A stretch of DNA of 64,000 bases from Spirochaetota bacterium (GTDB lineage: Bacteria; Spirochaetota; UBA4802; UBA5550). The translations under genes and the position numbers were made by a program. Below the pieces are notes generated by a model that did no database searches, was not told the DNA's origin, and was given only the letters and a program-made list of their open reading frames with translations. The number at the start of each line of letters is the position of its first letter. Position 1 is the stretch's first letter. Below, piece by piece: positions 1 through 64,000 of this stretch. The stretch spans positions 62,001-126,000 of the forward strand of contig JAGNKX010000008.1 of the NCBI GenBank assembly GCA_017999915.1. Direction: 5' to 3'.

Positions 1-1209
1 ATCACCATCCTCGGGAACATACCCGTATTCCAGGGACTCGCCGAGGCCGACTACGCGGAAATCATGCCGCTCCTGAAGCCGGAGAAATTCTCTCCCGGCG
101 CCCATATCATCAAGGAGGGCACCCACGGCGATTCGATGTGCATCATCGTCAACGGCGCGGTCAAGATAACCAAGACCGGCGGGGACGGCGAGGAGATACT
201 GCTGGACACCTTTTACGCCGGCTCCTATTTCGGCGAGTTTTCCCTGGTGGACAACATGCCCCGCTCGGCCAACGTCATCAGCCTGGAGGACACGGAGCTG
301 TTCCGCCTCGAGAAGAAAACCTTCGATTCGCTGCTGGCGAAGAACGGCTCCATATCGGCCGCCTTTTACCGGAACTGCCTGGAGGAGACCTTCTCCCGCT
401 TCAGGAACATCATCGCGAACTTCGCCTTCACGGAGCACACCCTCCGCCAGACCTCGACGAAGCTGGATGAGCTGGACCGCGATCTCTCCATGGCCAGGGA
501 GGTGCAGGGCTATTTCATCAACCGGGAGCTCCTCGACCACGAGCATTCCTTCCTGCCGGGGGTGCGGCATTCCTACGTGTACAAGCCGTGCATCGCCATC
601 GGGGGCGATTTCCTGAACGTGACGGAGCTCCGGCCCGGCCTGGCCGGGATTATCATAGCCGACGTCATGGGCCACGGCATCACCTCGGCCCTGGGCACCG
701 GCGTGCTCAAGAGCGCCTATTCCATCGCGGTGAGAGAGCTGGGACAGAGGCCGACGCAGCTCATGAAATACCTCAGCCGCCATTTCCTGAAGGTCATTCC
801 GGAGCTGTACGCCACCTGCTATTACGCCCTGGTGGACATGAAGAGGAAAAAGATCCAGCTCGCCAAGGGGGGCCATCCCCAGCCCCTGTTCTGGAAAAAC
901 CGGCGCAAGGGCTTCATCGACATCCAGTGCCAGGGCACGGGCCTCGGCCTGGTGAAGAAGGCCCGCTTCGGCAGGGTGGAGTACTCCATCGAGCGGGGCG
1001 ACAGGATCCTCTTCTATACCGACGGCATCATCGAGCAGAAGAACCCCCGGGGGGAGATGTACTCCGAGGGACGCCTCCGGAACATCTTCAGGGACCTGAT
1101 ACTCCGGAACGACGGCGATATCGTGAATAACCTTTTCAAGGACATGACATCCTTCGCCTCCCGCAAGGCGCTGGAGGACGACGTCACCCTGTTCCTCCTG
1201 GAGTTCTGA
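1..1209 (+). CDS. cNMP-binding / SpoIIE-type PP2C phosphatase (5' truncated)
   Basis: The reading frame is open from the first base, so the start lies upstream of the window; 402 residues are visible. Residues 1-115 form a Crp-like cyclic-nucleotide-binding fold (IIKEGTHGDSM, then FGEFSLVDNMPRSANV as the phosphate-binding cassette). A short coiled linker (TSTKLDELDRDLSMAREVQ) follows, then a SpoIIE/PP2C phosphatase with the metal-binding motifs IGGDFL, DVMGHG, YTDGI and EDDVTLFLLEF. Proteins of this architecture are expected to dephosphorylate a STAS anti-sigma antagonist in response to a nucleotide or related ligand. No STAS or anti-sigma gene is visible alongside it. The ligand is unknown; the PR-S-A part of the cassette suggests that nucleotide binding is retained. 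Confidence 0.9.
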   Translation: MTILGNIPVFQGLAEADYAEIMPLLKPEKFSPGAHIIKEGTHGDSMCIIVNGAVKITKTGGDGEEILLDTFYAGSYFGEFSLVDNMPRSANVISLEDTELFRLEKKTFDSLLAKNGSISAAFYRNCLEETFSRFRNIIANFAFTEHTLRQTSTKLDELDRDLSMAREVQGYFINRELLDHEHSFLPGVRHSYVYKPCIAIGGDFLNVTELRPGLAGIIIADVMGHGITSALGTGVLKSAYSIAVRELGQRPTQLMKYLSRHFLKVIPELYATCYYALVDMKRKKIQLAKGGHPQPLFWKNRRKGFIDIQCQGTGLGLVKKARFGRVEYSIERGDRILFYTDGIIEQKNPRGEMYSEGRLRNIFRDLILRNDGDIVNNLFKDMTSFASRKALEDDVTLFLLEF

Positions 1210-1358
1210 GGCGATCCTTCACGGTTAAACCCGGCCGTTCCCGCCCTGGCCATCAATCACTCTCTTCGGCCGCCTCTCATCACCGGAAAAACCGTCCGTT
1301 TCCGCCAATAGTTATGCTTTCATCCGCTTTTTTATCGCCAAAAATCTTAAAAACACAA

Positions 1359-1390
1359 GCCGTTCATTCTCCGGGAGTGGCCGTTCATTC
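1359..1390 (+). promoter_or_regulatory. Direct repeat GCCGTTCATTC x2, possible activator site
   Basis: The same 11 bases occur at 1359-1369 and 1380-1390, a centre-to-centre distance of 21 bases, or two helical turns. The second copy ends 8 bases before a TTGACA (1399-1404). That geometry is typical of an activator dimer or AraC-type protein bound next to a -35 element. The function is inferred from geometry only. Confidence 0.35.
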
Positions 1391-1398
1391 CGTGCCCA

Positions 1399-1426
1399 TT
1401 GACAGGGGTGTATAACTTTATATCTT
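1399..1426 (+). promoter_or_regulatory. Putative sigma-70 promoter for the lipoprotein cluster
   Basis: TTGACA (1399-1404) is followed after 16 bases by TATCTT (1421-1426). It lies about 200 bases before the first lipoprotein start at 1626, which implies a long leader. The -10 match is only moderate. Confidence 0.35.
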
Positions 1427-1625
1427 TTTATAAGAAACACTGAGAGCATACAATACACAATTCGGCATGCTACGTCGCGGTCGGGCATTACTGATTCCTA
1501 CCGTGGCAATATGGACCCCCGGGAGGGCGAAGTCCTGATTGGCTTCTTCCGGACAGGTCATGTCTCATAGGGGCAAAAAAGCAAAAGGGGCGCAAAAACC
1601 GGATTTTTTTGGAGGATTCATTGAA

Positions 1626-3080
1626 ATGAAAAATTTGTTCAAGCCCGCGGCCTGCTGCCTGTTAATGGCGGCGATGTTGGCCTCCACTGCCTGCGAGAAC
1701 ATTGAGAAAAAGAAGGACAATAAAAGACTGCTTCCACTCCTTCTGCTGGGCTCCGTAACGGAGACAAGCTGGTACACGTTCATCGGCGGGAGCGGCAATG
1801 ACTATGCGAACTCTATTATGCAGACCGCCGACGGCGGGTACATAATTGCCGGCAATGCAACCAAAGACATTGCGTCCATGGGAGGGAAGACGCCGATCAA
1901 CCCGTATTCTGAGGGCTTTGATATGATCGTAGTGAAGCTCGATTTCAGAGGCGCTGTAGCCTGGCACACCTTCCTCGGAGAGAGCAGCTTTGAATTTGCC
2001 AGTTCCGTGACCCAGACCGCCGACGGCGGGTACATCGTCGCCGGTTCCGCTCTGGGAAATATCCCGTCCATGGGAGGCAAGACGCCGGTCAACGCCTATT
2101 CCTCGGACTATGATATGGTCGTGGTGAAGCTCGATTCAAGGGGCGTCGTTGTCTGGTATACCTTCCTCGGCGGGAGCGGTATGGATCAAGCAAAATCAGT
2201 GGCGCAGACTCTCGACGGCGGATGCATCGTCGCCGGTTATGCAGACACAAATATCGCGTCCCTGGGAGGGAAGTCGCCGATTATGGCGTATTCCTCAAAC
2301 TCTGACATGGTCGTGGTGAAGCTCGATCCAAGCGGCGCCGTCGCCTGGTACACCTTCCTCGGCGGGAGCGGTTATGACCAGGCCTGCTCAGTGGCGCAGA
2401 CCAAAGATGGAGGGTATATCGTGGCAGGTTATGCGGGCGCAAATATCGCGTCCATGGGAGGGGCAGCGCCGATCAACGCGTATTCCTCGGGCATTGATAT
2501 GGTCGTGGTGAAGCTCGATTCAAGCGGCGCCGTCGCCTGGTACGCCTTCCTCGGCGGGAGCAGTGATGACCAGGCCTACTCCGTGGCGCAGACCAAAGAT
2601 GGCGGGTACATCGTCGCCGGTTCCGCATATGCAAACATTGCGTCCATGGGAGGGAAGGCGCCGGTCCGCGCCTATTCCTCAGGTGAGGATATGGTCGTGG
2701 TGAAGCTCGATTCCAGTGGCGCCGTCGCCTGGTATACCTTCCTCGGCGGGAGCGATATTGATAGAGCCAATTCCGTTGCCCAGACAATCGACGGCGGGTA
2801 CATCGTCGCCGGTACAGCGAACCAGGATGTTATTACCGGAAAAAACGATATGTCGGTGGTAAAGCTCGATTCAAGGGGCTCCATAGCCTGGTCCACCCTC
2901 CTTGACGGGAGCGGCGCGAATACGGCCAGCTCCGTGGCGCAGACCGGTGACGGCGGGTACATCGTCGCCGGTTCCGCATACGCAAACGTCGCGTCCATCG
3001 GGGGCGCAACACCGGTCAACGCCTATTCCTCGAACAGCGATATGTTCGTGGTAAAATTGAAGAGCAACGGTTCGTTGTGA
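1626..3080 (+). CDS. Lipoprotein with seven tandem propeller-like repeats
   Basis: The start at 1626 is preferred over the in-frame ATG at 1539 because it has GGAGG ten bases upstream and begins directly with a lipoprotein signal (lipobox ASTAC). The 484-residue product has a charged and Leu-rich spacer (KKKDNKRLLPLLLLG) and then seven repeats. Each starts with a W-Y-T-F-L-G-G-S motif and contains DGGYIVAG and DMVVVKLDSSG. Six units are about 64 residues and unit 6 is about 53. Seven WxxFLGG/DGGYIVAG blades suggest a closed seven-bladed beta-propeller of the delta-60/SBBP type. It is probably anchored in the outer membrane. Ligand and role are unknown. It leads a row of three lipoprotein genes with very similar leaders. 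Confidence 0.85.
   Translation: MKNLFKPAACCLLMAAMLASTACENIEKKKDNKRLLPLLLLGSVTETSWYTFIGGSGNDYANSIMQTADGGYIIAGNATKDIASMGGKTPINPYSEGFDMIVVKLDFRGAVAWHTFLGESSFEFASSVTQTADGGYIVAGSALGNIPSMGGKTPVNAYSSDYDMVVVKLDSRGVVVWYTFLGGSGMDQAKSVAQTLDGGCIVAGYADTNIASLGGKSPIMAYSSNSDMVVVKLDPSGAVAWYTFLGGSGYDQACSVAQTKDGGYIVAGYAGANIASMGGAAPINAYSSGIDMVVVKLDSSGAVAWYAFLGGSSDDQAYSVAQTKDGGYIVAGSAYANIASMGGKAPVRAYSSGEDMVVVKLDSSGAVAWYTFLGGSDIDRANSVAQTIDGGYIVAGTANQDVITGKNDMSVVKLDSRGSIAWSTLLDGSGANTASSVAQTGDGGYIVAGSAYANVASIGGATPVNAYSSNSDMFVVKLKSNGSL
1770..3077 (+). repeat. Seven coding tandem repeats of about 192 bases
   Basis: In-frame repeat units begin at the Trp codon at 1770 and recur about every 192 bases to the end of the gene. 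DNA identity between central units is high; phrases such as the one encoding VVVKLDSSGAVAW recur nearly unchanged. This points to recent internal duplication or gene conversion. The sixth unit is about 11 codons shorter. Confidence 0.8.
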
Positions 3081-3150
3081 CCGGGGGGCTGAGATATATT
3101 GAAGATTCGTATTGTCAGAGGGGCGCATAATACATTCCGGGGATATTAAA

Positions 3151-4089
3151 ATGAAAAATCTGCTTAAAACTATGGCATATTTCCTGCTGACGGCGGCGGT
3201 TTTGGCCTTCACGGCCTGCGAGATCAGTGAAAAAAAGGACAATAACTTGCTGCTCATGTTGCTCCTGGGGGGCGCCAATGGCGGAGATACCGTTGTAAAC
3301 ATCGCCGCCATACCCGGCGTGGTAGCGCCGGCTTATAGCGGGACACCAGTGACAACGATCACCGAGACAGACCAGTACACGGGAACAGTTGCGTGGAATC
3401 CTTCGGACAGTGCATTTGCCGCGACAACAGTCTACACCGCGACCATAACGCTGACACCCAAACCGGGATACAAAATAACCGGTGTGATTGCGGACTTCTT
3501 TACCGTAGCAGGAGCAACGAGCGTTACGAACAGCGCCGGCTCAGGGGTGGTAACCGCGGCATTTCCGGTGACGGACTGGGCGGTATATAATCTACGTGAC
3601 ACCGGTCCTGCCGGCGGGCTGATATTTTACATCAATCCCAATGCTTCGACTGATGGTTGGAAATACCTTGAAGCTGCTCCTGTCTCAACAGAATGGACAG
3701 AAAAAGTTTGGGGCGGTTATGGAACTGCGGTAACTGGTGCAGATGGGACTGCTATCGGAACAGGAAAACAAAATACAATAGATATAGTTTCTCAGTTTGG
3801 AGCGCAAGAGCCATACGAAAGCAAAACAGACTATGCGGCAAAACTTTGCAGTGATCTTGTAAGCGGGGGCTATGAGGACTGGTTTCTTCCATCAAAAGAT
3901 GAATTGAATTTGATGTACACCAATTTAAAAGCGTACGAGGTTGGTAATTTTGGGAACAGCTATTATTGGAGTTCGTCTGAGGGCGACCATCTCAGCGCGT
4001 GGTACCAGTTTTTCTTAAATGGCGCCCCGAACTCCTACTATAAGTACCTCGTCTCCAACAAACGGGTTCGGGCTGTCCGGTCGTTTTAA
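3151..4089 (+). CDS. DUF1566 (Lcl-like) lipoprotein, first paralogue
   Basis: The start at 3151 is chosen over 3112 because it begins with a lipoprotein signal (lipobox AFTAC) behind a GGGGA element. The 312-residue product has a spacer KKDNNLLLMLLLGG, then a beta-sandwich-like segment of about 95 residues (IPGVVAPAYSGTPVTTITET, YTATITLTPKPGYK, TVAGATSVTNS). The C-terminal DUF1566/Lcl domain starts with DTGPAGGLIFY, contains DWFLPSKDELNLMY and YYWSSSE, and ends in RVRAVRSF. DUF1566 domains occur on many spirochaetal surface lipoproteins and resemble C-type lectin-like folds; binding to host or matrix is possible but not shown. Same domain order and length as the next gene. Confidence 0.85.
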   Translation: MKNLLKTMAYFLLTAAVLAFTACEISEKKDNNLLLMLLLGGANGGDTVVNIAAIPGVVAPAYSGTPVTTITETDQYTGTVAWNPSDSAFAATTVYTATITLTPKPGYKITGVIADFFTVAGATSVTNSAGSGVVTAAFPVTDWAVYNLRDTGPAGGLIFYINPNASTDGWKYLEAAPVSTEWTEKVWGGYGTAVTGADGTAIGTGKQNTIDIVSQFGAQEPYESKTDYAAKLCSDLVSGGYEDWFLPSKDELNLMYTNLKAYEVGNFGNSYYWSSSEGDHLSAWYQFFLNGAPNSYYKYLVSNKRVRAVRSF

Positions 4090-4122
4090 CAATCATTGGA
4101 AAAATATTTTTTGGGGATAATC

Positions 4123-5061
4123 ATGAAAAACACCAGACGAATACTGGGATGCATGCTGATTACGGCATCGCTGGCCTTTACGGCCTGCGAGACGGGGAAG
4201 AAAGATGATAACAGCTCGCTTCTGTTGTTGCTTTTGAGCGGTGGTGGCAAAGCCGTTATTAATATAGCCTCAATACCCGGCGTCACACCGCCGGTTCTCG
4301 GAGAGATTCCGGTGACATCGATAACTGAAACCGCCCAGTACACCGGGACGGTTACGTGGGATGGCGGCTGGGCATGGTCGGCGAGATTTGGCGGCGATAA
4401 GGCCTACATGGCAACCATCACGCTCACTGCTAAAACGGGATATACCCTCACGGGTGTGACCGCGAACTTTTTCACGGTTGCGGGGGCATCATCGGTAACA
4501 AATTCGGATGATTCAGGAGTGATAACCGCAGTATTTCCCGCGACAGCATCAGTTGGAAATATAGGAGATTCCGCATTGGGAGGTAAAGTAGGATATATTC
4601 TGCAAAGCAGTGACACGGGATATGTCGCGGGAGAACAGCGGGGCCTCATAGCGGCGACCGAAGACCAGAGCACAGGAGTAGAATGGATATCCGGAGGATC
4701 AACTCAATCCACCTTAGTGCCGGGCGGTACCGGCACCGCCCTCGGGACAGGTACTGCAAACACGGATCGAATTATTGCCCAGGCGGTGGCGGCAGGCAAT
4801 ACTACTCCGACATCATACGCGGCAGGCCTTGCCCGGGCCTATAACGCCGGAGGGTACACCGACTGGTATCTTCCATCAAAAGATGAGTTGAGCAAGTTAT
4901 GCACTAATAGAGTGTCGATTGGTGGTTTCGCTAGTGCCTGGTATTGGAGCTCGTCTGAGGCCGGCACTGCTTACATCGCGTGGTCCCAGTATTTCGGCGG
5001 GGGGACCATGGGCGGCGCCAAGTTCGGTTCGTGGAGAGTTCGGGCTGTACGGGCTTTTTAA
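4123..5061 (+). CDS. DUF1566 (Lcl-like) lipoprotein, second paralogue
   Basis: The start at 4123 has GGGGA seven bases upstream and begins a lipoprotein signal (lipobox AFTAC); the in-frame ATG at 4096 would spoil the signal peptide. The product has 312 residues, exactly the length of its neighbour, with the same spacer, the same beta-sandwich segment (IPGVTPPVLGEIPVTSITET, LTAKTGYTLTGVTANFF) and a C-terminal DUF1566 domain (TDWYLPSKDELSKL, WYWSSSE, WRVRAVRAF). The middle of the domain differs: this copy has the GGKVGYILQSSDTGYVAGEQ opening where the first has AGGLIFY. It is a tandem duplicate that has diverged mainly in the putative binding domain. Confidence 0.85.
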   Translation: MKNTRRILGCMLITASLAFTACETGKKDDNSSLLLLLLSGGGKAVINIASIPGVTPPVLGEIPVTSITETAQYTGTVTWDGGWAWSARFGGDKAYMATITLTAKTGYTLTGVTANFFTVAGASSVTNSDDSGVITAVFPATASVGNIGDSALGGKVGYILQSSDTGYVAGEQRGLIAATEDQSTGVEWISGGSTQSTLVPGGTGTALGTGTANTDRIIAQAVAAGNTTPTSYAAGLARAYNAGGYTDWYLPSKDELSKLCTNRVSIGGFASAWYWSSSEAGTAYIAWSQYFGGGTMGGAKFGSWRVRAVRAF

Positions 5062-5240
5062 CAGTTTAACTATATAACAATTCAAGAGGGGGTTACCGGG
5101 ACAGCTCCTCACCACCAAAATTAGACTACTACCCAATTGCTCAGATAATGCAAATAAATTGATTGATTCATGAGGCTCTTTTCATTATTCTAGTCCGCAC
5201 TATTCAGTATCCGCAAGATACGAATATTCTCTGGAATGCT

Positions 5241-8123
5241 ATGAATTCATACCGCCGGGCCGTAATAAAGGGAATAGTGTTGTCCATTATCTGCTGCGGT
5301 GCGCTGCTTATAACCGCATGCGGGCGCAGCTTTGCATCCGGCAAAACACCGGTCGCGGTCAACGGCGTCATCGATCTGACGGAATGGGACTTTGAAAAAC
5401 AGGGGACCGTCAAGCTGAACGGGAGCTGGGAGTTCTACTGGAACCGGCTCCTTGAGCCAAAGGATTTCGCGCAGCCGCTCCTTCCGGCAAAGACAGGGTA
5501 TTTCACTATGCCGGGGTCCTGGAACGATTATGAGACAGGCCATGAAAAGATCCCGGGACAGGGGTACGGCACCTTCAGACTGACCGTCAGGCTCGGGAAC
5601 AGGGACGGGATCTACGGGTTAAAGACCCTTCACATGGCCACCGCCTACAGGATGTGGGTGGACGGCGCCCTCCTGTCGTCCAACGGAACGGTCGGCACGT
5701 CCCGCGACGCCATGGTCCCCCAATACCTGCCTAAAATTTCGATGTTCAGGCCAAAGGGCGCCACCGTCCCGATCGTGCTCCAGGTTTCCAATTTTTATCA
5801 CCGAAAGGGAGGCCCCTGGGAGGTCATTGAATTCGGCACCGCTGACCAGATCATTGAAAAACGCGAAAGCCGCAGCCACTTCGAGCTGTTCATTTTCGGC
5901 GCGCTGCTGATCATGGCGGTATATCATTTTGCGCTGTATCTTTTCAGGACAAAGGACAAATCGCCGCTCTATTTCGGCATCGTCTGCCTTGCCGTTGTGG
6001 GGCGCCTGGTCGTGACGGGGGAGCGTTTTTTCATTTCACTGTTCCCCTCAATCAACTGGGAAGTCGCGCTCAAGACAGAGTATATATGCTTTTACCTGTT
6101 CATGCCCCTGTTCATGATGTATTTTGAAAGGCTGTTCCCCGGGGAGTTTTCGAAACCGCTGCTGCGGATCTCCCAGTGGCTGGGGGCGGCATTCATACTC
6201 TTCGTGATCGTGACGCCGGCGTCGGTCTATTCATACTCAACACAGCCATATCAGGTCATCACCATCGCTTTCGGATTGTACCTGCATTACATCACCATCC
6301 GGGCGATCATGAAAAAACGGGAAGGCGCCATCCTGGTTATGGTCAGCGGAGAAATATTTTTCATCACGGCTATCAACGATTTTTTCGTGGCAAATGAATT
6401 CTACTATGCGATCAATCTGGTGCCCCTGGGGCTCCTGGTTTTTATCACCTCCCAGTCCATCATCCTTTCCAGGAGATTTTCCAGCGCTTTTTCCACCGTG
6501 GAGACCCAATCGGAACAGCTGAAAATCAACGAGGAGGAGCTCTGGGAAAAAAACGTGGCCCTGGAAAACAGCGACAGGATCAAGGACATGTTCCTGGCCA
6601 ATACCTCCCACGAGCTGCGCACCCCCCTGCACGGGATGATAGGCCTTTCCGAATCGATGCTGGAAGGCTCCGCCGGCGCGCTTCCCCCGAAGGCCGTTGA
6701 AAACCTTTCGCTCATCGCCTCGAGCGGCCACCGCCTGGCGGGCATGGTCAACGACCTGCTCGACATGGCGAAGATCCAGGACGAGGGCCTTTCGCTGAAC
6801 CTGCGGCCCCTGGACCTCCGCTCCCTGGGCGAAATGGTGGTGAGGCTTTCCCTTCCCCTGGCCGGCGTGAAGCCCCTGGAGATCATTAATGGCATCAGGC
6901 CGGACCTGCCGGCGGTGCAGGCCGACGAGGACCGGATACGGCAGGTGCTGCACAATCTCGTGGGCAACGCGATCAAGTTCACGAACGAGGGAAGGATAGA
7001 ATTGTCCGCCCGCGTCATGGACCGGCCCGACGGAGAGGGCGATGAAAGCGGCTGGCCGATGATCGAGGTGGCCGTGTCTGACACCGGCATCGGCGTCCCG
7101 GAGGAGTACAGGAAGAAGATATTCGAGGCCTACCAGCAGGTCGACGGGGGCGACGCCCGGGCCTATGCCGGCACCGGCCTGGGCCTGGCCATAGCGAAGC
7201 GGATCGTGGAGCTCCACGGCGGCGCGATCCGGGTGGAGCCCAACCCGGGCGGGGGCTCGGTGTTCTCCTTCACCCTGCCGGCGCTGCACGGCGTTGCAAT
7301 GGATAATCCGGGGCCGGTCGTCATCGAGGGTATGAGCGAGGCGCCGGGCGACGGCGCGGCCGGCCCGGCTCCGCTGTCCGGGGAAACCGACGGCGGAGCC
7401 TTCGAAAACAACCCGGTCCTCCTCGTGGTCGACGACGACCCGGTGAACGTGCGGGTCCTCCAGACCTATTTCGAGTCGAAGCGATGCACGGTGAAAACCG
7501 CGATGGACGGGATCAGCGCCCTCGATCTCATCGACCGTGACGATACCATCGAGCTCGTGCTCCTCGACATAATGATGCCGGTCATGTCCGGGTACGAGGT
7601 GTGCCGGAGGATACGCGCAACCCGGTCGGCGGAGCGGCTCCCGGTGGTGATGCTCACGGCAAAGAACATGATGGCGGACATAGACGCAGCTTTCGAGGCC
7701 GGGGCCAACGATTACATCGTGAAGCCCTTCCGCATCAGCGAGCTCCACGCGCGCGTGGGCACCATGCTGAAGCTGCGGAACGTCAGGAAGACCGCGGCCT
7801 CCGGCCTCACCATCCGTGACCGGAACAGGGCCTATTCCATCGCCTTCAGCGATATCATCTATATCACGTCGTCCGCCAAGAATATCGTGATCCACACCGG
7901 GGTGGAGGACATCGAGGTGCCGCTCCTCATGAAGGAGATAAGCGAGCGCCTCCCGCCGGACCTGTTCATCAGGATCCACAAGAGCCACATCATCAACAGG
8001 GCCTATATTCACAGCATATCCCACGTCCAGTACGGCCGCTACCGCCTGCGCCTCAGGGACAATGACGATACGGAGCTCCCGGTGGGCCGGGCCTACGCCG
8101 AATCCCTGCTGAAAAAAGCATAG
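5241..8123 (+). CDS. 7TMR-DISM hybrid histidine kinase with REC and LytTR domains
   Basis: The start at 5241 is chosen over 5163 because it opens a signal sequence ending in LITAC, a possible lipobox. The 960-residue product contains, in order: a jelly-roll-like 7TMR-DISMED2 sensor (about 45-195), a seven-helix 7TM-DISM segment (about 215-420), a HisKA domain with the phosphoacceptor His457 in NTSHELRTP, an ATPase domain (HNLVGNAIKFTNEG, DTGIGVP, GTGLGLAIAK), a receiver with Asp776 in LLDIMMP, and a C-terminal LytTR DNA-binding domain (IIYITSSAKN to ELPVGRAY). Sensor, kinase, receiver and DNA-binding output in one membrane-embedded chain is unusual. It would have to regulate from the membrane or be released by proteolysis. 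No target is evident. Confidence 0.92.
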   Translation: MNSYRRAVIKGIVLSIICCGALLITACGRSFASGKTPVAVNGVIDLTEWDFEKQGTVKLNGSWEFYWNRLLEPKDFAQPLLPAKTGYFTMPGSWNDYETGHEKIPGQGYGTFRLTVRLGNRDGIYGLKTLHMATAYRMWVDGALLSSNGTVGTSRDAMVPQYLPKISMFRPKGATVPIVLQVSNFYHRKGGPWEVIEFGTADQIIEKRESRSHFELFIFGALLIMAVYHFALYLFRTKDKSPLYFGIVCLAVVGRLVVTGERFFISLFPSINWEVALKTEYICFYLFMPLFMMYFERLFPGEFSKPLLRISQWLGAAFILFVIVTPASVYSYSTQPYQVITIAFGLYLHYITIRAIMKKREGAILVMVSGEIFFITAINDFFVANEFYYAINLVPLGLLVFITSQSIILSRRFSSAFSTVETQSEQLKINEEELWEKNVALENSDRIKDMFLANTSHELRTPLHGMIGLSESMLEGSAGALPPKAVENLSLIASSGHRLAGMVNDLLDMAKIQDEGLSLNLRPLDLRSLGEMVVRLSLPLAGVKPLEIINGIRPDLPAVQADEDRIRQVLHNLVGNAIKFTNEGRIELSARVMDRPDGEGDESGWPMIEVAVSDTGIGVPEEYRKKIFEAYQQVDGGDARAYAGTGLGLAIAKRIVELHGGAIRVEPNPGGGSVFSFTLPALHGVAMDNPGPVVIEGMSEAPGDGAAGPAPLSGETDGGAFENNPVLLVVDDDPVNVRVLQTYFESKRCTVKTAMDGISALDLIDRDDTIELVLLDIMMPVMSGYEVCRRIRATRSAERLPVVMLTAKNMMADIDAAFEAGANDYIVKPFRISELHARVGTMLKLRNVRKTAASGLTIRDRNRAYSIAFSDIIYITSSAKNIVIHTGVEDIEVPLLMKEISERLPPDLFIRIHKSHIINRAYIHSISHVQYGRYRLRLRDNDDTELPVGRAYAESLLKKA

Positions 8124-8216
8124 AATCTTTTTTGTCATCCCTCCGGCCAATTCAGTTGACAAGGGCGGAATTCCACCCACAGTGGGATGGAAATTAACTG
8201 TTGCCTGGAGTGTCCA

Positions 8217-9428
8217 ATGAAAAAAGCCGTTTTCGCCCTGCTGATCCTTTGCACCGCCTGCTCACGGTGGGACGATAGCATAAAGGTGCAGGACTCCGAT
8301 CTTTCCTACTTTAAGAACAATTACCGCGACTGCAGGATGAACTTCCTGGCCCACGCCCAGAAAGCCGCGGCCCGCTATGATTTCGCCGTGCGGGGGGCCT
8401 ATGCCGTGCCGTCCGCCACGGACAGGGACCTGGTGATGGATTACCTCTACGTGCCGGCGACGAAAAGGCAGGAAAAGCTCCTGATCATTACCGCCGGGGT
8501 CCACGGCATAGAAGGATACGCCGGCAACGCGGTGCTGGACCTCTTCTTCAAGGAGGTGTTCCCCACACTTGACATGGACACCATGGGCGTTGTCGTGTTT
8601 CACGCCGTTAATCCCTACGGCATGAAGCACTTCGGGCGCTGCACCGAGGGGAACGTTGACCTGAACAGGAACTGCAGCGCGGACCCGAAGGTGTACAATG
8701 CGAAAAACGCCGGGTACGAAAAGATGCGCTCCCTCCTGGAGCCCGGGGGAAAGGCGTCGGCGGGATTTATCTCCGACGCGATCCTCACCCTCAAGCTGGT
8801 GTGGTATAACCTGACCATGAGCAAAAAGGATTTCATGGATGGCGTCGTCAGCGGCCAGTACCAGTCCCCGAAGGGGATCTTCTACGGCGGCAAGAAACAG
8901 GAGCCCCAGATAGCGGAGATGACCAGGATCCTCTCCTCCATCATGGCGCGGTACCGCTTCGCGGCCCATATCGACCTCCACAGCGGCTACGGAAAGCGCG
9001 GCTATCTTCATCTCTTCCTGACGTCGCTGGATGACAGGAAGAACAAGGTCCTGGCATCTCTTTTTCCCGGCCATCCCATAGACTGGTCGACGGACAAGGA
9101 TTTTTACCAGAACACCGGCGATCTGAGCTATTATCTTTACTCCCTGGTCCGGGGTACTCCGGTACTTCCCATCACCTTTGAATTCGGGACCCTGGACAGC
9201 CAGACCATGATGGGCGGCATGAAGTCGCTCAAGACGTTCATCCTCAGCAATCAGGGGGCCCGGAACGGGTACGCAAGCGACGACGACCGCCGGGCCATCC
9301 GGACAATGGTGACGGAGATGTTCTATCCGGAATCGCCTGCCTGGAGATCGGAGGTGATCCGCCAGTCCCGGGAGCTCTTCGGGAAATTCTTCAAGCAGTG
9401 GAGCCGGCTGCAGAGAAAGGATTTATAA
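8217..9428 (+). CDS. DUF2817 / M14-like metallopeptidase lipoprotein
   Basis: The start at 8217 has GGAG seven bases upstream and opens a lipoprotein signal (LLILCTAC); the ATG at 8187 does not. The 403-residue product has zinc-carboxypeptidase-like features: HGIEGYAGN as the first zinc motif, NPYGMKHFGR and NVDLNRN near the substrate site, HIDLHSGYGKRG as the third ligand region, and Glu in ITFEFGTLDS as a plausible catalytic residue. DUF2817 proteins are M14-type hydrolases of unknown substrate. An exported peptidase or amidase acting on cell-wall or imported peptides is likely. It stands alone between the LytTR hybrid kinase and a terminator. Confidence 0.82.
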   Translation: MKKAVFALLILCTACSRWDDSIKVQDSDLSYFKNNYRDCRMNFLAHAQKAAARYDFAVRGAYAVPSATDRDLVMDYLYVPATKRQEKLLIITAGVHGIEGYAGNAVLDLFFKEVFPTLDMDTMGVVVFHAVNPYGMKHFGRCTEGNVDLNRNCSADPKVYNAKNAGYEKMRSLLEPGGKASAGFISDAILTLKLVWYNLTMSKKDFMDGVVSGQYQSPKGIFYGGKKQEPQIAEMTRILSSIMARYRFAAHIDLHSGYGKRGYLHLFLTSLDDRKNKVLASLFPGHPIDWSTDKDFYQNTGDLSYYLYSLVRGTPVLPITFEFGTLDSQTMMGGMKSLKTFILSNQGARNGYASDDDRRAIRTMVTEMFYPESPAWRSEVIRQSRELFGKFFKQWSRLQRKDL

Positions 9429-9451
9429 AAGTCTTTGATAGAGGAATGAAG

Positions 9452-9480
9452 ACCCCGGAGCCGAACCCCGGGGTTTTTTT
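9452..9480 (+). terminator. Rho-independent terminator after the DUF2817 gene
   Basis: A 7-base-pair GC-rich stem (9452-9458 with 9468-9474) and a 9-base loop are followed by a run of seven T. It separates the gene ending at 9428 from the convergent SDR gene. Confidence 0.85.
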
Positions 9481-10330
9481 ATCCGCGGTAATCCGCCCCG
9501 GTCATGGAGGCGCTGATCTCCCACAGGCGGCCGTGGAAATCCGGGCCCGATTTCAGCTTCGGCTCCTTCATCTTCATGAACCGGAAATATTTTCCGCTCA
9601 CTCCCTCCACCTCGGGGGACGACGCCAGGTAGATGGCGGTGCGGGCCGCCCTGGCGGCAGTGGGAAAGGTGAGCTGGATGATGGCGTCCGCCACGCGTGG
9701 CAGAAGCCCCGGCTTCTTGGCGATATTGGTCGCCATGGGCCCCGGGTCAACGGCGTTCACCGTGACGCCGGTCCCGCCGAGCCTCCGCGCCAGCTCCTGC
9801 GTGAAATAGGCCACCCCGAGCTTTGACCTGCCGTAGGCGCCCATGGCGGAATAGCCTTTTTTTCCGCCGTCGATGTCCTCCGGGTCCAGGGAGGAGAGCA
9901 CGTGGGCGTCGGATCCAACGTTCACGATCCGCGCCGGCGCCGCCGTGATGAGGCCGGGCAGGAGGAGCAGGGTGAACTGGAACATGGCCAGGTAATTCAC
10001 CGCGAAGGTCATCTCGACGCCGTCCGAGGAAAGAGCGCGGCGCTGGCTCACCATCCCCGCGTTGTTCACCAGGACGTGGATGGGTCGCTTCCACGAGAGC
10101 ACTTCCTTTGCCCCCCGGGCGATGTCCTGACGGGACGAAAAATCGCAGGCCACCGCGCCCGCCAGGGAGCGGAACCTGTCCCGGACCGACTCGCAGGCCT
10201 CCCGGGTGGGGCCGTGGAGGATGATGTCCGCTCCCATGCCATGGAGCGCCTCTGCGACGGCCAGGCCGTGGCCGCTGGTGGAGCCGGTGATGAGACACGT
10301 TTTCCCTTTCATGAGAGCGGGTGTATTCAT
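9479..10330 (-). CDS. Short-chain dehydrogenase/reductase
   Basis: This is a classical SDR of 283 residues with the cofactor motif TGSTSGHG, the NNAG motif and the catalytic YGRSK tetrad pair, followed by VDPGPMAT. It looks most like the retinol-dehydrogenase/protochlorophyllide-reductase-like branch. The position after the glycine-rich motif (ILHGPTREACE) is compatible with NADP. The start at 10330 has GGAG about eight bases upstream. The substrate is unknown. It lies on the same strand as the degenerate acyl-CoA synthetase, 178 bases apart, so a shared role in lipid metabolism is possible but weakly supported. Confidence 0.85.
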   Translation of the reverse strand: MNTPALMKGKTCLITGSTSGHGLAVAEALHGMGADIILHGPTREACESVRDRFRSLAGAVACDFSSRQDIARGAKEVLSWKRPIHVLVNNAGMVSQRRALSSDGVEMTFAVNYLAMFQFTLLLLPGLITAAPARIVNVGSDAHVLSSLDPEDIDGGKKGYSAMGAYGRSKLGVAYFTQELARRLGGTGVTVNAVDPGPMATNIAKKPGLLPRVADAIIQLTFPTAARAARTAIYLASSPEVEGVSGKYFRFMKMKEPKLKSGPDFHGRLWEISASMTGADYRG

Positions 10331-10508
10331 GGGCTTTCTCCGGAAATCGATGGTATGGATCGGCGCACGCCGGGTCGCTGGCGGTACAGATCCACCGGAT
10401 GCGGGAATATATCAATATATTTTTAATAAAAATAACGATTTAACGATCTCCCTGGCAGGGAGGACCTGCGGACCATGACGCGGGAAACGCCCCGCTGGAA
10501 AGCGATTG

Positions 10509-11735
10509 TTATCGTGCCCTGAACCGGCTCTTTGCGCCGGCCGGTGTATAGTCGCCGGCGGCCTTTTTGTGCATCGCCGGCGGTCCCTGGGAAGTGTCGG
10601 CGAGGCTCCCCACCGGGACCATGTAGAGGCCCAGGCCGATGAAAAAGTTCCGCACCACCTCCGGGACCGGCGCTTCACCGATGAAAAGGGCCCCCAGCCG
10701 GTCGATGCCGGCGGCGGCCCGCACCGGCAGGAAAACATGGCTGCCCGCCAGGGCGTATTTCCTTTTCAGCATTCCCGGAAGATGCCGGCCCGCGTCAAAA
10801 AAGGGCGCGGCTTCAAGCGCGGTTTTTTTCGCCCACCTGTACATGAACATCCTGAGGGCCGGCGACTTCGAGGCGATCTCCTGGATGATCCCGTAGAGCT
10901 TTTCCGCGACGCGGGGCGTGCAGACCATGGCCGTGGGCCGGATATCGGAAAGGTCCCTGGCGAGCCTGTCCGTGCCGCGGGAATAGGCGATGGTCCCCCC
11001 GGCGTGCATGACGCGGTAATAGCCGAGGATCCGCTCAAGGGGATGGGAGAGCGGAAGCATCGACAGGACCACGTCCCGGATAAGGTTCGGCTGGAGCCCG
11101 GTGACACCGCGCAGCTCCCGGAGTATGTCATCGGCGGAAAGCGTGATCTTTCTCGGGTGTCCCGAGGGCGACATCGTGTAGATAGCGGTCATGATATCCC
11201 CGGGGTCGATCGACCGGATGCGGGTCTCGATATCTTCGCTCCGGTCGTTTGCCAGTCCTTCCTGTATCAGCCGGTCAAGGGTGATCACCGGGACCTGCTT
11301 ATAGTCTCCATGGCTGAAAACGATGATCTGTTCCAGGGCGGGGAGCCCGCTTCTCACCAAGAGGAGGTTTTCCGCCTGCCTTCTGCCGGAACAGAAGCAG
11401 ATCCGTATGTCCGAGTCAATGATGATGGAAGCCGCTTCCGAAGCCGAGCATGAGGGATCAATGGTCACATCGGTCGATCCGGTGGAAAGAATTCCCAGGT
11501 CCGCCAGGATCCATTCGGCCCTGTTTTCCGAATAAATGCCGATCCTGTCGCCCGGCATTACGCCGTAATTGATAAGATAGGAGGAGATCGCGTTTGCCTT
11601 GATATAGGCCTCTTCCCAGCAGAGGTCTATCCAGAAATCGGGTCCCCTGCTTTTCAAAAAGACATCATTCCTGTAATAAGAAACCCTGTTTCTGAAAATC
11701 CCTGGGATCGTCACGTCCGGGTAGTAATTGTTCAT
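10509..11735 (-). CDS. Degenerate, C-terminally truncated acyl-CoA synthetase-like protein
   Basis: The 408-residue product is related to the long-chain acyl-CoA synthetase/AMP-binding family through GDRIGIYSENRAEWI, SDIRICFC, LPLSHPLER and a string of family positions. Family members usually have about 550-650 residues. Here the adenylate-forming P-loop (normally YTSGTTGxPK) reads YTMSPSGHPRK, the YGLTET region reads YMVPVGSLADTS, and the hinge and C-terminal lysine domain are absent. The frame is intact, with no internal stop or frameshift. Two readings fit: an old pseudogene that has lost its end, or a retained binding protein without ligase activity. No continuation of the missing part was found downstream in any frame. 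Confidence 0.75.
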   Translation of the reverse strand: MNNYYPDVTIPGIFRNRVSYYRNDVFLKSRGPDFWIDLCWEEAYIKANAISSYLINYGVMPGDRIGIYSENRAEWILADLGILSTGSTDVTIDPSCSASEAASIIIDSDIRICFCSGRRQAENLLLVRSGLPALEQIIVFSHGDYKQVPVITLDRLIQEGLANDRSEDIETRIRSIDPGDIMTAIYTMSPSGHPRKITLSADDILRELRGVTGLQPNLIRDVVLSMLPLSHPLERILGYYRVMHAGGTIAYSRGTDRLARDLSDIRPTAMVCTPRVAEKLYGIIQEIASKSPALRMFMYRWAKKTALEAAPFFDAGRHLPGMLKRKYALAGSHVFLPVRAAAGIDRLGALFIGEAPVPEVVRNFFIGLGLYMVPVGSLADTSQGPPAMHKKAAGDYTPAGAKSRFRAR

Positions 11736-12098
11736 GATAGCTCTCCGCTGAAAGATAAATTGTACGGGTGCTTTATTATATTAAATTTTATATTCATTAA
11801 TAATGTACAATGTCGGTAATTGAAAGTAAATAACCAGGAGCCATGGTTGCATTGTCTGGAATCTGTGAAATTCAGCATAACACCATTGGTCATTTGATAA
11901 TAACCAATTGCATTATGGTGGGGTACTATTTTTTGGTTAACGTCCAATGGGTATAGGAGCATAACAGGTCACGCATCGGAGGACAGCCGATAAAATGATT
12001 GATTCACAGGGCGCGGTTCATTAAAATAATCCAACCGGGGATGATAATCCATATTGGCATTGGCAGATAATTAATAAAAGATAGAGAGGATATGCAAT
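11736..12098. other. AT-rich divergent intergenic region
   Basis: This 363-base gap lies between the divergent acyl-CoA synthetase-like and outer-membrane genes. It is far more AT-rich than the flanking genes and should hold both promoters. It contains partial inverted repeats around 11880-11925 and a TGATTGATTCA word (11996-12006) shared with the region before the gene at 5241. No gene is supported. Confidence 0.5.
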
Positions 12099-13064
12099 AT
12101 GAAAAAAACGCTTATGGCCTTCATTGCCGCTGTTTCGATGCTTCTGATCGTCCCCCATGCCGCCCATTCCACGAGCCTTACTGTAGGCGTCACCGGCTGG
12201 TATGCCTGGTGGGATTATGCCCTGAAAGACCTTGATTCGGGAAAATCATTGCCCTTCACCGCCAAGAGCAAGTTTACCCTGAACCCCGCGCCGATCTATG
12301 GCCCGGTCGTGACACTTGGCATAAATAAACAGTGGAGCATATCCGCCCTGTTCCTGTGCGGGTCCCACTACAGGATGAGCGCCGGGTTTTATGATTTGTC
12401 CGGTGTGTCCAAGGAGAGTTTCCACACAAAGAACATGTTCAAGTATGACCTCGATACCACCGTGTCCTATGCGCCGGTGTCGTTTTTCAAGGTCTTTGTC
12501 GGATTCAAGGTGCAGAGCGTCAAGGAAAAGGGGAACAGCCGTTCCTATGGCATCCTGCCAATCACCGCCGGCGATCCCCAGTATTACTCGCAGGGGACTT
12601 ACAACTACGGCTTTGTTTCATACGGGCCCGGTCTCGGCGTAGGATTTACGGCTCCCCTGGGCGCCAACTTTTTTCTCCTGTTCAACGTCTCCGGCATTTA
12701 CATGAGGTCAGACCTCATAAACAGGGAAAGCGGATGGAGCGCGGATACGGAGTTGAACCTGGAGGCCAGCAGATACACGACCAGGGTCAAACTCAATGTC
12801 TGGGGAGGCAATACATCCCTCGGCCTCGCCTATGTGTTTGAAAAGGCGCCCGTGACGCTGTCACTGGGGTGCCGCTACCAGTTCCTGAAGAACTACCTTG
12901 CGAATTACAGTGAAACGAGCCTTGACTCCGACATGTTCACGGGCTTGAACTATGTGTATAAGTATATCAATCGCCGGTATCTAAAAAAAGCCTACACGAA
13001 GAACATGGACCATCTCTGGGGGATCACCCTGGCGGCCCTCTACACGGTCAATTTTTCAAAATAG
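12099..13064 (+). CDS. Putative outer-membrane beta-barrel protein
   Basis: The 321-residue product has a clear Sec signal (MKKTLMAFIAAVSMLLIVPHAAHS, cleaved near HSTS). The rest consists of alternating aromatic and polar strands (VTGWYAWWDYAL, WSISALFLCGSHY, TTVSYAPVSFFKVFVGF, YGPGLGVGFTAPLG, TSLGLAYVFEKAPVTLSLGCRYQF) and ends WGITLAALYTVNFSK, a typical barrel pattern. The GAGAGGA ribosome binding site lies about nine bases before the start. I do not recognise the family. It is a single gene facing a cupin regulator that is transcribed toward it. Confidence 0.7.
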   Translation: MKKTLMAFIAAVSMLLIVPHAAHSTSLTVGVTGWYAWWDYALKDLDSGKSLPFTAKSKFTLNPAPIYGPVVTLGINKQWSISALFLCGSHYRMSAGFYDLSGVSKESFHTKNMFKYDLDTTVSYAPVSFFKVFVGFKVQSVKEKGNSRSYGILPITAGDPQYYSQGTYNYGFVSYGPGLGVGFTAPLGANFFLLFNVSGIYMRSDLINRESGWSADTELNLEASRYTTRVKLNVWGGNTSLGLAYVFEKAPVTLSLGCRYQFLKNYLANYSETSLDSDMFTGLNYVYKYINRRYLKKAYTKNMDHLWGITLAALYTVNFSK

Positions 13065-13126
13065 CTTCTCTTGAACCGCGGCCGGTCTCAGCCGAAGCAG
13101 GACGCTGAAGCCGGCCGGGAAGCGCC

Positions 13127-13774
13127 CTATCCCGTATAGATCACCGCCATGATGACGGCGTTCCCCTTTCCCGCCGCGTTGATCACGTTGTGGGGGATGG
13201 TGGCGTGATAGTAGATGCTGTCGCCTTCGTTCAGGACCTCCTCCTTGCTCCCCAGGATCACCTTGATGGACCCTTCCATCACGACGATGAATTCCTCGCC
13301 CTCGTGCCGTGACAGCTCGCCGCTGCCGGCGTCGGGAGAGAGGGTGATGAGGAAGGTCTCCATGTGCTTGTCCCTGATCCCGCGGGAGAGGGACTGGTAC
13401 TGGTAGTTGGGCCGCTCCGTGGAGCCGGAGGAGAAGCGCTTGATCTTCTGCCGCTCCGCCTTGCGCACCAGGGAGTAGCTGTAGCCGGACTCCTGGCCGA
13501 GGAGGAAGCTCGTGCCGATGCGGAGGGCCTTTGAGAGCTTGACGATGGTGCCCAGGTCGGGGAGCATCCTCTGTTCCTCGATGTCCTTCAGTTTGCCATG
13601 GGCTATTCCCGATATCCTGGCGAACTGCTCGAGGGACATCTTCTGCATGGTGCGGATATCGGTCAGGCGCTTGCCGATGGGGGTGACATCCTCCATCTTT
13701 TCCTCGCCCTGGTAGTAACCCTGGACGTCTTCGAAATATTCCCTGGCTTCCTGGTTGTCGTAGGTGATTGTCAT
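13127..13774 (-). CDS. XRE-type HTH regulator with C-terminal cupin
   Basis: This 215-residue regulator has an N-terminal helix-turn-helix (about 30-85: MSLEQFARISGIAHGKLKDI, then LGTIVKLSKALRIG) and a C-terminal cupin_2 (about 140-212: HEGEEFIVVMEGSIKVILG, LNEGDSIYYHATIPHNVINA). This is the PuuR/SinR-cupin architecture, in which the cupin senses a small metabolite. A strong GAGAGGAGG lies eight bases before the start. It is divergent from isocitrate dehydrogenase across a 317-base region holding three GATCATT words, so it may control icd, itself, or both. The inducer is not apparent. Confidence 0.88.
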   Translation of the reverse strand: MTITYDNQEAREYFEDVQGYYQGEEKMEDVTPIGKRLTDIRTMQKMSLEQFARISGIAHGKLKDIEEQRMLPDLGTIVKLSKALRIGTSFLLGQESGYSYSLVRKAERQKIKRFSSGSTERPNYQYQSLSRGIRDKHMETFLITLSPDAGSGELSRHEGEEFIVVMEGSIKVILGSKEEVLNEGDSIYYHATIPHNVINAAGKGNAVIMAVIYTG

Positions 13775-13896
13775 GGCACGGCCTCCTCTCTGTATGGTTG
13801 GGTGCCGGTATGCCCGGGATGAGCCTTGCCGGATCTTTCCCCTTATACAGATAGGTATTGAATAAAAAAAGATTTGTCAAGGAATAAGAAGTAATT

Positions 13897-13997
13897 GATC
13901 ATTGTCCAGCTTTAAAAAATCGACCTGTTGGATCATTACTTAAAGTTTTAATAGTTGCCCCCGCCGCTGAAGGCTCAGGCAAATATCGTCGATCATT
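13897..13997 (+). promoter_or_regulatory. Three GATCATT repeats, possible operator set
   Basis: GATCATT occurs at 13897-13903, 13931-13937 and 13991-13997, all in the same orientation. Copies 2 and 3 are each followed by an A and a TTA-containing AT stretch. They lie between the HTH-cupin gene and icd, upstream of the icd promoter. Binding by the HTH-cupin protein is inferred from position only. Confidence 0.35.
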
Positions 13998-14024
13998 AAG
14001 TTATACAGCAAGTTTAATAGAGAT

Positions 14025-14053
14025 TTGACAAAAATAGTCCGAATTTTCATAGT
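14025..14053 (+). promoter_or_regulatory. Putative sigma-70 promoter of icd
   Basis: TTGACA (14025-14030) is separated by exactly 17 bases from CATAGT (14048-14053). It lies 39 bases before the icd start, which has AAGGAA as ribosome binding site. Confidence 0.5.
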
Positions 14054-14091
14054 TGTCCCTTGTTTGCATATTATTGTCAAAAAGGAATGTC

Positions 14092-15306
14092 ATGAGCGGT
14101 CAAGTCATCAAATACGAAAAAGGAAAGATATCCGTGCCCGATAACCCGGTGATCCTCTTCATCGAAGGGGACGGCACCGGGCCCGACATCTGGCGCGCGA
14201 CGAAAATAGCCCTGGACGCGGCCGTTGAAAAGACCTATGGCGGCGCAAAGAAGATCGATTGGATGGAGGTCCTGGCGGGCGAGAAGGCCTACAAGGAAAC
14301 GGGCCACTGGCTTCCGGACGCCACACTGGAGAAGATCTGCGCTTACAAGGTGGCCATCAAGGGGCCCCTCACCACGCCCGTGGGCGGCGGGATCCGCAGC
14401 ATCAATGTGACCCTGCGGCAGAGGCTCAAGCTCTACGCCTGCGTCCGGCCCGTGCGCTACCTCAGGGGCGTGCCGAGCCCGGTGAAGGAGCCGGAAAAGG
14501 TGAACATGGTCATCTACCGGGAGAACATGGAGGACCTGTACGCCGGCATCGAGTGGAAGGAAGGGAGCCAGGAGGCCCGCAAGGTCATAAATTTTCTGAC
14601 CGAGGAGATGGGATCGGACATTCCGGCCGACGCCGGTATCGGGATCAAGCCGATCAGCGTGACCAACACCAAGAACCTGGTCCGGCGGGCCATCGAGTAC
14701 GCCATCGACAACGACCGTTCCACCGTCACCCTGGTGCACAAGGGGAACATCATGAAGTTCACCGAGGGGGCCTTCCGCGACTGGGGCTACGAGGTGGCGC
14801 GGGAGGAGTTCGGCGACAGGACCATCACCGAGGACGAGCTGTGGAAGAGCCATAACGGCAGGGTCCCGTCAGGGAAGATCGTCATCAAGGACCGCATCGC
14901 CGACGCCATGTTCCAGCAGGTGATCCTCCGGCCCGACGAGTACGACGTCATCGCCACGCCGAACCTGAACGGCGACTACCTCTCGGACGCCCTGGCGGCG
15001 CAGGTCGGCGGCCTGGGCATGGCGCCGGGCGCCAACATCGGCGACAGCGAGGCGGTGTTCGAGGCGACCCACGGCACGGCGCCGAAATACGCCGGCCAGG
15101 ACAAGGTCAACCCCGGCTCGCTCATCCTCTCCGGCGAGATGATGCTTCGCTTCCTGGGATGGAAAGAGGCCGCCGACCGATTGATCGTGGCGCTGGAGAA
15201 GACCATCCAGCAGAAGAAGGTGACCTACGACCTGGAGCGGCAGATGCAGGGGGCCACGCTGCTGAAGTGCTCGGAATTCGGCGCGGCCGTTGCTGATAAC
15301 ATGTAA
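14092..15306 (+). CDS. icd: NADP-dependent isocitrate dehydrogenase
   Basis: The 404-residue TCA-cycle enzyme oxidises isocitrate to 2-oxoglutarate and CO2 in the cytosol. [12 protein letters not shown] opens the Rossmann-like domain. [19 protein letters not shown] covers the substrate and phosphorylation-loop region of the E. coli-type enzyme, and [14 protein letters not shown] follows. [17 protein letters not shown] carries the Lys-Tyr pair that selects NADP. The start at 14092 has AAGGAA at a suitable distance; the ATG at 14053 would add an unrelated extension. It is monocistronic and divergent from the cupin regulator. It would supply 2-oxoglutarate for the glutamate dehydrogenase found 44 kb away. 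Confidence 0.95.
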
Positions 15307-15410
15307 AAAATTGGAACCCAAATACAGGTTTCTCTGTCTATAAATATATACAGAACGACCGTTGCAGTACGATGCGGCGTCAATTTTCAAGAGGAGTATT
15401 ACCCGGCAAG

Positions 15411-16088
15411 ATGAAGAGAATACTGAGAGCAATTCTTCCCCTTCTTTTAATCGCGGCGTTCCAGCAGGTTGATCGCGCGGCAGCGGCGGATGACGGCTGG
15501 CAAATGAAGAAAAGGCAGGACGGCATCAACGCCTTTCTGCGGGACTATCCCGGATCCGGCCTGAAGGAATTCAGGGGGGTCATGTATGTCAAGGGCGTGC
15601 GGCTGTCGAGCATGGTCGCGACATTTGACGATACGGCCTCCTATACCCGGTGGATGCACAACTGCACGGAATCGAGGCTTTTAAAGTTCATGAACGTGCA
15701 GGAGCGCATCACCTATACCGTCACCCACGCCCCTTGGCCCGCCAGGGACCGGGACGTGATCGTGTATTCACTCATGAACCAGAACCCCGGGGACCTGTCC
15801 GTGACCATAGCCATCACCGGCAAGCCAGATTTCATTCCGCCGCACAAGGGCCGGTTGAGGATTCCGATGATGAAGGCCTCCTGGACCTTCAGGCCGATGA
15901 AATCGGGCGATGTCATGGTCGTGTACCAGACGGTCACGGACCCGGGCGGTCCTCTTCCGCTGGCGCTCTTAAACCTCTCCGTGGTGGACCTGCCGTTCCT
16001 GACGATGCTGAAGTTCAGGAATGTCGTGAAGGAAGACCGCTACGCGGCGGCAATGTATTCGGTCATTGAAGAGCCAATGATAAACTAA
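15411..16088 (+). CDS. Secreted START-domain protein, first of a tandem pair
   Basis: The start at 15411 gives a Sec signal (MKRILRAILPLLLIAAF, cleaved near RAAAADD); the ATG at 15372 adds 13 residues before it and cannot be excluded. The 225-residue product is a single START/SRPBCC lipid-binding domain (GINAFLRDYPGSGLKEFRGV, TYTVTHAPWPARDRDVIVYS, IPPHKGRLRIPMMKASWTF). START proteins hold a lipid in a deep cavity. A periplasmic lipid carrier or sensor is plausible. It is followed 127 bases later by a paralogue with closely matching motif positions. Confidence 0.85.
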   Translation: MKRILRAILPLLLIAAFQQVDRAAAADDGWQMKKRQDGINAFLRDYPGSGLKEFRGVMYVKGVRLSSMVATFDDTASYTRWMHNCTESRLLKFMNVQERITYTVTHAPWPARDRDVIVYSLMNQNPGDLSVTIAITGKPDFIPPHKGRLRIPMMKASWTFRPMKSGDVMVVYQTVTDPGGPLPLALLNLSVVDLPFLTMLKFRNVVKEDRYAAAMYSVIEEPMIN

Positions 16089-16215
16089 CCCCATCTAATA
16101 AAAGACCGTTCCGGGAATTGCGCTTGTTCAGGCAAAGTATTCCCGGATGAGACTGGCGGGTGTCCTGATATAAACCCGGCCCATTTTTATTTCTATAGGT
16201 AGAAAAGCAACTGGT

Positions 16216-16890
16216 ATGATTAAACTGAAATTGTTACTCCCGGTGATGCTGATGATATCCGGCCTCTGGGCCGCCGACGCTTCGGCCCAGGCGGACTGGA
16301 AGCTTAAAAAGAGCGGCGCGGGCATCGAGGTGTACGTGAGGGACGTGGCCGGGTCCAGGTTCCAGGAGTTCAAGGGGATCATGTACCTGAAGCAGACGCG
16401 CCTCGCCAGCCTGGTGGCCGTGTTCGACGACCCGTCGACCTACACGACCTGGATGCACGAAGTGGTCGAAGCGAGGCTCCTGAAAACGGTCAATCTCTAC
16501 GAGCGCTACACCTATACCGTGACCAGGGCCCCCTGGCCGGTGACGAACCGCGACCTCATATCATACTCCATCATCGCCCAGGACCCGAAAACCCTGACGG
16601 TGACGCTGCGCACGTCCGGGAAGGCCGATTTTATCCCGCCGGTTCCCGACAGGGTCAGGGTGCCCAGGATGAACGCCCTGTGGACCTTTAAGCCGCTGAG
16701 CGGAGGAGACGTGATGGTGACCTACCAGATGCACAGCGAGCCGGGCGGCTACATCACGCCGGAGCTGGCGAACATGGCCGCGGTCGATCTTCCCTATAAC
16801 ACGCTGTTCAAGCTGAGGAATTTTCTCAGGCAGCCGAAATACGCCTCCATCGCCTATCCCCAGATACGGGAGCCGAAGGGTTCGAAGTGA
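16216..16890 (+). CDS. Secreted START-domain protein, second of a tandem pair
   Basis: The 224-residue product begins with a Sec signal (MIKLKLLLPVMLMISGLWA, cleaved near DASAQAD) and is otherwise one START/SRPBCC domain. It matches its upstream neighbour along the whole length: GIEVYVRDVAGSRFQEFKGI, YTYTVTRAPWPVTNRDLISY, IPPVPDRVRVPRMNALWTF, and an MVTYQMHSEPGG strand. The pair must come from tandem duplication. The two may bind different lipids or form a relay. No transporter lies next to them. Confidence 0.85.
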   Translation: MIKLKLLLPVMLMISGLWAADASAQADWKLKKSGAGIEVYVRDVAGSRFQEFKGIMYLKQTRLASLVAVFDDPSTYTTWMHEVVEARLLKTVNLYERYTYTVTRAPWPVTNRDLISYSIIAQDPKTLTVTLRTSGKADFIPPVPDRVRVPRMNALWTFKPLSGGDVMVTYQMHSEPGGYITPELANMAAVDLPYNTLFKLRNFLRQPKYASIAYPQIREPKGSK

Positions 16891-16899
16891 CGCCGCTCC

Positions 16900-17307
16900 C
16901 TAGCGGAAGGCCTCCGCGCCTTCGTCGCCGGAGAGGCAGATGAGCAGGGGAAGCTCGCAGGCCAGCAGGAGGGATCTCGTCACGAGGATAAGGAGCGCCG
17001 CCGGCGACGTGTCGATTCCCTGGACCGCGCTGTAGAAAAGGTATCCCGCGGCAAAGGCGGCGTGGACGTCTATAAGGCAGAGCTGCAGCTTCCGGTGCAG
17101 GCTCTTCCCGAAAAAGAGCTGGATGATGTGATAGGTCAGGAGAAGGGAGAGAATGACCCCGGCGGCTATGGCGACCCCCTTGCCGTAGAGGAAGAGCAGG
17201 CCGAACATGAGAAACACGATCTCCAGGTAATAGAGCGTCACGATATAGGCGCTGATCCGGTTAATCCTGCCCCTGATGAGCGATGCGAATGCCTGCGCTG
17301 ATGCCAC
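16900..17307 (-). CDS. Small integral membrane protein of unknown family
   Basis: The 135-residue product starts at a GTG (17307) preceded by GAAGGAA at a good distance. It has about four hydrophobic helices (VTLYYLEIVFLMFGLLFLYG, VAIAAGVILSLLLTYHI, VHAAFAAGYLFYSAV, LLILVTRSLLLACELPLLI). I do not recognise the family. It is convergent with the second START gene, whose stop lies only nine bases away. Confidence 0.6.
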   Translation of the reverse strand: MASAQAFASLIRGRINRISAYIVTLYYLEIVFLMFGLLFLYGKGVAIAAGVILSLLLTYHIIQLFFGKSLHRKLQLCLIDVHAAFAAGYLFYSAVQGIDTSPAALLILVTRSLLLACELPLLICLSGDEGAEAFR

Positions 17308-17737
17308 GGTGCCGTTCCTTCAAAGATTTTTTGTCGATCTATCTGAAACCGCCGCTATGATGATTGTTACAGATCCGCTCCCGGCCCTGTCCCAATCTCG
17401 TGGGCGGTTTATAAGCGACCGGCCCTAAGAGCGGCCGCTATTCTTGAATAGGCTTATCCCCTCCGGCTTTGTCCAGAACATTTTCATGATTTAGTGCAGT
17501 TAATTGAAGGGATCGCAATACTGAAAAAGTTAACGGCAGATTATATTATCATTGAAAATTCTAACCCGGCGATATGATGTGGATCTATCAATGCTCGGAG
17601 GGAGCAGTATCTCAAGCTGGCAGGTGCCTTTCGTAAACCGACCATTATTTTTTTAAACAATACCCCGGATCTGTCCATCTCCGCAATGCTGAAGAAAAAC
17701 AATTACGTGACCAAACTCGTATATCAGGAGAACATCG
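17308..17737. other. Intergenic region with possible gene remnant before the MCP
   Basis: This 430-base gap between divergent genes holds promoter-like AT-rich sequence (about 17500-17570) and an open stretch without a good start codon that reads like protein (17593-17790). No complete gene is supported. Confidence 0.45.
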
Positions 17738-17790
17738 ATGTCATTTTTCCGTACACTTTCCTCGTTCATTGCCACTCGATATGCCGATAA
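17593..17790 (+). pseudogene. Possible short coding remnant overlapping the MCP start
   Basis: The frame open from 17578 encodes protein-like text (QYLKLAGAFRKPTIIFLNN, then [20 protein letters not shown]). The first ATG in frame is at 17686 and the stop is at 17788-17790, inside the MCP gene in another frame. The upstream end is closed by a TGA (17575-17577). It could be the tail of a lost gene or chance; there is no start or ribosome binding site to support expression. Confidence 0.22.
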
Positions 17791-19303
17791 GAGTTATATC
17801 ACCCAGCGGAAGGCCCTTGCCCTGTACTATTATCTCCTGACCACCATGCTGGTATTGCTGGTGATGATCTCGGTGTACCTGACGGTACAGCCCGTTTCTT
17901 ACATGAGATCGGTCACCGCCATCAGTATCCTCATCCTCATAGAGATATCGGGCCTGGTGATGCTGAGAAAGGGGCGCTACAGCGGAACCGCCAATTATCT
18001 CACGGCAATGGTGGCCTTGCTCCTCGCGGTGGCGCAGTTCGCAAAGCTCGGGAAGGACCCCCACACCGCCTATACCACCTATTTCTACCTCATGATCGTC
18101 ATAGTTGTGCAGGCGGCCCTGTTCTGCTCCAAGAAGTGGCTCTTCGGCATAACGGCTTTTTTCATCATCGGCGACCTGGTGTTTTTCACCCTGGTCAGGG
18201 AGAAGCTTGACGAGCTGAGTCTCCAGTCCGCCACCCTGGGCGTCGTGGTGTCGATCTTCACCTTCACCTTCGTCATGATCCTGTCATACCTTATCGTGTC
18301 GATCACCGAAAAGGCCATTGAGCGCTCGGAAAAAGAGGCCCGGCTGAACAGGGAGAACTATGAAAAGATACAGTCTCTTCTCGAGTCGGTCAGGGAATCA
18401 TCCGCAGTTCTGGCGAAGTCCTCGACCGAGATGAGGACATCGACCATCACCTTTTCCGAAAATTTCCAGAGCCAGGCCGCTTCGGCCGAGGAGATCACGG
18501 CCGCCATAGAGGAGATATCATCCTCCACGGACCATAACGCCGGCAGCGCGGCGGCCCAGTATGACGCCATTTCCGCGTTCCTTAACCAGCTCGGCAATCT
18601 CTCGGAGACCGTCTCGCAGATGGGCGACAAGATAAAGGAAAGCATTGGCGTGGTGAACGAAATATCCGCCTACGCGACGTCCGGTGAGACGTCCCTCAAC
18701 TCAATGCAGCAGAGCATGACCAAGATCTATGACGGCTCAACGCGCATGACCAGCATCATCGAGATCATCAATTCCATATCGGACAAGATCAACCTGCTGT
18801 CGCTCAACGCCGCCATCGAGGCGGCCCGGGCCGGCGACGCGGGCCGGGGCTTTGCCGTCGTGGCCGACGAGATCTCGAAGCTCGCGGACCAGACGGCCAC
18901 GAGCCTGAAGGAGATCGATACCCTGATCAAGGTCAACATCGGCGAGATATCGAAGGGCTCCGATACCATGGGCAACATGGTCGGGGACATCAGCAGGATC
19001 ATCAACGGCGTCGCGACGATGAACGGCAAGATCAACGAGATAGCCGGCTCCATGGCGCAGCAGGACGAGATCAACCGGCGGGTCAACGGCCAGGCCGGGA
19101 TGGTGAAAGACCGCTCCAGCGAAATTAAGAGCGCCTCCCAGGAGCAGAAGGTGGCCTCGGAAGAGATCGTGAAGTCGATATCCTCAGTGAATGAAATCAC
19201 GCAGCACAACTCCGAAGTGCTGATCAACCTCAAAAGGCTGTCGGAAGAGGTTTCCCGCATGGCCGATCACATGGAAAACAGGGTCACCATGTTGAATTCC
19301 TGA
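17738..19303 (+). CDS. Methyl-accepting chemotaxis protein with six-helix membrane sensor
   Basis: The 521-residue receptor begins with about six transmembrane helices (residues 25-195) rather than the usual periplasmic sensor. An [12 protein letters not shown] motif sits after the second helix. No HAMP domain is obvious. The rest is the cytoplasmic MCP coiled coil, with the highly conserved hairpin tip [14 protein letters not shown] and [18 protein letters not shown]. The tip binds CheA and CheW, and the flanking Glu/Gln-rich helices carry methylation sites. The start is set by AGGAG seven bases upstream. The same sensor type is found on the kinase at 19528, the phosphatase at 51427 and the partial gene at 63349, so the signal sensed is likely membrane-borne. 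Confidence 0.92.
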
Positions 19304-19342
19304 TGGGTTACGGGCTTTATGATGGGAAAACAATATGCGTCA

Positions 19343-19372
19343 AAATACCCCGTAACTTGCTGCGGGGTATTT
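19343..19372 (+). terminator. Terminator-like hairpin after the MCP gene
   Basis: A perfect 10-base-pair inverted repeat (19343-19352 with 19363-19372) has a 10-base loop. The stem ends in TTT and is followed by AATAA, so the T run is short. It lies 40 bases after the MCP stop. Confidence 0.6.
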
Positions 19373-19527
19373 AATAACGGCGGAGCGGCGGCTGCAGATA
19401 TTCTTATTGACATCGGTTCATGTATTGGTATTTTTTATTAAGAGGGATACCCATGTCAGCCGGATATAATATGTGCCGTATGACGCTCAACTGTTCCACC
19501 CTACGCTCGATCCATCCGAGGCAATAG

Positions 19528-21438
19528 ATGCTGCATAAGGTATCGGATTACTTTTTACGGCAGTATAAGCAGGCGGATTACGTCATCCAGCAGAAATCGA
19601 GGCTCATTCTGCGGGTCAGCTTTGTCATCATAGCCTTCATTTTTATCATCATCTTCACCAATACATTGCGCAATAACGCCAGCGTTGAAGTCATTTCCCC
19701 CCTGGTTTCGGGAATCCTTTTCATGGGCATATCGGTCTACCTGCTGAAGTCCGGAAGGTTCAGCCTTTCAGCACACCTGGTCCTCTGCATATGCCTGATC
19801 AGCGTGTGGGCGTCCATGTTTTTCGATATCAATGAGGAGCGGATGATAGTCCTGGACACCATCGTGTATGTCATCGGACTCCTGGTGCTGACCCCCGTCG
19901 TGGTGTCCCGATACAGGATCAGCATTTTCGTGTATTGCGCCGTCAACATGGCCGTATTCATTGTTTTTTGTCTCAGGGCGATGGACCTGTATGGCCTGTC
20001 GCTTTTCTTCCTGAGCGATTATATCATCGACAATGTCATAGCCATCATGTTCGTGAGCATCATATCCTACCATATATTCAGGATCAACGACGGGGCCCTT
20101 CGCCTCGCCGAGGAGGAGATGGAGAAGAACCGCGAACTGGCGCAGCACCTGGAGGAGATGGTCTACGACCGGACCGGGGAGCTCGAGGAGGCCAATGCGA
20201 AGCTGAAGGAGCTGGACCGCGTCAAATCGAGCTTCTTCGCCAACATATCCCATGAAATACGGACGCCCCTCACCATGATCCTGGCGCCGGTCCAGTCGGC
20301 CCTCAGGGGGGACCAGGGCGTCGCCATCGACCGCGCCCTCCTCGTGACGGTGGAGCGCAATGCCGCGCGCCTGGTGAAGCTCGTCAACAACCTCCTCGAT
20401 CTCGCCAGGCTCGAATCGGGCCGCATGCCGCTGGTGGCTGCCGAGCAGGACGTGGTGGCCTTCATCAGGTCCTACGTCGACTCGGTCCGCCCCGCGTCCG
20501 AAACCCGGCGCCTGTCGATCCGCGTGGCCGTCTCGAGGGAGCCCATCAAGCTCTGTTTTGACGCTGAAAAGATGGACAAGGTTTTCATGAATCTCTTCTC
20601 CAACGCCTTCAAGTACACGGAGCCGGGCGGCGCTGTCACCATTAGCGTCATGGACGATGACCGGGGCTGTTTCATCGAATTCGAGGACAACGGATCGGGC
20701 ATTCCGCCGGAGAACCTGGACATCATTTTTGACCGCTTCGGCCAAGCCCACGCGGCCACCGCCCGGAAACAGGAGGGCTCCGGCATCGGCCTCTCCCTGG
20801 TGAGGGAACTGGTGGAGATGCACGGCGGCACCATATCCGTGAAGAGCGTCTATGTCGCGGATAATCCGGTCGGCCACGGGACCGTCTTTTCCATCCTGCT
20901 GCCGAAGGGGAGAAAGCATCTTGAGCGCGTCCCGGGCGTGCAGTTCGTGGAGCCGGGCGGCGAGGGCGACCGCGAGCTCCTGATGCAGCGCGCCGCGGAG
21001 GTGCGGTTCTTGGCTGAAGCGCAGGTTGACGCGGAGCAACCGCCGTCGCCGGCGCTGCCGTCCAAGCCGGAAGCGACGCTGCTGATCGTGGAGGACAACG
21101 CCGACATGCGCAAGTACCTGCTCACCCTGCTGGAGCGCCGGTACGCGGTCCGCTGCGCCCGGAACGGCCGGGAGGGTCTGGCGATGGCCGCGGAGTTGAG
21201 ACCGGACCTCATCATAACCGATGTGATGATGCCGGTGATGAGCGGCTACGAGATGATGCGCCGGATCAGGGAGAGCGGCGATCTGAAAAACGTGCCGGTC
21301 ATCATTCTTTCGGCCCGCATGGAGCCGGGCGAGATGGAAGACGACCGCCTGGAATCGGCCGACGATTACATCACCAAGCCCTTTAACGGCCATGACCTCC
21401 TGGAGCGCATCGAGGCGCTTCTGGCGAAGCGAAGGTAG
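19528..21438 (+). CDS. Membrane hybrid histidine kinase with receiver domain
   Basis: The 636-residue protein has an N-terminal six-helix sensor (about 25-190) related to that of the MCP upstream (LLKSGRFSLSAH corresponds to [12 protein letters not shown]). A coiled linker (ELEEANAKLKELDRVKSSF) leads to HisKA (FFANISHEIRTPLTM), an ATPase domain (NLFSNAFKYTEPGG, DNGSGIP, GSGIGLSLVRE) and a C-terminal receiver (VEDNADMRKY, DVMMPVMSGYE, ITKPF). All catalytic residues are present. The GAGG ribosome binding site lies seven bases before the start. It lies 225 bases after the MCP, on the same strand but behind a terminator-like hairpin. The output partner is not encoded nearby. Confidence 0.93.
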   Translation: MLHKVSDYFLRQYKQADYVIQQKSRLILRVSFVIIAFIFIIIFTNTLRNNASVEVISPLVSGILFMGISVYLLKSGRFSLSAHLVLCICLISVWASMFFDINEERMIVLDTIVYVIGLLVLTPVVVSRYRISIFVYCAVNMAVFIVFCLRAMDLYGLSLFFLSDYIIDNVIAIMFVSIISYHIFRINDGALRLAEEEMEKNRELAQHLEEMVYDRTGELEEANAKLKELDRVKSSFFANISHEIRTPLTMILAPVQSALRGDQGVAIDRALLVTVERNAARLVKLVNNLLDLARLESGRMPLVAAEQDVVAFIRSYVDSVRPASETRRLSIRVAVSREPIKLCFDAEKMDKVFMNLFSNAFKYTEPGGAVTISVMDDDRGCFIEFEDNGSGIPPENLDIIFDRFGQAHAATARKQEGSGIGLSLVRELVEMHGGTISVKSVYVADNPVGHGTVFSILLPKGRKHLERVPGVQFVEPGGEGDRELLMQRAAEVRFLAEAQVDAEQPPSPALPSKPEATLLIVEDNADMRKYLLTLLERRYAVRCARNGREGLAMAAELRPDLIITDVMMPVMSGYEMMRRIRESGDLKNVPVIILSARMEPGEMEDDRLESADDYITKPFNGHDLLERIEALLAKRR

Positions 21439-21446
21439 GGGCGCCG

Positions 21447-22829
21447 CTATTCCCTCTTCAATATGCGCTTCAAGGGAGCGAGCATCTCTTCCTTCATGCG
21501 CTTCTTGTACACCACGTCCCTGAAACCGGGTATCTTCACCATCATGGCGAGGGCGCCGTTGACAAGGCTCCGCCCGGGGCTCCGCCTCGGAAAATCATAC
21601 ATCCCGTGCTTTTTGTAATAGGTGTGGTCCGCGATGAAGGGGAACCTCATCCAGCTCCATATCTCGTCCCTGAAGATCTTCCACCCGCCCACGGTGCCGA
21701 AGGTGAAAGGGCCGACATAATCGCTTTCCGCCAGGGATACGGCGGAGCCCGCCAGGGCCTGTATCCGGCGGTCCAGCTCCTTTGAATCGCCGCATTCGTC
21801 GGTGACGATGTCGACCAGGTTGGCGCGCTGGAATTCCGGATAGATCTGGAGAAATTCCCTCAGTGATGAGAGCTCGCTCAGGGGCCCTGACACGAGAAAG
21901 CCGATCTGCTTTCCCCCCAGCACGGGGGTGTGGTTGTTGTAAAAAGTCCGGTCGATGAAGCGCTTCCACAGGGACGAGATGTACCGGTCCCTGGTCTCCA
22001 TGCAATAGAAGATGATATCCGCTTTTTTTACCCGTGTCTCGTAGAACTCGTGGAAACCGTCGCTGTCGCCGTACACGCAGGTGTTGTCGTAGGCGCACTG
22101 AATGCATCCCAGGCACCCGCCCTTGATGTCGAGATCGTGGAGATTGTAAGCCTGCGGCGCGACGGCAAAGGACGACCGGAGCCGCTCTACCATCCGGGCC
22201 AGGTTGGAGGAGGCGCCGCCGGCATCGCTCAGGATAAGGATGTTCCTGCTCCCGGGGTCGACGGTTTTCTTCGTTTTGGAAGGCCTGTAGGGGAACATCT
22301 TCCCTTTCACGGGAACGTAGGCCCGTGAAGCCGGCGCGTCGGCCGAGACCCTCTGGAGCATGACGGCGATGAACTTCCGGAATCGCTCCCTCTCTGCGCT
22401 TCTCACCAGGTCGTACATGGAAGCGGAGAAGGATCCGGCGAACTTCATGGCGAGGTCGTCGCAGAGGCCGCGCATGTAGTTGTGGGCCGTGTGATCGAAA
22501 AAATGGATCGATGTCGTTATGACCGCGGTGAATTTCGACCTGAAGGCGGCCGCCGCCTTTCTTTCGAAGATGAGCTCGATGAAGCGCTTGTACTGCGACG
22601 GAACCAGAAAGTAATAGAGCGGGAAGGCCCACAGGACGAGGTCCGATGACCTGACGTCGTCCATGACCGCCCGGAAGGAGGCGGCGTCCTTTTCCAGGGC
22701 CTTGATCCTCAGGGAGATGTCGTGCACCGTCATGCGGATGCCGGGAACCTGTTTCTCCATGTAGCGGACATATTGCATCGTAATGCTCATGTCGCCCTTG
22801 GGGCTCCCGTTGAGTACCGATATCTTCAT
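21447..22829 (-). CDS. Tandem flavodoxin-like oxidoreductase with Fe-S cluster motif
   Basis: The 460-residue protein is two NADPH-dependent FMN reductase/flavodoxin-like domains in a row. Domain 1 (about 1-170) has LNGSPKGDMSITMQYV as FMN phosphate loop and WAFPLYYFLVPSQYKRFIE. Domain 2 (about 195-370) has LILSDAGGASSNLARMVERL and the compact cysteine motif CLGCIQCAYDNTC (CX2CX2CX5C), which marks iron-sulfur flavoproteins that carry a 4Fe-4S cluster. The C-terminal region ends in a basic helix (KKRMKEEMLAPLKRILKRE). The fusion suggests internal electron transfer between flavin sites. Donor and acceptor are unknown. Its stop lies eight bases from the convergent kinase stop. Confidence 0.82.
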   Translation of the reverse strand: MKISVLNGSPKGDMSITMQYVRYMEKQVPGIRMTVHDISLRIKALEKDAASFRAVMDDVRSSDLVLWAFPLYYFLVPSQYKRFIELIFERKAAAAFRSKFTAVITTSIHFFDHTAHNYMRGLCDDLAMKFAGSFSASMYDLVRSAERERFRKFIAVMLQRVSADAPASRAYVPVKGKMFPYRPSKTKKTVDPGSRNILILSDAGGASSNLARMVERLRSSFAVAPQAYNLHDLDIKGGCLGCIQCAYDNTCVYGDSDGFHEFYETRVKKADIIFYCMETRDRYISSLWKRFIDRTFYNNHTPVLGGKQIGFLVSGPLSELSSLREFLQIYPEFQRANLVDIVTDECGDSKELDRRIQALAGSAVSLAESDYVGPFTFGTVGGWKIFRDEIWSWMRFPFIADHTYYKKHGMYDFPRRSPGRSLVNGALAMMVKIPGFRDVVYKKRMKEEMLAPLKRILKRE

Positions 22830-23051
22830 GGCATACCTCCCGATTGGGTGCTGATGTTTCCCGTACGGCCCGTGTGAATCGGGTCATGCCGAATATCGAC
22901 GATGGCGGCATTGCGGTAAGACTACCATATGTCATGGCGCCCTGTCAACCAGCAAAATGTTATTGACTCGCCCGGATGGTCGTGCTCACATATGCGGGTA
23001 TCCGGCGGTCGGGCTCAATCGCGCATCCACGTAAACAGGTGAAAAATTTCT

Positions 23052-23978
23052 ATGAATAAGCTGTTGATTCTGTCCCTCGTCATTGTCATGGTGTCGCCGG
23101 CGGCGTCCCGCGCCGAAGAGTTGAAGCGCTATGCCGACGGCGTTTACCGCTACAGCATCGCCGCTCCCCGGGACTGGAAGAGATCGTACCATGAGGACGG
23201 CGACAGGCACCTCATGACGCTGAAGCGGGGCGCCTTGCCCGGCGCCGAGATAGCGGTCACGGCGTACCGGGCCGGCGACGGCGATGCGCTCACCTGGGAC
23301 GGCTGGAAGAAGAAGCAGTCCCGGGGCGTCGCCTTCAGGAAAATAATCGAGACCAAGGCCATGGCGGGCGGGGGCGACGTGACGGTCAAGATGTTCGTTT
23401 TTGATTATCCCTTCCGGGGGACAAGGGTTCTCCAGCGCACCATGATTTCAAAATTCGGGGACACCTTCCTGGCCGTCGAGTGCCGCGCGCCCCTGGGTCT
23501 GTTCGGAAAATACACGGACCTGTTCAACGAGGTCATGGCAAGCGTCGATTATACCGGCGCCATGTCAGGCGATGTCCTGGTGGAAACCGAAGAGGAGAAG
23601 GCCGCCGCCCGGAAACAGGCCATGCCGGTAAAAAAAGCCGCGCCGGAAAAAAAGGCTTCGCCGAAAAAGGCCGTTGAACGCCCAATGCCCCGCGAACCGA
23701 GGAGAGAACCGGCTCCACGGCGTCCTGTTGAGAAAAAGCGGGAATTAACTCGCCGGCAGGCCCCTCAAGAAAAGCCCGATGTCGTGAAGAAACAGAAAGG
23801 CGGAGCGCTGGAGGAAGCTGAGATCACACCGGACAGCGAGACGCCGAAGGCCGAGGATTCGGAGATAGACATACAGGATATAGAGGACCCGGAAGCGAAG
23901 CGGGCCATTGAATCGGAGCTGAAAACGCTCCAGGACATGGAGCGGCGGGGCCTCATCGAGAAGGTGGAGGGGAAATAA
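23052..23978 (+). CDS. Exported protein with PsbP/DcrB-like domain and charged tail
   Basis: The 308-residue product has a Sec signal (MNKLLILSLVIVMVSPAA, cleaved near SRAEE). Residues 25-175 look like a PsbP/DcrB/Mog1-type alpha-beta fold (YSIAAPRDWKRSYHEDGDRH, MISKFGDTFLAVECRAP, FNEVMASVDYTG). From about 190 on it is low-complexity Lys/Pro/Glu/Arg sequence with EPRREPAPRRPVEKK, then acidic and helical (EDPEAKRAIESELKTLQDME). The tail may interact with another envelope protein or the cell wall. The function is unknown. It is convergent, 17 bases apart, with the exported barrel protein at 23996. Confidence 0.65.
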   Translation: MNKLLILSLVIVMVSPAASRAEELKRYADGVYRYSIAAPRDWKRSYHEDGDRHLMTLKRGALPGAEIAVTAYRAGDGDALTWDGWKKKQSRGVAFRKIIETKAMAGGGDVTVKMFVFDYPFRGTRVLQRTMISKFGDTFLAVECRAPLGLFGKYTDLFNEVMASVDYTGAMSGDVLVETEEEKAAARKQAMPVKKAAPEKKASPKKAVERPMPREPRREPAPRRPVEKKRELTRRQAPQEKPDVVKKQKGGALEEAEITPDSETPKAEDSEIDIQDIEDPEAKRAIESELKTLQDMERRGLIEKVEGK

Positions 23979-23995
23979 GCAACCGCCCGCCGGCG

Positions 23996-24955
23996 TCACC
24001 AGGCGTTGAAGCCGAAGCCGCATTCACCCGCGACGGAGTGGAAGTATGAATGGTTTCCCATTATGTACATGTACCGGGCCTGGATGAACATGGAAAAGAC
24101 GCCGAATGACTTCTGATATCCGAAGATCCCCTGTGCCGAGAAATTAAATCCCCGCGACCGCCCGCCTCCTCCGGGGATCGTGGAGCCGACCTTCGCCTCC
24201 AGGTATGACGCGCCGGGCACCAGGGCAAGGATAAAGCAGCCCCAGCCGTTTTTCATCGAGGGGAAGGCCCACATCAGTCCCCCGCCGAAGACGTATCCCG
24301 TCAGGCTGTAGGATGATCTCTTGAAATAGACGTATCCCCCCTCAAAGCGGAGCCCCGGTATCATGGGGTGGCGGTTCCCCGATGCGAAATCGAGGCCCTG
24401 GTCAAGGGAGAAGTAGCCGGCGTATCCGAAAGGCATGGCGTTGCCGGAGCTTCCCAGGTTGTAATGGTAAGCCCCGGAGAAGGAGATGCGCCCGCTTATC
24501 CAGTGGTCGCCGGCCATTTGTTTTTTTCTCAGGGCGTCGCGCTTTTTTTTCTCCCGGGTCTTTGCAAGCTTTGCGGCTTTGTCCCGAGCCTCCTCGCGCT
24601 CTTTTTCTCTCTTTTTCAGGCGGATCAGCTCGCGGTTCCTTCCTTCTTTCCTGTTCTCGCCGGCGACGTAATTCTTTTTTATCTTGTATTCGTTGATGGG
24701 AAAGTTGTGTTTCCTGTGGACCGCGATGTCTTCTTCATAGGACCTGGTCTTGTACACGTCGTCTATCCTGATCCGCTTGATGCTGAACGTCCCGTAGGCG
24801 TTGGCGAAGGTGATGGCAGTCCCGTTCTCCTCGATGATCTTGCCCACCAGGACGGTGCCTTCGAAGAGCTTGATCGTGTCCGCCGCTGATTCCGTGCCGG
24901 TCGCGGCGATAATGGCGATACATGCCGGTATGATGAGAAGAAAACGACGTTTCAT
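23996..24955 (-). CDS. Exported barrel protein with N-terminal SH3-like domain and coiled coil
   Basis: The start at 24955 opens a Sec signal (MKRRFLLIIPACIAIIAA); 24967 would add three residues. The 319-residue product has a short beta-domain that looks SH3-like (IKLFEGTVLVGKIIEENGTA, then IKRIRIDDVYKTRSY), a highly charged coiled coil (about 100-145, Lys/Arg/Glu-rich), and a C-terminal set of amphipathic aromatic strands (ISFSGAYHYNLG, RFEGGYVYFKRSSYSLTGYV, FSMFIQARYMYIMGNHSYF), consistent with an outer-membrane barrel. This order (SH3-like, coiled coil, barrel) suggests a link between periplasm or wall and outer membrane. The family is not recognised. Confidence 0.6.
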   Translation of the reverse strand: MKRRFLLIIPACIAIIAATGTESAADTIKLFEGTVLVGKIIEENGTAITFANAYGTFSIKRIRIDDVYKTRSYEEDIAVHRKHNFPINEYKIKKNYVAGENRKEGRNRELIRLKKREKEREEARDKAAKLAKTREKKKRDALRKKQMAGDHWISGRISFSGAYHYNLGSSGNAMPFGYAGYFSLDQGLDFASGNRHPMIPGLRFEGGYVYFKRSSYSLTGYVFGGGLMWAFPSMKNGWGCFILALVPGASYLEAKVGSTIPGGGGRSRGFNFSAQGIFGYQKSFGVFSMFIQARYMYIMGNHSYFHSVAGECGFGFNAW

Positions 24956-25204
24956 ATGATATACCACATAACACGCACTATTTGAAATTGCAAGGGCCGC
25001 ACCGGCCAGGCGCGGTGCGGAGAAAAAATGAATGGATAGGTGTTTATTACGGCATCTTTATACGGGTTATAATTACTTGTCAAAACAAAAAAAGAAAATC
25101 ATGGGGAAATCGAGAAACATGATTGCAATTTATGGCCGCGGCGCAATAGTATACAAAATGCCGGCCCATGCCGGGATCACGGGGGAAACGAGAGAAGATC
25201 ATTC

Positions 25205-26140
25205 ATGAGCGAAGAGCCGATAGAAATAATCGTGCCGGAAGAAAACAACCTGGAGCGTATAGACCATTTCCTTCCGCCGGCGCTGGAGCAGGACCTGTCG
25301 CGGAGCTATATCCAGAAGCTCATTCGGGGCGGCAGCATCACGGTGAACGGGAAGATAATCAAGGCCAACTACAAGGTGAAGACCGACGACCTGATCGTCG
25401 TCATCGTGCCAGAGCCCGAGCCGCTGGAGCTGGATCCGGAGGACATACCCCTCGACATCGTCTACCAGGACAAATCCGTCGTGGTGGTCAACAAGCAGGC
25501 GGGCCTGGTGGTGCACCCGGGACCGGGGAACTGGAACCGCACCCTGGTCAACGGCCTCCTCTATCACATAAAAGACCTTTCCTCCATCGGGGGCGTGGCC
25601 CGGCCCGGCATCGTGCACCGCCTGGACAAGGACACGGCCGGCCTCATGGTCGTCGCCAAGGACGACGCCTCCCACCAGTTCCTCACCGCTGAATTCAGCG
25701 GCCGCCGGGTGCGCAAGAAGTACGCGGCCCTGGTCGTGGGCAAGCCGGCGGCGGCCCACGGCCTCATCGATCTCCCCATCGGGAGGCACCGGAAGTACCG
25801 CCACAAGATGACCGTCGACGAGGGCGGCCGGGAAGCGCTGACGGAGTTCACGGTGAAAAGGATTTTGAATTCGCGCCTGGGCCTGTTCACTCTCCTCGAC
25901 ATCGACCTTCATACCGGCAGGACCCACCAGATCCGGGTCCACTGTTCCGCCGAGGGCTTCCCCATCGTGGGGGACCCCATCTATTCCAAGAAATGGGAGA
26001 AGTACCGGGTGCCGTATCTCCTTCTGGCATCGGTCTTTCTCGAATTCACCCATCCCTCCACGGGGGAGACGATGTCCTTCTCGGCCGATATGCCGGCGCA
26101 TATGAGGGAGTTCATAGAGAAAGTCGAGCGCCTTGCCTGA
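25205..26140 (+). CDS. RluA/RluD-family pseudouridine synthase
   Basis: The 311-residue enzyme converts selected uridines of ribosomal RNA to pseudouridine. An N-terminal S4 RNA-binding domain (about 10-75: SYIQKLIRGGSITVNGKII) is followed by the catalytic fold, with Asp141 in GIVHRLDKDTAGLMVVAKDD and the DLHTGRTHQIRVH motif. Length and S4 domain match RluD, the enzyme for the helix 69 loop of 23S rRNA, but RluC-like specificity cannot be ruled out. The start at 25205 follows a GAGAAG element. It lies upstream of the RRM gene, with a terminator/attenuator candidate in between. Confidence 0.9.
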   Translation: MSEEPIEIIVPEENNLERIDHFLPPALEQDLSRSYIQKLIRGGSITVNGKIIKANYKVKTDDLIVVIVPEPEPLELDPEDIPLDIVYQDKSVVVVNKQAGLVVHPGPGNWNRTLVNGLLYHIKDLSSIGGVARPGIVHRLDKDTAGLMVVAKDDASHQFLTAEFSGRRVRKKYAALVVGKPAAAHGLIDLPIGRHRKYRHKMTVDEGGREALTEFTVKRILNSRLGLFTLLDIDLHTGRTHQIRVHCSAEGFPIVGDPIYSKKWEKYRVPYLLLASVFLEFTHPSTGETMSFSADMPAHMREFIEKVERLA

Positions 26141-26201
26141 TCGAACATTAAAGTTGTTGATTATTTTATCCATCAATATATAATTGCAGCAAATACGCTT
26201 G

Positions 26202-26257
26202 ATAGTTCGTAACTAAGGATGTAGGTCTTTGACCCTATGTAACTATCTCCTTTTTTC
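26202..26257 (+). promoter_or_regulatory. Possible transcription attenuator before the RRM gene
   Basis: A distal 7-base-pair pairing (26202-26208 with 26242-26248) encloses a second stem (26220-26226 with 26235-26241, two G-U pairs) and is followed by TCCTTTTTT, as in an intrinsic terminator. Bases 26204-26208 can instead pair with 26212-26216 in a local hairpin (TAGTTCGTAACTA). Forming that hairpin would break the distal stem. It could simply be the terminator of the upstream pseudouridine synthase gene. Regulation is inferred from the two exclusive folds. Confidence 0.45.
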
Positions 26258-26298
26258 GGATATTGTTAAGCACGATAGAGACCACACAGGAGGATGGT

Positions 26299-26574
26299 AT
26301 GCACGGGAGCAAACTTTTCGTCGGAAACATCAGTTATTCGGCGAGCGAGCAGCAGTTAAAGGACCTATTCGCACAGCATGGAACGATCGTCGATTTTAGA
26401 ATTATCGGCGACAAGGGCTTTGGCTTTGTTGAAATGTCGAGTCAGTCTGAAGCGGAGAATGCGAAGAACGCCCTTGACGGATTCAACCTGGAGGGCAGGA
26501 ACCTTCGCGTTGACGAGGCTCGCCCCAAAGGCGAAAAAAGAGGAGGCGGCGGAGGCGGCAGGGGATACCGTTAA
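26299..26574 (+). CDS. Small RRM RNA-binding protein
   Basis: The 91-residue protein is a single RNA recognition motif with RNP2 (KLFVGNI) and RNP1 (KGFGFVEM) and a short Gly-rich tail (RGGGGGGRGYR). Such bacterial RRM proteins are common in spirochaetes and cyanobacteria, where many are cold-inducible RNA chaperones. The start at 26299 is set by AGGAGG five bases upstream; an in-frame ATG at 26263 would add a non-conserved leader. It is flanked by the attenuator candidate upstream and a strong terminator downstream, so it is transcribed alone. Confidence 0.93.
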   Translation: MHGSKLFVGNISYSASEQQLKDLFAQHGTIVDFRIIGDKGFGFVEMSSQSEAENAKNALDGFNLEGRNLRVDEARPKGEKRGGGGGGRGYR

Positions 26575-26588
26575 ATCAAATCGCCGTG

Positions 26589-26622
26589 AAGGCGAGGATT
26601 TCCATCCTCGCCTTAGCTTTTC
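26589..26622 (+). terminator. Rho-independent terminator of the RRM gene
   Basis: A perfect 11-base-pair stem (26589-26599 with 26604-26614) with a TTCC loop is followed by AGCTTTTCC. It begins 15 bases after the RRM stop codon. Confidence 0.85.
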
Positions 26623-26676
26623 CTTGCCATGAAATCCGGAAACGATTAATCTCACAGAGGACAACGCGTCCACAAT

Positions 26677-27954
26677 ATGAAAGTCAGCCTGCCCTATGGC
26701 GCCGCATCCATCGACATTGAAGTGCCGGAGGGATCCGTCATTATCGAACCGGCATTTGTACCGGGCCTGGCTGATGAGAAGGCTTCGGCCCTTCGTTCCT
26801 TCAGAAACCCTGCGGGAACGCGTACGCTGCGGGATGTCGTGTCGCGGGATGATCGAGTCGTTATCGTGGTCAGCGACATTACCAGGCCCCTCCCGAGCGG
26901 GAAAATCGTGCCATGGATACTTGAAGAACTGACCCATGTTCCCCGGGGCAATTTCACTGTCCTGATCGGATGCGGCACCCACAGGGCCTGCACCGATTCA
27001 GAAATGTCTTCCCTGCTGGGAGATGAGATTGTTAGAACCGTCCGCTGCGTCAATCATGACGCATTCGATTCCACTGGGCTCGTCTCTGTCGGTACGCTGG
27101 GGGACGGCACCGCGGTGCTGCTCAACAGGATTTACGCCGAAGCCGATATCCGCATCACGACGGGCTTCATCGAACCGCATTTTTTCGCGGGGTTCAGCGG
27201 GGGGCCCAAGGCGGTGATGCCCGGAATCGCGGGGATCCGGACCATCATGCGTTTTCATGACGCCTCCATGATCGGCCACGGCGGCGCATCCTGGGGAGCC
27301 CTGGAGGGCAATCCGGTATACGAGATGGCCAGGGATGCGGCGCTCATGATGAGGCCCGATTTTTCGGTCAACGTCACCCTCAACAGGAATCACGAGATAA
27401 CGGGATTCTATTGCGGGGATGTCGTCGCCTCCCACCGGGAGGGGGCCGTTGCGGCCGCCTCGTGCTCGATGTTCCGGTGCGCGGAGCCGTTCGATATCGT
27501 CATAACGTCAAACGGCGGCTATCCCCTGGACCAGAACCTGTACCAGACGGTCAAGGGGATTTGCGCCGCAGCTTCCATCGTGAAGGAACGGGGCGTCATT
27601 ATCTGCGTGTCACGGTGCTCCGACGGCGTCCCCGATCACGGCGATTTTATTAAAATCCTGGCCATGAAGCAGTCGCCCCGGGAGCTCCTCGACTTGATCC
27701 GCGAGCCCGGCTTTTCCCGGATGGACCAGTGGCAGGTCCAGAAACTGGCGGCCTCACTGGTTCGCGCCGATGTATACTTGTACAGCGATCTGCCCGGGGA
27801 AACGATGCGGCGGGCCCACTGCGTTCCCTGCCGCGATATCGGGGAGACCCTTTCTTTTTATTTGAAAAAAAATCCCGGCGCCCGGATCGCGGTGCTACGC
27901 GAGGGGCCGATGATCGTTCCCTATTGCAATCAAATCAATGGAGGTGTCGTATGA
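26677..27954 (+). CDS. LarA-like nickel-pincer racemase/epimerase
   Basis: The 425-residue protein belongs to the lactate racemase (LarA, DUF2088) family, which racemises or epimerises 2-hydroxyacids with a nickel-pincer nucleotide cofactor. The key positions are all present and keep family spacing: Asp67 and Arg70 in SDITRP, His102 in CGTHR, His168 in EPHFFAGF, Lys178 (cofactor attachment) in GGPKAVMPG and His194 in RFHDAS. Catalysis is therefore likely. The family has many subgroups with other 2-hydroxyacid substrates, so lactate is not assured. No larB, larC or larE maturation genes lie in the window. It overlaps the YhhN gene by four bases (ATGA), which implies coupled translation. Confidence 0.88.
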   Translation: MKVSLPYGAASIDIEVPEGSVIIEPAFVPGLADEKASALRSFRNPAGTRTLRDVVSRDDRVVIVVSDITRPLPSGKIVPWILEELTHVPRGNFTVLIGCGTHRACTDSEMSSLLGDEIVRTVRCVNHDAFDSTGLVSVGTLGDGTAVLLNRIYAEADIRITTGFIEPHFFAGFSGGPKAVMPGIAGIRTIMRFHDASMIGHGGASWGALEGNPVYEMARDAALMMRPDFSVNVTLNRNHEITGFYCGDVVASHREGAVAAASCSMFRCAEPFDIVITSNGGYPLDQNLYQTVKGICAAASIVKERGVIICVSRCSDGVPDHGDFIKILAMKQSPRELLDLIREPGFSRMDQWQVQKLAASLVRADVYLYSDLPGETMRRAHCVPCRDIGETLSFYLKKNPGARIAVLREGPMIVPYCNQINGGVV

Positions 27955-28622
27955 TTATGTTCATTCCGGTGCTGGCCGTCATGGCCGTGGTTTTAATAAT
28001 GCTGCATCGAGCCGAGTTTTCCGCCGATCAGAAAGGCATCTATATTTTCAAACCGATATCGTCTACGTTGATGACGGCGGTTCTGCTGATGTCGTTTCTC
28101 CGCGAAGGCTGTTTCAGGACCGAATACACCCTGGCCCTTCTGGCGGGCATGATCCTTTCCTTCGGCGGCGACATGGCCCTCATGTTCATGAACGCCTCGA
28201 AGAAAGCCTTCAGGATCGGATTGGTCCTCTTCCTGCTGGGCCATATCGCGTATATCGTCGTGTTTACCCTGTTCAGCGGGTTCCAGGAATCGGATTGGAT
28301 AAGCGGGCTCGTACTGGCTGCCGCGGCGGTCTGCATATACCGGTACCTGTTGCCGCATCTGGGGGACATGAAGATACCGGTGCTGCTGTATGTCATCATT
28401 ATCAGCCTCATGGTGAACAGGGCCGTATCGACATTTTCAGGAACCTATTTCAACCAGACCCAGGCGATGCTCATCACCGCGGGGGCGCTGTTTTTTTATG
28501 TGTCCGATGTAATCCTGGCGCTGCACCGGTTCCGGCATCAGTGGCGGTACGGCAGGATCAACCTGGCCTTTTATTATACCGGGCAGGTGCTCACCGCGTT
28601 GAGCGCGTCGTTCTTCTGCTGA
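27951..28622 (+). CDS. YhhN/TMEM86-family membrane protein (lysoplasmalogenase-like)
   Basis: The 223-residue protein has about eight transmembrane helices and family motifs (FKPISSTLMTAVLL, FGGDMALMF, LFFYVSDVILAL). Characterised relatives hydrolyse the vinyl-ether bond of lysoplasmalogens, with conserved Asp residues in the GGDMAL and SDVILA positions, both seen here. The start at 27951 is set by GGAGG six bases upstream and overlaps the LarA-like stop (ATGA), so the much longer upstream reading frame is rejected. Whether this bacterium makes plasmalogens cannot be seen from the window. Confidence 0.85.
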   Translation: MIMFIPVLAVMAVVLIMLHRAEFSADQKGIYIFKPISSTLMTAVLLMSFLREGCFRTEYTLALLAGMILSFGGDMALMFMNASKKAFRIGLVLFLLGHIAYIVVFTLFSGFQESDWISGLVLAAAAVCIYRYLLPHLGDMKIPVLLYVIIISLMVNRAVSTFSGTYFNQTQAMLITAGALFFYVSDVILALHRFRHQWRYGRINLAFYYTGQVLTALSASFFC

Positions 28623-28795
28623 CATGGCCCGGCGTTGCTTCAGGCAAGCCGCCATCTGTTCCGTCCTGCATCACCGGCAAGGACGTTTTTCCCTGATGGC
28701 TGATGCGGCAGAACATGTTGCATGAATGACCCGTTTTGTTTTGATTCAGCAATGTAAATTTGAAATAAACGATAGAAGCATTCCGGAGGCATTCA

Positions 28796-29458
28796 ATGCT
28801 GAGATACCTCGTGATCATTACCTCTGTTTCGGTGACCGGTTATTTTGCCACGGTCATGATGAACCAGACCTTTGAATGGATGAAAGAAATCGCCATCCTC
28901 ATCATCCTTCCAATAGGAGCATTTGTTGCCGGCGTTTTGTTCCTCATCAGCTGGCTTGCAAAATCTGGCAACCCCGTCCTGAAAAGGGCGGGAGAAGCCC
29001 TCGGAGTCGGCTTTACCTATACCGCCATCTTCCAGGGCCTCATGTTCACGACCCTTGTCTTCTGGGCCCTGGGCACCATGACCGGCATGGGGGATATTCC
29101 TGAATCGAAGGCGCGGTTTCTTTTTGATTTCACATTCGGTTCGGGATATCTTTCCGTCTTCGTCATGGGCGCGTCCGGTTTTACGATTCTCTTGACCTAT
29201 AAAAACAGCCTGAAAAGGGCCTTCGGCGCGGTGTACGCGGCCATAACCATCGCCCTTCCCCTCTACATGCTTATCTTTCAAAAGGAGGCCATGGCGCAGC
29301 TGTCGGAAGAGCGGCCTCTGCCTTACCTCGTCGTCCTTATCCTCTATTATCTTGCCTGTTCGATAGCGGCCATGGCCGTGCTTTCAAATCCGGAAAAAGG
29401 GGTCATCCCGGCGGATCGAATGAAAACATTGCGAGAGAAGTATAAGAGCCGTCCCTAA
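28796..29458 (+). CDS. Integral membrane protein of unknown family
   Basis: The 220-residue product has about six transmembrane helices (LVIITSVSVTGYFATVM, EIAILIILPIGAFVAGVLFL, YTAIFQGLMFTTLVFWAL, AVYAAITIALPLYMLIF, LPYLVVLILYYLACSIAAMA) and a basic C-terminus. A CGGAGG ribosome binding site sits seven bases before the start. I do not recognise the family and the neighbours give no hint. Confidence 0.6.
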   Translation: MLRYLVIITSVSVTGYFATVMMNQTFEWMKEIAILIILPIGAFVAGVLFLISWLAKSGNPVLKRAGEALGVGFTYTAIFQGLMFTTLVFWALGTMTGMGDIPESKARFLFDFTFGSGYLSVFVMGASGFTILLTYKNSLKRAFGAVYAAITIALPLYMLIFQKEAMAQLSEERPLPYLVVLILYYLACSIAAMAVLSNPEKGVIPADRMKTLREKYKSRP

Positions 29459-29516
29459 AGAGAGCCCGGATCCGATGTCACAGCGGATTGCCCACGTCAC
29501 GAATGGGGGCACGCCG

Positions 29517-29702
29517 TCAACTGTCGCTCGACGGCATCAGGATCCAGAGGACGAGGTAGACGATGATGCCGGGAAACGCGGCGGACGCGATGGATCCTAC
29601 CACGTAGACGATGCGCACCAGGGTCGGGTTCCACCCGAGCCATTCCGCGATGCCGCCGCACACCCCGGCGATGATCTTGTTCTTCGATTTTTTCAGGGCC
29701 AT
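29517..29702 (-). CDS. PspC-domain protein
   Basis: The 61-residue protein is essentially one PspC domain: basic N-terminus, KIIAGVCGGIAEWLGWNPTL, then one membrane helix (VYVVGSIASAAFPGIIVYL). PspC relatives take part in envelope-stress (phage-shock) responses. A near-perfect AAAGGAGG lies before the start, so it is probably well translated. No pspA or other Psp gene is adjacent. It has a good sigma-70-like promoter at 29873-29901 and may be cotranscribed with a 45-codon frame just upstream. Confidence 0.88.
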   Translation of the reverse strand: MALKKSKNKIIAGVCGGIAEWLGWNPTLVRIVYVVGSIASAAFPGIIVYLVLWILMPSSDS

Positions 29703-29830
29703 GATGTTCCTCCTTTACCGCTCCTCCCGTATTTTCCCAACCTTCCTCCCGGTTCCGTGACCAGGAGGAGCGCCTCCTGCTTCGCGTTACGGATGCACGA
29801 TATGACCATGACGCAGCGGCCGTCAGGCAT
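29693..29830 (-). CDS. Possible small protein upstream of and overlapping pspC
   Basis: A 45-codon frame starts at the ATG at 29830 and ends 10 bases inside the PspC gene. It has G/C-rich third positions like real genes here, and its text is protein-like (MPDGRCVMVISCIRNAKQEA, then LLLVTEPGGRLG). Its codons stay in this style for about 16 codons upstream of the ATG, so it may be the tail of a decayed gene. No ribosome binding site is evident. Confidence 0.3.
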   Translation of the reverse strand: MPDGRCVMVISCIRNAKQEALLLVTEPGGRLGKYGRSGKGGTSWP

Positions 29831-29872
29831 GACGAGGGCGTCATCGATATGATCGCCGATGTCGATGGAGGG

Positions 29873-29901
29873 GTTCTAGCACCTGAGCAGGGCGCTGTCA
29901 A
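29873..29901 (-). promoter_or_regulatory. Putative sigma-70 promoter for pspC
   Basis: On the minus strand TTGACA (29901-29896) is separated by exactly 17 bases from TAGAAC (29878-29873). Transcription would start about 40 bases before the small frame at 29830 and 165 before pspC. Confidence 0.55.
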
Positions 29902-30102
29902 TATTTTTTAGGGAAGGGGCATTGATGGAGTGTCCGGGCCGGTCAGGCCGCCCGGGGCCTGACCAAGAGAAAAACCTTGACCGCGGAGGGCGTAAACACC
30001 GGAGCTGTGGTCCGGGGCATGTTGGCTTCGGGAATGCAAGATCACGATCGAAATCGGAAAAAATTAAGATTTATTACACAAAAAACTTGAATATATATGA
30101 TA

Positions 30103-30128
30103 TTATATATAATATATTATATATAATT
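30103..30128 (+). promoter_or_regulatory. Twin ATTATATATAAT palindromes before the FAD oxidoreductase
   Basis: The 12-base perfect palindrome ATTATATATAAT occurs at 30103-30114 and again at 30117-30128. Each copy contains a TATAAT hexamer, so they overlap the likely -10 region. They lie 26 bases before the start codon. A dimeric repressor could occlude the promoter here; the PadR protein encoded downstream is a candidate. Both points are inference. Confidence 0.4.
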
Positions 30129-30153
30129 GTGATTATAACCAGGAGGTATTCAT

Positions 30154-31497
30154 ATGGGCGGTAAAAAAGTAGTGGTTGTCGGCGCCGGCTGCGCCGGCTT
30201 GTCCGCGACCTATACGCTGAAAAAGAAGGGAATCGATGTCGTCGCGCTGGAGGCGACCAATGTCGCGGGGGGCAGGTGCAGGAACGTGAAGAAGAACGGG
30301 TTCAACCTTTCGCTGGGCGCGGGGTTCACCGAGCCGCAATGGGGAACGACATTCAGGTATCTCAAGGAAATGGATATGCTCGGGGACGTGCTGGACAATA
30401 CGGTCCAGAGGTACGGGTTCTGGCGAAAGGGTAAAAAACACTATATCGTGGTCGGGAGCGCGCGGGAGATGCTCAAATCCCTCCCCGAAACGCTTTCGTT
30501 CCGGGGGCTCCCCCTGAAGGCGTACCCCCAGCTTCTCAAGCTGGCAATGGCCATCCGGAAGTACCAGAGCGAAATGGACAATAAAAGCCAGAACTTCGAT
30601 TCGCTCCTCGAGCTGGGAAACACGAGCTCGGCGGAATTCACGCTGCGCCACGGCGGCCCCGAGGCGCTGGACCGGGTGATCAGCCCCTTTCTCGGGACCA
30701 TGGTCCTGGCGCGGCCGCAGGATGTCACCATTGCCCACATCATCGCCCTGACGCACCTCATGCAGGGAATGTGCGTCATGAAGGACGGCATGGGCTCGAT
30801 AACCGCCGGGCTGTACGAAAGGGTGAAGGATTCGGTGCGTCTCTCGACGCCGGTAAAAAAAATAGTGATCGATAACAAGCGGGTGAGGGGCGTCGAGACC
30901 CGCGACGGCTACATCGAGGCGGACCAGGTGATCTGCGCCACCGACGCGCACCTCGCGCGGAAGCTCATCCCGGACCTTCCCGACACCATGAGGAAGCCGC
31001 TGGAGACCTGCAAGTACAGCTCGACCTATTCCTATATCTTCCCCATTGAAAAGAAGGTCACGCCCCAATACTTTCTGTCGCTGTTCATACCGGGGAGCGA
31101 GAACTCGATCCTTTCCACGATCTTCGACGCCGCGGGCCTCATGGATTCGGCCCCTCCGGGCGCAGGACTGATGCATTGTTTCACCGCCGGATGGCACGAC
31201 GGCGAGCTGGGAAAACTCGCAGAGAAGGAGCGGCGCAGGCTGGTTATCCGGGAAGCCCAGAAATTCTTCCCTGATTTCCCCGACGAGCCGTACATGACGG
31301 AAATGATCCGCTACGACAGGGCGATCAACCTTGAATCGCCGGGGCAGTTCCCCGCCATTCACGGGCTCCTGAAGGATCACATGCGCGACGTCAAGGGGTT
31401 GTACCTGTCGGGAGAGTACCTGTTCCTCATCGCCTGCACCGAAGGGGCGCTGGCCACCGGCGAACAAGCCGCCCTGATGGCGATGGAAGACATGTAG
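30154..31497 (+). CDS. FAD-dependent oxidoreductase, phytoene desaturase/amine oxidase-like
   Basis: The 447-residue protein has the N-terminal dinucleotide motif VVVGAGCAGLSATYTL, the AGGRC motif, a central variable substrate domain, and a C-terminal FAD segment (GLYLSGEYLFLIACTEGALATG). It fits the flavin amine oxidase/CrtI/NAD(P)-binding Rossmann group that includes carotenoid desaturases and isomerases. The substrate cannot be named; no crtB or other carotenoid gene is adjacent. GGAGG lies before the start. It is followed 144 bases later by a PadR regulator on the same strand, which may control it through the twin palindromes. Confidence 0.82.
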   Translation: MGGKKVVVVGAGCAGLSATYTLKKKGIDVVALEATNVAGGRCRNVKKNGFNLSLGAGFTEPQWGTTFRYLKEMDMLGDVLDNTVQRYGFWRKGKKHYIVVGSAREMLKSLPETLSFRGLPLKAYPQLLKLAMAIRKYQSEMDNKSQNFDSLLELGNTSSAEFTLRHGGPEALDRVISPFLGTMVLARPQDVTIAHIIALTHLMQGMCVMKDGMGSITAGLYERVKDSVRLSTPVKKIVIDNKRVRGVETRDGYIEADQVICATDAHLARKLIPDLPDTMRKPLETCKYSSTYSYIFPIEKKVTPQYFLSLFIPGSENSILSTIFDAAGLMDSAPPGAGLMHCFTAGWHDGELGKLAEKERRRLVIREAQKFFPDFPDEPYMTEMIRYDRAINLESPGQFPAIHGLLKDHMRDVKGLYLSGEYLFLIACTEGALATGEQAALMAMEDM

Positions 31498-31641
31498 AAA
31501 GGGGCACGGGCACTGCGGCCCTTCCGGGCGGCGCCTGGTCGGACAGGGTCATGCGGCGCTGAAGCGGCCGCAGTGTGACGCGTTAAACAGAAAAAGGATT
31601 TGACCATAAAGGATCGTTAATGATAAGTCAAGAGGGGCTCC

Positions 31642-32256
31642 ATGGTGCGGGGTCCATTGCGTAAATCCACAACAAAAGAGCGGCCTATGGTTTTACATCA
31701 TGTCCTTCTGGGGCTCATCAAATTGAGACCGTCGGTTTCCGGATACGAGCTGAAATCCATTATTGACAAGTCGACCGGATATTTCTTTACGGCATCGTTG
31801 AGCCAGATCTACCCGGCCCTCAAGCACCTCCATAACAACGGATTCGTCACGTTCAAGGAGGAGCCCCTGGTGGGGAAGCAGGACCGCAAGGTTTACACCA
31901 TCACCAGGAAGGGAAAGGATGAGCTTCAGGCATGGCTGGCGGAGCCGATGGAGTTCACCTTTTCAATGATGAGCTTCCAGAAATTTCTCCTGAAACTCAC
32001 ATTCATGGGTTCGGCCGACAGGGAACGGATACTGGCCTATCTGCGCGCCGGGCTGGACCATTACACCAGGGAGAAGAATGAATTTACCGCCGAGAACCTG
32101 TCCGTCGAAGAGAACTATATAGACAAGGAGCAGGAGGACAGCGGAATGCATCTTCTCCTGTGGCAGCACGAGTTCGAATACATCCTGAAGGAAATCCAGA
32201 TGAGGATCAACTGGATTAAAAATACTATTGAACGCATCGAGAATGAAACCATGTAG
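31642..32256 (+). CDS. PadR-family transcriptional regulator
   Basis: The 204-residue protein has an N-terminal winged helix (VLLGLIKLRPSVSGYELKSI, then YPALKHLHNNGFVTF and DRKVYTITRKGKDEL) and a C-terminal helical dimerisation domain (about 105-200) of the VirB-activator type. PadR proteins usually repress detoxification or envelope genes and release DNA on binding small hydrophobic ligands. The start at 31642 has GAGGGG five bases upstream; the ATG at 31687 begins nearer the conserved domain and is possible. The upstream FAD oxidoreductase is the most likely target. Confidence 0.88.
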   Translation: MVRGPLRKSTTKERPMVLHHVLLGLIKLRPSVSGYELKSIIDKSTGYFFTASLSQIYPALKHLHNNGFVTFKEEPLVGKQDRKVYTITRKGKDELQAWLAEPMEFTFSMMSFQKFLLKLTFMGSADRERILAYLRAGLDHYTREKNEFTAENLSVEENYIDKEQEDSGMHLLLWQHEFEYILKEIQMRINWIKNTIERIENETM

Positions 32257-32372
32257 GCTGCAGGCCGGATCGCCCGCCCTGGGCCAGGGAACCGGCGTCC
32301 CGGTCCATGACGATTTTTTCATGAATACCCGGCCCGGGTCCTCAGGCGATCTCGGGGCTTTGGAGCAATAAC

Positions 32373-32400
32373 TGCGCCGGGCGGGATGGCGTCCGGCGCA
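32373..32400. terminator. Hairpin between convergent PadR and Ntn-hydrolase genes
   Basis: An 8-base-pair GC-rich stem (32373-32380 with 32393-32400) with a 12-base loop sits in the 157-base gap between two convergent genes. Neither side has a good T run, so termination is only suggested by position. Confidence 0.4.
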
Positions 32401-32413
32401 GGGAGGCGCTCCG

Positions 32414-33739
32414 TTAAAAATTTATCGGAATCGTTTGAAACGTCTGGGTCAGCGGGAGCGAGCCGCACCGCGGATAGAAGAAGACATCCATCGTCAGCGT
32501 TGCCGGTTGGATAATGATGGTCTGCACGTTTCCGCTCATGTAGAGGTCCCCTGTCACGGGATTGCCCGGGCCGTCGCCGTTGTTGAAGCCTATGACTTCC
32601 TTCACTTCCTGGGCGCCGAGCTTGCCCTTCGCGGCGATTTTGGCGTTAAGCTGCGTCTTCATCGCCTCCCATCGGGCCGAGTTGAAGGTGTAGGCGGATC
32701 CGGTATGATTGTCGTAATTGTCCTTCAGCACGTAGGAGTTAACGACGCCTACGGCATTGGCGATGCCCCAGGCGATGTTGTTGTTCAGGACGGAAATATC
32801 TGTCCTCAGGGCCCTGATCCCGCCGGTCATGGGATTGTTTTCGACCACTTTGCTTGTCGTGGCATCTGCCAGCATGAGGTTGTGGCTGGCGGCATATACC
32901 CTGCTGGGGTCAATCATGTAATTGCCCGCGGCATCCACCGAGTCGCAGCTTTCGAGGGCCGAGCGCAGGTCCAGGTTGTACGAACGCCTGCCTGCTGATT
33001 CGTATGTCGGCGTGGGCGATACGAGGATGGCGGCGAAGACCTTGCTGCTGTTGATGCCGGTTATCACACCGGCATGGCCGAGGTAGCCGATCGTGCAGAG
33101 CGACTTCTTGCCTGATGCTAAGGAGTATTTTCTGGTAACCACGGCCTGGACCTGCGACAGGATGTTATAGGGAGTGCCGCCGAACCAGTCGAGGTTCCTG
33201 CCGACGATGGGGCTTCCGGTCTGGGACAGGTCGCCGAAAACCGAAACAGCCGAGCATCCGCCGATTACTATGTCGGGGAGAATGCTGAGCATGTATAGCT
33301 CGGTAAGAGAGAGCTTGCCGTCACCGGGGACATCAGTTGCCGCGGTTGCAAGGACTGATGCGACCCCCTGGATTTCCTGGTCGATATCGGCCGGTATCTG
33401 GGATTTAATGTCATTTGTCCGGGTGAGCATTTTGCTGAAGGAAACTCTTAAGGTCCAGGTATAAAGGTATGCGTCGATGATCTTTTCATATGTCGGCACT
33501 TTCTGCAGGATCAGGTTCGCATACTCCTGGCCCATTTGATAGTATGTTTTTCCGGAAGTGTAATCGAGCGTTATTTCGTAGTAAAGATCTCCCTGAGTGC
33601 ATGCCGGGATATTCAGGTAGGGAAGCGCTGCCACTGTCAGGAGTTCGCCGGCTTTGTTATCCTCGGTTTTTTTGCATGATATGGCGGCAAGTGAGACTGC
33701 CATTAATATCATAAGTACATCTGACAAGACTTTTTTCAT
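32414..33739 (-). CDS. Ntn-hydrolase (C45/NAAA-like) lipoprotein
   Basis: The 441-residue product has a lipoprotein signal (lipobox AAISC, Cys22). The central region carries the hallmark of C45/choloylglycine-type N-terminal-nucleophile hydrolases: IGGCSAVSVFGD with Cys162 as the expected nucleophile after autocleavage, then GSPIVGRNLDWFGG with the conserved Arg-Asn-x-Asp. Later motifs include GYLGHAGVITGINSSKVF and RSYNLDLRSALESCDS. Relatives cleave amide bonds of N-acyl compounds (penicillins, bile salts, N-acylethanolamines). Unusually, about 140 residues precede the nucleophile. As a surface or periplasmic lipoprotein it probably processes external N-acyl amides. The membrane AraC regulator encoded just upstream may control it. 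Confidence 0.82.
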   Translation of the reverse strand: MKKVLSDVLMILMAVSLAAISCKKTEDNKAGELLTVAALPYLNIPACTQGDLYYEITLDYTSGKTYYQMGQEYANLILQKVPTYEKIIDAYLYTWTLRVSFSKMLTRTNDIKSQIPADIDQEIQGVASVLATAATDVPGDGKLSLTELYMLSILPDIVIGGCSAVSVFGDLSQTGSPIVGRNLDWFGGTPYNILSQVQAVVTRKYSLASGKKSLCTIGYLGHAGVITGINSSKVFAAILVSPTPTYESAGRRSYNLDLRSALESCDSVDAAGNYMIDPSRVYAASHNLMLADATTSKVVENNPMTGGIRALRTDISVLNNNIAWGIANAVGVVNSYVLKDNYDNHTGSAYTFNSARWEAMKTQLNAKIAAKGKLGAQEVKEVIGFNNGDGPGNPVTGDLYMSGNVQTIIIQPATLTMDVFFYPRCGSLPLTQTFQTIPINF

Positions 33740-33959
33740 GTTGATCCTCCTCTGCTATGGCTTATTGTTTGTTGGAGCTTCGTATGCCGGCCGCTCGTAC
33801 CAGGCTTCCCGGGCGCGCAGTCCCGTCGCCTTCCCGCGGCTGTTCCAGGTGCGGAGCCGCAGGTATGCCCTGGGCATTCACATCGGGGTGCGTGTCATGA
33901 CCGCGTTGGTACTGTCCGGTTTTTTGAGTGTAGACTAAATGCAGATCCCTGTCTTCTCC

Positions 33960-34001
33960 AATCATGATTTTTAATATGCAGGGGCATCAATAATCATGAT
34001 T
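33960..34001 (-). promoter_or_regulatory. Two AATCATGATT palindromes between AraC regulator and lipoprotein gene
   Basis: AATCATGATT, a perfect 10-base palindrome, occurs at 33960-33969 and 33992-34001, a spacing of 32 bases or about three helical turns. They lie just after the AraC-family gene and about 220 bases upstream of the lipoprotein start, in an otherwise empty 294-base gap. An operator for the neighbouring regulator is plausible. Confidence 0.35.
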
Positions 34002-34033
34002 GTTGACAGATGCCTGGTTGGCCCGGAGGGCGC

Positions 34034-35182
34034 TTACTTCTGATTCTTGGCGGTCACCCTGCATTCTTCCCTGTACTTGATGGGAGATATGCTGAATATC
34101 TTCCCAAAGGCCTTGTAGAAGGTCGCCGGCGTATTGAAGCCCACGGCGTATGAGATGCTGGTTATGGACCGTTCCGGTTCATCTATCAATATTTTTTCCG
34201 CTTCCCTGATCCGGAACTCGTTGATATAGGTGTTGAAGTTTTTATTAAGGCGTTCGTTGAGGATCTGTGAAAGCTGGTACGGGGTTATTGAAAGCTCTTC
34301 GGCGAGTCCGGCAAGGGTCAAATCCTCGTCGCAGAATATTTTCTCGGTTACCATCAGTTCATTGAGCCTCGTTATTATCCCATCTATGTCGAGACCCGTT
34401 ATGCGGGATGTGGCATAACGGATCTTTTTGGCTTCCGCCTGGATGCGGATAATGTAATCCGGGTGCCGTGTTTTAACAATGAGTATGATGTAAATCTGAA
34501 TCGAAAGAAGAACAGAAATGATTCTGATCATGTATTTGAAATAGGCTGGATCAACGGAAAAAAAGCGGACCAGGATGAAAATGGCGACATAGCTTATGAT
34601 CGCCATATAAAAGGAGGCGATAATACTGAGAGAGAAAACCGTTATCCGGTGCATCGCATGGCGTTTCCTGATGAGAAAGGGAACGCTCCGCACTGCAAAA
34701 TATGCGGCATATGAAACCATCGATATCACAACAAGCACGAGCAGCACGTGAGGCTGGGGAAGTTGAGAAGGTATCCTGTCCCTCGCCTGCATTGTGTTAG
34801 TGAACAACATCCGCTTGACTTCAGATGTCTGCATGTAGAAAGGGATCAGGATGATAAAAGCAGCTATGCCGGGCATGAAATGAATCAGCAGTCCCGGCTT
34901 GAATGTAAAATCATCTTCCGTAAGGATCCTGAAAAAGAAAAAGAGCAGGGGTATACTGAAGAAATAAAATGGAAAATGAATGAGAGATAAGTGCGGATAG
35001 TTGTGCATTACCCCCATTATCGCCAAGCCATGGTAAATCTGCCAGATTGATGTTGAAAAAAGGAAGGCCGCGATTATAAAGTGGGCGAAGGTCTTGTTTT
35101 TCTCGACCAGATAGAGCGTCGCGGTGATAAAGTACAGGAAACCCCCGGCGATGATAATCAATTCCGGCATCGTTAGTTCCAT
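34034..35182 (-). CDS. Membrane-embedded AraC-family regulator
   Basis: The start at 35182 is preferred over 35374 because it has GAGGGGGG upstream and begins directly at the membrane domain. The 382-residue protein has about seven transmembrane helices (residues 5-235, rich in Phe/Ile) and a C-terminal AraC/XylS double helix-turn-helix (about 280-375: LTLAGLAEELSITPYQLSQI, then ITSISYAVGFNTPATFYKAF and ISPIKYREE). The HTH region is complete. It must act at promoters near the membrane or be cut loose. It is followed on the same strand by the Ntn-hydrolase lipoprotein, the best candidate target. Confidence 0.9.
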   Translation of the reverse strand: MELTMPELIIIAGGFLYFITATLYLVEKNKTFAHFIIAAFLFSTSIWQIYHGLAIMGVMHNYPHLSLIHFPFYFFSIPLLFFFFRILTEDDFTFKPGLLIHFMPGIAAFIILIPFYMQTSEVKRMLFTNTMQARDRIPSQLPQPHVLLVLVVISMVSYAAYFAVRSVPFLIRKRHAMHRITVFSLSIIASFYMAIISYVAIFILVRFFSVDPAYFKYMIRIISVLLSIQIYIILIVKTRHPDYIIRIQAEAKKIRYATSRITGLDIDGIITRLNELMVTEKIFCDEDLTLAGLAEELSITPYQLSQILNERLNKNFNTYINEFRIREAEKILIDEPERSITSISYAVGFNTPATFYKAFGKIFSISPIKYREECRVTAKNQK

Positions 35183-35449
35183 GGCACCCCCCTCGGCCTG
35201 CATCGTCCATGCCGCATACTTTTTGCTGCTGCTCTGATCCTTCAGTTCCATCCCCCGGATCGGGACGATAAGCATGCTATCGGACAGCAGTGTATTGAAG
35301 CATAAGGCCCCTGTCCAGCGCTTTATACAGTGACAGGCTGGCCCGGGTGGTCCGGCGGGTGCGTGAATAATCAATACCGGTGGTCTTCAGTCTTGGTTTT
35401 GAAGGCGCCACGGACGTCCTAAGGCTGGTTTTTTATCGATTGAAGACGG

Positions 35450-37861
35450 TTACGCCGATTCACCTGTCTCCAGGGTGCTCCGCCTGATGATCTCGTCCTT
35501 CATCGCGGGCGAGAGGTCGTTGAAGTACGCCGAATATCCGGATACCCGCACCAGCAGGTTCGGATACCGCGACGGATCGTTCCTCGCCTCGATAAGCACC
35601 GACGGGTCCAGCACGTTGATCTGGGCCTGCATCCCTCCCCGCGAAAAATAGGTCCGTATGAGGGCCTGAAGGGCGCCGGTCCCCTCGGGGCCCCGCAGGG
35701 TGTGGGGGTCGAACTTCAGGTTGAAATTGAGGCCGTTCCCGACCCTTGTCGTTTCGAGGCGGTTCACCGAGTTGAGCAGCGCCGTCGGTCCCCTGAGATC
35801 CTTCCCATTCTGGGGCGATATGCCGGAGGCAAAGCTCTCTCCCTTCCTTCTGCCATGGGGGAGGGCACCGGTGATCCTCCCGAAGTACTCGTGGGCCGTT
35901 ACCGAGTAGAGGCCCATTACATAATCGCCTCCCCTGGTATTTTTCCCCTGTGATGAGAGGGTCTTTTCAAAGGTCTCCGCCACGTACCTGGTCCATCGAT
36001 CGGCTTCGTCGTCATCGTTGCCGAACTTCACGATGCATTCGAGATAGACGCGGTCCTTCTCGTCGGGTATGTTCTTCTTCAGGATCGAGACAAGCTCCGC
36101 CAGGGTATACCGTTTGTCCTGAAACACCGCCTTCTCGATGGCCCTGAGGGCGTCGCCCGTGTCTGCCGGCGCCACGCACTGAACCCCGGAGAAGTTATAC
36201 CGGGCGCCGCCGGCGGTGCTGCAGCGGCCGCTCTCGAGGCAACCCCGGATCAGCATGCTTGTCAGCGGCGTGGGATGATAGAGCCGGTTGGCCCTCTCCA
36301 CTGCGCGGAGGTCCCGGATGAGGCGCTCCATCACGGCGCGGAGCTGCGTGTCGAAGGCCGAAAGAACGTCATCCATGGAAGACATTAACTTCGGAGACAT
36401 GGTATGCGCGCCGGAACTGGCGATCTTCCCGAACCGCCGTCCACCGTTCAGGGCGAGCTCAAGCACGCCGGGGACGTTGAATATGGCCGCGTCGGTCGAC
36501 GAGAAGCTCCTTCCCTGGGACACAGGCTCCACGCAGCCCACGCCGGTGTAATCCCGCGCGTCTGTGGGTTCGTAACCGTGCCTGACCATGGCGGCGACGA
36601 TAGCCTCGTCGCCGTAGAGGGCCGGGGAATTGCTTCCGGCCGCCAGCATGGCCGTGATGGAGCCGAGGTACTGCGCCGGCGAGGCGCGGTGCATCCGGGC
36701 ATGGTAATTGGGCTGCCTCATCCTGAGTTCGTCCATTATCTCCAGGAAGATATAGGAGAGCTCGTTGGTGGTATCGTTTCCCGCCTCATCGGTCCCGCCC
36801 ACGGTAACCACCTGGCCGTTGAACATCCCTCCGTGGAAATTGGTCAGGTGACGGGAAAACACCGGTATGATCTCGGACATCTTGACGGAAAGGCAGGAGA
36901 GGACCTCCTTCGCCGCTTCCCGGTCCAGCTTCCCGGACCGAAGGTCCTCGATATAATACGGATACAGATAACTGTCCATGCGGCCGGGGCACACCGAGTT
37001 GTCAAGGCTTTCGATGTTCAGGGCGATCTGCGCGAAAAAGAGCGACTGGACCGCCTCCCTGAGCGTGCGGGCCCTGAACCGGGGAACGCGGCGGCACACC
37101 CGGGCGATGTCCATCAGCTCCTGCCGGCGCGCGTCATCCTCCACTGTGGAAGCCATTTCCTCGGCGCAGGCCGCGTACCGTTCGCCGAAGCGGGCCAGTC
37201 CCTCGCATATGATCTTTATGCCCTCGTAGAAATTCCATTCCCCGGAGCCCGGTTCCGTCCCGGCCTGGAGCCCCGAAGCTTTTTGCCTGTATCCGTCGGT
37301 TCCGATAGCGAGGAGCGTTTCATAATCGGGCGCGAAGTGGGATATGCCCCCGGATTCATTGATCAGGTACCAGCGGGCAACGAGCTGATCGAGGATGAAC
37401 CTCGCCTTCGCTATCGGCGATCGGAAGGCCCTGAAGCCCAGGAATCGGAAGAGCCAGAAGGGAATGATCCCGATGAGCTTCCGTCTTTCTTTCGGCGAGA
37501 TCTCAAGGGGGTTTGTTTCCCTTCGGGTGAATGTGAAAAGGTCGAGGAGCACCGGTATGCCGTGGAGCTCCGGGAAGATTGAGCCGCCGACCCGTTTCGA
37601 TGTGTAATTGCCGACGATGAGCTCCCGGGGATATATCCTGACCGTCTTTTCCGCAAGGACGCAGGAGAGGGCCTCGGCAATGGCGATGGGCGCCGGTTTT
37701 TTCCTGTTTGCCCTTCGGCGATAGTACTTCGTCCAGATAAGGGCCCGCTCGGTGCAAATGCCGGGCCTCTGCTCCATCACGGCCTTTTTCAGCTCTGCGA
37801 TTCTATCGGAGATCCTTTTATCGCTTTCGCCAAATGCCTTCTCAGCTGTACACGATTGCAT
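35450..37861 (-). CDS. Glycyl-radical enzyme, diol dehydratase/lyase-like, substrate unknown
   Basis: The 803-residue protein has both glycyl-radical signatures: the thiyl Cys443 in VGCVEP, with Glu445 as the general base seen in dehydratase and C-N/C-S lyase members rather than in pyruvate formate-lyase, and Gly775 in RVSGYSAYF, the radical site. The enzyme is oxygen-sensitive and needs the activase encoded just upstream (20-base overlap). An unusual hydrophobic, aromatic patch (GIIPFWLFRFLGFRAF, about 131-146) lies in the N-terminal part. There are no microcompartment shell, aldehyde dehydrogenase or transporter genes next to it. Candidate reaction types are dehydration, decarboxylation or C-X cleavage of a small polar molecule; which cannot be told. 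AGGAGG precedes the start. Confidence 0.9.
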   Translation of the reverse strand: MQSCTAEKAFGESDKRISDRIAELKKAVMEQRPGICTERALIWTKYYRRRANRKKPAPIAIAEALSCVLAEKTVRIYPRELIVGNYTSKRVGGSIFPELHGIPVLLDLFTFTRRETNPLEISPKERRKLIGIIPFWLFRFLGFRAFRSPIAKARFILDQLVARWYLINESGGISHFAPDYETLLAIGTDGYRQKASGLQAGTEPGSGEWNFYEGIKIICEGLARFGERYAACAEEMASTVEDDARRQELMDIARVCRRVPRFRARTLREAVQSLFFAQIALNIESLDNSVCPGRMDSYLYPYYIEDLRSGKLDREAAKEVLSCLSVKMSEIIPVFSRHLTNFHGGMFNGQVVTVGGTDEAGNDTTNELSYIFLEIMDELRMRQPNYHARMHRASPAQYLGSITAMLAAGSNSPALYGDEAIVAAMVRHGYEPTDARDYTGVGCVEPVSQGRSFSSTDAAIFNVPGVLELALNGGRRFGKIASSGAHTMSPKLMSSMDDVLSAFDTQLRAVMERLIRDLRAVERANRLYHPTPLTSMLIRGCLESGRCSTAGGARYNFSGVQCVAPADTGDALRAIEKAVFQDKRYTLAELVSILKKNIPDEKDRVYLECIVKFGNDDDEADRWTRYVAETFEKTLSSQGKNTRGGDYVMGLYSVTAHEYFGRITGALPHGRRKGESFASGISPQNGKDLRGPTALLNSVNRLETTRVGNGLNFNLKFDPHTLRGPEGTGALQALIRTYFSRGGMQAQINVLDPSVLIEARNDPSRYPNLLVRVSGYSAYFNDLSPAMKDEIIRRSTLETGESA

Positions 37862-38768
37862 CGACTCCCTCCTTCTGAAAAAGAGATTTCAGCTCTTCCA
37901 TTCTATCGGTTCCCTGCGCCTTGATTTCAAGGGGTCTTTGATCGGTATTGATCCACCGGAGCTTGTCCCTCCCGAGGGGATTGTAGGGCAGGCAATGGAT
38001 GCTCCGTATTCCATTGGAGAGAATGAACGAAGCGCAGCGCCTGATGTTCTCGTTGTCGTCGTTCATGCCCGGTATGACGGGGATCCGCGGCTGCAGACCG
38101 CCGTGAACGACAGCCAGTGCGGAGAAATTCTCCAGTATGCGCCCATTGTCCCGGCCGGTGAGCTCCCTGTGCTTCTCGGGGTCCATGTGCTTCAGGTCGT
38201 AATAGATGACATCGGCGTGTTGCGCCAGCATGTCCACATGGGACCGGTCGAAGAAGCCGCAGGTCTCCACCGTAACGGAAATGCCCCGCCCGCGGAGAAG
38301 CCCGCATACCGACCGGAGGAACGCGGGATGCATGAGGGGCTCGCCGCCGGAGAAGGTGACGCCGCCGCCGGATTCCCGGAAGAAGTCTTTATCCATGGCA
38401 AGCTCGGCGGCAAGTTCTTCGGTGAGCCATTCTTCGCCGATAAGGCTGAGGGCGCCGCCGGGGCATACCTTCACGCAATCGCCGCAGCCGGTGCACCGGG
38501 AATAATCGACGCGCCGGTCTTCCCCCTGGATGATGGCATCGTAACGGCATGCGGCGAGACATGCGCCGCAGCCTATGCAGCGTTTGTGCCTGAAGGCCAC
38601 TTCGGGCCTTGCTGAAAGGGTTTCCGGATTCTGGCACCAGAGGCATCGCAGCGGGCAGCCTTTCAGGAAAACCGTTGTCCTGATGCCCGGCCCGTCATGG
38701 AGGGAAAACCGCTGGATATTGCTGATAATGGCCCGCTCGATTTTTTCGGATGAAGGTTTTGTGTTCAT
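37842..38768 (-). CDS. Glycyl-radical enzyme activase (radical SAM)
   Basis: The 308-residue radical-SAM enzyme installs the glycyl radical on its partner. It has the motif CPLRCLWC (CX3CX2C) for the SAM-binding cluster and a two-cluster ferredoxin insert (CIGCGACLAAC and CTGCGDCVKVC) typical of dehydratase-type activases and absent from the short PFL activase. VTFSGGEPL is the conserved GGE motif. The ATG at 38768 is chosen; a GTG at 38777 is also in frame. No clear ribosome binding site precedes either, so translation may be leaderless or weak. It is the first gene of the two-gene operon and faces the GntR regulator. Confidence 0.92.
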   Translation of the reverse strand: MNTKPSSEKIERAIISNIQRFSLHDGPGIRTTVFLKGCPLRCLWCQNPETLSARPEVAFRHKRCIGCGACLAACRYDAIIQGEDRRVDYSRCTGCGDCVKVCPGGALSLIGEEWLTEELAAELAMDKDFFRESGGGVTFSGGEPLMHPAFLRSVCGLLRGRGISVTVETCGFFDRSHVDMLAQHADVIYYDLKHMDPEKHRELTGRDNGRILENFSALAVVHGGLQPRIPVIPGMNDDNENIRRCASFILSNGIRSIHCLPYNPLGRDKLRWINTDQRPLEIKAQGTDRMEELKSLFQKEGVDAIVYS

Positions 38769-38788
38769 AGTGCACACAATTATTTATT

Positions 38789-38803
38789 ACTGGACAGTCC
38801 AGT
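38789..38803. promoter_or_regulatory. Palindrome ACTGGACAGTCCAGT upstream of the activase
   Basis: A 15-base near-perfect palindrome (7-base arms around one central base) lies 21 bases before the activase start, between the glycyl-radical operon and gntR. Its size and symmetry suit a GntR/FadR-type dimer. Binding is inferred. Confidence 0.45.
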
Positions 38804-38890
38804 TTGAAAATAAATAACCAATTTGTCAATTATTAATAGAAAATAATTGAACTATTTGAAATTTTTGTTGACATTAGTGTTGAACTTGTA

Positions 38891-38908
38891 TTACCAGTTT
38901 GTCGGTAA
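38891..38908. promoter_or_regulatory. Inverted repeat TTACC-N8-GGTAA before gntR
   Basis: The five-base arms at 38891-38895 and 38904-38908 flank eight bases and end 15 bases before the GntR start. A TTGACA at 38868-38873 lies upstream, so the repeat would cover the -10 or start of the gntR promoter. Autoregulation is a reasonable guess. Confidence 0.4.
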
Positions 38909-38923
38909 GAGCTTAAATTAAAA

Positions 38924-39688
38924 ATGAACAATCTCACGGATACATTGCTGGAGAAGCTGGAAGCGGACATTCTCAGGGGGATATATCCCATCGGCAGCAG
39001 GTTTCCCTCGGAGCGGGAGATATCGGAACAGTACGGCGTAAGCAGGGTGACGACAAGGGACGTTCTAGCGCGGCTGAGCCACATGGGGCTTTTGATCAGG
39101 AGGCCCCAGAGCGGGACCTATGTGAACGATTATTTTACCAAGGCTTCAATCGACCTCCTGGCGAGGATCATGCAGACGACCGATGCCGTCGAACCGGAGA
39201 TACTTATTTCGCTCCTGGAATTCCGCAGGATAAACGAGATGCAGGCGGCCCGGAAATCGGCCCTCTTGATGTCCGTCGATGATGCAGTCACGCTGGAGAA
39301 GACGGTCGGCCGCCTGGGAGGCATGGCGAACGATGTCAAGGCATTGAGCGATTGCGATAATGAAATACACTGGGCAATCATCAACCATTCCGGCAATATC
39401 GTGCTGGCGCTCCTGTTCCACTCGTTTCGATCAATCTATCGACATTACACGCAATTTTTCTACGGCCTCGCCGGAACCGCCGATGCCGTATTCCCCCTCT
39501 ACCGCAGGCTCGCCGCGGCGATAAGAAAGCGCGACGGGGATTACGCGGCGAGCGTCATGGAATCGATCCTGGTGTACGCGGAAAACAGGGTGAAGGACGC
39601 GCTCCCTGAGAATAGCGGGGACGCTAAAATCAGCCTGTCCATTTTCCGGCAGGAGGAAAAGGAAACGTTGGACGAAAAAACTGAATAA
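38924..39688 (+). CDS. GntR/FadR-family regulator
   Basis: The 254-residue protein has a GntR winged helix (about 1-68: LEKLEADILRGIYPIGSRFP, SEREISEQYGVSRVTTRDVL, RPQSGTYV) and an FCD effector domain (about 95-230) with the metal-ligand pattern DNEIHWAIINHSGN. FCD regulators sense organic acids or sugar acids through a bound metal ion. It is divergent from the activase/glycyl-radical operon and separated by 155 bases that hold two palindromes, so it almost certainly controls that operon. The start has no strong ribosome binding site. Confidence 0.9.
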   Translation: MNNLTDTLLEKLEADILRGIYPIGSRFPSEREISEQYGVSRVTTRDVLARLSHMGLLIRRPQSGTYVNDYFTKASIDLLARIMQTTDAVEPEILISLLEFRRINEMQAARKSALLMSVDDAVTLEKTVGRLGGMANDVKALSDCDNEIHWAIINHSGNIVLALLFHSFRSIYRHYTQFFYGLAGTADAVFPLYRRLAAAIRKRDGDYAASVMESILVYAENRVKDALPENSGDAKISLSIFRQEEKETLDEKTE

Positions 39689-39689
39689 G

Positions 39690-40664
39690 TTACTTTTCGT
39701 ACAGGAGGCCGGTCACTTCCTTGACCTTGGCCATGGTGGGCGCCGCCACTGCCCGGGTCTTATCAGCCCCTTTCTTTAAGATCCTGATCACCTCGCCCTT
39801 GTCCCCGCTTAATTCCTCGCGCTTTTTCCGGAAGGGCGCGAAGTATTCCCAGATGAGGCCGAGGAGCTCCTTCTTGACCTCGCCGTAGCCGAGGCCGCCC
39901 TTCGTGTAGCGGTCGCGCATGTTCTCGACCTTCGCCGGCTCCGCGAAGAGCTTGTAAAGGGCGAAGAGGCTGCAGGTCTCCGGGTTCTTCGGCTCTTCCA
40001 CCGGCGTTGAATCGGTGACGATCCTCATCACCTTCTTCTTGAGGGATTTCTCGTCCTCGAATATCTCGATGGTGTTGTCGTAGCTCTTGGACATCTTCTG
40101 GCCGTCGATGCCGGGGATCACGGCTACATCGTCGGAGATCCGCGGCTCCGGGATCGTGAAGATGTCGCCGTAGGTGTTGTTGAAGCGGATGGCGATGTCC
40201 CGGGTGATCTCCACGTGCTGCTTCTGATCCTTTCCCACCGGGACGATATTGGCCTGGTAGAGGAGTATGTCCGCGGCCATGAGCACCGGGTAGGTGTAGA
40301 GGCCGGTATTGGGCACGATGCCGTGGGCCACCTTGTCCTTGTAGCTGTGGCTCCGCTCCAGGAGCCCCAGGGAGGTGTGGCAGGAGAGTATCCAGGTCAG
40401 CTCCGTCACCTCGGGCACGTCCGACTGGACCCAGAAGTGGCTTTTCTCCGGGTCCAGGCCCAGGGCGAGAAAATCGAGGGCCGCTTCCAGGGTGTAGTTC
40501 CTGAGGCGCTCCCCCTCCTGGTTGCTGGTCATGGCATGGTAATTGACGATAAAGCAGAAGAGGTCGTTATCATGCTGGTATTCGATCATCGGCTTCATCA
40601 TGGCGAAGTAATTGGCGATGTGAAGGGTTCCTGACGGCTGTATGCCGGATAGTATTCGTGCCAT
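39690..40664 (-). CDS. trpS: Tryptophanyl-tRNA synthetase
   Basis: The 324-residue class I synthetase attaches tryptophan to its tRNA. PSGTLHIANY is the HIGH-region motif, and GQKMSKSYDN is the KMSKS loop. FWVQSDVPEVTELTWILSC and LLYQANIVPVGKDQKQHVE are typical TrpRS sequence. The start at 40664 has GAGGAG five bases upstream; the frame continues upstream to 40745 but with no conserved sequence. Its stop nearly touches the stop of gntR (one base between them). It is a housekeeping gene, likely on its own promoter. Confidence 0.95.
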   Translation of the reverse strand: MARILSGIQPSGTLHIANYFAMMKPMIEYQHDNDLFCFIVNYHAMTSNQEGERLRNYTLEAALDFLALGLDPEKSHFWVQSDVPEVTELTWILSCHTSLGLLERSHSYKDKVAHGIVPNTGLYTYPVLMAADILLYQANIVPVGKDQKQHVEITRDIAIRFNNTYGDIFTIPEPRISDDVAVIPGIDGQKMSKSYDNTIEIFEDEKSLKKKVMRIVTDSTPVEEPKNPETCSLFALYKLFAEPAKVENMRDRYTKGGLGYGEVKKELLGLIWEYFAPFRKKREELSGDKGEVIRILKKGADKTRAVAAPTMAKVKEVTGLLYEK

Positions 40665-40848
40665 TGCGCTCCTCGGTTCGGTGTATATCGGTAAAGAGAT
40701 CAAACGGCAAAAAAAATAGTCAATAATAAAATTTTTCTTGCGCATTAATGGCCCTCCTCGATAACTATTATCAGCAATACTAATGCAGTGTGATAGCGTC
40801 CGCCGACATCAGGGCGGGGGCAAATCCATACAAAACAAGGGGACCACT

Positions 40849-41094
40849 ATGGAAATGAAGAAGAACGTTGGCGCATCCGATCGTTACGTCAGGACCCTCA
40901 TCGGCCTTGCTTTTGTCCTGAACATTTTCTCATTGGAGCCGACACGGTTCGGCATGTTCGTTCTGCTGGCAATCGGCGCATTGATTCTAAATACCGCCTA
41001 TACCCAGTACTGCTTCATCTATGACCTGTTGAACATCAACACCTTCGAGAAAAAGGTCAAACCGGCGGAACCGGCGCAGCCCGCGGCGCATTAA
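40849..41094 (+). CDS. DUF2892 (YgaP-like) membrane protein
   Basis: The 81-residue protein begins KKNVGASDRYVRTLIG, the DUF2892 signature, followed by two membrane helices (FVLNIFSLEP to FVLLAIGALILNTAYTQYCF) and a Pro/Ala tail. The domain is found alone or fused to rhodanese domains; its function is unknown. The start at 40849 has AAGGGG upstream. It is convergent with flgE and ends before a bidirectional terminator. Confidence 0.85.
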   Translation: MEMKKNVGASDRYVRTLIGLAFVLNIFSLEPTRFGMFVLLAIGALILNTAYTQYCFIYDLLNINTFEKKVKPAEPAQPAAH

Positions 41095-41119
41095 GAATAA
41101 CGAAATCATCATGCAAAAA

Positions 41120-41150
41120 AAGGGGCACGGTATACCGTGCCCCTTCTGTT
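41120..41150. terminator. Bidirectional terminator between DUF2892 and flgE
   Basis: Bases 41120-41145 are a perfect 26-base palindrome. On the minus strand it is followed by a run of seven T, making it a strong terminator for the flagellar operon. On the plus strand it is followed by CTGTTTT. Confidence 0.88.
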
Positions 41151-41164
41151 TTCATGTCAATCAG

Positions 41165-41187
41165 GCGGGGTCACGTGACCCCGCTTT
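41165..41187. terminator. Second palindromic hairpin at the flgE end
   Basis: Bases 41165-41184 are a perfect 20-base GC-rich palindrome just after the flgE stop codon, followed on the plus strand by TTT. It makes a double terminator with the hairpin at 41120-41150. Confidence 0.65.
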
Positions 41188-41190
41188 CTG

Positions 41191-42564
41191 TTACCGCTTC
41201 AGGCTCAGAAGCTCCTGCAGCATCTGGTCGGCGGTGGTGATGGACCGCGAGTTCGCCTGGAACCCGCGCTGGGTGACGATCATGTCGGTGAACTGGTCCG
41301 ACAGGTCCACGTTGGACATTTCCAGGGTCCCGGCCACAACCTTGCCCCGGCCCTGGGTGTTGGCCGCTCCCTCGTTGGCCGCTCCCGAGTTGTTGGACAC
41401 CTCGAAGAGGTTCTCGCCCGTGGCGGTGAGGCCCTGCGGGTTGGTGAAGACCGCCATGCCGACCTGGCCGATGGAGCGCTTGGTTCCGTTGGAGTAGACG
41501 CCGGTTATGATGCCGGAGTTGTCCACGTTGAACGATTCCATGTATCCCATGTTGAAGCCGTCCTGCTCCACCGCCTTGGTCGTCGCGGCCGAGGCGAACT
41601 GGGTCACGCCCTCGAGGAGACCGGCCTTGCCCATGTCGAGCTGGATGGTGCGCATGTTGGGGTCTCCCGCCACGCGCCAGTTGGCGTTCACGATGAGGCT
41701 CCCCTGGTTCGATTCGTCCGGAGTCCCCTCGTCGGCCACGGACACGAGCTTGCCGTCCGGGCTGAAGCGGAGGTTGATCCGGGATGAGGGGTTCGCGTTG
41801 TTCTGCTGGGCGGCGCCGGCCGGCACGTCAAGGGTGAGGGGAGTCGTCGATCCGCCGATCGCCGCGGACGCGGTCCACTGGTTCGGGCCGGTCTTCCAGA
41901 ACACCATGGTGAGGCGGTGCGTGTTCCCCTGGTTGTCATATGCGTCTATGTTGGTGGTGACCCCTGCCGATGAGCGCATGCGTCCCGTGGCGTTGGGAGG
42001 AACCACGGAATAGCGCGAGTCGAGATTGCACTTGTACTTGATGTTCGATGTTTCCTTCGCGTCGACCTTTCCGTATATGGGAATGACGATGTCCTCGAGG
42101 GACCCGCTCGGGTTGACCACCATCTCCCCGGCCTGGTTGCGGGTAGCCATCCATCCCTGGACCTTGAGCCCGTTGCCCGGATTCACCAGCGTGCCGTTCT
42201 TGTCGATGCCGAAGGTGCCGGCCCGGGTGTAGAATTTCCGGTCCCCGTCGGACACGACGAAGAATCCGTCGCCGGATATGGCCAGGTCGGTCTGGTTGCC
42301 GGTGGTCTGGAGGCTCCCCTGGGTGAATATCCTGTCGATGGAGGCGATGGTCATGCCGAGTCCCACCTGTTTCGGGTTGACGCCGCCGCGGTTTTCCTCG
42401 GGCTTGGCCGCCCCGGACAGGGTCTGGGAGATCATGTCCTGGAATGTGACACGGCTCGTCTTAAAGCCGTAGGTGTTCACGTTCGAGATGTTGTTGCTCA
42501 CAACATCCATCCTGGTCTGGTGGTTCTTCAGACCGGCAACACCGGAATAGAGTGCACGCATCAT
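41191..42564 (-). CDS. flgE: Flagellar hook protein FlgE
   Basis: The 457-residue protein polymerises into the flagellar hook. The N-terminus (LYSGVAGLKNHQTRMDVVSN, NISNVNTYGFKTSRVTFQD) and C-terminus (MSNVDLSDQFTDMIVTQRGF, ITTADQMLQELLSLKR) are the conserved rod/hook coiled-coil ends. SGDGFFVV and TRAGTFGIDKNGTLVNPGNG mark the D1 domain. Lys166 (IYGK) and Cys179 (YKCN) sit 13 residues apart, matching the Lys165/Cys178 pair that forms lysinoalanine cross-links between subunits in Treponema denticola FlgE. If the second of the two starting Met is used, the numbers coincide exactly. GAGGAG precedes the first ATG by ten bases. It is last in the fliK-flgD-flgE operon. Confidence 0.97.
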   Translation of the reverse strand: MMRALYSGVAGLKNHQTRMDVVSNNISNVNTYGFKTSRVTFQDMISQTLSGAAKPEENRGGVNPKQVGLGMTIASIDRIFTQGSLQTTGNQTDLAISGDGFFVVSDGDRKFYTRAGTFGIDKNGTLVNPGNGLKVQGWMATRNQAGEMVVNPSGSLEDIVIPIYGKVDAKETSNIKYKCNLDSRYSVVPPNATGRMRSSAGVTTNIDAYDNQGNTHRLTMVFWKTGPNQWTASAAIGGSTTPLTLDVPAGAAQQNNANPSSRINLRFSPDGKLVSVADEGTPDESNQGSLIVNANWRVAGDPNMRTIQLDMGKAGLLEGVTQFASAATTKAVEQDGFNMGYMESFNVDNSGIITGVYSNGTKRSIGQVGMAVFTNPQGLTATGENLFEVSNNSGAANEGAANTQGRGKVVAGTLEMSNVDLSDQFTDMIVTQRGFQANSRSITTADQMLQELLSLKR

Positions 42565-42588
42565 AGTGGCAAATCTCCTCTTTGCTGA

Positions 42589-43167
42589 TTATTGGTTGCT
42601 CTGGACGGCGTCCCTGCCGTTCATCTGATTATTTCCCGCTTTTTGTTCCATCGAGCCCTTTATGCTCGTTGATATCGTGGCGGCGCTTGAATAGGCGGCC
42701 GCAGCGCTCGCTGCCGGCACCTCGGCGTTCCGCACGGCGCTGATGTCGCCCATGCGGACCTGCTCGTTGCCGACCATGAGGATCTGCTCGTCGCCGTTGT
42801 ACTGTATGGACGACACGACGCCGGATACGCGCCGGTTGGTCAGCGGATTCAGTGCGTCAATCTGTTTTCCCAGTATCGAGAAGGCCTCGTTGGAGCGGGC
42901 GCTCTTCAATAAATTTCCCATCTCCTTGTTCAGGTTGGACATCTGCTCCAGCGATGAGAACTGGGCCATCTGGGCGATGAATTCGCGGTCTTCCATGGGC
43001 CTGGTCGGGTCCTGGTATTTCAGCTGGGTGACGAGAAGCTTCATGAACATGTCCTTGTCGGCCACGCCCTTGATCCCTTCCTTGCCATGGTTGACCTTCT
43101 TGTTGACCAGGTCGGCTTCGAGCCGCGCCGCCATCATCTCTTCCGCTGACATTTTCGCTACCTTCAT
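42589..43167 (-). CDS. flgD: Flagellar hook-capping protein FlgD
   Basis: The 192-residue protein caps the growing hook. The conserved FlgD N-terminal segment is clear (KDMFMKLLVTQLKYQDPTRP, then DREFIAQMAQFSSLEQMSNL). LLKSARSNEAFSILGKQIDA follows, then a Tudor-like part (GVVSSIQYNGDEQILMVGNE). The C-terminal Fn3-like domain is not obvious and the tail is Ala/Ser-rich, so this is a short form. It lies 24 bases before flgE and 9 bases after fliK. Confidence 0.95.
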   Translation of the reverse strand: MKVAKMSAEEMMAARLEADLVNKKVNHGKEGIKGVADKDMFMKLLVTQLKYQDPTRPMEDREFIAQMAQFSSLEQMSNLNKEMGNLLKSARSNEAFSILGKQIDALNPLTNRRVSGVVSSIQYNGDEQILMVGNEQVRMGDISAVRNAEVPAASAAAAYSSAATISTSIKGSMEQKAGNNQMNGRDAVQSNQ

Positions 43168-43176
43168 TGGATTCTC

Positions 43177-44571
43177 CTATATGACCAGATTGATGCGGCC
43201 GTCATGGTACCCGAGGGCGTTCGCGGCGAAGCTGCTCTCGATTTCCACGGCCTGTTCCGCCGGCGCGACAAAGGCGGAGCCATGCTCGTCGCGGTCCCTC
43301 AGCAGCCTGCCCCGCTGGTCGTTCACGTTCACCTGGAATTCTCCCACGGCGATGCCCGCGTCCTGGAGCTGCTGGCGGATATACTCAAGGTTTCCCGTGA
43401 GAAGCTCCTTGGCCTCCGGCGTCTCGACCAGGAAGCTGCCGCGGACGATTCCCTCATGCAGTTTCAGGCTGATGCTGACCGTGCCGAGCTCATCCGGGTG
43501 CAGGCGCACCGAGAAGGAGCCGTTCCGGCTGTCCCTGACGACCACTTTCGCGTTCTGGATTATGCTCTCAAGGTTTTCCCTGAAAAGGCTGTTCTTCGGA
43601 GCTGCGGCCGCGACGTCGGTGTGTTTGGCGGACACGTCGCCTTTCACGGCGTTAAATGAAAATGACGGGGTGCTCCCCTGGTCGTTGGCGCCGGAGCGCT
43701 GATGGGAGCCCTCTCCCTTGACGCCGTCGAGGAGGAATTCAATTTTTGCCAGCAGATCCTTCACGGCCGGAGCGGCGCCTTCGGGAGAGCCGGCATTCTT
43801 GCGGGCCTGGTTCTTATCGTCAACGGCCCTGATCTTTTTCAGCGCTTCCTGGATCCCCGCGAGGGAGCCGGCCGCCTGTTCTGATTTTCCGCCCAGGGCG
43901 GACCTGATATATCCGTCAATTGAAGATGCCAGTTTATCGAGGACCTTTTTCAGTGTCGCGCGGTCCGGGTTCTGCTTCGTATCGCGGAGCAGGTCGTGCA
44001 GTTCCTGGACGGATGCCTTGATCTGCTTGATCTCCGGCTGATCCTTTCCTTTAAGAAAATCGATCATCCGGTACAGGCCGTCCTGGAGCTCCTGCATCTC
44101 CGGTTCGCCGGCTTTCTTATGCTTTTGCTTTTCACGGATCCTGGTTCCGGCTCCGGCTTCCTTATCAATTTTGCCGGCCGGCTGCTGCTCCACAGCCTGT
44201 TTTTTCTCGGTTGTGTTTTTCGTGTCAGCGCTTTTTCCCTCTTTTCCCTGAAGCTGGGCCGCGGCCTTCTGCCCCTGCTGCTCTTCGGCCCTGGCCTGGG
44301 ACTGGGAAGGCTCATCCTTCTGAGTGCTCTTGCGGGTATCTTCCCGGGGCTGCTTATCCTCTGCCGGAGCGGCGGTAACATTCCTTTGCGGCTCAGGTCT
44401 ATCAATCGAAGAAGGGGATACCTGGTCCGCTGACTGGACCTGGCCCTTCAGTATGTTGAAAAAGCCCGTTTCAGATGAAACATCCACGGTTGCCTTGGCG
44501 CCCTGCTGCGGCAGCGAAGAAATAACCATGTTGTTGGTCTGAGCGATTTTTAAATCACCTAAATGGAGCAT
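43177..44571 (-). CDS. fliK: Flagellar hook-length control protein FliK
   Basis: The product of about 464 residues is a ruler protein that sets hook length and switches export specificity. The middle is low-complexity Gln/Lys/Glu/Pro sequence (about 60-170), as usual for FliK. The C-terminal Flg_hook domain (about 335-430) has FSVRLHPDELGTVSISLKL, GSFLVETPEAKELL and LEYIRQQLQDAGI. The ATG at 44571 is chosen; a GTG at 44577 is also possible. It is the first gene of the fliK-flgD-flgE operon; the gene before it on this strand is 279 bases away. Spirochaetal operons often continue with flbD and motA after flgE, but here the operon ends at flgE. Confidence 0.93.
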   Translation of the reverse strand: MLHLGDLKIAQTNNMVISSLPQQGAKATVDVSSETGFFNILKGQVQSADQVSPSSIDRPEPQRNVTAAPAEDKQPREDTRKSTQKDEPSQSQARAEEQQGQKAAAQLQGKEGKSADTKNTTEKKQAVEQQPAGKIDKEAGAGTRIREKQKHKKAGEPEMQELQDGLYRMIDFLKGKDQPEIKQIKASVQELHDLLRDTKQNPDRATLKKVLDKLASSIDGYIRSALGGKSEQAAGSLAGIQEALKKIRAVDDKNQARKNAGSPEGAAPAVKDLLAKIEFLLDGVKGEGSHQRSGANDQGSTPSFSFNAVKGDVSAKHTDVAAAAPKNSLFRENLESIIQNAKVVVRDSRNGSFSVRLHPDELGTVSISLKLHEGIVRGSFLVETPEAKELLTGNLEYIRQQLQDAGIAVGEFQVNVNDQRGRLLRDRDEHGSAFVAPAEQAVEIESSFAANALGYHDGRINLVI

Positions 44572-44823
44572 GTTCACTTTACCCGTTTCGTTGTTTGGCC
44601 TATTAATATATCGTTAGGAGATGTAATAAACTGAATGGAATTTTACAAAGAGAGGTAAATAATAAGTTTTGGACCAATGTTTTGGATATTTTTAAGGTTT
44701 ATGAGACATAAGGAGTCATTTTGCCTGATTTTAATGGGGGTCAGAGCATTGTCAAATACTGCATTCCGGGCTGCCTGGATTCAACCTCAATGCCGGAACT
44801 CCAATGGTTTTCGGTGGGAGACC

Positions 44824-44855
44824 GATAGTTATCGGTAGTCGGGGCGATAACTATC
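44824..44855 (-). terminator. Hairpin at the end of the triple-PAS gene
   Basis: A perfect 11-base-pair stem (44824-44834 with 44845-44855) with a 10-base loop covers the stop codon at 44851. Bases 44821-44836 can also form their own 7-base-pair hairpin. There is no T run, so this may be a stability or pausing element rather than a classical terminator. Confidence 0.45.
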
Positions 44856-47100
44856 TTATTTTGAAATCTTTTTTCAAGCGCGCCACCAGATGAACCTCGT
44901 TCCCTTTATCGTTATACTGTATCTGGTCAAATACCGACCGGGTGATCAGAATGCCCCTGCCGTGGGACAGCAGCTGGTCATTGAGGCTCTTTACCTTGAG
45001 TTTTATGAATTTCCTGTAATCGAATCCATCGCCCTCGTCCCGTATGGTATAGGAAATTTCGTCTTCGGTGAGATGGTAATCGATACGGACCTTTTTGCGG
45101 CGATTGACCGCGCTCATCTGCCGCTCCCTGAGCAGGTCATGGTAGTTCTGGTTCTTCTGGGCCAGGGTCTTTTCCTCGTAGGTGATCCCCAGGTTCCCGT
45201 GCTCGATGGCGTTGATGATCATTTCCCTGAGGCCCAGCCTCAGCAGGTTTATCCTGCCGATGGGCAAAAACTTCTGGAGGTTCCGTGTGATCCTGAAACT
45301 CACCTCGTCCGCGATGGTGAGCCGGTTGTCGATGGTAAAGGAGAGGGTCTCCTCCTGCAGATACTCGCGCAGCGGATCGTCCGATATCTCCGACGCGAAG
45401 CCCATGATGCCGACTACGGCGTCGTTTTCAATGATGGGATCGAGCTTGAACTGAAGGGTCACCGGTTCGCCCAGGAACTTGTGGTCGCACACGGCGTTGA
45501 AGCGCACGTCCGGCGCGCGGTCGTGGAGGACGCGGTGGATGTTTTCCAGGAAGGTTTCCCGGTTGATCTGGTTCTTGTCAATGGGGTCCCTGTAGAGGAT
45601 GTCGATGATGTACCTGCCGATGACCGAATCCTCGGGGTAGCCGAGCTTGTCCCTGATGTTGCTGTTGACCATGACGAAGTGCGCCCTGCCGTCCAGGGAA
45701 AAGATGATGTCCCGGGTCTTCTTCTCGATGAGCTCGCGGTATTTTTTTTCGGATTCTTCCAGCTTTCTCCGGTAGTTGTTCCGCTCCGTCACGTCGACTG
45801 CGGAGAGAAGGGCGCCCTTGATCTCAAGGCCTGATTCGCCGATCCAGAGACTGGCGCTGAACTGGGTCTCGAAAAATTTGTCCCGCCCGCGGCTCAGCAG
45901 GCGGAGCGGCTCGTTCCTGATGCGGAGGGACCGGAGCTCCCGGGCGCACTCCTCCATCGAGACGGCCTTGTCCTTGATCCACCTGTTCTTTACCCCGACG
46001 GCGCTGGTGAAGAGATCGATGAAGAGCGAGGCGGCCCGGTTCCGGTCCTCTTCGTGGATGAAATCCATGTATGACAATCCCTCGTGGTTCGGGTCGAGGC
46101 CGTAATCCTCCATGGACACGTAGTTGTAGTCGATGGTTTTGCCGGAGGTGTCGATGAGCATGGAAAAGAGCGGCACCAGGTTGAAGAGCTCGCGGTACTT
46201 GCGCTCCGACTCCTCCAGCCGGTCATGCATGCTTTTTCTTTTCGTGATGTCGGTGGTGGTGACGATGTAGCCGGCAATATCGAGGGTGCCCGGGGCGATG
46301 ATGAGGCTCATGGTGTAATCGACATTAAGGGTCTTGTCGCCGCTGCGGCTCGTGAGCTTCGTGAAACCCTGGCGCGTTCCTATCTGTAAAATGGTTTCCC
46401 GCGCCGCATCCCGGTAGGAGATGTCGCGGTCAAGCCTGCGGGGGTCCAGGGTCTTCCGGTAATCGATGATGTTCCGGTAGAGGTCTTCAAAGAGCTCCCG
46501 GGTGCGCTGCAGCTCGTCCTCATGGATAAAATCGATATAGCTGACCGGGGCGTCGGCCAGGCCCCTGCCGTAGAGCTGTTCAGCCGCTTCGTTCCATTCA
46601 ATGACCTCGCCGCGCGCGTTGAGGATGGCCGTGAGGTTCGTCGTTTTCTGAAATATGGTGTGGAAGGTGTCGTATTTCAACGACAGGTCCTCATGATTTT
46701 TCTGCATCGCCAGGGCCATGGCCAGGAGATCGATCCCTTCCTGCATCCTGGGGATATTGACGCGGTTTTTTTTCGTTGGCGCTATGATGAGGAGTATGGT
46801 GCGGTTTGAATCAGGGATAAACAAAAGCTCGTTTTTTGAATAATTCTCTTCCCTTGAGAAAACGATTATATCGGCATCGGTATAATCGAAGACCATCCCC
46901 GGATTATCCGTAAAGATATTCCGGCTGTAGCGGAGGGCAAAGCCCGAATCCTTTCTTAAGGCAATGGCCGATCCCTGGAGTGGATAGAGTTCCATAATAC
47001 CCTGGCAAAAAGCGACAACCAGGGAATCGGGACCGCCTGTCATATTTTTTAAAATTAGATCCTGCAGTGAAGTATAGGGGCTGGTTTTTTTTACTTTCAT
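44851..47100 (-). CDS. Triple-PAS sensor with RsbW-like serine kinase/ATPase
   Basis: The 749-residue cytosolic protein has an N-terminal GAF-like region (about 1-140), three PAS domains (about 145-290, 300-430, 455-590) each joined by helical SERKYREL-type linkers, and a C-terminal HATPase_c_2 domain (about 610-745). The ATPase has LREMIINAIEHGN, RDEGDGFDYRKF and GRGILITRSVFD, the features of RsbW/SpoIIAB-type anti-sigma kinases, and there is no phosphoacceptor His domain. It probably controls a STAS-domain antagonist by phosphorylation or binds a sigma factor. Three SpoIIE-type phosphatases elsewhere in the window could act opposite to it. The start has no good ribosome binding site. It is divergent from the ceramidase gene. 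Confidence 0.87.
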   Translation of the reverse strand: MKVKKTSPYTSLQDLILKNMTGGPDSLVVAFCQGIMELYPLQGSAIALRKDSGFALRYSRNIFTDNPGMVFDYTDADIIVFSREENYSKNELLFIPDSNRTILLIIAPTKKNRVNIPRMQEGIDLLAMALAMQKNHEDLSLKYDTFHTIFQKTTNLTAILNARGEVIEWNEAAEQLYGRGLADAPVSYIDFIHEDELQRTRELFEDLYRNIIDYRKTLDPRRLDRDISYRDAARETILQIGTRQGFTKLTSRSGDKTLNVDYTMSLIIAPGTLDIAGYIVTTTDITKRKSMHDRLEESERKYRELFNLVPLFSMLIDTSGKTIDYNYVSMEDYGLDPNHEGLSYMDFIHEEDRNRAASLFIDLFTSAVGVKNRWIKDKAVSMEECARELRSLRIRNEPLRLLSRGRDKFFETQFSASLWIGESGLEIKGALLSAVDVTERNNYRRKLEESEKKYRELIEKKTRDIIFSLDGRAHFVMVNSNIRDKLGYPEDSVIGRYIIDILYRDPIDKNQINRETFLENIHRVLHDRAPDVRFNAVCDHKFLGEPVTLQFKLDPIIENDAVVGIMGFASEISDDPLREYLQEETLSFTIDNRLTIADEVSFRITRNLQKFLPIGRINLLRLGLREMIINAIEHGNLGITYEEKTLAQKNQNYHDLLRERQMSAVNRRKKVRIDYHLTEDEISYTIRDEGDGFDYRKFIKLKVKSLNDQLLSHGRGILITRSVFDQIQYNDKGNEVHLVARLKKDFKIR

Positions 47101-47195
47101 ATGTTCAAAATTAATTATTTGTACAATAATTTGTATTTTTTATTGTTCCGGTATCATAAATTTGTTTTACTCTGACACCCTGAACTTATCAAATA

Positions 47196-47244
47196 CTGAT
47201 TAATCAGATTTTGATATGACTAATATCATATTATATTATATAAT
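47196..47244. promoter_or_regulatory. Palindrome and promoter-like stretch before the ceramidase
   Basis: CTGATTAATCAG (47196-47207) is a perfect 12-base palindrome. It is followed by a GATAT/ATATC inverted repeat and a TATAAT at 47239-47244. All lie in the very AT-rich 215-base divergent gap. The arrangement suggests a regulated promoter for the ceramidase-like gene; the spacing to any -35 is not ideal. Confidence 0.35.
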
Positions 47245-47315
47245 ACAATTATAAAAACCGTCTGTGTGGTTTTTTAAAAACCTGACATTTTCAAGATAAC
47301 TTCAGGGGGCTGATC

Positions 47316-49514
47316 ATGGACAATAACAAGCACTTTTTTTCCAGAATAGTCTTACTTTGCTCCTCGGTTTTTCTGATTTTATTTTCCGGATGCGACAACG
47401 ATTCAGATAACAAGTCCCTGTCGATTCTCGGGTGGCTCCCCGGCCTGTCCTCTTCAGGAGTGGTTTCCAATGGCATTGTGGATACCGCGGCCCCCACCGT
47501 GCTTCCCGGTGAAAAAACTGAAGGCGGCGGCAGCGTGTACCTGGTCGGCACCGGAATCTATGACATAACGGGGCCAGCCGGCGAGATCGTGATGCAGGGT
47601 TTCGCCGTTTCGACCCAGAAGACGAGCGGCATCCACCTGCGGCTCCGCTCCCGGGCCTTCATCGCCGGCGATTCAGACAGGCGGGTCGTCTTCGTCAACG
47701 CCGACCTGGGCATGCTCTTCCAGATGGTGAAGGTCAAGGTCTGCGAGAAAATCGCGGCCAACGCGAGTCTGGCTAAATACTATAACGAGAAGAACGTGCT
47801 CCTCTCCGCCACCCACACCCACAACGGCCCCGGCGGATATTCCGGATACTTTCTCTATGACGCGACGGTGAATGGATTCGTGAAGCAGAATTTCAACGCC
47901 ATCGTCGACGGCATATACCAGTCCATACTGCGCGCCCACAACAACCTGAGCCGCGGCAGGATCCTGATAAACCAGGGAACCATCGAAGGCTGCGGCGGAA
48001 ACCGTGCCGAGACCGCCTACAATAACAATCCCGCCACAGAGCGGGCCCTCTATGACGGCATCACCGATAAGACCATGACCCTCCTGAAGTTCGTCACCCT
48101 CGACGGCGAGGAGATAGGCACGCTGAACTGGTACGCGGTGCATCCGGACAGCATCGGGCCGGACAATACCCTGATAAGCGGCGACAACAAGGGGTGGGCC
48201 TCATATCTTTTTGAAAAGGACAAAGGGACCGATTATCTCACGGCGCGGACCTTCGTAGCGGCCTTCGCCCAGGCCAGCGCCGGCGACGTGACGCCCAATA
48301 TCGGCTTCGGCCTTGCGCCGTCCGATGTGACCTTTGAAAAGAACAAGAGCCTGGAGAACGCGGTTCTCAAGCAATACAACAAGGCCAGGGAGCTGTACAA
48401 CGGCGCCACGACCGAGCTTTCGGGCTCCATCGATTTTCGCCATGAATGGGTCGACATGCGGACGCTCTATGTCGAATCGGCGCAGTGCGTCACCTGCGCG
48501 GCCGGAATGGGCGCGTCCTTTTCCGCCGGGAGTCCCTCTGACAATCCGAGCCCGTCGCCCCTGTTCCCGAACGGCACCACCGTTGAGAGCCTGAACTGGA
48601 GCGACAACGCGGCCTCCACGTTCCTGAGCACTTTCCTGGGCGGCATCTTCGCCTTCGCGTGGCCCGCCACCAATGACGCGGCGTACAAGAAATGCCAGGC
48701 GGAAAAACCGGTCCTCATTCCGACCGGCATCGCCCATATCAACATCAACGGCCCCACCATGACGCCGCAGATTATGCCCCTCCAGGTCGTTAAGATCGGG
48801 AACCTGGCCATAGCCGCGGTACCCACCGAGGTCACCACCATGGCGGGACGCCGCATCAAGAGCACGCTCCTGTCGGGCCTTTCGGATAGCGGCGTGAACT
48901 ACACTGTCATATCAAGCCTTGCCAACTCCTACGCGTCGTACCTGGCCACCAGGGAGGAATACGCCGCGCAGTGGTACGAGGGGGCCTGCACGCAGTTCGG
49001 CCCCAACGAGCTCGCCGCGTTCCGGCAGGAATACGCGAAGCTCTGCAGGGCCATCATGGACGGCACGGATGTTCCCGCCGGCCCGGCTCCCCAGGACGTG
49101 ACCGGCCTCACGGTCGATTTTACGGCGAAGGTGCTGTTTGACGACAAGCCCCTCTTCAAGAGCTTCGGTGATGTCATAACCCAGCCGGGCGCGAGCTATT
49201 CGAAGGGCGATACGGTGAGCGCGCAGTTCTGGGGGGGCCATCCCAACAACAACCTCAGGACCCAGGACACGTTCCTGGTTGTGGAAAAGCTCGTGAACGG
49301 CAGCTATGTGCCGGTGGCGCGCGATTGGGACCCGGAAACGACCTACCGGTGGGAGCGCAACGGCGTATCCTACTCGAAGATCACCATAACCTGGCACACC
49401 AAGAATGCCGATGCCGGCACGTACCGCATCAGGCACAAGGGTAACTGGAAATCGGGCTGGACCGGGAAGATCAGCGCCTATGAGGGCGTAACCAATACAT
49501 TCAAGGTGCTGTAA
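47316..49514 (+). CDS. Neutral ceramidase-like lipoprotein with Thr at the nucleophile position
   Basis: The 732-residue product has a lipoprotein signal (LFSGCDND) and a full neutral/alkaline ceramidase fold. Zinc-ligand motifs are LSATHTHNGPGG (His167, His169) and NWYAVHPDSIG (His276). ALLIFD-type helices are replaced by family sequence such as NNNLRTQDTFLVVE in the C-terminal immunoglobulin-like domain. In known enzymes the catalytic Ser sits in GDVSPN or NLSPN. Here the motif is GDVTPN, with Thr326. The enzyme would release fatty acid and sphingoid base from ceramides outside the cell; Thr might serve as nucleophile or reduce activity. The gene has its own promoter region and two terminators. 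Confidence 0.88.
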   Translation: MDNNKHFFSRIVLLCSSVFLILFSGCDNDSDNKSLSILGWLPGLSSSGVVSNGIVDTAAPTVLPGEKTEGGGSVYLVGTGIYDITGPAGEIVMQGFAVSTQKTSGIHLRLRSRAFIAGDSDRRVVFVNADLGMLFQMVKVKVCEKIAANASLAKYYNEKNVLLSATHTHNGPGGYSGYFLYDATVNGFVKQNFNAIVDGIYQSILRAHNNLSRGRILINQGTIEGCGGNRAETAYNNNPATERALYDGITDKTMTLLKFVTLDGEEIGTLNWYAVHPDSIGPDNTLISGDNKGWASYLFEKDKGTDYLTARTFVAAFAQASAGDVTPNIGFGLAPSDVTFEKNKSLENAVLKQYNKARELYNGATTELSGSIDFRHEWVDMRTLYVESAQCVTCAAGMGASFSAGSPSDNPSPSPLFPNGTTVESLNWSDNAASTFLSTFLGGIFAFAWPATNDAAYKKCQAEKPVLIPTGIAHININGPTMTPQIMPLQVVKIGNLAIAAVPTEVTTMAGRRIKSTLLSGLSDSGVNYTVISSLANSYASYLATREEYAAQWYEGACTQFGPNELAAFRQEYAKLCRAIMDGTDVPAGPAPQDVTGLTVDFTAKVLFDDKPLFKSFGDVITQPGASYSKGDTVSAQFWGGHPNNNLRTQDTFLVVEKLVNGSYVPVARDWDPETTYRWERNGVSYSKITITWHTKNADAGTYRIRHKGNWKSGWTGKISAYEGVTNTFKVL

Positions 49515-49550
49515 GGGCGGTTTAGCTACCGAGCATGGTATTTTCCCTGG

Positions 49551-49577
49551 AGTGCGTCCCAATTGTCGGGACGCACT
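49551..49577 (+). terminator. First hairpin after the ceramidase gene
   Basis: A perfect 10-base-pair stem (49551-49560 with 49568-49577) has a 7-base loop. There is no T run, so it acts with the terminator 24 bases further on. Confidence 0.5.
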
Positions 49578-49600
49578 TGTAATAAAGCCTCCAAAACCGG

Positions 49601-49627
49601 AAGCCGCCGATCATGGCGGCTTTTTTT
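49601..49627 (+). terminator. Rho-independent terminator of the ceramidase gene
   Basis: A perfect 8-base-pair stem (49601-49608 with 49615-49622) with a GATCAT loop runs directly into seven T (49621-49627). Confidence 0.9.
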
Positions 49628-49739
49628 CTATCCGGCATGAAAAATAATCTTTCATTTTTTTTGATTGGTGTATCATGTAGCAGCGGGGTAAGGGGGCGGC
49701 CCTGATAAGGCCGGTTACAAACATCGATCGAGGTGCTCG

Positions 49740-51419
49740 ATGAGCTGGGTATCGATTCCTGCGGTCATAATGGCCGCCGTTTCCCTGTACGTGGGATTCT
49801 ACTATTTCTGGATGTTTGTCCGGCGGCGGCTGGAAATGGAAAACCTCGCCTTCGCCGTCACCTGCATATCCATAGCCTTCTACGACATCTTCTGCGCGGG
49901 TCTCTACAACGCGGCCTCGCCGGAACAGGGAATGTTCTGGCAGCGTTTCCAGTTCGCTTCCCTGGGCGTGTTCACCATATCCGTGTCATGGTTCCTCTAC
50001 TACTTCACCGGGTTCAGGTCGCGGGTGCCCTTCATCGTCATCACCGCCTGGCTTTCTCTGCTATTTGTCCTGGGATTGGCGGTGAGGAACGAATGGACAC
50101 TTTCTGTGTCCAGGCCCTATGTCAAGGCCATCGACCTGGGCGGTATCGGCATCGTCTATAACGAGGTGGACCCCGGCATCATCTATACCTTTCAGTATGT
50201 GTCCATGGTCCTGATAGGTCTCTTTCTTTTTTACGTCATGATCTACCACTATCTGAACGACGAGAAGCCGCGGGTGGGCCCCATTGTGGCTTCGATGGTG
50301 CCGTTCCTGGCCGCTTCGGTCAATGATGTCATGGTGGGGGCCGGGGTGTATCCCTTCATCTATCTGACCGAATACGCCTACATGTTCATCATCTTCTCAA
50401 TGGCCTCCGTGCTCCAGAACCGCTTCATCGACCTGCACCGCGAGGTGGAGGAGCTGACCCAGCAGCTGGAGGAAAAGGTGAACGACCGCACCATGGAGCT
50501 CTTCCTGAGCGAGATAACCCACCGCCTCTACGCGGAGATTGCCGGCGAGCCTTCGTCCCGCCCGCCTGACGGCGGCGAGGGACCGGAGGAGCTGCCGGCG
50601 CCGGGAAGCAATTTGAGCCAGGACATAAGCATCATCACCAACATCGACAAGCTCCTGAAGCGCTCCCTGGAAAAGGGCGCGGAGATAGTCGGCGCCGCAA
50701 CGTCGTGCCTGTTCATGATCGATGAAGCGGGAAGGCTTGACCGCGCCGCGGACCTGGGAGAGGAGCCGGGGCAGCCATGGATCGCCGGCGCGGCGGAACG
50801 GGTCCTCTGGGAGAACCAACCCCTGATCATGAACCGTCATGACGCGGAAGGGAACCCGGCCGGCCCGGGCGCCGCGGGGGGCCGCCATTCCCTCCTGGTG
50901 CCGGTGAATCTCCGGGGGAAGGCCATTGGCGTCTGCTGCATGCAGCGGCCGGTAGCCCTGGACACGTTCACGGAGCGCGACATTCGGATAGCCGGCCTCT
51001 ACGTGTCCCAGGCGGCTTCGGCCATCGAGAACGCCTATCTCTATCAGCGCATGATCGACCGGAACGTGGCGGTGCGCCAGCAGTCGGTGACGCCCGCCAT
51101 CGAGGAGAAGATGAAGAAGGCCATCGCCTATATACGGGAAAATTACCGGTCGGACATCTCCCGGGAGGGGCTGGCGGCGTCCCTCAACATGCATCCGGAT
51201 TCGTTTGGGAGATTCTTCAAGGTCTACACCAACAAGAAGATCAGCGAGTTCATCAACGAGCTCCGGGTCATGGAGGCCGCGCGGAAGCTCCGCGAGACAA
51301 ACGCGAACATCATCGACATCGCCTTTTCCGTCGGCTTCGAGAGCCTGCCCACCTTCAACAGGGCCTTCCTGAAGATAATGAACGTGACCCCCACGAAGTA
51401 CCGCGGCGAGAAGGAGTGA
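49740..51419 (+). CDS. 7TM sensor - GAF - AraC transcription factor
   Basis: The 559-residue protein has an N-terminal seven-helix membrane domain (about 5-230) with the signatures VSLYVGFYYFWMF and SVNDVMVGAGVYPFIY, a coiled linker, a GAF domain (about 310-440: ATSCLFMIDEAGRLDR, LLVPVNLRGKAIGVCCM) and a C-terminal AraC double HTH (about 455-555: RENYRSDISREGLAASLNMH, then NIIDIAFSVGFESLPTFNRA and TPTKYRG). The membrane domain closely matches that of the SpoIIE phosphatase at 61619. GAGGTG precedes the start. A membrane-tethered regulator with a second soluble sensor is implied. It lies between the ceramidase and a convergent SpoIIE phosphatase. Confidence 0.9.
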   Translation: MSWVSIPAVIMAAVSLYVGFYYFWMFVRRRLEMENLAFAVTCISIAFYDIFCAGLYNAASPEQGMFWQRFQFASLGVFTISVSWFLYYFTGFRSRVPFIVITAWLSLLFVLGLAVRNEWTLSVSRPYVKAIDLGGIGIVYNEVDPGIIYTFQYVSMVLIGLFLFYVMIYHYLNDEKPRVGPIVASMVPFLAASVNDVMVGAGVYPFIYLTEYAYMFIIFSMASVLQNRFIDLHREVEELTQQLEEKVNDRTMELFLSEITHRLYAEIAGEPSSRPPDGGEGPEELPAPGSNLSQDISIITNIDKLLKRSLEKGAEIVGAATSCLFMIDEAGRLDRAADLGEEPGQPWIAGAAERVLWENQPLIMNRHDAEGNPAGPGAAGGRHSLLVPVNLRGKAIGVCCMQRPVALDTFTERDIRIAGLYVSQAASAIENAYLYQRMIDRNVAVRQQSVTPAIEEKMKKAIAYIRENYRSDISREGLAASLNMHPDSFGRFFKVYTNKKISEFINELRVMEAARKLRETNANIIDIAFSVGFESLPTFNRAFLKIMNVTPTKYRGEKE

Positions 51420-51426
51420 CGGCGCC

Positions 51427-52755
51427 TTAATTGATGTCGATGGTTATCAGGGTAAGGTCGTCGTTGAAGGTTTCGTCCCGGGAAAAGTCAACGAGGCTCT
51501 TGATCAGTCCCCTGGAAAAGGCCTCCACCGGGAGGTCCCGGTTCCGCGAGATGAAATCGCGCAGCTTCGTGTCGGAGTACATCTCGCGGCGCGCGTTCAT
51601 GCACTCGGTCACACCGTCGGTGAAGAGGATCAGGCGGTCCCCGGCCTCCAGGTCGATGGTCTCCTCGTTCAAGGCGATATTGCCGGCCCACCCCATGGCC
51701 ATGCCCTTCGAGTAAAGCTCCCGGAAGCTGCTGTCCTCCCTCCGGTACAGGAGCTGCGGGATGTGACCCGCCGAGGTATAGCGGATCGTCTTCGCCGCCT
51801 TGTCAATGCGGCAGTAAAAGCAGGACACGAAATTCCCCATCACCGTGCAGTCGCAGAGGACCTCGTTGATGCGGTGCAGCACCTCCGTGGTGGCGCCGGC
51901 CCCGGAGATGGCGTGCAGGAGGGCCACCTTGGTGATGAGCGCCATGAATGCGCCGGGGATGCCGTGGCCTGACACGTCTGCGATAAAGATGTGAAGCTCG
52001 TCGCCGGAGGAGTGAAAATCGTAGAAATCGCCGCCGATCTCCTCCATGGGGATGTAGGTGGCGAATATGCTGATGCGGGGGTCCCCCGCGGGAGTCTCCG
52101 GCATGAGGTTCGACTGGATGAGCCGCGCGATCTCCAGCTCGGCGTGGAGCTCCCTGGTATGCTCTTCCCGGCGCGCGGCCTCGGTGATTTTTCCGTTGAG
52201 CTTGATGATGGTGACGCACAGGAGAAGGGTCAGGACAACGGAGCTGGTGTAGTCCACCAGGGCGCTCTGCGCCACGGGCATGAATTGTGTGCCTATGGGA
52301 TTCGAATAATTGAGAAGGTACGAGGCGACGCCGCAGATCAGCAGGAGGGTCGTGGTGAAAATGATCCAGGAGGGGCGGCAGAAGAGGGCGGTATAGATGA
52401 TGATAACCGGAAAGAAATAGAAATTGGTGATATAGTCGATGCGGCCGCGTCCGATCTGTCCGTAAAAACCGAGAAAGATGATGGCCGCGGTGAATAAGAG
52501 CGAGAAGAAGTTTACCGCTCCGTGGTACCGGCCTTTTCTGAGAAGGGTAAGGCTGACGACAAGGCCCAGGCATAATCCGAAGATGATGTAGTTGGTCACG
52601 GTGAGTTCCATCAGTGTATTGAGAACGATGAAAAGAATTGTGATGAATGCCAGGCTTGATGTGATTAAATAGAGAAAGAGTTTCGCCTTTTCCCTGGTCT
52701 CCACCGGCGCGTTGGCATAGGGGGAGAGGAAAAACATTGTTATGTTTTTAATCAT
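51427..52755 (-). CDS. Membrane SpoIIE-type phosphatase with six-helix sensor
   Basis: The 442-residue protein has an N-terminal six-helix sensor (about 25-195) with TLLRKGRYHGAVN, the motif shared with the MCP at 17738 and the kinase at 19528. The helical linker EEHTRELHAELEIARLIQSN leads to a PP2C/SpoIIE domain with all metal motifs: IGGDFYDF, DVSGHGIPGA, LFTDGVTECMN and FNDDLTLI. It should dephosphorylate a STAS-type antagonist at the membrane. The ribosome binding site AAGGAA lies nine bases upstream. It is convergent with the 7TM-GAF-AraC gene, with a gap of seven bases between stops. Confidence 0.92.
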   Translation of the reverse strand: MIKNITMFFLSPYANAPVETREKAKLFLYLITSSLAFITILFIVLNTLMELTVTNYIIFGLCLGLVVSLTLLRKGRYHGAVNFFSLLFTAAIIFLGFYGQIGRGRIDYITNFYFFPVIIIYTALFCRPSWIIFTTTLLLICGVASYLLNYSNPIGTQFMPVAQSALVDYTSSVVLTLLLCVTIIKLNGKITEAARREEHTRELHAELEIARLIQSNLMPETPAGDPRISIFATYIPMEEIGGDFYDFHSSGDELHIFIADVSGHGIPGAFMALITKVALLHAISGAGATTEVLHRINEVLCDCTVMGNFVSCFYCRIDKAAKTIRYTSAGHIPQLLYRREDSSFRELYSKGMAMGWAGNIALNEETIDLEAGDRLILFTDGVTECMNARREMYSDTKLRDFISRNRDLPVEAFSRGLIKSLVDFSRDETFNDDLTLITIDIN

Positions 52756-53148
52756 GCAAACTGTTCCTTCTGTGTCCCAGTAAAGGCGGCGGGCGATAAA
52801 TATTTAAATCTGTTACCCAATAGGTAATAATGATTATGATATAAAATTTATTTCTGTCAATAAAAAATCATTTCATTGATTATTTTAATAATGGGTGATA
52901 TTTAGTATTGATCTTTTCATTGACATGGATTAGTAATAAGGAAGGGGTTTAAGGGGCGGAGCCCCTTAAACCCCCCCACATTTTCATTTTCTGATTGGTC
53001 TGTTTTTGATAAGACCCGGGCCTGTTTTCATGGTATATATGAATCAGCAACGAAAACAGTACAGCGTGATCTAACGGCGCTATCAGGTCGGTTGAGTTGC
53101 CGCGGTGGTCGGCTTGAATTTCCAATAATAACATGAGGGAAATAGAGT
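52756..53148. other. Divergent intergenic region with a GC-rich hairpin
   Basis: This 393-base gap between the SpoIIE phosphatase and the sugar kinase operon is AT-rich except for a 31-base perfect hairpin (52944-52974). No gene is supported. The promoter of the kinase operon should lie between the hairpin and 53120, but no strong -35/-10 pair was found. Confidence 0.5.
52944..52974. repeat. GC-rich perfect hairpin, REP-like
   Basis: A perfect 14-base-pair stem (52944-52957 with 52961-52974) with a three-base loop carries a central GGGGCGGAGCCCC. It sits far from any stop codon in a divergent region, so a terminator role is unlikely. The core resembles dispersed palindromic repeats seen in many bacteria. 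Confidence 0.45.
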
Positions 53149-54750
53149 ATGGCGGAAACGTATGTTGTTACCCATGATGTCGGAACTACCGGCAACAAGT
53201 CGTGCATTTATCGCATAAGCGATCGCATAGAGCTGGTCGATTCAAGCCTGGTCGAATATCCCCTCTATACCGTGGCGGACGGCGGCGTTGAGCAGAAGGC
53301 CGACGAATGGTGGATGGCCATCTGCGCCGCCACGAAAACCGTCATGAAGCGGTCAAAAATAAAGCCCAAGCAGATCAAGGCCATGACCTTCAGCGCCCAG
53401 ATGCAGAGCCTGGTCCTCGTGGACGAGAAGGGGAAGGTCCTCAGGAATCCGATGAACTACATGGACGGCCGTTCCGTCGAGCAGCTCGACCGTTATTTTA
53501 ATACCGGCCTCATTAAAATCGACGGGAAGTGGAACGCCCTGACGGCCCTTAACTGGCTCAGGATCACCGGGGGACTGGCCGGTACGGCCAAGGACCCCCT
53601 CTGGAAATATCACTGGGTGAAGGACAACGAGCCCGAGATCTTCAAACGGGCCCATAAATGGCTCGATGTAAAAGAGTACCTGATACTCCGGTGCACCGGG
53701 AAGTACAGCATGTCCAAAGACTCGGCCCACCTCACGTTCCTGTACGATACCCGGCCGGGAAAGCTGGGGTGGCACAAGGGACTGTGCAAAAAGTTTGACG
53801 TCGACATGGACCATCTTCCGCCTGTCGTGGATTCCACCGATATCGTGGGGAGCCTTCTTCCAGGGCCGGCGGCCGAGATGGGTCTTGCCGAAGGGCTTCC
53901 TGTGTTTGCCGGCAGCGGCGATGTCACCCTCACCGGCGTCGGATCGGGATGCCTGGACCTCCATGACGCCCATATCTACATCGGCACCTCCGGCTGGGTC
54001 AGCGCCAACGTTGAAAAGCGCATGGTGGATGTCACGAATTTCTGCGCGTCGATCCTCGGGGCCATGCCCGGCATATATAATTTCACCGGGGAGCAGGAAA
54101 CGTCGGGGGCCTGCCTCAAGTGGGTCCGGGACCACATGGCCCTTGATGAGATCGGCATGTATCTCGACGCCAAGCATGTCGTCGACAAGACCCAGGAGTA
54201 TGACAGCCTCTTCGATTTCCTGAACGAGGTCATCAGCCAGACTCCGCCGGGGTCGGGCGGCGTGATCTTCACGCCCTGGCTCCACGGGAACCGCTCGCCG
54301 CGGGAGGATCCCTACGCCCGGGGCATCTTCTTCAACCTGTCCCTTGACACGGGAAAGCGCCAGATGATCCGTTCGGTCCTTGAGGGCATGGCTTTCCACA
54401 AGCGGTGGATCCTGGAGGCCCTTGAGAAAAGGATACCCCGCCGGGAAAGCATACGCTTCGTGGGCGGCGGCGCCAAGTCCGAGGTGGGCTGCCAGATCAT
54501 GGCGGACATCACCGGCCGGCATATCGAGACCGTGGCGAACACGCAGAACGTCGGCACCATCGGCGCCACGGTGGTGTGCGCCGTCGGCCTGGGGCTTTAT
54601 AAGTCCTTCCAGGAGGCGAAGAAGCTCATACCGTCGGTGAAGACCTATGAGCCGCGAAAGGAGCTCAAGGGCATGTATGACGGGCATTTTGAGGTGTTCA
54701 AGAAACTCTATGACAGGAACAGGAAGCTGTTCGCGAGCTTGAATAAATAA
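53149..54750 (+). CDS. FGGY-family carbohydrate kinase (xylulokinase-like)
   Basis: The 533-residue kinase transfers phosphate from ATP to a sugar or polyol. HDVGTTGNKSCIYR is the N-terminal phosphate loop, AMTFSAQMQSLVLVDEKG and MDGRS follow, GSGDVTLTGVGSGC and IYIGTSGW mark the domain junction, and RFVGGGAKSEVGCQIMADI is the adenosine motif. It resembles xylulokinases but is not close enough to assign the sugar. It is first in a run with an aldolase, an aminotransferase, an MFS transporter and glutamate dehydrogenase, so its product probably goes to the class II aldolase. GAGGGAA precedes the start. Confidence 0.9.
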   Translation: MAETYVVTHDVGTTGNKSCIYRISDRIELVDSSLVEYPLYTVADGGVEQKADEWWMAICAATKTVMKRSKIKPKQIKAMTFSAQMQSLVLVDEKGKVLRNPMNYMDGRSVEQLDRYFNTGLIKIDGKWNALTALNWLRITGGLAGTAKDPLWKYHWVKDNEPEIFKRAHKWLDVKEYLILRCTGKYSMSKDSAHLTFLYDTRPGKLGWHKGLCKKFDVDMDHLPPVVDSTDIVGSLLPGPAAEMGLAEGLPVFAGSGDVTLTGVGSGCLDLHDAHIYIGTSGWVSANVEKRMVDVTNFCASILGAMPGIYNFTGEQETSGACLKWVRDHMALDEIGMYLDAKHVVDKTQEYDSLFDFLNEVISQTPPGSGGVIFTPWLHGNRSPREDPYARGIFFNLSLDTGKRQMIRSVLEGMAFHKRWILEALEKRIPRRESIRFVGGGAKSEVGCQIMADITGRHIETVANTQNVGTIGATVVCAVGLGLYKSFQEAKKLIPSVKTYEPRKELKGMYDGHFEVFKKLYDRNRKLFASLNK

Positions 54751-54758
54751 CATGTAAT

Positions 54759-54791
54759 AATTCCCCCGCCGCCTTCGGCGGCGGGGGAATT
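54759..54791 (+). terminator. Strong hairpin between kinase and aldolase
   Basis: A 14- to 15-base-pair, very GC-rich stem (54759-54773 with 54777-54791) has a UUCG-type loop, starting nine bases after the kinase stop. There is no T run after it, so partial termination or mRNA processing/stability within the operon is more likely than a full stop. Confidence 0.55.
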
Positions 54792-54817
54792 AAAGAAACC
54801 AGTTAAAGGATAAAGCC

Positions 54818-55504
54818 ATGGGAAAATACGATATCTATAAGAAACAGGTCTTCGATTGCATCATGGAGCTGGTCCGCGAGGGATACGTGCAGGGGACCGG
54901 CGGCAACGTGTCGATGCGGGTCGGGAACGAGGACGTGGTCGTGGTGACGCCGTCGCAGCGGGAATACCACGGCATGACCGTTGACGAGATCTGCGTCGTC
55001 GACTTCGACCTGAAGCCCGTCGAGGATAACGGCTTGAAGCCCTCGATGGAAACGGCCATGCACATCGCGGTGTATAAAAACCGGCCCGATGCCGGCGCCG
55101 TGGTGCACACCCACCAGATCTACGCCAGCGTGTTCGCGCTCCTCAACCAGCCGATCCCGGCGCTCTTCGACGAGGTCTCCATGACCATCGGCGCCCTTGT
55201 CGAGGTCGTGCCGTACGGCCTGTCCGGCAGCCCCCAGCTCATTGAGAACGTGAAGTCGAAGCTGGGGAATCGGAGCAACTGCTACCTCCTCCAGAACCAC
55301 GGGGCCCTGGCGCTGGGGCCGGACCTCGCGAAGGCGAAGCGCTGCGCGGAGCTCCTGGAAAAGTCCGCCCACGTGTACTGCCTGGCCCTTTCCACCGGGA
55401 AAGAGGTCGGCGTCCTGCCCCAGAACATCCAGGAGATGATGGGGAAGATCGTGGCGGCCAAGCAGGACGCGGAGATCAAGCGAAGGGAAGAGATGAAAGG
55501 GTAA
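54818..55504 (+). CDS. Class II (zinc) sugar-phosphate aldolase
   Basis: The 228-residue protein belongs to the class II aldolase/adducin family (fuculose-1-phosphate aldolase type). GTGGNVSMRV binds phosphate, HTHQIYASV supplies two zinc His, NHGALALG a third, and Glu in METAMHIAVY is at the catalytic position. It would cleave a ketose or related phosphate into a triose phosphate and an aldehyde, after phosphorylation by the upstream kinase. AAAGGA sets the start. The C-terminal tail (KQDAEIKRREEMKG) is charged, as usual. Confidence 0.9.
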   Translation: MGKYDIYKKQVFDCIMELVREGYVQGTGGNVSMRVGNEDVVVVTPSQREYHGMTVDEICVVDFDLKPVEDNGLKPSMETAMHIAVYKNRPDAGAVVHTHQIYASVFALLNQPIPALFDEVSMTIGALVEVVPYGLSGSPQLIENVKSKLGNRSNCYLLQNHGALALGPDLAKAKRCAELLEKSAHVYCLALSTGKEVGVLPQNIQEMMGKIVAAKQDAEIKRREEMKG

Positions 55505-55520
55505 CAGGATAAAAAATAGA

Positions 55521-55642
55521 CCCTCACCTCGCCTCCGGCGCGCCCTCTCCCATTGAGATTGTGAAAAAGGAGAGGGCTTCGGTTCATTCTCCCCTTCTCC
55601 TTTTTTCAATTCTTAATGGGAGAAGGGGCCGGGGGATGAGGG
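55521..55642. repeat. 122-base inverted-repeat element (BIME/MITE-like)
   Basis: Two arms of about 50 bases face each other: 55521-55578 begins CCCTCACC and 55589-55642, read backwards, begins CCCTCATCC. Both continue with a CTCTCCCATT or TTCTCCCATT core and end in AAAAAGGAGAGGG or AAAAAAGGAGAAGGG. Each arm is also a hairpin by itself. It fills the gap between aldolase and aminotransferase. The layout is that of paired REP elements (BIME) or a short MITE. Copies elsewhere in the genome would confirm this. Confidence 0.65.
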
Positions 55643-55680
55643 CGGAAAAGATATTATTTATTTACAAAAGGAGAAACATC

Positions 55681-57153
55681 ATGAACAAGGCAACCACACA
55701 ACAATACGGAATATCCCACTGGCCCGATACTGAGGAGCTCCAGAAGCGCCTGTATCACCTGGCCAACGAGCTGCCGATACACCAGGTGGCGCGGGATAAG
55801 ATGCAGGAATATCTGAAATACTTCGATGACAAGTGCGTGAAGTCCAAGGAGATGATCGGCCGCGCCAAGGAGCTGATCCCAGGCGGCGTGCAGCACAACC
55901 TGGCCTTCAACTATCCCTTCCCCCTGGCCATCACCAGGGCCGACGGGGCCTATCTCTGGGACGTCGACGGCAACCGGTACATCGATTTTCTCCAGGCCGG
56001 GGGGCCGACCCTCCTGGGCAGCAACTACCGGCCGGTGCAGGAAAAGGTCATCGAGGTCATAAAGGAGAGCGGACCGGTGACCGGCCTCTTCCATGAATAC
56101 GAGCTGAAGCTGGCGGAGATCATCCACCGCAACATGCCGTCGGTGGAGATGTTCCGCATGCTCATGAGCGGCACCGAGGCCTGCATGGCGGCGGTGCGCG
56201 CCGCGCGCTGCTTCAACGGCAAGAAATACCTCATCAAGATCGGCGGCGCCTACCATGGATGGAGCGACCAGTTCGTGTTCGGCATGAGGGTGCCCGGCGT
56301 GGGTCCCCTTGATGCCCACGGCATACCGGCAGGGGCATACCAGTTCACCCAGGAGATTTTCCCCAATGACATCGACGGCCTGCAGAAGCGGATGGAGGAG
56401 AACGAGAAGGACGGCGGCACCGCCGCGGTCTACCTCGAGCCCCTCGGACCGGAAAGCGGCACCAGGCCGGTGCTCCGCGACTTCAACCAGAAGGTGCGGG
56501 AGCTCTGCGACCGCTTCGGAGCCCTCCTGATATTCGACGAGGTGGTCACCGGGTTCCGCATCGGCCTGGGCGGCGCCCAGGGCTATTTCAACGTGAAGCC
56601 CGATCTCACCGTGTTCGGCAAGTGCGTGGCCGGCGGCTACCCCGGCGCGGGCGGCGTCGGCGGCCGCAAGGACGTCATGCTCTGCTACGCCGCGGGCATC
56701 GGCGGCGGCCCCGGGGGCAAGCGCGCCATGGTGGGCGGCACCCTCTCCGCCAATCCCATGTCCTGCGCCGCAGGCTACTACTGCATCAAGGCGATCGAGG
56801 AGACCGGCGCTCCTGTCAAGGCGGGGGCGGCCGGGGACAGGCTCACCAAGGGGCTGGCGGATATCTTCGAGCGCAACAAGCTTCCCTTCGTGGCCTTCAA
56901 CCACGGCTCCATCTGCCACATGGAGACCGGCGCCGCTATGCTCATGGACATCAAGAATCCCAATATCTTCAAGGAAGTGGGGATCCGGAAAAAGGTCATG
57001 GAGGAGATGGGGGCCGCCATGATGGCCGAGGGGATCATTACCCTGGCCGGGAGCCGTCTCTATACCAGCATGGCCGATACCGACGACGTCATCGACGACG
57101 CCCTTGAACGGTTCGACCGGCTCTTCAAGCATATCGAGGTGAAGAAAGACTAG
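55681..57153 (+). CDS. Class III aminotransferase (GSA aminomutase-like)
   Basis: The 490-residue PLP enzyme has SRAKELIPGG-type opening (RAKELIPGGVQHNLAF), DVDGNRYIDFLQAGGPTLLG, the PLP phosphate and stacking region MSGTEACMAAVRAAR and GAYHGWSDQF, IFDEVVTGFR for the pyridine nitrogen, and the Schiff-base Lys in VFGKCVAGGYPG. It resembles glutamate-1-semialdehyde aminomutases but is longer (extra about 55 N-terminal residues) and sits among sugar genes, so a transaminase on an amino sugar or amino aldehyde is more likely. AAAGGAG fixes the start at 55681, inside the downstream edge of the repeat element's gap. Glutamate as donor would fit the GDH gene downstream. Confidence 0.88.
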   Translation: MNKATTQQYGISHWPDTEELQKRLYHLANELPIHQVARDKMQEYLKYFDDKCVKSKEMIGRAKELIPGGVQHNLAFNYPFPLAITRADGAYLWDVDGNRYIDFLQAGGPTLLGSNYRPVQEKVIEVIKESGPVTGLFHEYELKLAEIIHRNMPSVEMFRMLMSGTEACMAAVRAARCFNGKKYLIKIGGAYHGWSDQFVFGMRVPGVGPLDAHGIPAGAYQFTQEIFPNDIDGLQKRMEENEKDGGTAAVYLEPLGPESGTRPVLRDFNQKVRELCDRFGALLIFDEVVTGFRIGLGGAQGYFNVKPDLTVFGKCVAGGYPGAGGVGGRKDVMLCYAAGIGGGPGGKRAMVGGTLSANPMSCAAGYYCIKAIEETGAPVKAGAAGDRLTKGLADIFERNKLPFVAFNHGSICHMETGAAMLMDIKNPNIFKEVGIRKKVMEEMGAAMMAEGIITLAGSRLYTSMADTDDVIDDALERFDRLFKHIEVKKD

Positions 57154-57164
57154 GGGCTGCATCG

Positions 57165-57192
57165 GAAAGCGCGGTCTCGCGACCGCGCTTTC
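57165..57192 (+). terminator. Hairpin between aminotransferase and MFS gene
   Basis: A perfect 12-base-pair stem (57165-57176 with 57181-57192) has a four-base loop. It starts 12 bases after the aminotransferase stop. There is no T run, so it is probably a processing or stability element within the operon. Confidence 0.5.
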
Positions 57193-57224
57193 AACACACA
57201 TATCAAGGGAGGATATAAAACGAG

Positions 57225-58460
57225 ATGGCTGAAGATATGAAATTCAAAGTGTACGGCTACCGGTGGGTGGTGCTGGCGGTCTTTTTCCTGATCACCGTCG
57301 CCATCGAGATCCAGTGGCTGTCCTTCGCGCCCATCGCGCGGGAGGCGAGGGCGGCATACGGTTTTGGCAGCGACGAGGGGATCTATATCGATCTTCTCGC
57401 GCTTATCTTCCTGGTACTGTTCATTATCATGTGCATTCCCGCGTCGTATATCATCGACAGGTACGGGATCAGGAAGGGGATAGGCATCGGCGCGGCCCTG
57501 ACCGGCGTCTTCGGCCTGATGAAGGGGATCTTCGCTACAAGCTATCCCATGATGGTGGTCTGCCAGGTCGGGCTCGGCATCGCCCAGCCCTTCATCCTGA
57601 ACGCCGTGACCAGGGTGGCGGTCAACTGGTTCCCCCTGAGCGAGCGCGCTACGGCCGTGGGCCTCGGAACACTCGCCCAGTACGTGGGCTTCATAGTGGT
57701 GAGCATGGTGACGCCCTACCTGGTGGTGAAGAGCGGGGAGACCTACGATCTCTCCGGGATGCTCATGACCTGGGGCGTCGTATCCGCGGTGATCGCGGTG
57801 CTCTTCCTGGCGCTGGTGCGGGAGGAGCCGCCCACGCCGCCGTCGGAGCAGGGCGCCGAGGAGCGCCTCCTCTCGCGCGACGGTTTCAAGCATATCATGA
57901 GCCACAGGGACATGCGGATCGTCCTGGGGCTCTTCTTTATCGGTCTCGGCATGTTCAACGCCATCACCACGTGCATCGATCAGATCTGCGAGATCAAGAA
58001 GCTCACCACGGAGCAGACGGGGATGATCATGGGGGTGATGTTCATCTCCGGGATCATCGGCGCGGTGGTGCTGCCGACCCTGTCCGACAAGCTCCGGAAG
58101 CGGAAGCTTTTCATCCTGCTGGGCATGGCCCTCATGACGCCCGGCCTGGCCGGCCTGGCCTTAGCCGAAAGCTACGGCCTGATGATGGCCTCCGCCGCGG
58201 TCGTGGGATTTTTCCTGCTGGGCGGGGCCGGTCCTGTCGGGTTCCAGTACGCTGCTGAAGTGAGCTTTCCCGCGCCGGAGTCCCTTTCCCAGGGGATAAT
58301 CCTCCTTGCGGGCCAGATTTCCGGCATCCTTTTCGTGGTCGGCATGAACGTGGCGGGCATGATCCAATTCATGACGGTATTTATCGTCCTGGCGGTTATC
58401 AATATTGCCCTGGCGATTCTTCTCAGGGAATCGCCCGTGATCCTGTCGGGGCAGAAGTAG
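57225..58460 (+). CDS. MFS transporter
   Basis: The 411-residue protein has 12 predicted membrane helices in two halves split by a loop around residues 195-225. The MFS-type loop after helix 2 reads IDRYGIRKGIGIG, and the equivalent in the second half is LSDKLRKRKLF. It resembles small-organic-acid or sugar carriers of the major facilitator superfamily. Its place between an aminotransferase and glutamate dehydrogenase suggests it imports the substrate of this pathway. A GGAGGATATAA stretch precedes the start. Confidence 0.9.
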   Translation: MAEDMKFKVYGYRWVVLAVFFLITVAIEIQWLSFAPIAREARAAYGFGSDEGIYIDLLALIFLVLFIIMCIPASYIIDRYGIRKGIGIGAALTGVFGLMKGIFATSYPMMVVCQVGLGIAQPFILNAVTRVAVNWFPLSERATAVGLGTLAQYVGFIVVSMVTPYLVVKSGETYDLSGMLMTWGVVSAVIAVLFLALVREEPPTPPSEQGAEERLLSRDGFKHIMSHRDMRIVLGLFFIGLGMFNAITTCIDQICEIKKLTTEQTGMIMGVMFISGIIGAVVLPTLSDKLRKRKLFILLGMALMTPGLAGLALAESYGLMMASAAVVGFFLLGGAGPVGFQYAAEVSFPAPESLSQGIILLAGQISGILFVVGMNVAGMIQFMTVFIVLAVINIALAILLRESPVILSGQK

Positions 58461-58467
58461 AGAAGAT

Positions 58468-58484
58468 CCCGCGCTGTGCGCGGG
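58468..58484 (+). promoter_or_regulatory. Short GC hairpin before the glutamate dehydrogenase gene
   Basis: A 7-base-pair stem (58468-58474 with 58478-58484) with a TGT loop ends four bases before the GGGAGG ribosome binding site of the next gene. It could affect translation or mark an mRNA processing site. Confidence 0.4.
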
Positions 58485-58502
58485 GTATCGGGAGGTGCGA
58501 TC

Positions 58503-61436
58503 ATGATGGAGCAGAACAGTACTGGACCATACGAAGAAAGGCTGAGCAGGATCAAGTCCAGGCTCATATCGGACAAGGATGTGCAGAAGCTCTTTGATCA
58601 CATGGTGGGCCATTCCGATCTATCTCCGGAATCGATCATCCACGAAATAGAAAGCGTGGCGGAAAAGATCAATTCGTGGGATTATCCGTACCTTTCCCGT
58701 GACCTGGATGAGCTTTCCCTCGGCATCGAGGACGTATCGTTCCTCCTGGAGCACAACCGCTACCAGGAAAAGGAGCGCTGCGGCGCCGACGGCTGCTACA
58801 AGAATATCGATGTCCGCGGCGATTTTGCCGGCAAGCGCCTCTTCCTGATATCGGATACGACCGACCTGGTCAGGAAGACCACGGCGGCCATTGAGCGGAT
58901 CATGCGCGATGAGCCCTCCACACGGTTCCGCCTCTACTCATACCTGATCTCGTTCCATCCCGAGAACAGGGACATCCGGAGGCTCTACATCCTTGAAGGG
59001 GAGGAGACCGTGCCCGTCAATACTGACGAGGGAGACAGGGCCGTGGCCTTCATGCTTGACGGGCTCCGCGGGCATGAGCCCGCCATCGCCGTTGAAGACA
59101 TGAGGGAATTCGTGAACTCCTGCGGCCGCGGCTTCATTTCCCGGGGGCTCGTGAACACCCGCAAGAACAATATCGAGAATTATTTCCTGCCCTGGCTCGG
59201 GATGCGCTCCCGTATCAGGAACGACGAGGACCTTTCCATCGACGTCGTCCCGGACCCGGTGGAGGACCGGGCCGCCGAAAAGCTGGTGCGGCTCTGGCTT
59301 CCCCTGGAAAAATTCCAGGAGAACTTCGGCACCATCAACAGGATCTTCGAGCGCCGGGGCATCGCCATCAACCGGCAGTACTTCGAGATGTTTTTTTTCC
59401 GCGACCGGGCCTTTGTCGCCCTCATCACCTGCATCGACGCGGCGATGCTCTCGCCCGAGGTGGAGGATTTCCTGAAGGGGGAGCTGTACAACCGACTGGT
59501 GCTGTTGCAGTCGGCCCCGGTGTCGGTGGGCGAGATCAGGAAGCTCCTCGATCGCATCAGGGGCGCCAGGGACTATGAAAAGCTCGACCTGATCGAGCTG
59601 ATGCAGAAGAACAAGCAGAAGGAGTACCTCATCCCGCTGGTGTATCTCCTGAACGACAGGAACCGTGACATCCGCGAGAAGGCCTTTGGCCTGATCAAGC
59701 ACTATCTCCTGAACCCCACGGCGGAGATGAAGAACGATTATTACTGGTCCACTCTGAAGAACATCATGACCGCCTCCACGGTCCCCCTTGAGCGGGAGCC
59801 GGACCGTCCCGCCCGGGCCCTCACCGACGAAGAGATCATTAACCTCATCACCTTCCGCGATATATATTACGATGATTACCGGGAGCCCCTGACCGGCGTG
59901 CAGTACCTCTTCATCCGCATCAGCGGGACGGGCATAGGCAAGGGAGGGATCCGGGCCGACGCCGATCACGTTTCCTTCTCGGGGGAGGGAGCTCTTTCGA
60001 CCAATATGCTCTTCAAGACCCTCGGCCTGGGGATCCCCCTGTACGCCGCGGGCAAGGGGGGCATCCTAGGGGACCTGCGGCTCAATAAGCTGCCCGCGGA
60101 GGAGCGCGCGGCTGCGCGGGAAAATATCCTTGGCGCCTATGCCGATTTCCTCTACTACAGGGCCGGGGTCGGCCCTTTCTCCGACGTGCCGGCCGGGGAC
60201 GTGGGCATCGGCGCCGAAGAGATAGGCATCATGTTCCGCCGCATCACCGATAACGCCGGGCGTGACCTCAACCGCATCGTGAAGGGGGAAATCTCACCGC
60301 GGTCGCCGGAGGGCCGCATTTTACAGGAGCATTTCGGCATCGATACCGGGTCCGAAGCCGCGGTGCGGACCCTCGCCACGGACCGCGACAGCCTTGAAGG
60401 ATATACCGCTGCCTCCATAACCGGGAAGCCCGGCGCGCGGGGACTGCGGATACGGGCGGGGGCCACCGGCCGGGGCCTGGTGGAGGTCCTGGCGACGCAG
60501 CAGAATTACGGCGATTACGGCGACGCCTCCCTCTGGTCGGACCCGGCCCGGGTGAATGACGCCATATCCTCTGACGAGGATTTTTACCGCCTGGCCCACC
60601 GCCGCATCAGGATGCTCACCTTCGCGGTGCAGGGCTTCGGCAAGGTAGGGGCCTCCTTCGCCGGCCTGATCGATCAAATAGGCGGCACGATTAAGATGAT
60701 TTCCGATGTCAGCGGCACCCTGGCCAACGAGCACGGCATCGAGGGGATTTCAACGCTCCACGGCCTCTGCAAGGGCGGGACCTTCCGCCTCGCCGACGCG
60801 CCGCTGGATATCCTTGACCGGAGCCGCTTCTTTCCGGCTGACACGGTGCGCCCCCTGTCGGCCGTGGTGAACGTCGTGGTGCCGTCGGCTCTCGAGGATG
60901 TCATCGTCAACCGCGACGACCACCGCGGCAGGACCGTTAATGTGAAGGGCCTGGAGGGGGAGTATGTCCTCCAGGGAGCCAACGGGCCGGTGACCGCCGA
61001 TGCCGAGGATGTTCTTTCGGAAATGGGGAGGATTTCCTTCCCCGACATCCTGGCGAATTCCGGCGGAGTCCTGGCCTCGTACCTGGAGTGGCTCAACGGC
61101 CTTATCCAGGTCTTCGGGTACGGTCGCCTGCACCGGGAGGGGTTCGTCCATCCCATCGTGCATAACCTTGTGGGCCTCTTCCATCCCGGGGCCGAAACCG
61201 GGGCGCTGAGGCAGGTGGATGAGCGGGTATATGACTACGCCTTCAAGTTCATTCTCCGGTGGGCCACGGTGGAGACGATACGGCTTTCCCGCACCTACAA
61301 GATATCGATGCGCACCGCCTACATGGCCCTGGGCATACGACTCGCGGCGCGGGAGGGAAGGCTCTCGGGACGTTTCAGGACCGCCGTCGAGAAGCTCCGG
61401 GACAGCTTCGCCGGCGTCGTTATTCCCGGGCCATGA
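58503..61436 (+). CDS. Large NAD-glutamate dehydrogenase-like enzyme
   Basis: The 977-residue protein has an N-terminal half of about 480 residues without a recognised domain and a C-terminal Glu/Leu/Phe/Val dehydrogenase. The catalytic half has YAAGKGGILGDLRL (Lys518), FSDVPAGDVGIG (Asp566), ITGKPGARG, GATGRGLVEVL and QGFGKVGAS for the NAD fold. Its size and domain layout match the 115-kDa class of NAD-dependent glutamate dehydrogenases, which mostly deaminate glutamate to 2-oxoglutarate. The usual GGAKGG is AAGKGG, a mild divergence. GGGAGG lies eight bases before the start at 58503. As the last gene of the kinase/aldolase/aminotransferase/MFS run, it would recycle glutamate formed by transamination. 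Confidence 0.88.
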   Translation: MMEQNSTGPYEERLSRIKSRLISDKDVQKLFDHMVGHSDLSPESIIHEIESVAEKINSWDYPYLSRDLDELSLGIEDVSFLLEHNRYQEKERCGADGCYKNIDVRGDFAGKRLFLISDTTDLVRKTTAAIERIMRDEPSTRFRLYSYLISFHPENRDIRRLYILEGEETVPVNTDEGDRAVAFMLDGLRGHEPAIAVEDMREFVNSCGRGFISRGLVNTRKNNIENYFLPWLGMRSRIRNDEDLSIDVVPDPVEDRAAEKLVRLWLPLEKFQENFGTINRIFERRGIAINRQYFEMFFFRDRAFVALITCIDAAMLSPEVEDFLKGELYNRLVLLQSAPVSVGEIRKLLDRIRGARDYEKLDLIELMQKNKQKEYLIPLVYLLNDRNRDIREKAFGLIKHYLLNPTAEMKNDYYWSTLKNIMTASTVPLEREPDRPARALTDEEIINLITFRDIYYDDYREPLTGVQYLFIRISGTGIGKGGIRADADHVSFSGEGALSTNMLFKTLGLGIPLYAAGKGGILGDLRLNKLPAEERAAARENILGAYADFLYYRAGVGPFSDVPAGDVGIGAEEIGIMFRRITDNAGRDLNRIVKGEISPRSPEGRILQEHFGIDTGSEAAVRTLATDRDSLEGYTAASITGKPGARGLRIRAGATGRGLVEVLATQQNYGDYGDASLWSDPARVNDAISSDEDFYRLAHRRIRMLTFAVQGFGKVGASFAGLIDQIGGTIKMISDVSGTLANEHGIEGISTLHGLCKGGTFRLADAPLDILDRSRFFPADTVRPLSAVVNVVVPSALEDVIVNRDDHRGRTVNVKGLEGEYVLQGANGPVTADAEDVLSEMGRISFPDILANSGGVLASYLEWLNGLIQVFGYGRLHREGFVHPIVHNLVGLFHPGAETGALRQVDERVYDYAFKFILRWATVETIRLSRTYKISMRTAYMALGIRLAAREGRLSGRFRTAVEKLRDSFAGVVIPGP

Positions 61437-61473
61437 CCGCCGTTCGGAGTTATCTGGATAAACGCGGTTTAAA

Positions 61474-61485
61474 TACTATATAGTA
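61474..61485. promoter_or_regulatory. TACTATATAGTA palindrome before the 7TM-SpoIIE gene
   Basis: This 12-base perfect palindrome lies in the 182-base gap between glutamate dehydrogenase and the phosphatase gene, where the promoter of the latter is expected. An operator role is only a guess. Confidence 0.25.
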
Positions 61486-61618
61486 TCATCATCGTGACCG
61501 ATCGATATACTGGGAGAAATCCCGTCCACGATGGGCGGGACGGGGACCGGGCGCCATCAGTCGCCCCGGCCTCTGCCGATATGCCAATAATAAACGCCGC
61601 ATCGGAAGGAGCGAATCC

Positions 61619-63211
61619 GTGAACTGGTTATCTGTGCCTGTTTTTATGTCCGCAGCAGTTTCGTTCTATGTCGGATTCTACTATCTGTGGATGTATTTCA
61701 AGAGAAGATCGGAAAAGGAACAGCGCTCCTTTGCCGTGACCTGCTTCATCGTAGCCGCCTATGACCTTTTCTGCGGGGGGCTCTACAACGCCCCGACCCT
61801 GGCCGACGGCATGTTCTGGCAGCGTCTCCAGTTCGCGGCCCTGGCCCTGCTGAGCATCGCGGTGCTCTGGTTCCTCTTCGATTTTTCACATTATGCGATC
61901 GGCAGGATGTTTTACGTCATCGCCGGCTATTTTCTCGTCATCTTCATCCTGGGCCTCGTCGTCAGGAACGAGCTTACGCTTTCGCTGGACAATCCGATGC
62001 TGAAACAGGTGAAGCTGAACGACCTGATCGACATCACCTACCGGGAAGTCGATCCCGGCATCATCTACCGGGTGCAGTATGTCTCCATGATGGCGGGCTA
62101 TGTCTGGATCCTCTACCTGATCGTGAAGGATTACATCGGGGGGAACAGGAAGATCCTGCCCCTCCTCGTTTCCTTTGTCCTCTTTTTCATCGCTGCGATC
62201 AATGACGTGCTGGTGGGCGCCGCGGTGTATCCTTTCATCTATGTCGTGGAATACGCCTATATCATCATCATCCTGTCGATGGCGCAGATACTGATGAGCC
62301 GCTTCGTGACGCTCCAGCGGGAGGTGGCTGAGCTGAACAGGAACCTCGAGCAGAAAGTGATCGAGCGGACCGAGGAGCTCAACGCCGCCATGGAGGAGCT
62401 TGAGGCGATCAATGACCGCCTGGTCCATACCAACGCGGAGCTCGAGGAGGCGCAGCGGATCGCGTCCCTCGACATGGCCATGGCGGCGGAAGTGCAGGAG
62501 GGGCTTTTCCCCAAGGAGCCGCCCCCGTCGGAAGAGTGGGATATCGCCTTTTCCTACGTGCCCAAGGCGGAGGTTTCGGGAGACCTGTACGATTTTTACC
62601 TTGTTGACGACAGGCTTGCCGGCCTCTCCCTCTTCGATGTTTCCGGCCACGGCATAGCCGCGGGGATCTTCACCCTCCTGGCAAAATCGATCCTCGGCAG
62701 GAACTTCCTGGAGATGAAGGGCGCCGGCCTCGGCAGGATCATGGAGAAGGTGGACGCGGATCTCAAATCGGAAATAAGCAATGTCGACAACTACCTGAGC
62801 GGCATCGTCCTCAGGTTCCGTGATGACCGCGTGGAGTACGTCAATGCCGGCCACCACGCCCTCCTCATTCGACGGGCCGCCACGGGCGCGGTCAGCGCGG
62901 TCAAGCCGGCGGACCGGGACCAGCGGGGATCCATCCTCGGCAAGGACGCCATCGGCGGGGATTTCGACGTGGTGCGGTTCCGCATGGGCGGCGACGACGC
63001 CCTGCTCCTGTATACCGACGGCCTTGACGAGAGCGTCAATGTCAGCGGGGAACGGTTCGGCCCGGAGCGCATCAAGCGATTCTTCGCCATGGGGCCGCGC
63101 GGATCCGCGCGGGAGCTGCTGGACCATATCCTTGACGAATTCAACGCCTTTCTCGGGACGAAGGGGCCCGGCGACGATTGCACCGTTATCGTGGTGAGAA
63201 GATCGGAATAA
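61619..63211 (+). CDS. 7TM sensor - SpoIIE-type phosphatase
   Basis: The 530-residue protein starts at a GTG with AAGGAG seven bases upstream. Residues 5-230 are a seven-helix sensor with VSFYVGFYYLWMY and AINDVLVGAAVYPFIY, nearly the same as in the AraC protein at 49740. A long coiled coil follows (LNRNLEQKVIERTEELNAAM to about 285), then a SpoIIE/PP2C domain with VSGDLYDFY, DVSGHGIAAG, LYTDGLDESV and GDDCTVIVV. Metal-binding residues are in place. The same sensor with two different outputs implies one stimulus feeding both transcription and a phosphatase-controlled sigma pathway. Confidence 0.92.
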   Translation: MNWLSVPVFMSAAVSFYVGFYYLWMYFKRRSEKEQRSFAVTCFIVAAYDLFCGGLYNAPTLADGMFWQRLQFAALALLSIAVLWFLFDFSHYAIGRMFYVIAGYFLVIFILGLVVRNELTLSLDNPMLKQVKLNDLIDITYREVDPGIIYRVQYVSMMAGYVWILYLIVKDYIGGNRKILPLLVSFVLFFIAAINDVLVGAAVYPFIYVVEYAYIIIILSMAQILMSRFVTLQREVAELNRNLEQKVIERTEELNAAMEELEAINDRLVHTNAELEEAQRIASLDMAMAAEVQEGLFPKEPPPSEEWDIAFSYVPKAEVSGDLYDFYLVDDRLAGLSLFDVSGHGIAAGIFTLLAKSILGRNFLEMKGAGLGRIMEKVDADLKSEISNVDNYLSGIVLRFRDDRVEYVNAGHHALLIRRAATGAVSAVKPADRDQRGSILGKDAIGGDFDVVRFRMGGDDALLLYTDGLDESVNVSGERFGPERIKRFFAMGPRGSARELLDHILDEFNAFLGTKGPGDDCTVIVVRRSE

Positions 63212-63255
63212 TCGTTGATCCTTCCAAATTGGAACTGTATTATCAAATAAAAGAG

Positions 63256-63286
63256 TTGACCTTTGGATTATTTGTACCATTATAAT
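63256..63286 (+). promoter_or_regulatory. Putative promoter of the terminal receptor gene
   Basis: TTGACC (63256-63261) and a perfect TATAAT (63281-63286) are separated by 19 bases, slightly longer than ideal. They lie 62 bases before the start at 63349. Confidence 0.45.
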
Positions 63287-63348
63287 CCGTTCGGCGATAG
63301 TTAATGTAACGGGAAAATCCGGATTTCATGCTTATCAACGAGGGTGTT

Positions 63349-64000
63349 ATGCTTTCCAAACTGAATGATTATTTCCTTGGCATCTATAACGACTCGAGTT
63401 ATATTCTCAAACAGAAGGCGAGGATCATTCTCACCATATCCCTCATTGTCTTCAGCATAGTGCCGATTGTGATAATCATGAACATGGTGACCGGGCAGAC
63501 GGCCGTCGAAATCAATGCCCCCCTTATCCTGGTCATGGCTATAGTCATCGTTGCCATATATTTCCTCAAAAAAGGAAAATACGGCATAGCGTCGCATATG
63601 GTGCTGATTATCTCGCTTCTGGCCGTATGGGCTTCGCTTTATCTGGATGATAGTAAAAGCCCCATTGTTGTCCTGGATACTATTGTATATATTCCCGGTA
63701 TCCTAGTCCTGACGCCGCTGGTCGTTTCCAGAAAAAAATTCGTTATCCTTCTTTATGCGGCGGCCAATCTTGTCATATTCATACTTTTCGTGCTTTTCAT
63801 GTCCGATAGATTCAAACTGGACCAGAACACCGTCATCGATTACCTGGTCGACAGCTCCATTGCCATTGTGTTTGTGGGACTCATCTCGTACCAGATATTC
63901 AAGATCAATAAAACGGCCCTTGACCGCTCCGAGGAGGCGGCCCGGAAGAACGAGGACCAGTACCGGGTCATCAGGGGCCTCCTCGACTCGATCAAGGGCG
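63349..64000 (+). CDS. Membrane receptor with six-helix sensor (3' truncated)
   Basis: The frame runs open to the window end; 217 complete codons are visible. The start at 63349 has GAGGG just upstream; an in-frame ATG at 63328 is possible. The visible part is the six-helix sensor with IYFLKKGKYGIASHMV, closest to the hybrid kinase at 19528 (VLDTIVYIPGILVLTPLVVS matches it almost word for word). After the last helix the text QYRVIRGLLDSIKG resembles the linker of the MCP at 17738 ([15 protein letters not shown]). The missing output is therefore more likely an MCP signalling domain than a kinase, but this needs the next kilobase. Confidence 0.85.
   Translation, partial: MLSKLNDYFLGIYNDSSYILKQKARIILTISLIVFSIVPIVIIMNMVTGQTAVEINAPLILVMAIVIVAIYFLKKGKYGIASHMVLIISLLAVWASLYLDDSKSPIVVLDTIVYIPGILVLTPLVVSRKKFVILLYAAANLVIFILFVLFMSDRFKLDQNTVIDYLVDSSIAIVFVGLISYQIFKINKTALDRSEEAARKNEDQYRVIRGLLDSIKG

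Follow-up and report, generated by a model that had tools for sequence, protein, structure and literature searches.

A one-chain membrane histidine kinase with a LytTR output and its probable operator upstream of lipoprotein genes in Spirochaetota

Here we describe a 960-residue membrane protein of a Spirochaetota bacterium that carries sensor, histidine kinase, receiver and LytTR DNA-binding domain in a single chain, and we consider it likely, on the evidence of sequence, that this protein is a membrane-anchored two-component system that binds an operator and activates genes for surface lipoproteins. Its gene lies in a stretch of 64,000 nucleotides (GenBank assembly GCA_017999915.1, contig JAGNKX010000008.1, positions 62,001 to 126,000), referred to below as the window. 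An earlier note on this DNA had described the protein; the operator and the lipoprotein genes, absent from it, are the informative part. One-chain membrane regulators are already known, so the domain layout alone is only a variant, and the present reading would add to them a defined operator and a class of targets, together with a model open to test. Gene, likely target and likely mechanism can now be tested together, and the arrangement hints at the way in which large surface lipoproteins are controlled in environmental spirochaetes.

Domain organization of the kinase

The architecture claimed in the earlier note, with 7TMR-DISM, histidine kinase, receiver and LytTR domains in 960 residues, was confirmed by translation and Pfam, all five Pfam domains scoring above the curated cut-offs (7TMR-DISM_7TM 97.6 bits, HisKA 60.9, HATPase_c 99.0, Response_reg 102.4, and LytTR 77.3 against a cut-off of 22.6). 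The features of the gene are these:

5241..8123, + strand: one-chain hybrid kinase, 960 residues plus stop, with lipobox signal peptide, ectodomain, 7TMR-DISM, HisKA, HATPase_c, REC and LytTR (translation, Pfam, hydropathy, alignment, model)
5241..5321, + strand: signal peptide and lipobox LITA-C27 (hydropathy, Cys27 invariance)
5322..5840, + strand: extracytoplasmic sensor domain, residues 28-200, predicted GH2-like jelly roll (model, PDB matches)
5880..6473, + strand: 7TMR-DISM seven-helix membrane domain (PF07695), residues 214-411 (Pfam, hydropathy, model)
6582..6782, + strand: HisKA, residues 448-514, phospho-acceptor His457 (Pfam, alignment)
6924..7283, + strand: HATPase_c, residues 562-681 (Pfam, alignment)
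7422..7757, + strand: receiver domain (Response_reg), residues 728-839, Asp776 (Pfam, alignment)
7827..8114, + strand: LytTR DNA-binding domain, residues 863-958, contact motif FIRIHKS (Pfam, motif, AgrA match)

The longest reading frame begins at TTG 5163, and the canonical signal peptide comes from ATG 5241. Hydropathy places the signal peptide at residues 7-25 and seven membrane segments across 216-409; seven helices are predicted for the 7TMR-DISM domain in the full-length AlphaFold model too. That model (mean pLDDT 73, pTM 0.43) has the same domain order as Pfam, and we left the packing of the full chain uninterpreted because a mean pLDDT of 73 is adequate for domains only.

When the window protein was aligned with 18 relatives (46-51% identical to it; the broken G003 gene excluded), lipobox Cys27, HisKA His457, HATPase N576, DTGIG (614-618) and GxGLGL, receiver Asp776 and Lys828, and LytTR His913 were invariant in all 19 kinases. 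Domain order, catalytic residues and conservation together support the earlier view that a complete two-component system resides in one chain. The lipobox LITAC, also claimed for the start of the protein, is indeed there, and signal peptide and lipobox make Cys27 a candidate lipidation site; in the G013 copies the residues preceding this cysteine are non-canonical. The LytTR domain is a distant match to AgrA (3bs1, E 3e-7) and has an F-x-R-x-H-x-S type motif in the form FIRIHKS, corresponding to the DNA-contacting FFRCHNS of AgrA (PMC4227749). This motif is kept in nearly all fused copies, the exceptions being G000:C18 (Arg to Gln) and G010:C46 (Ser to Gln).

With a membrane histidine kinase, a receiver and a DNA-binding domain in one chain, the protein has the composition of a hybrid two-component system (HTCS). 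Bacteroides-type HTCS have a periplasmic Reg_prop/Y_Y_Y sensor; by Pfam, the window kinase carries 7TMR-DISM in place of Reg_prop/Y_Y_Y and LytTR in place of an AraC-type HTH_18 domain. Residues 28-213, which take in the ectodomain, matched no Pfam family, DISMED1 and DISMED2 included. A model of the ectodomain built from 19 sequences (pLDDT 84.6) has its best PDB matches in GH2 beta-glucuronidases, whose N-terminal sugar-binding jelly roll it resembles (E about 3e-7; TM-score relative to the query about 0.5). This resemblance makes a glycan, or something like one, a reasonable guess at the ligand, and no more than that.

The earlier note had named a separately made REC-LytTR part, from an internal promoter or start, as the observation that would speak against a one-chain regulator. 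There is no + strand promoter-like site at 5150-8400, and the HATPase-REC linkers of the 19 kinases contain no conserved start with a good ribosome site, the best Shine-Dalgarno match being 5/6 in one kinase and at most 4/6 in the rest.

A family of fused kinases

The same layout, for which the earlier note had proposed a family search, occurs in at least 20 genes (one frame-broken) of 12 genomes, all in the window's order, among 392 genomes of the phylum. These genes, here called clade A, stand apart at 157-215 bits as against 123 for the next (among the matches listed), and their LytTR domains form one clade with support 100/98; weak fused LytTR genes may be absent from the count of 20, which holds likewise among the matches listed. 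Two lie in the window's own genome (G000, in which C8 is the contig of the window's kinase), four each in G013 and G199, two in G010, and one each in G003, G005, G009, G017, G079, G144, G213 and G222. The G003 copy is broken into two frames of 548 and 434 residues. A frame-fusion artefact as the source of the one-chain layout was rejected, because 18 other intact genes share it. A motif scan of contigs derived from the REC-LytTR alignment mostly brought up response regulators of no relation, its motifs being those of receivers in general. One match, L056, was of use: its genome, that of Spirochaetes bacterium RBG_16_49_21, has its matches at the same places as G002, which puts this organism in the window's genus.

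A second fused lineage, clade B, has a DISMED2 ectodomain and occurs in G014, G079, G187 and G193; it carries the same kind of operator as clade A, upstream of lipoprotein genes. Sister proteins share the lipobox, 7TMR, HisKA, HATPase and REC of clade A, but where clade A has LytTR some end in a SpoIIE phosphatase, some in an AraC domain, and some in a second LytS-type kinase with a separate REC-LytTR gene behind it. Among seven genomes of other lineages, one of 43 listed LytTR matches lies in a frame of more than 900 residues (G395, weak), so the fusion may exist outside the window's order. LytTR itself is widespread, with a match in at least 95 of the 392 sampled genomes of the phylum, as against the statement of a 2025 paper that AtcR of Treponema denticola is the only LytTR protein in spirochetes (PMC12070737). 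In the open-access literature searched we found no paper that describes the 7TMR-DISM/HisKA/REC/LytTR family or its operator.

A probable operator upstream of lipoprotein genes

A tandem repeat before lipoprotein promoters was first spotted in the gaps behind the kinases. In the window it precedes a series of lipoprotein genes:

1357..1390, + strand: proposed LytTR operator, two repeats GCCGTTCAT (1359-1367 and 1380-1388) with a period of 21 bp (PWM pair, exact pattern)
1399..1426, + strand: promoter, TTGACA (1399-1404), 16 bp, TATCTT (1421-1426); best promoter-like site of 1200-8400
1539..3080, + strand: lipoprotein gene, proposed first target, lipobox STAC; likely start ATG 1626 behind GGAGG
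3112..4089, + strand: lipoprotein, proposed target, lipobox FTAC; Lcl_C-like C-terminus (33.6 bits, just under the cut-off of 34.9)
4096..5061, + strand: lipoprotein with Lcl_C domain (PF07603, 42.4 bits), proposed target, lipobox FTAC
8187..9428, + strand: DUF2817 putative lipoprotein (PF10994), lipobox-like CTAC; separated from the kinase by 63 bp and possibly closing the lipoprotein-kinase unit

Published LytTR sites are described as 9-bp direct repeats about 12 bp apart, with a strong bias to a position 10 bp before the -35 box (PMC6193735; PMC11347149). The window element consists of two 9-bp direct repeats with 12 bp between them, which falls within the family's range of 10-13 bp, and the TTGACA of the promoter begins 10 bp past the second repeat. 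Its exact pattern has one match in the 64-kb window and none in 100 shuffles. It is a probable LytTR operator acted on by the kinase, to judge from its sequence and position, although no other clade A site scores as low (16.4 bits, or 17.8 when G000 was omitted from training) and, unlike most, it lies 3.9 kb upstream of the kinase.

Across the family, 19 of the 20 clade A kinases have the operator in their locus; G010:C46 lacks it, in a genome that has a site elsewhere. For 14 of the 20 kinases it begins no more than 74 bp (1-74 bp) past the stop codon of the gene, and for 12 of them within 1-7 bp. Scanning a half-site matrix as pairs, with the period left free at 19-23 bp and a threshold of 16 bits, turned up 22 pairs across the 17 fused-kinase loci (310 kb), and in 21 of these the period was exactly 21 bp, as against none in 20 high-scoring sister-kinase loci without LytTR that formed the control set (382 kb), one in 20 random stretches (391 kb) and one in a Markov simulation. 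The 14 training sites of this first PWM had been picked by eye from the same loci, and for that reason the scan was rerun leaving out one genome at a time with the period free at 15-27 bp; the site came out on top in each of the 23 loci that bear one, every time with a period of 21 bp. Leaving genomes out removes the training bias only in part and shows consistency rather than independence, because relatives of the omitted genome remain in training (G013 and G199 have four kinases each). The second-lineage loci, which lay outside the first training set, still yielded three sites. Behind the operator in G213 and G222 is a gene for a membrane guanylate/adenylate-cyclase-like protein; at G079:C86 the gene in this position has no identity call.

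Of 27 sites, 20 have exactly 10 bp between the second repeat and the -35 box and four have 11 bp; in the other three the box lies elsewhere. A position upstream of the -35 box suggests activation. That the element is instead a repressor site or some other promoter feature, with the kinase turning the lipoproteins off, seems unlikely to us: CoxC sets an example of repression by a LytTR protein bound to the membrane (PMC11347149), but its site overlaps the -35 box, whereas the present repeats stop 10 bp before the box, as is described for LytTR activators.

The tie between operator and fused kinase can be weighed further by the distribution of exact operator matches, which number 12, in 8 genomes, among 46 genomes of the order. 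They occur in 8 of the 15 genomes with a fused LytTR kinase and, among the matches listed, in none of the 31 without one (p = 2.5e-5). The matrix supports 11 of the 12; the match at G213:C15, without PWM support in its locus, was treated as chance. This distribution bears on the idea that a separate LytTR response regulator binds the operator, the fused domain being vestigial or busy at other sites and the neighbourhood reflecting shared ancestry. Four LytTR domains pass the cut-off in the window's genome. The fused chains of C8 and C18 account for two of them; the other two belong to ordinary REC-LytTR regulators adjoining LytS-like kinases, and these could be such regulators; sister kinases on the same chassis, too, use a neighbouring REC-LytTR gene. 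Many of the 31 genomes without a fused kinase, however, have stand-alone REC-LytTR proteins and yet no exact operator match among those listed, while the fused domains form a tight clade that retains the contact motif in nearly all copies and most operators begin shortly behind a kinase gene. We regard a separate regulator as improbable, and the fused kinase as the likely binding protein.

Four sites, in G000, G010 and G199, lie away from any kinase. Near-twins of both operators exist in the window's genome, the C8 form at C6:285960 and the C18 form at C13:69181, with one mismatch. Downstream of the C13 site come a possible outer-membrane protein (no Pfam match; function guessed from sequence) and four lipoproteins, one or more of which have PKD domains; the site at G010:C229 is upstream of two lipoproteins, and that at G199:C16 is upstream of a relative of the C13 protein, a likeness judged by eye. 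Such sites make some regulation at a distance likely, and differences between these two pairs of operators suggest that the two kinases of the window's genome may be kept apart by them. Distant sites would be easily reached by a REC-LytTR fragment cut loose by a protease and acting as a soluble factor on the same operator, and the 35-residue HATPase-REC linker (684-718) is predicted to be disordered. Against this, the alignment of 19 kinases shows no conserved cleavage motif or conserved linker sequence, the close linkage of operator and kinase gene fits a tethered factor, and HTCS, ChiS and CoxC are described as acting from the membrane (PMC11253607, PMC11856585, PMC11347149). Release by proteolysis, which the earlier note had set beside binding at the membrane as the other choice, has in our judgement little probability next to binding by the tethered protein.

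Lipoprotein genes as likely targets

Behind the window operator, three lipoprotein genes, the kinase and the DUF2817 gene follow one another on the same strand with gaps of 31, 6, 179 and 63 bp, and there is no terminator-like site on the + strand between 5061 and 5241. These gaps and the absence of such a site suggest that the kinase may sit in its own regulon, perhaps by read-through from the operator promoter.

Lipoproteins are also common beside the other clade A kinases. Counting two genes on each side, leaving out other kinases and taking predicted lipoproteins of at least 150 residues (called by a home-made rule, not SignalP), we found 19 among 66 genes beside the 20 clade A kinases, 3 among 78 beside the 20 sister kinases (p = 3.6e-5) and 16 among 341 in random stretches (p = 4.7e-8). 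By locus, 12 of 20 clade A kinases have a lipoprotein neighbour under the strict rule and 14 under a relaxed one, as against 2 of 20 sister kinases; the remaining six have no call within two genes even under the relaxed rule. At L164 a lipoprotein cut by the contig end fell below the length limit.

The neighbouring lipoproteins vary in fold, with InlB-like domains and Listeria-Bacteroides repeats, DUF285, PKD, FN3, NHL, DUF5122, MACPF, TIG, FG-GAP, Big_2 and Lcl_C, and at G013:C17 four kinases alternate with large lipoproteins. With the operator welded to the 3' end of the kinase gene, any surface-protein gene that landed downstream would come under a tethered, self-contained sensor, and we offer tentatively, as a somewhat doubtful extension, that kinase gene and operator form a portable cassette. 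Were this so, unrelated adhesin-like lipoproteins (InlB, PKD, FN3, Ig-like, TIG, FG-GAP, beta-propeller, MACPF, Lcl_C) would stand under private environmental switches, with up to four kinase-lipoprotein pairs in tandem, as in G013, and the tether favouring the neighbouring promoter.

Proposed mechanism

From the observed domains, conserved catalytic residues and lipoprotein neighbours, and from the operator with its association with the kinases, we infer the binding, activation in preference to repression, the signal and a domain working while tethered. The putatively lipidated, jelly-roll-like ectodomain, mounted on the 7TMR-DISM bundle, would sense an extracellular ligand, perhaps a glycan, and so switch the HisKA/HATPase kinase. 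The receiver would then take up phosphate, passed along inside one chain or across a dimer, and once phosphorylated would free or pair the C-terminal LytTR domains; relief of an inhibition of DNA binding by receiver phosphorylation is an analogy taken from Bacteroides proteins (PMC11253607). If the kinase is a dimer, a pair of LytTR domains would be at hand for two repeats spaced two helical turns apart, and these domains would bind the 9-bp direct repeats, with their 21 bp period, on one face of the DNA. Bound 10 bp upstream of the -35 box, they could recruit RNA polymerase, and in the window the operator at 1357-1390 would drive the three lipoprotein genes, with read-through perhaps extending its control to the kinase.

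Comparison with known systems

Binding of DNA at the membrane is not in itself unusual: CoxC sets a precedent for a LytTR protein, and ChiS and the Bacteroides HTCS set precedents for hybrid kinases. CoxC (MHYT-LytTR) is a membrane protein whose LytTR domain binds direct repeats, as demonstrated with membrane fractions, but it has neither kinase nor receiver and represses through three repeats (PMC11347149). In the LytS/LytTR pair BtsS/BtsR, BtsS is likewise a 7TM receptor (PMC10653868), and for such pairs and the LytTR regulatory system HdrRM the LytTR sites are given as 9-bp direct repeats with about 12 bp between them, placed some 10 bp ahead of the -35 box; the regulators, however, are separate and soluble, or paired with an inhibitory membrane protein, and not part of one chain (PMC10653868, PMC6193735).

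Hybrid transmembrane transcription regulators, for which Y_Y_Y is named, also combine HisKA, HATPase and response_reg in a transmembrane DNA-binding protein, and Spirochaetota are listed as rich in transmembrane regulators (PMC10269533). In the description consulted, no 7TMR-DISM/HisKA/REC/LytTR protein, operator or target is mentioned.

ChiS of Vibrio cholerae is closer, a membrane-anchored hybrid kinase that binds promoters directly, and ChiS-type domains are described with 7TMR-DISM as well (PMC8092284, PMC11856585), although its DNA-binding domain is unrelated to LytTR and its operator is another. It is considered unclear by what means a tethered DNA-binding domain locates its promoter (PMC11856585); with 20 kinases and 20 nearby sites of one strict geometry, mostly adjoining the kinase gene, and a few distant ones, local as against distant action is directly testable in the family presented here.

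The Bacteroides HTCS likewise unite a membrane sensor kinase with a receiver and a DNA-binding domain in a single polypeptide and are encoded beside their presumed targets (PMC11253607). They differ in their AraC-type HTH_18 output, where the window kinase has the LytTR beta-fold, a 7TMR-DISM sensor and a lipobox, and in their targets, which are polysaccharide-utilisation genes rather than the surface lipoproteins proposed here; a relative with AraC output on the 7TMR chassis is found in G009 (L046). Based on these comparisons, the window kinase is best read as a protein that would work like the Bacteroides HTCS and ChiS, but with a LytTR output.

Genes behind the proposed operator and outputs of the kinase chassis

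In genomes G213 and G222, the gene that follows the operator (the proposed LytTR site) does not encode a lipoprotein; its product is a membrane protein carrying a guanylate/adenylate cyclase domain:

L167:192-2030, cyclase-domain membrane protein gene behind the operator
L169:1323-3065, cyclase-domain membrane protein gene behind the operator

A triple run of half-sites in 21-bp steps was also observed ahead of a TTGACA at L163:8375-8430, in an array divergent from a kinase gene. In the window, the gene directly upstream of the lipoprotein unit (64-1209) encodes a cyclic-nucleotide-binding and SpoIIE phosphatase protein.

The lipobox-7TMR-HisKA-HATPase-REC chassis is likewise joined to outputs other than LytTR, found among loci L046, L047, L048, L049, L051 and L052:

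SpoIIE phosphatase
AraC domain
second LytS-type kinase, with an adjoining REC-LytTR gene

Promoters and integrity of the kinase gene

At several kinase genes (L035, L038, L039, L041 and L166), promoter boxes read by eye consist of TTGACA about 17 bp ahead of a -10-like box, the end of which lies only about 6 bp from the ATG, a spacing that looks as if these kinase transcripts were leaderless.

The kinase gene of genome G003 (L044:8457-11425) is interrupted by a frame break close to the HisKA/HATPase border, which may represent a real split, decay or an assembly error; the operator and lipoproteins are still in place at this locus despite the split gene.

LytTR domains across the phylum

Two proteins of 1570-1588 aa (L173:579-5345 and L174:8867-13579) carry a LytTR domain at the C-terminus together with Ser/Thr kinase and AAA_16 domains, to our knowledge an unusual arrangement. 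LytTR matches were present in 95 of the 392 genomes of the phylum sample, although AtcR is named as the sole LytTR protein of spirochetes in a 2025 paper (PMC12070737).
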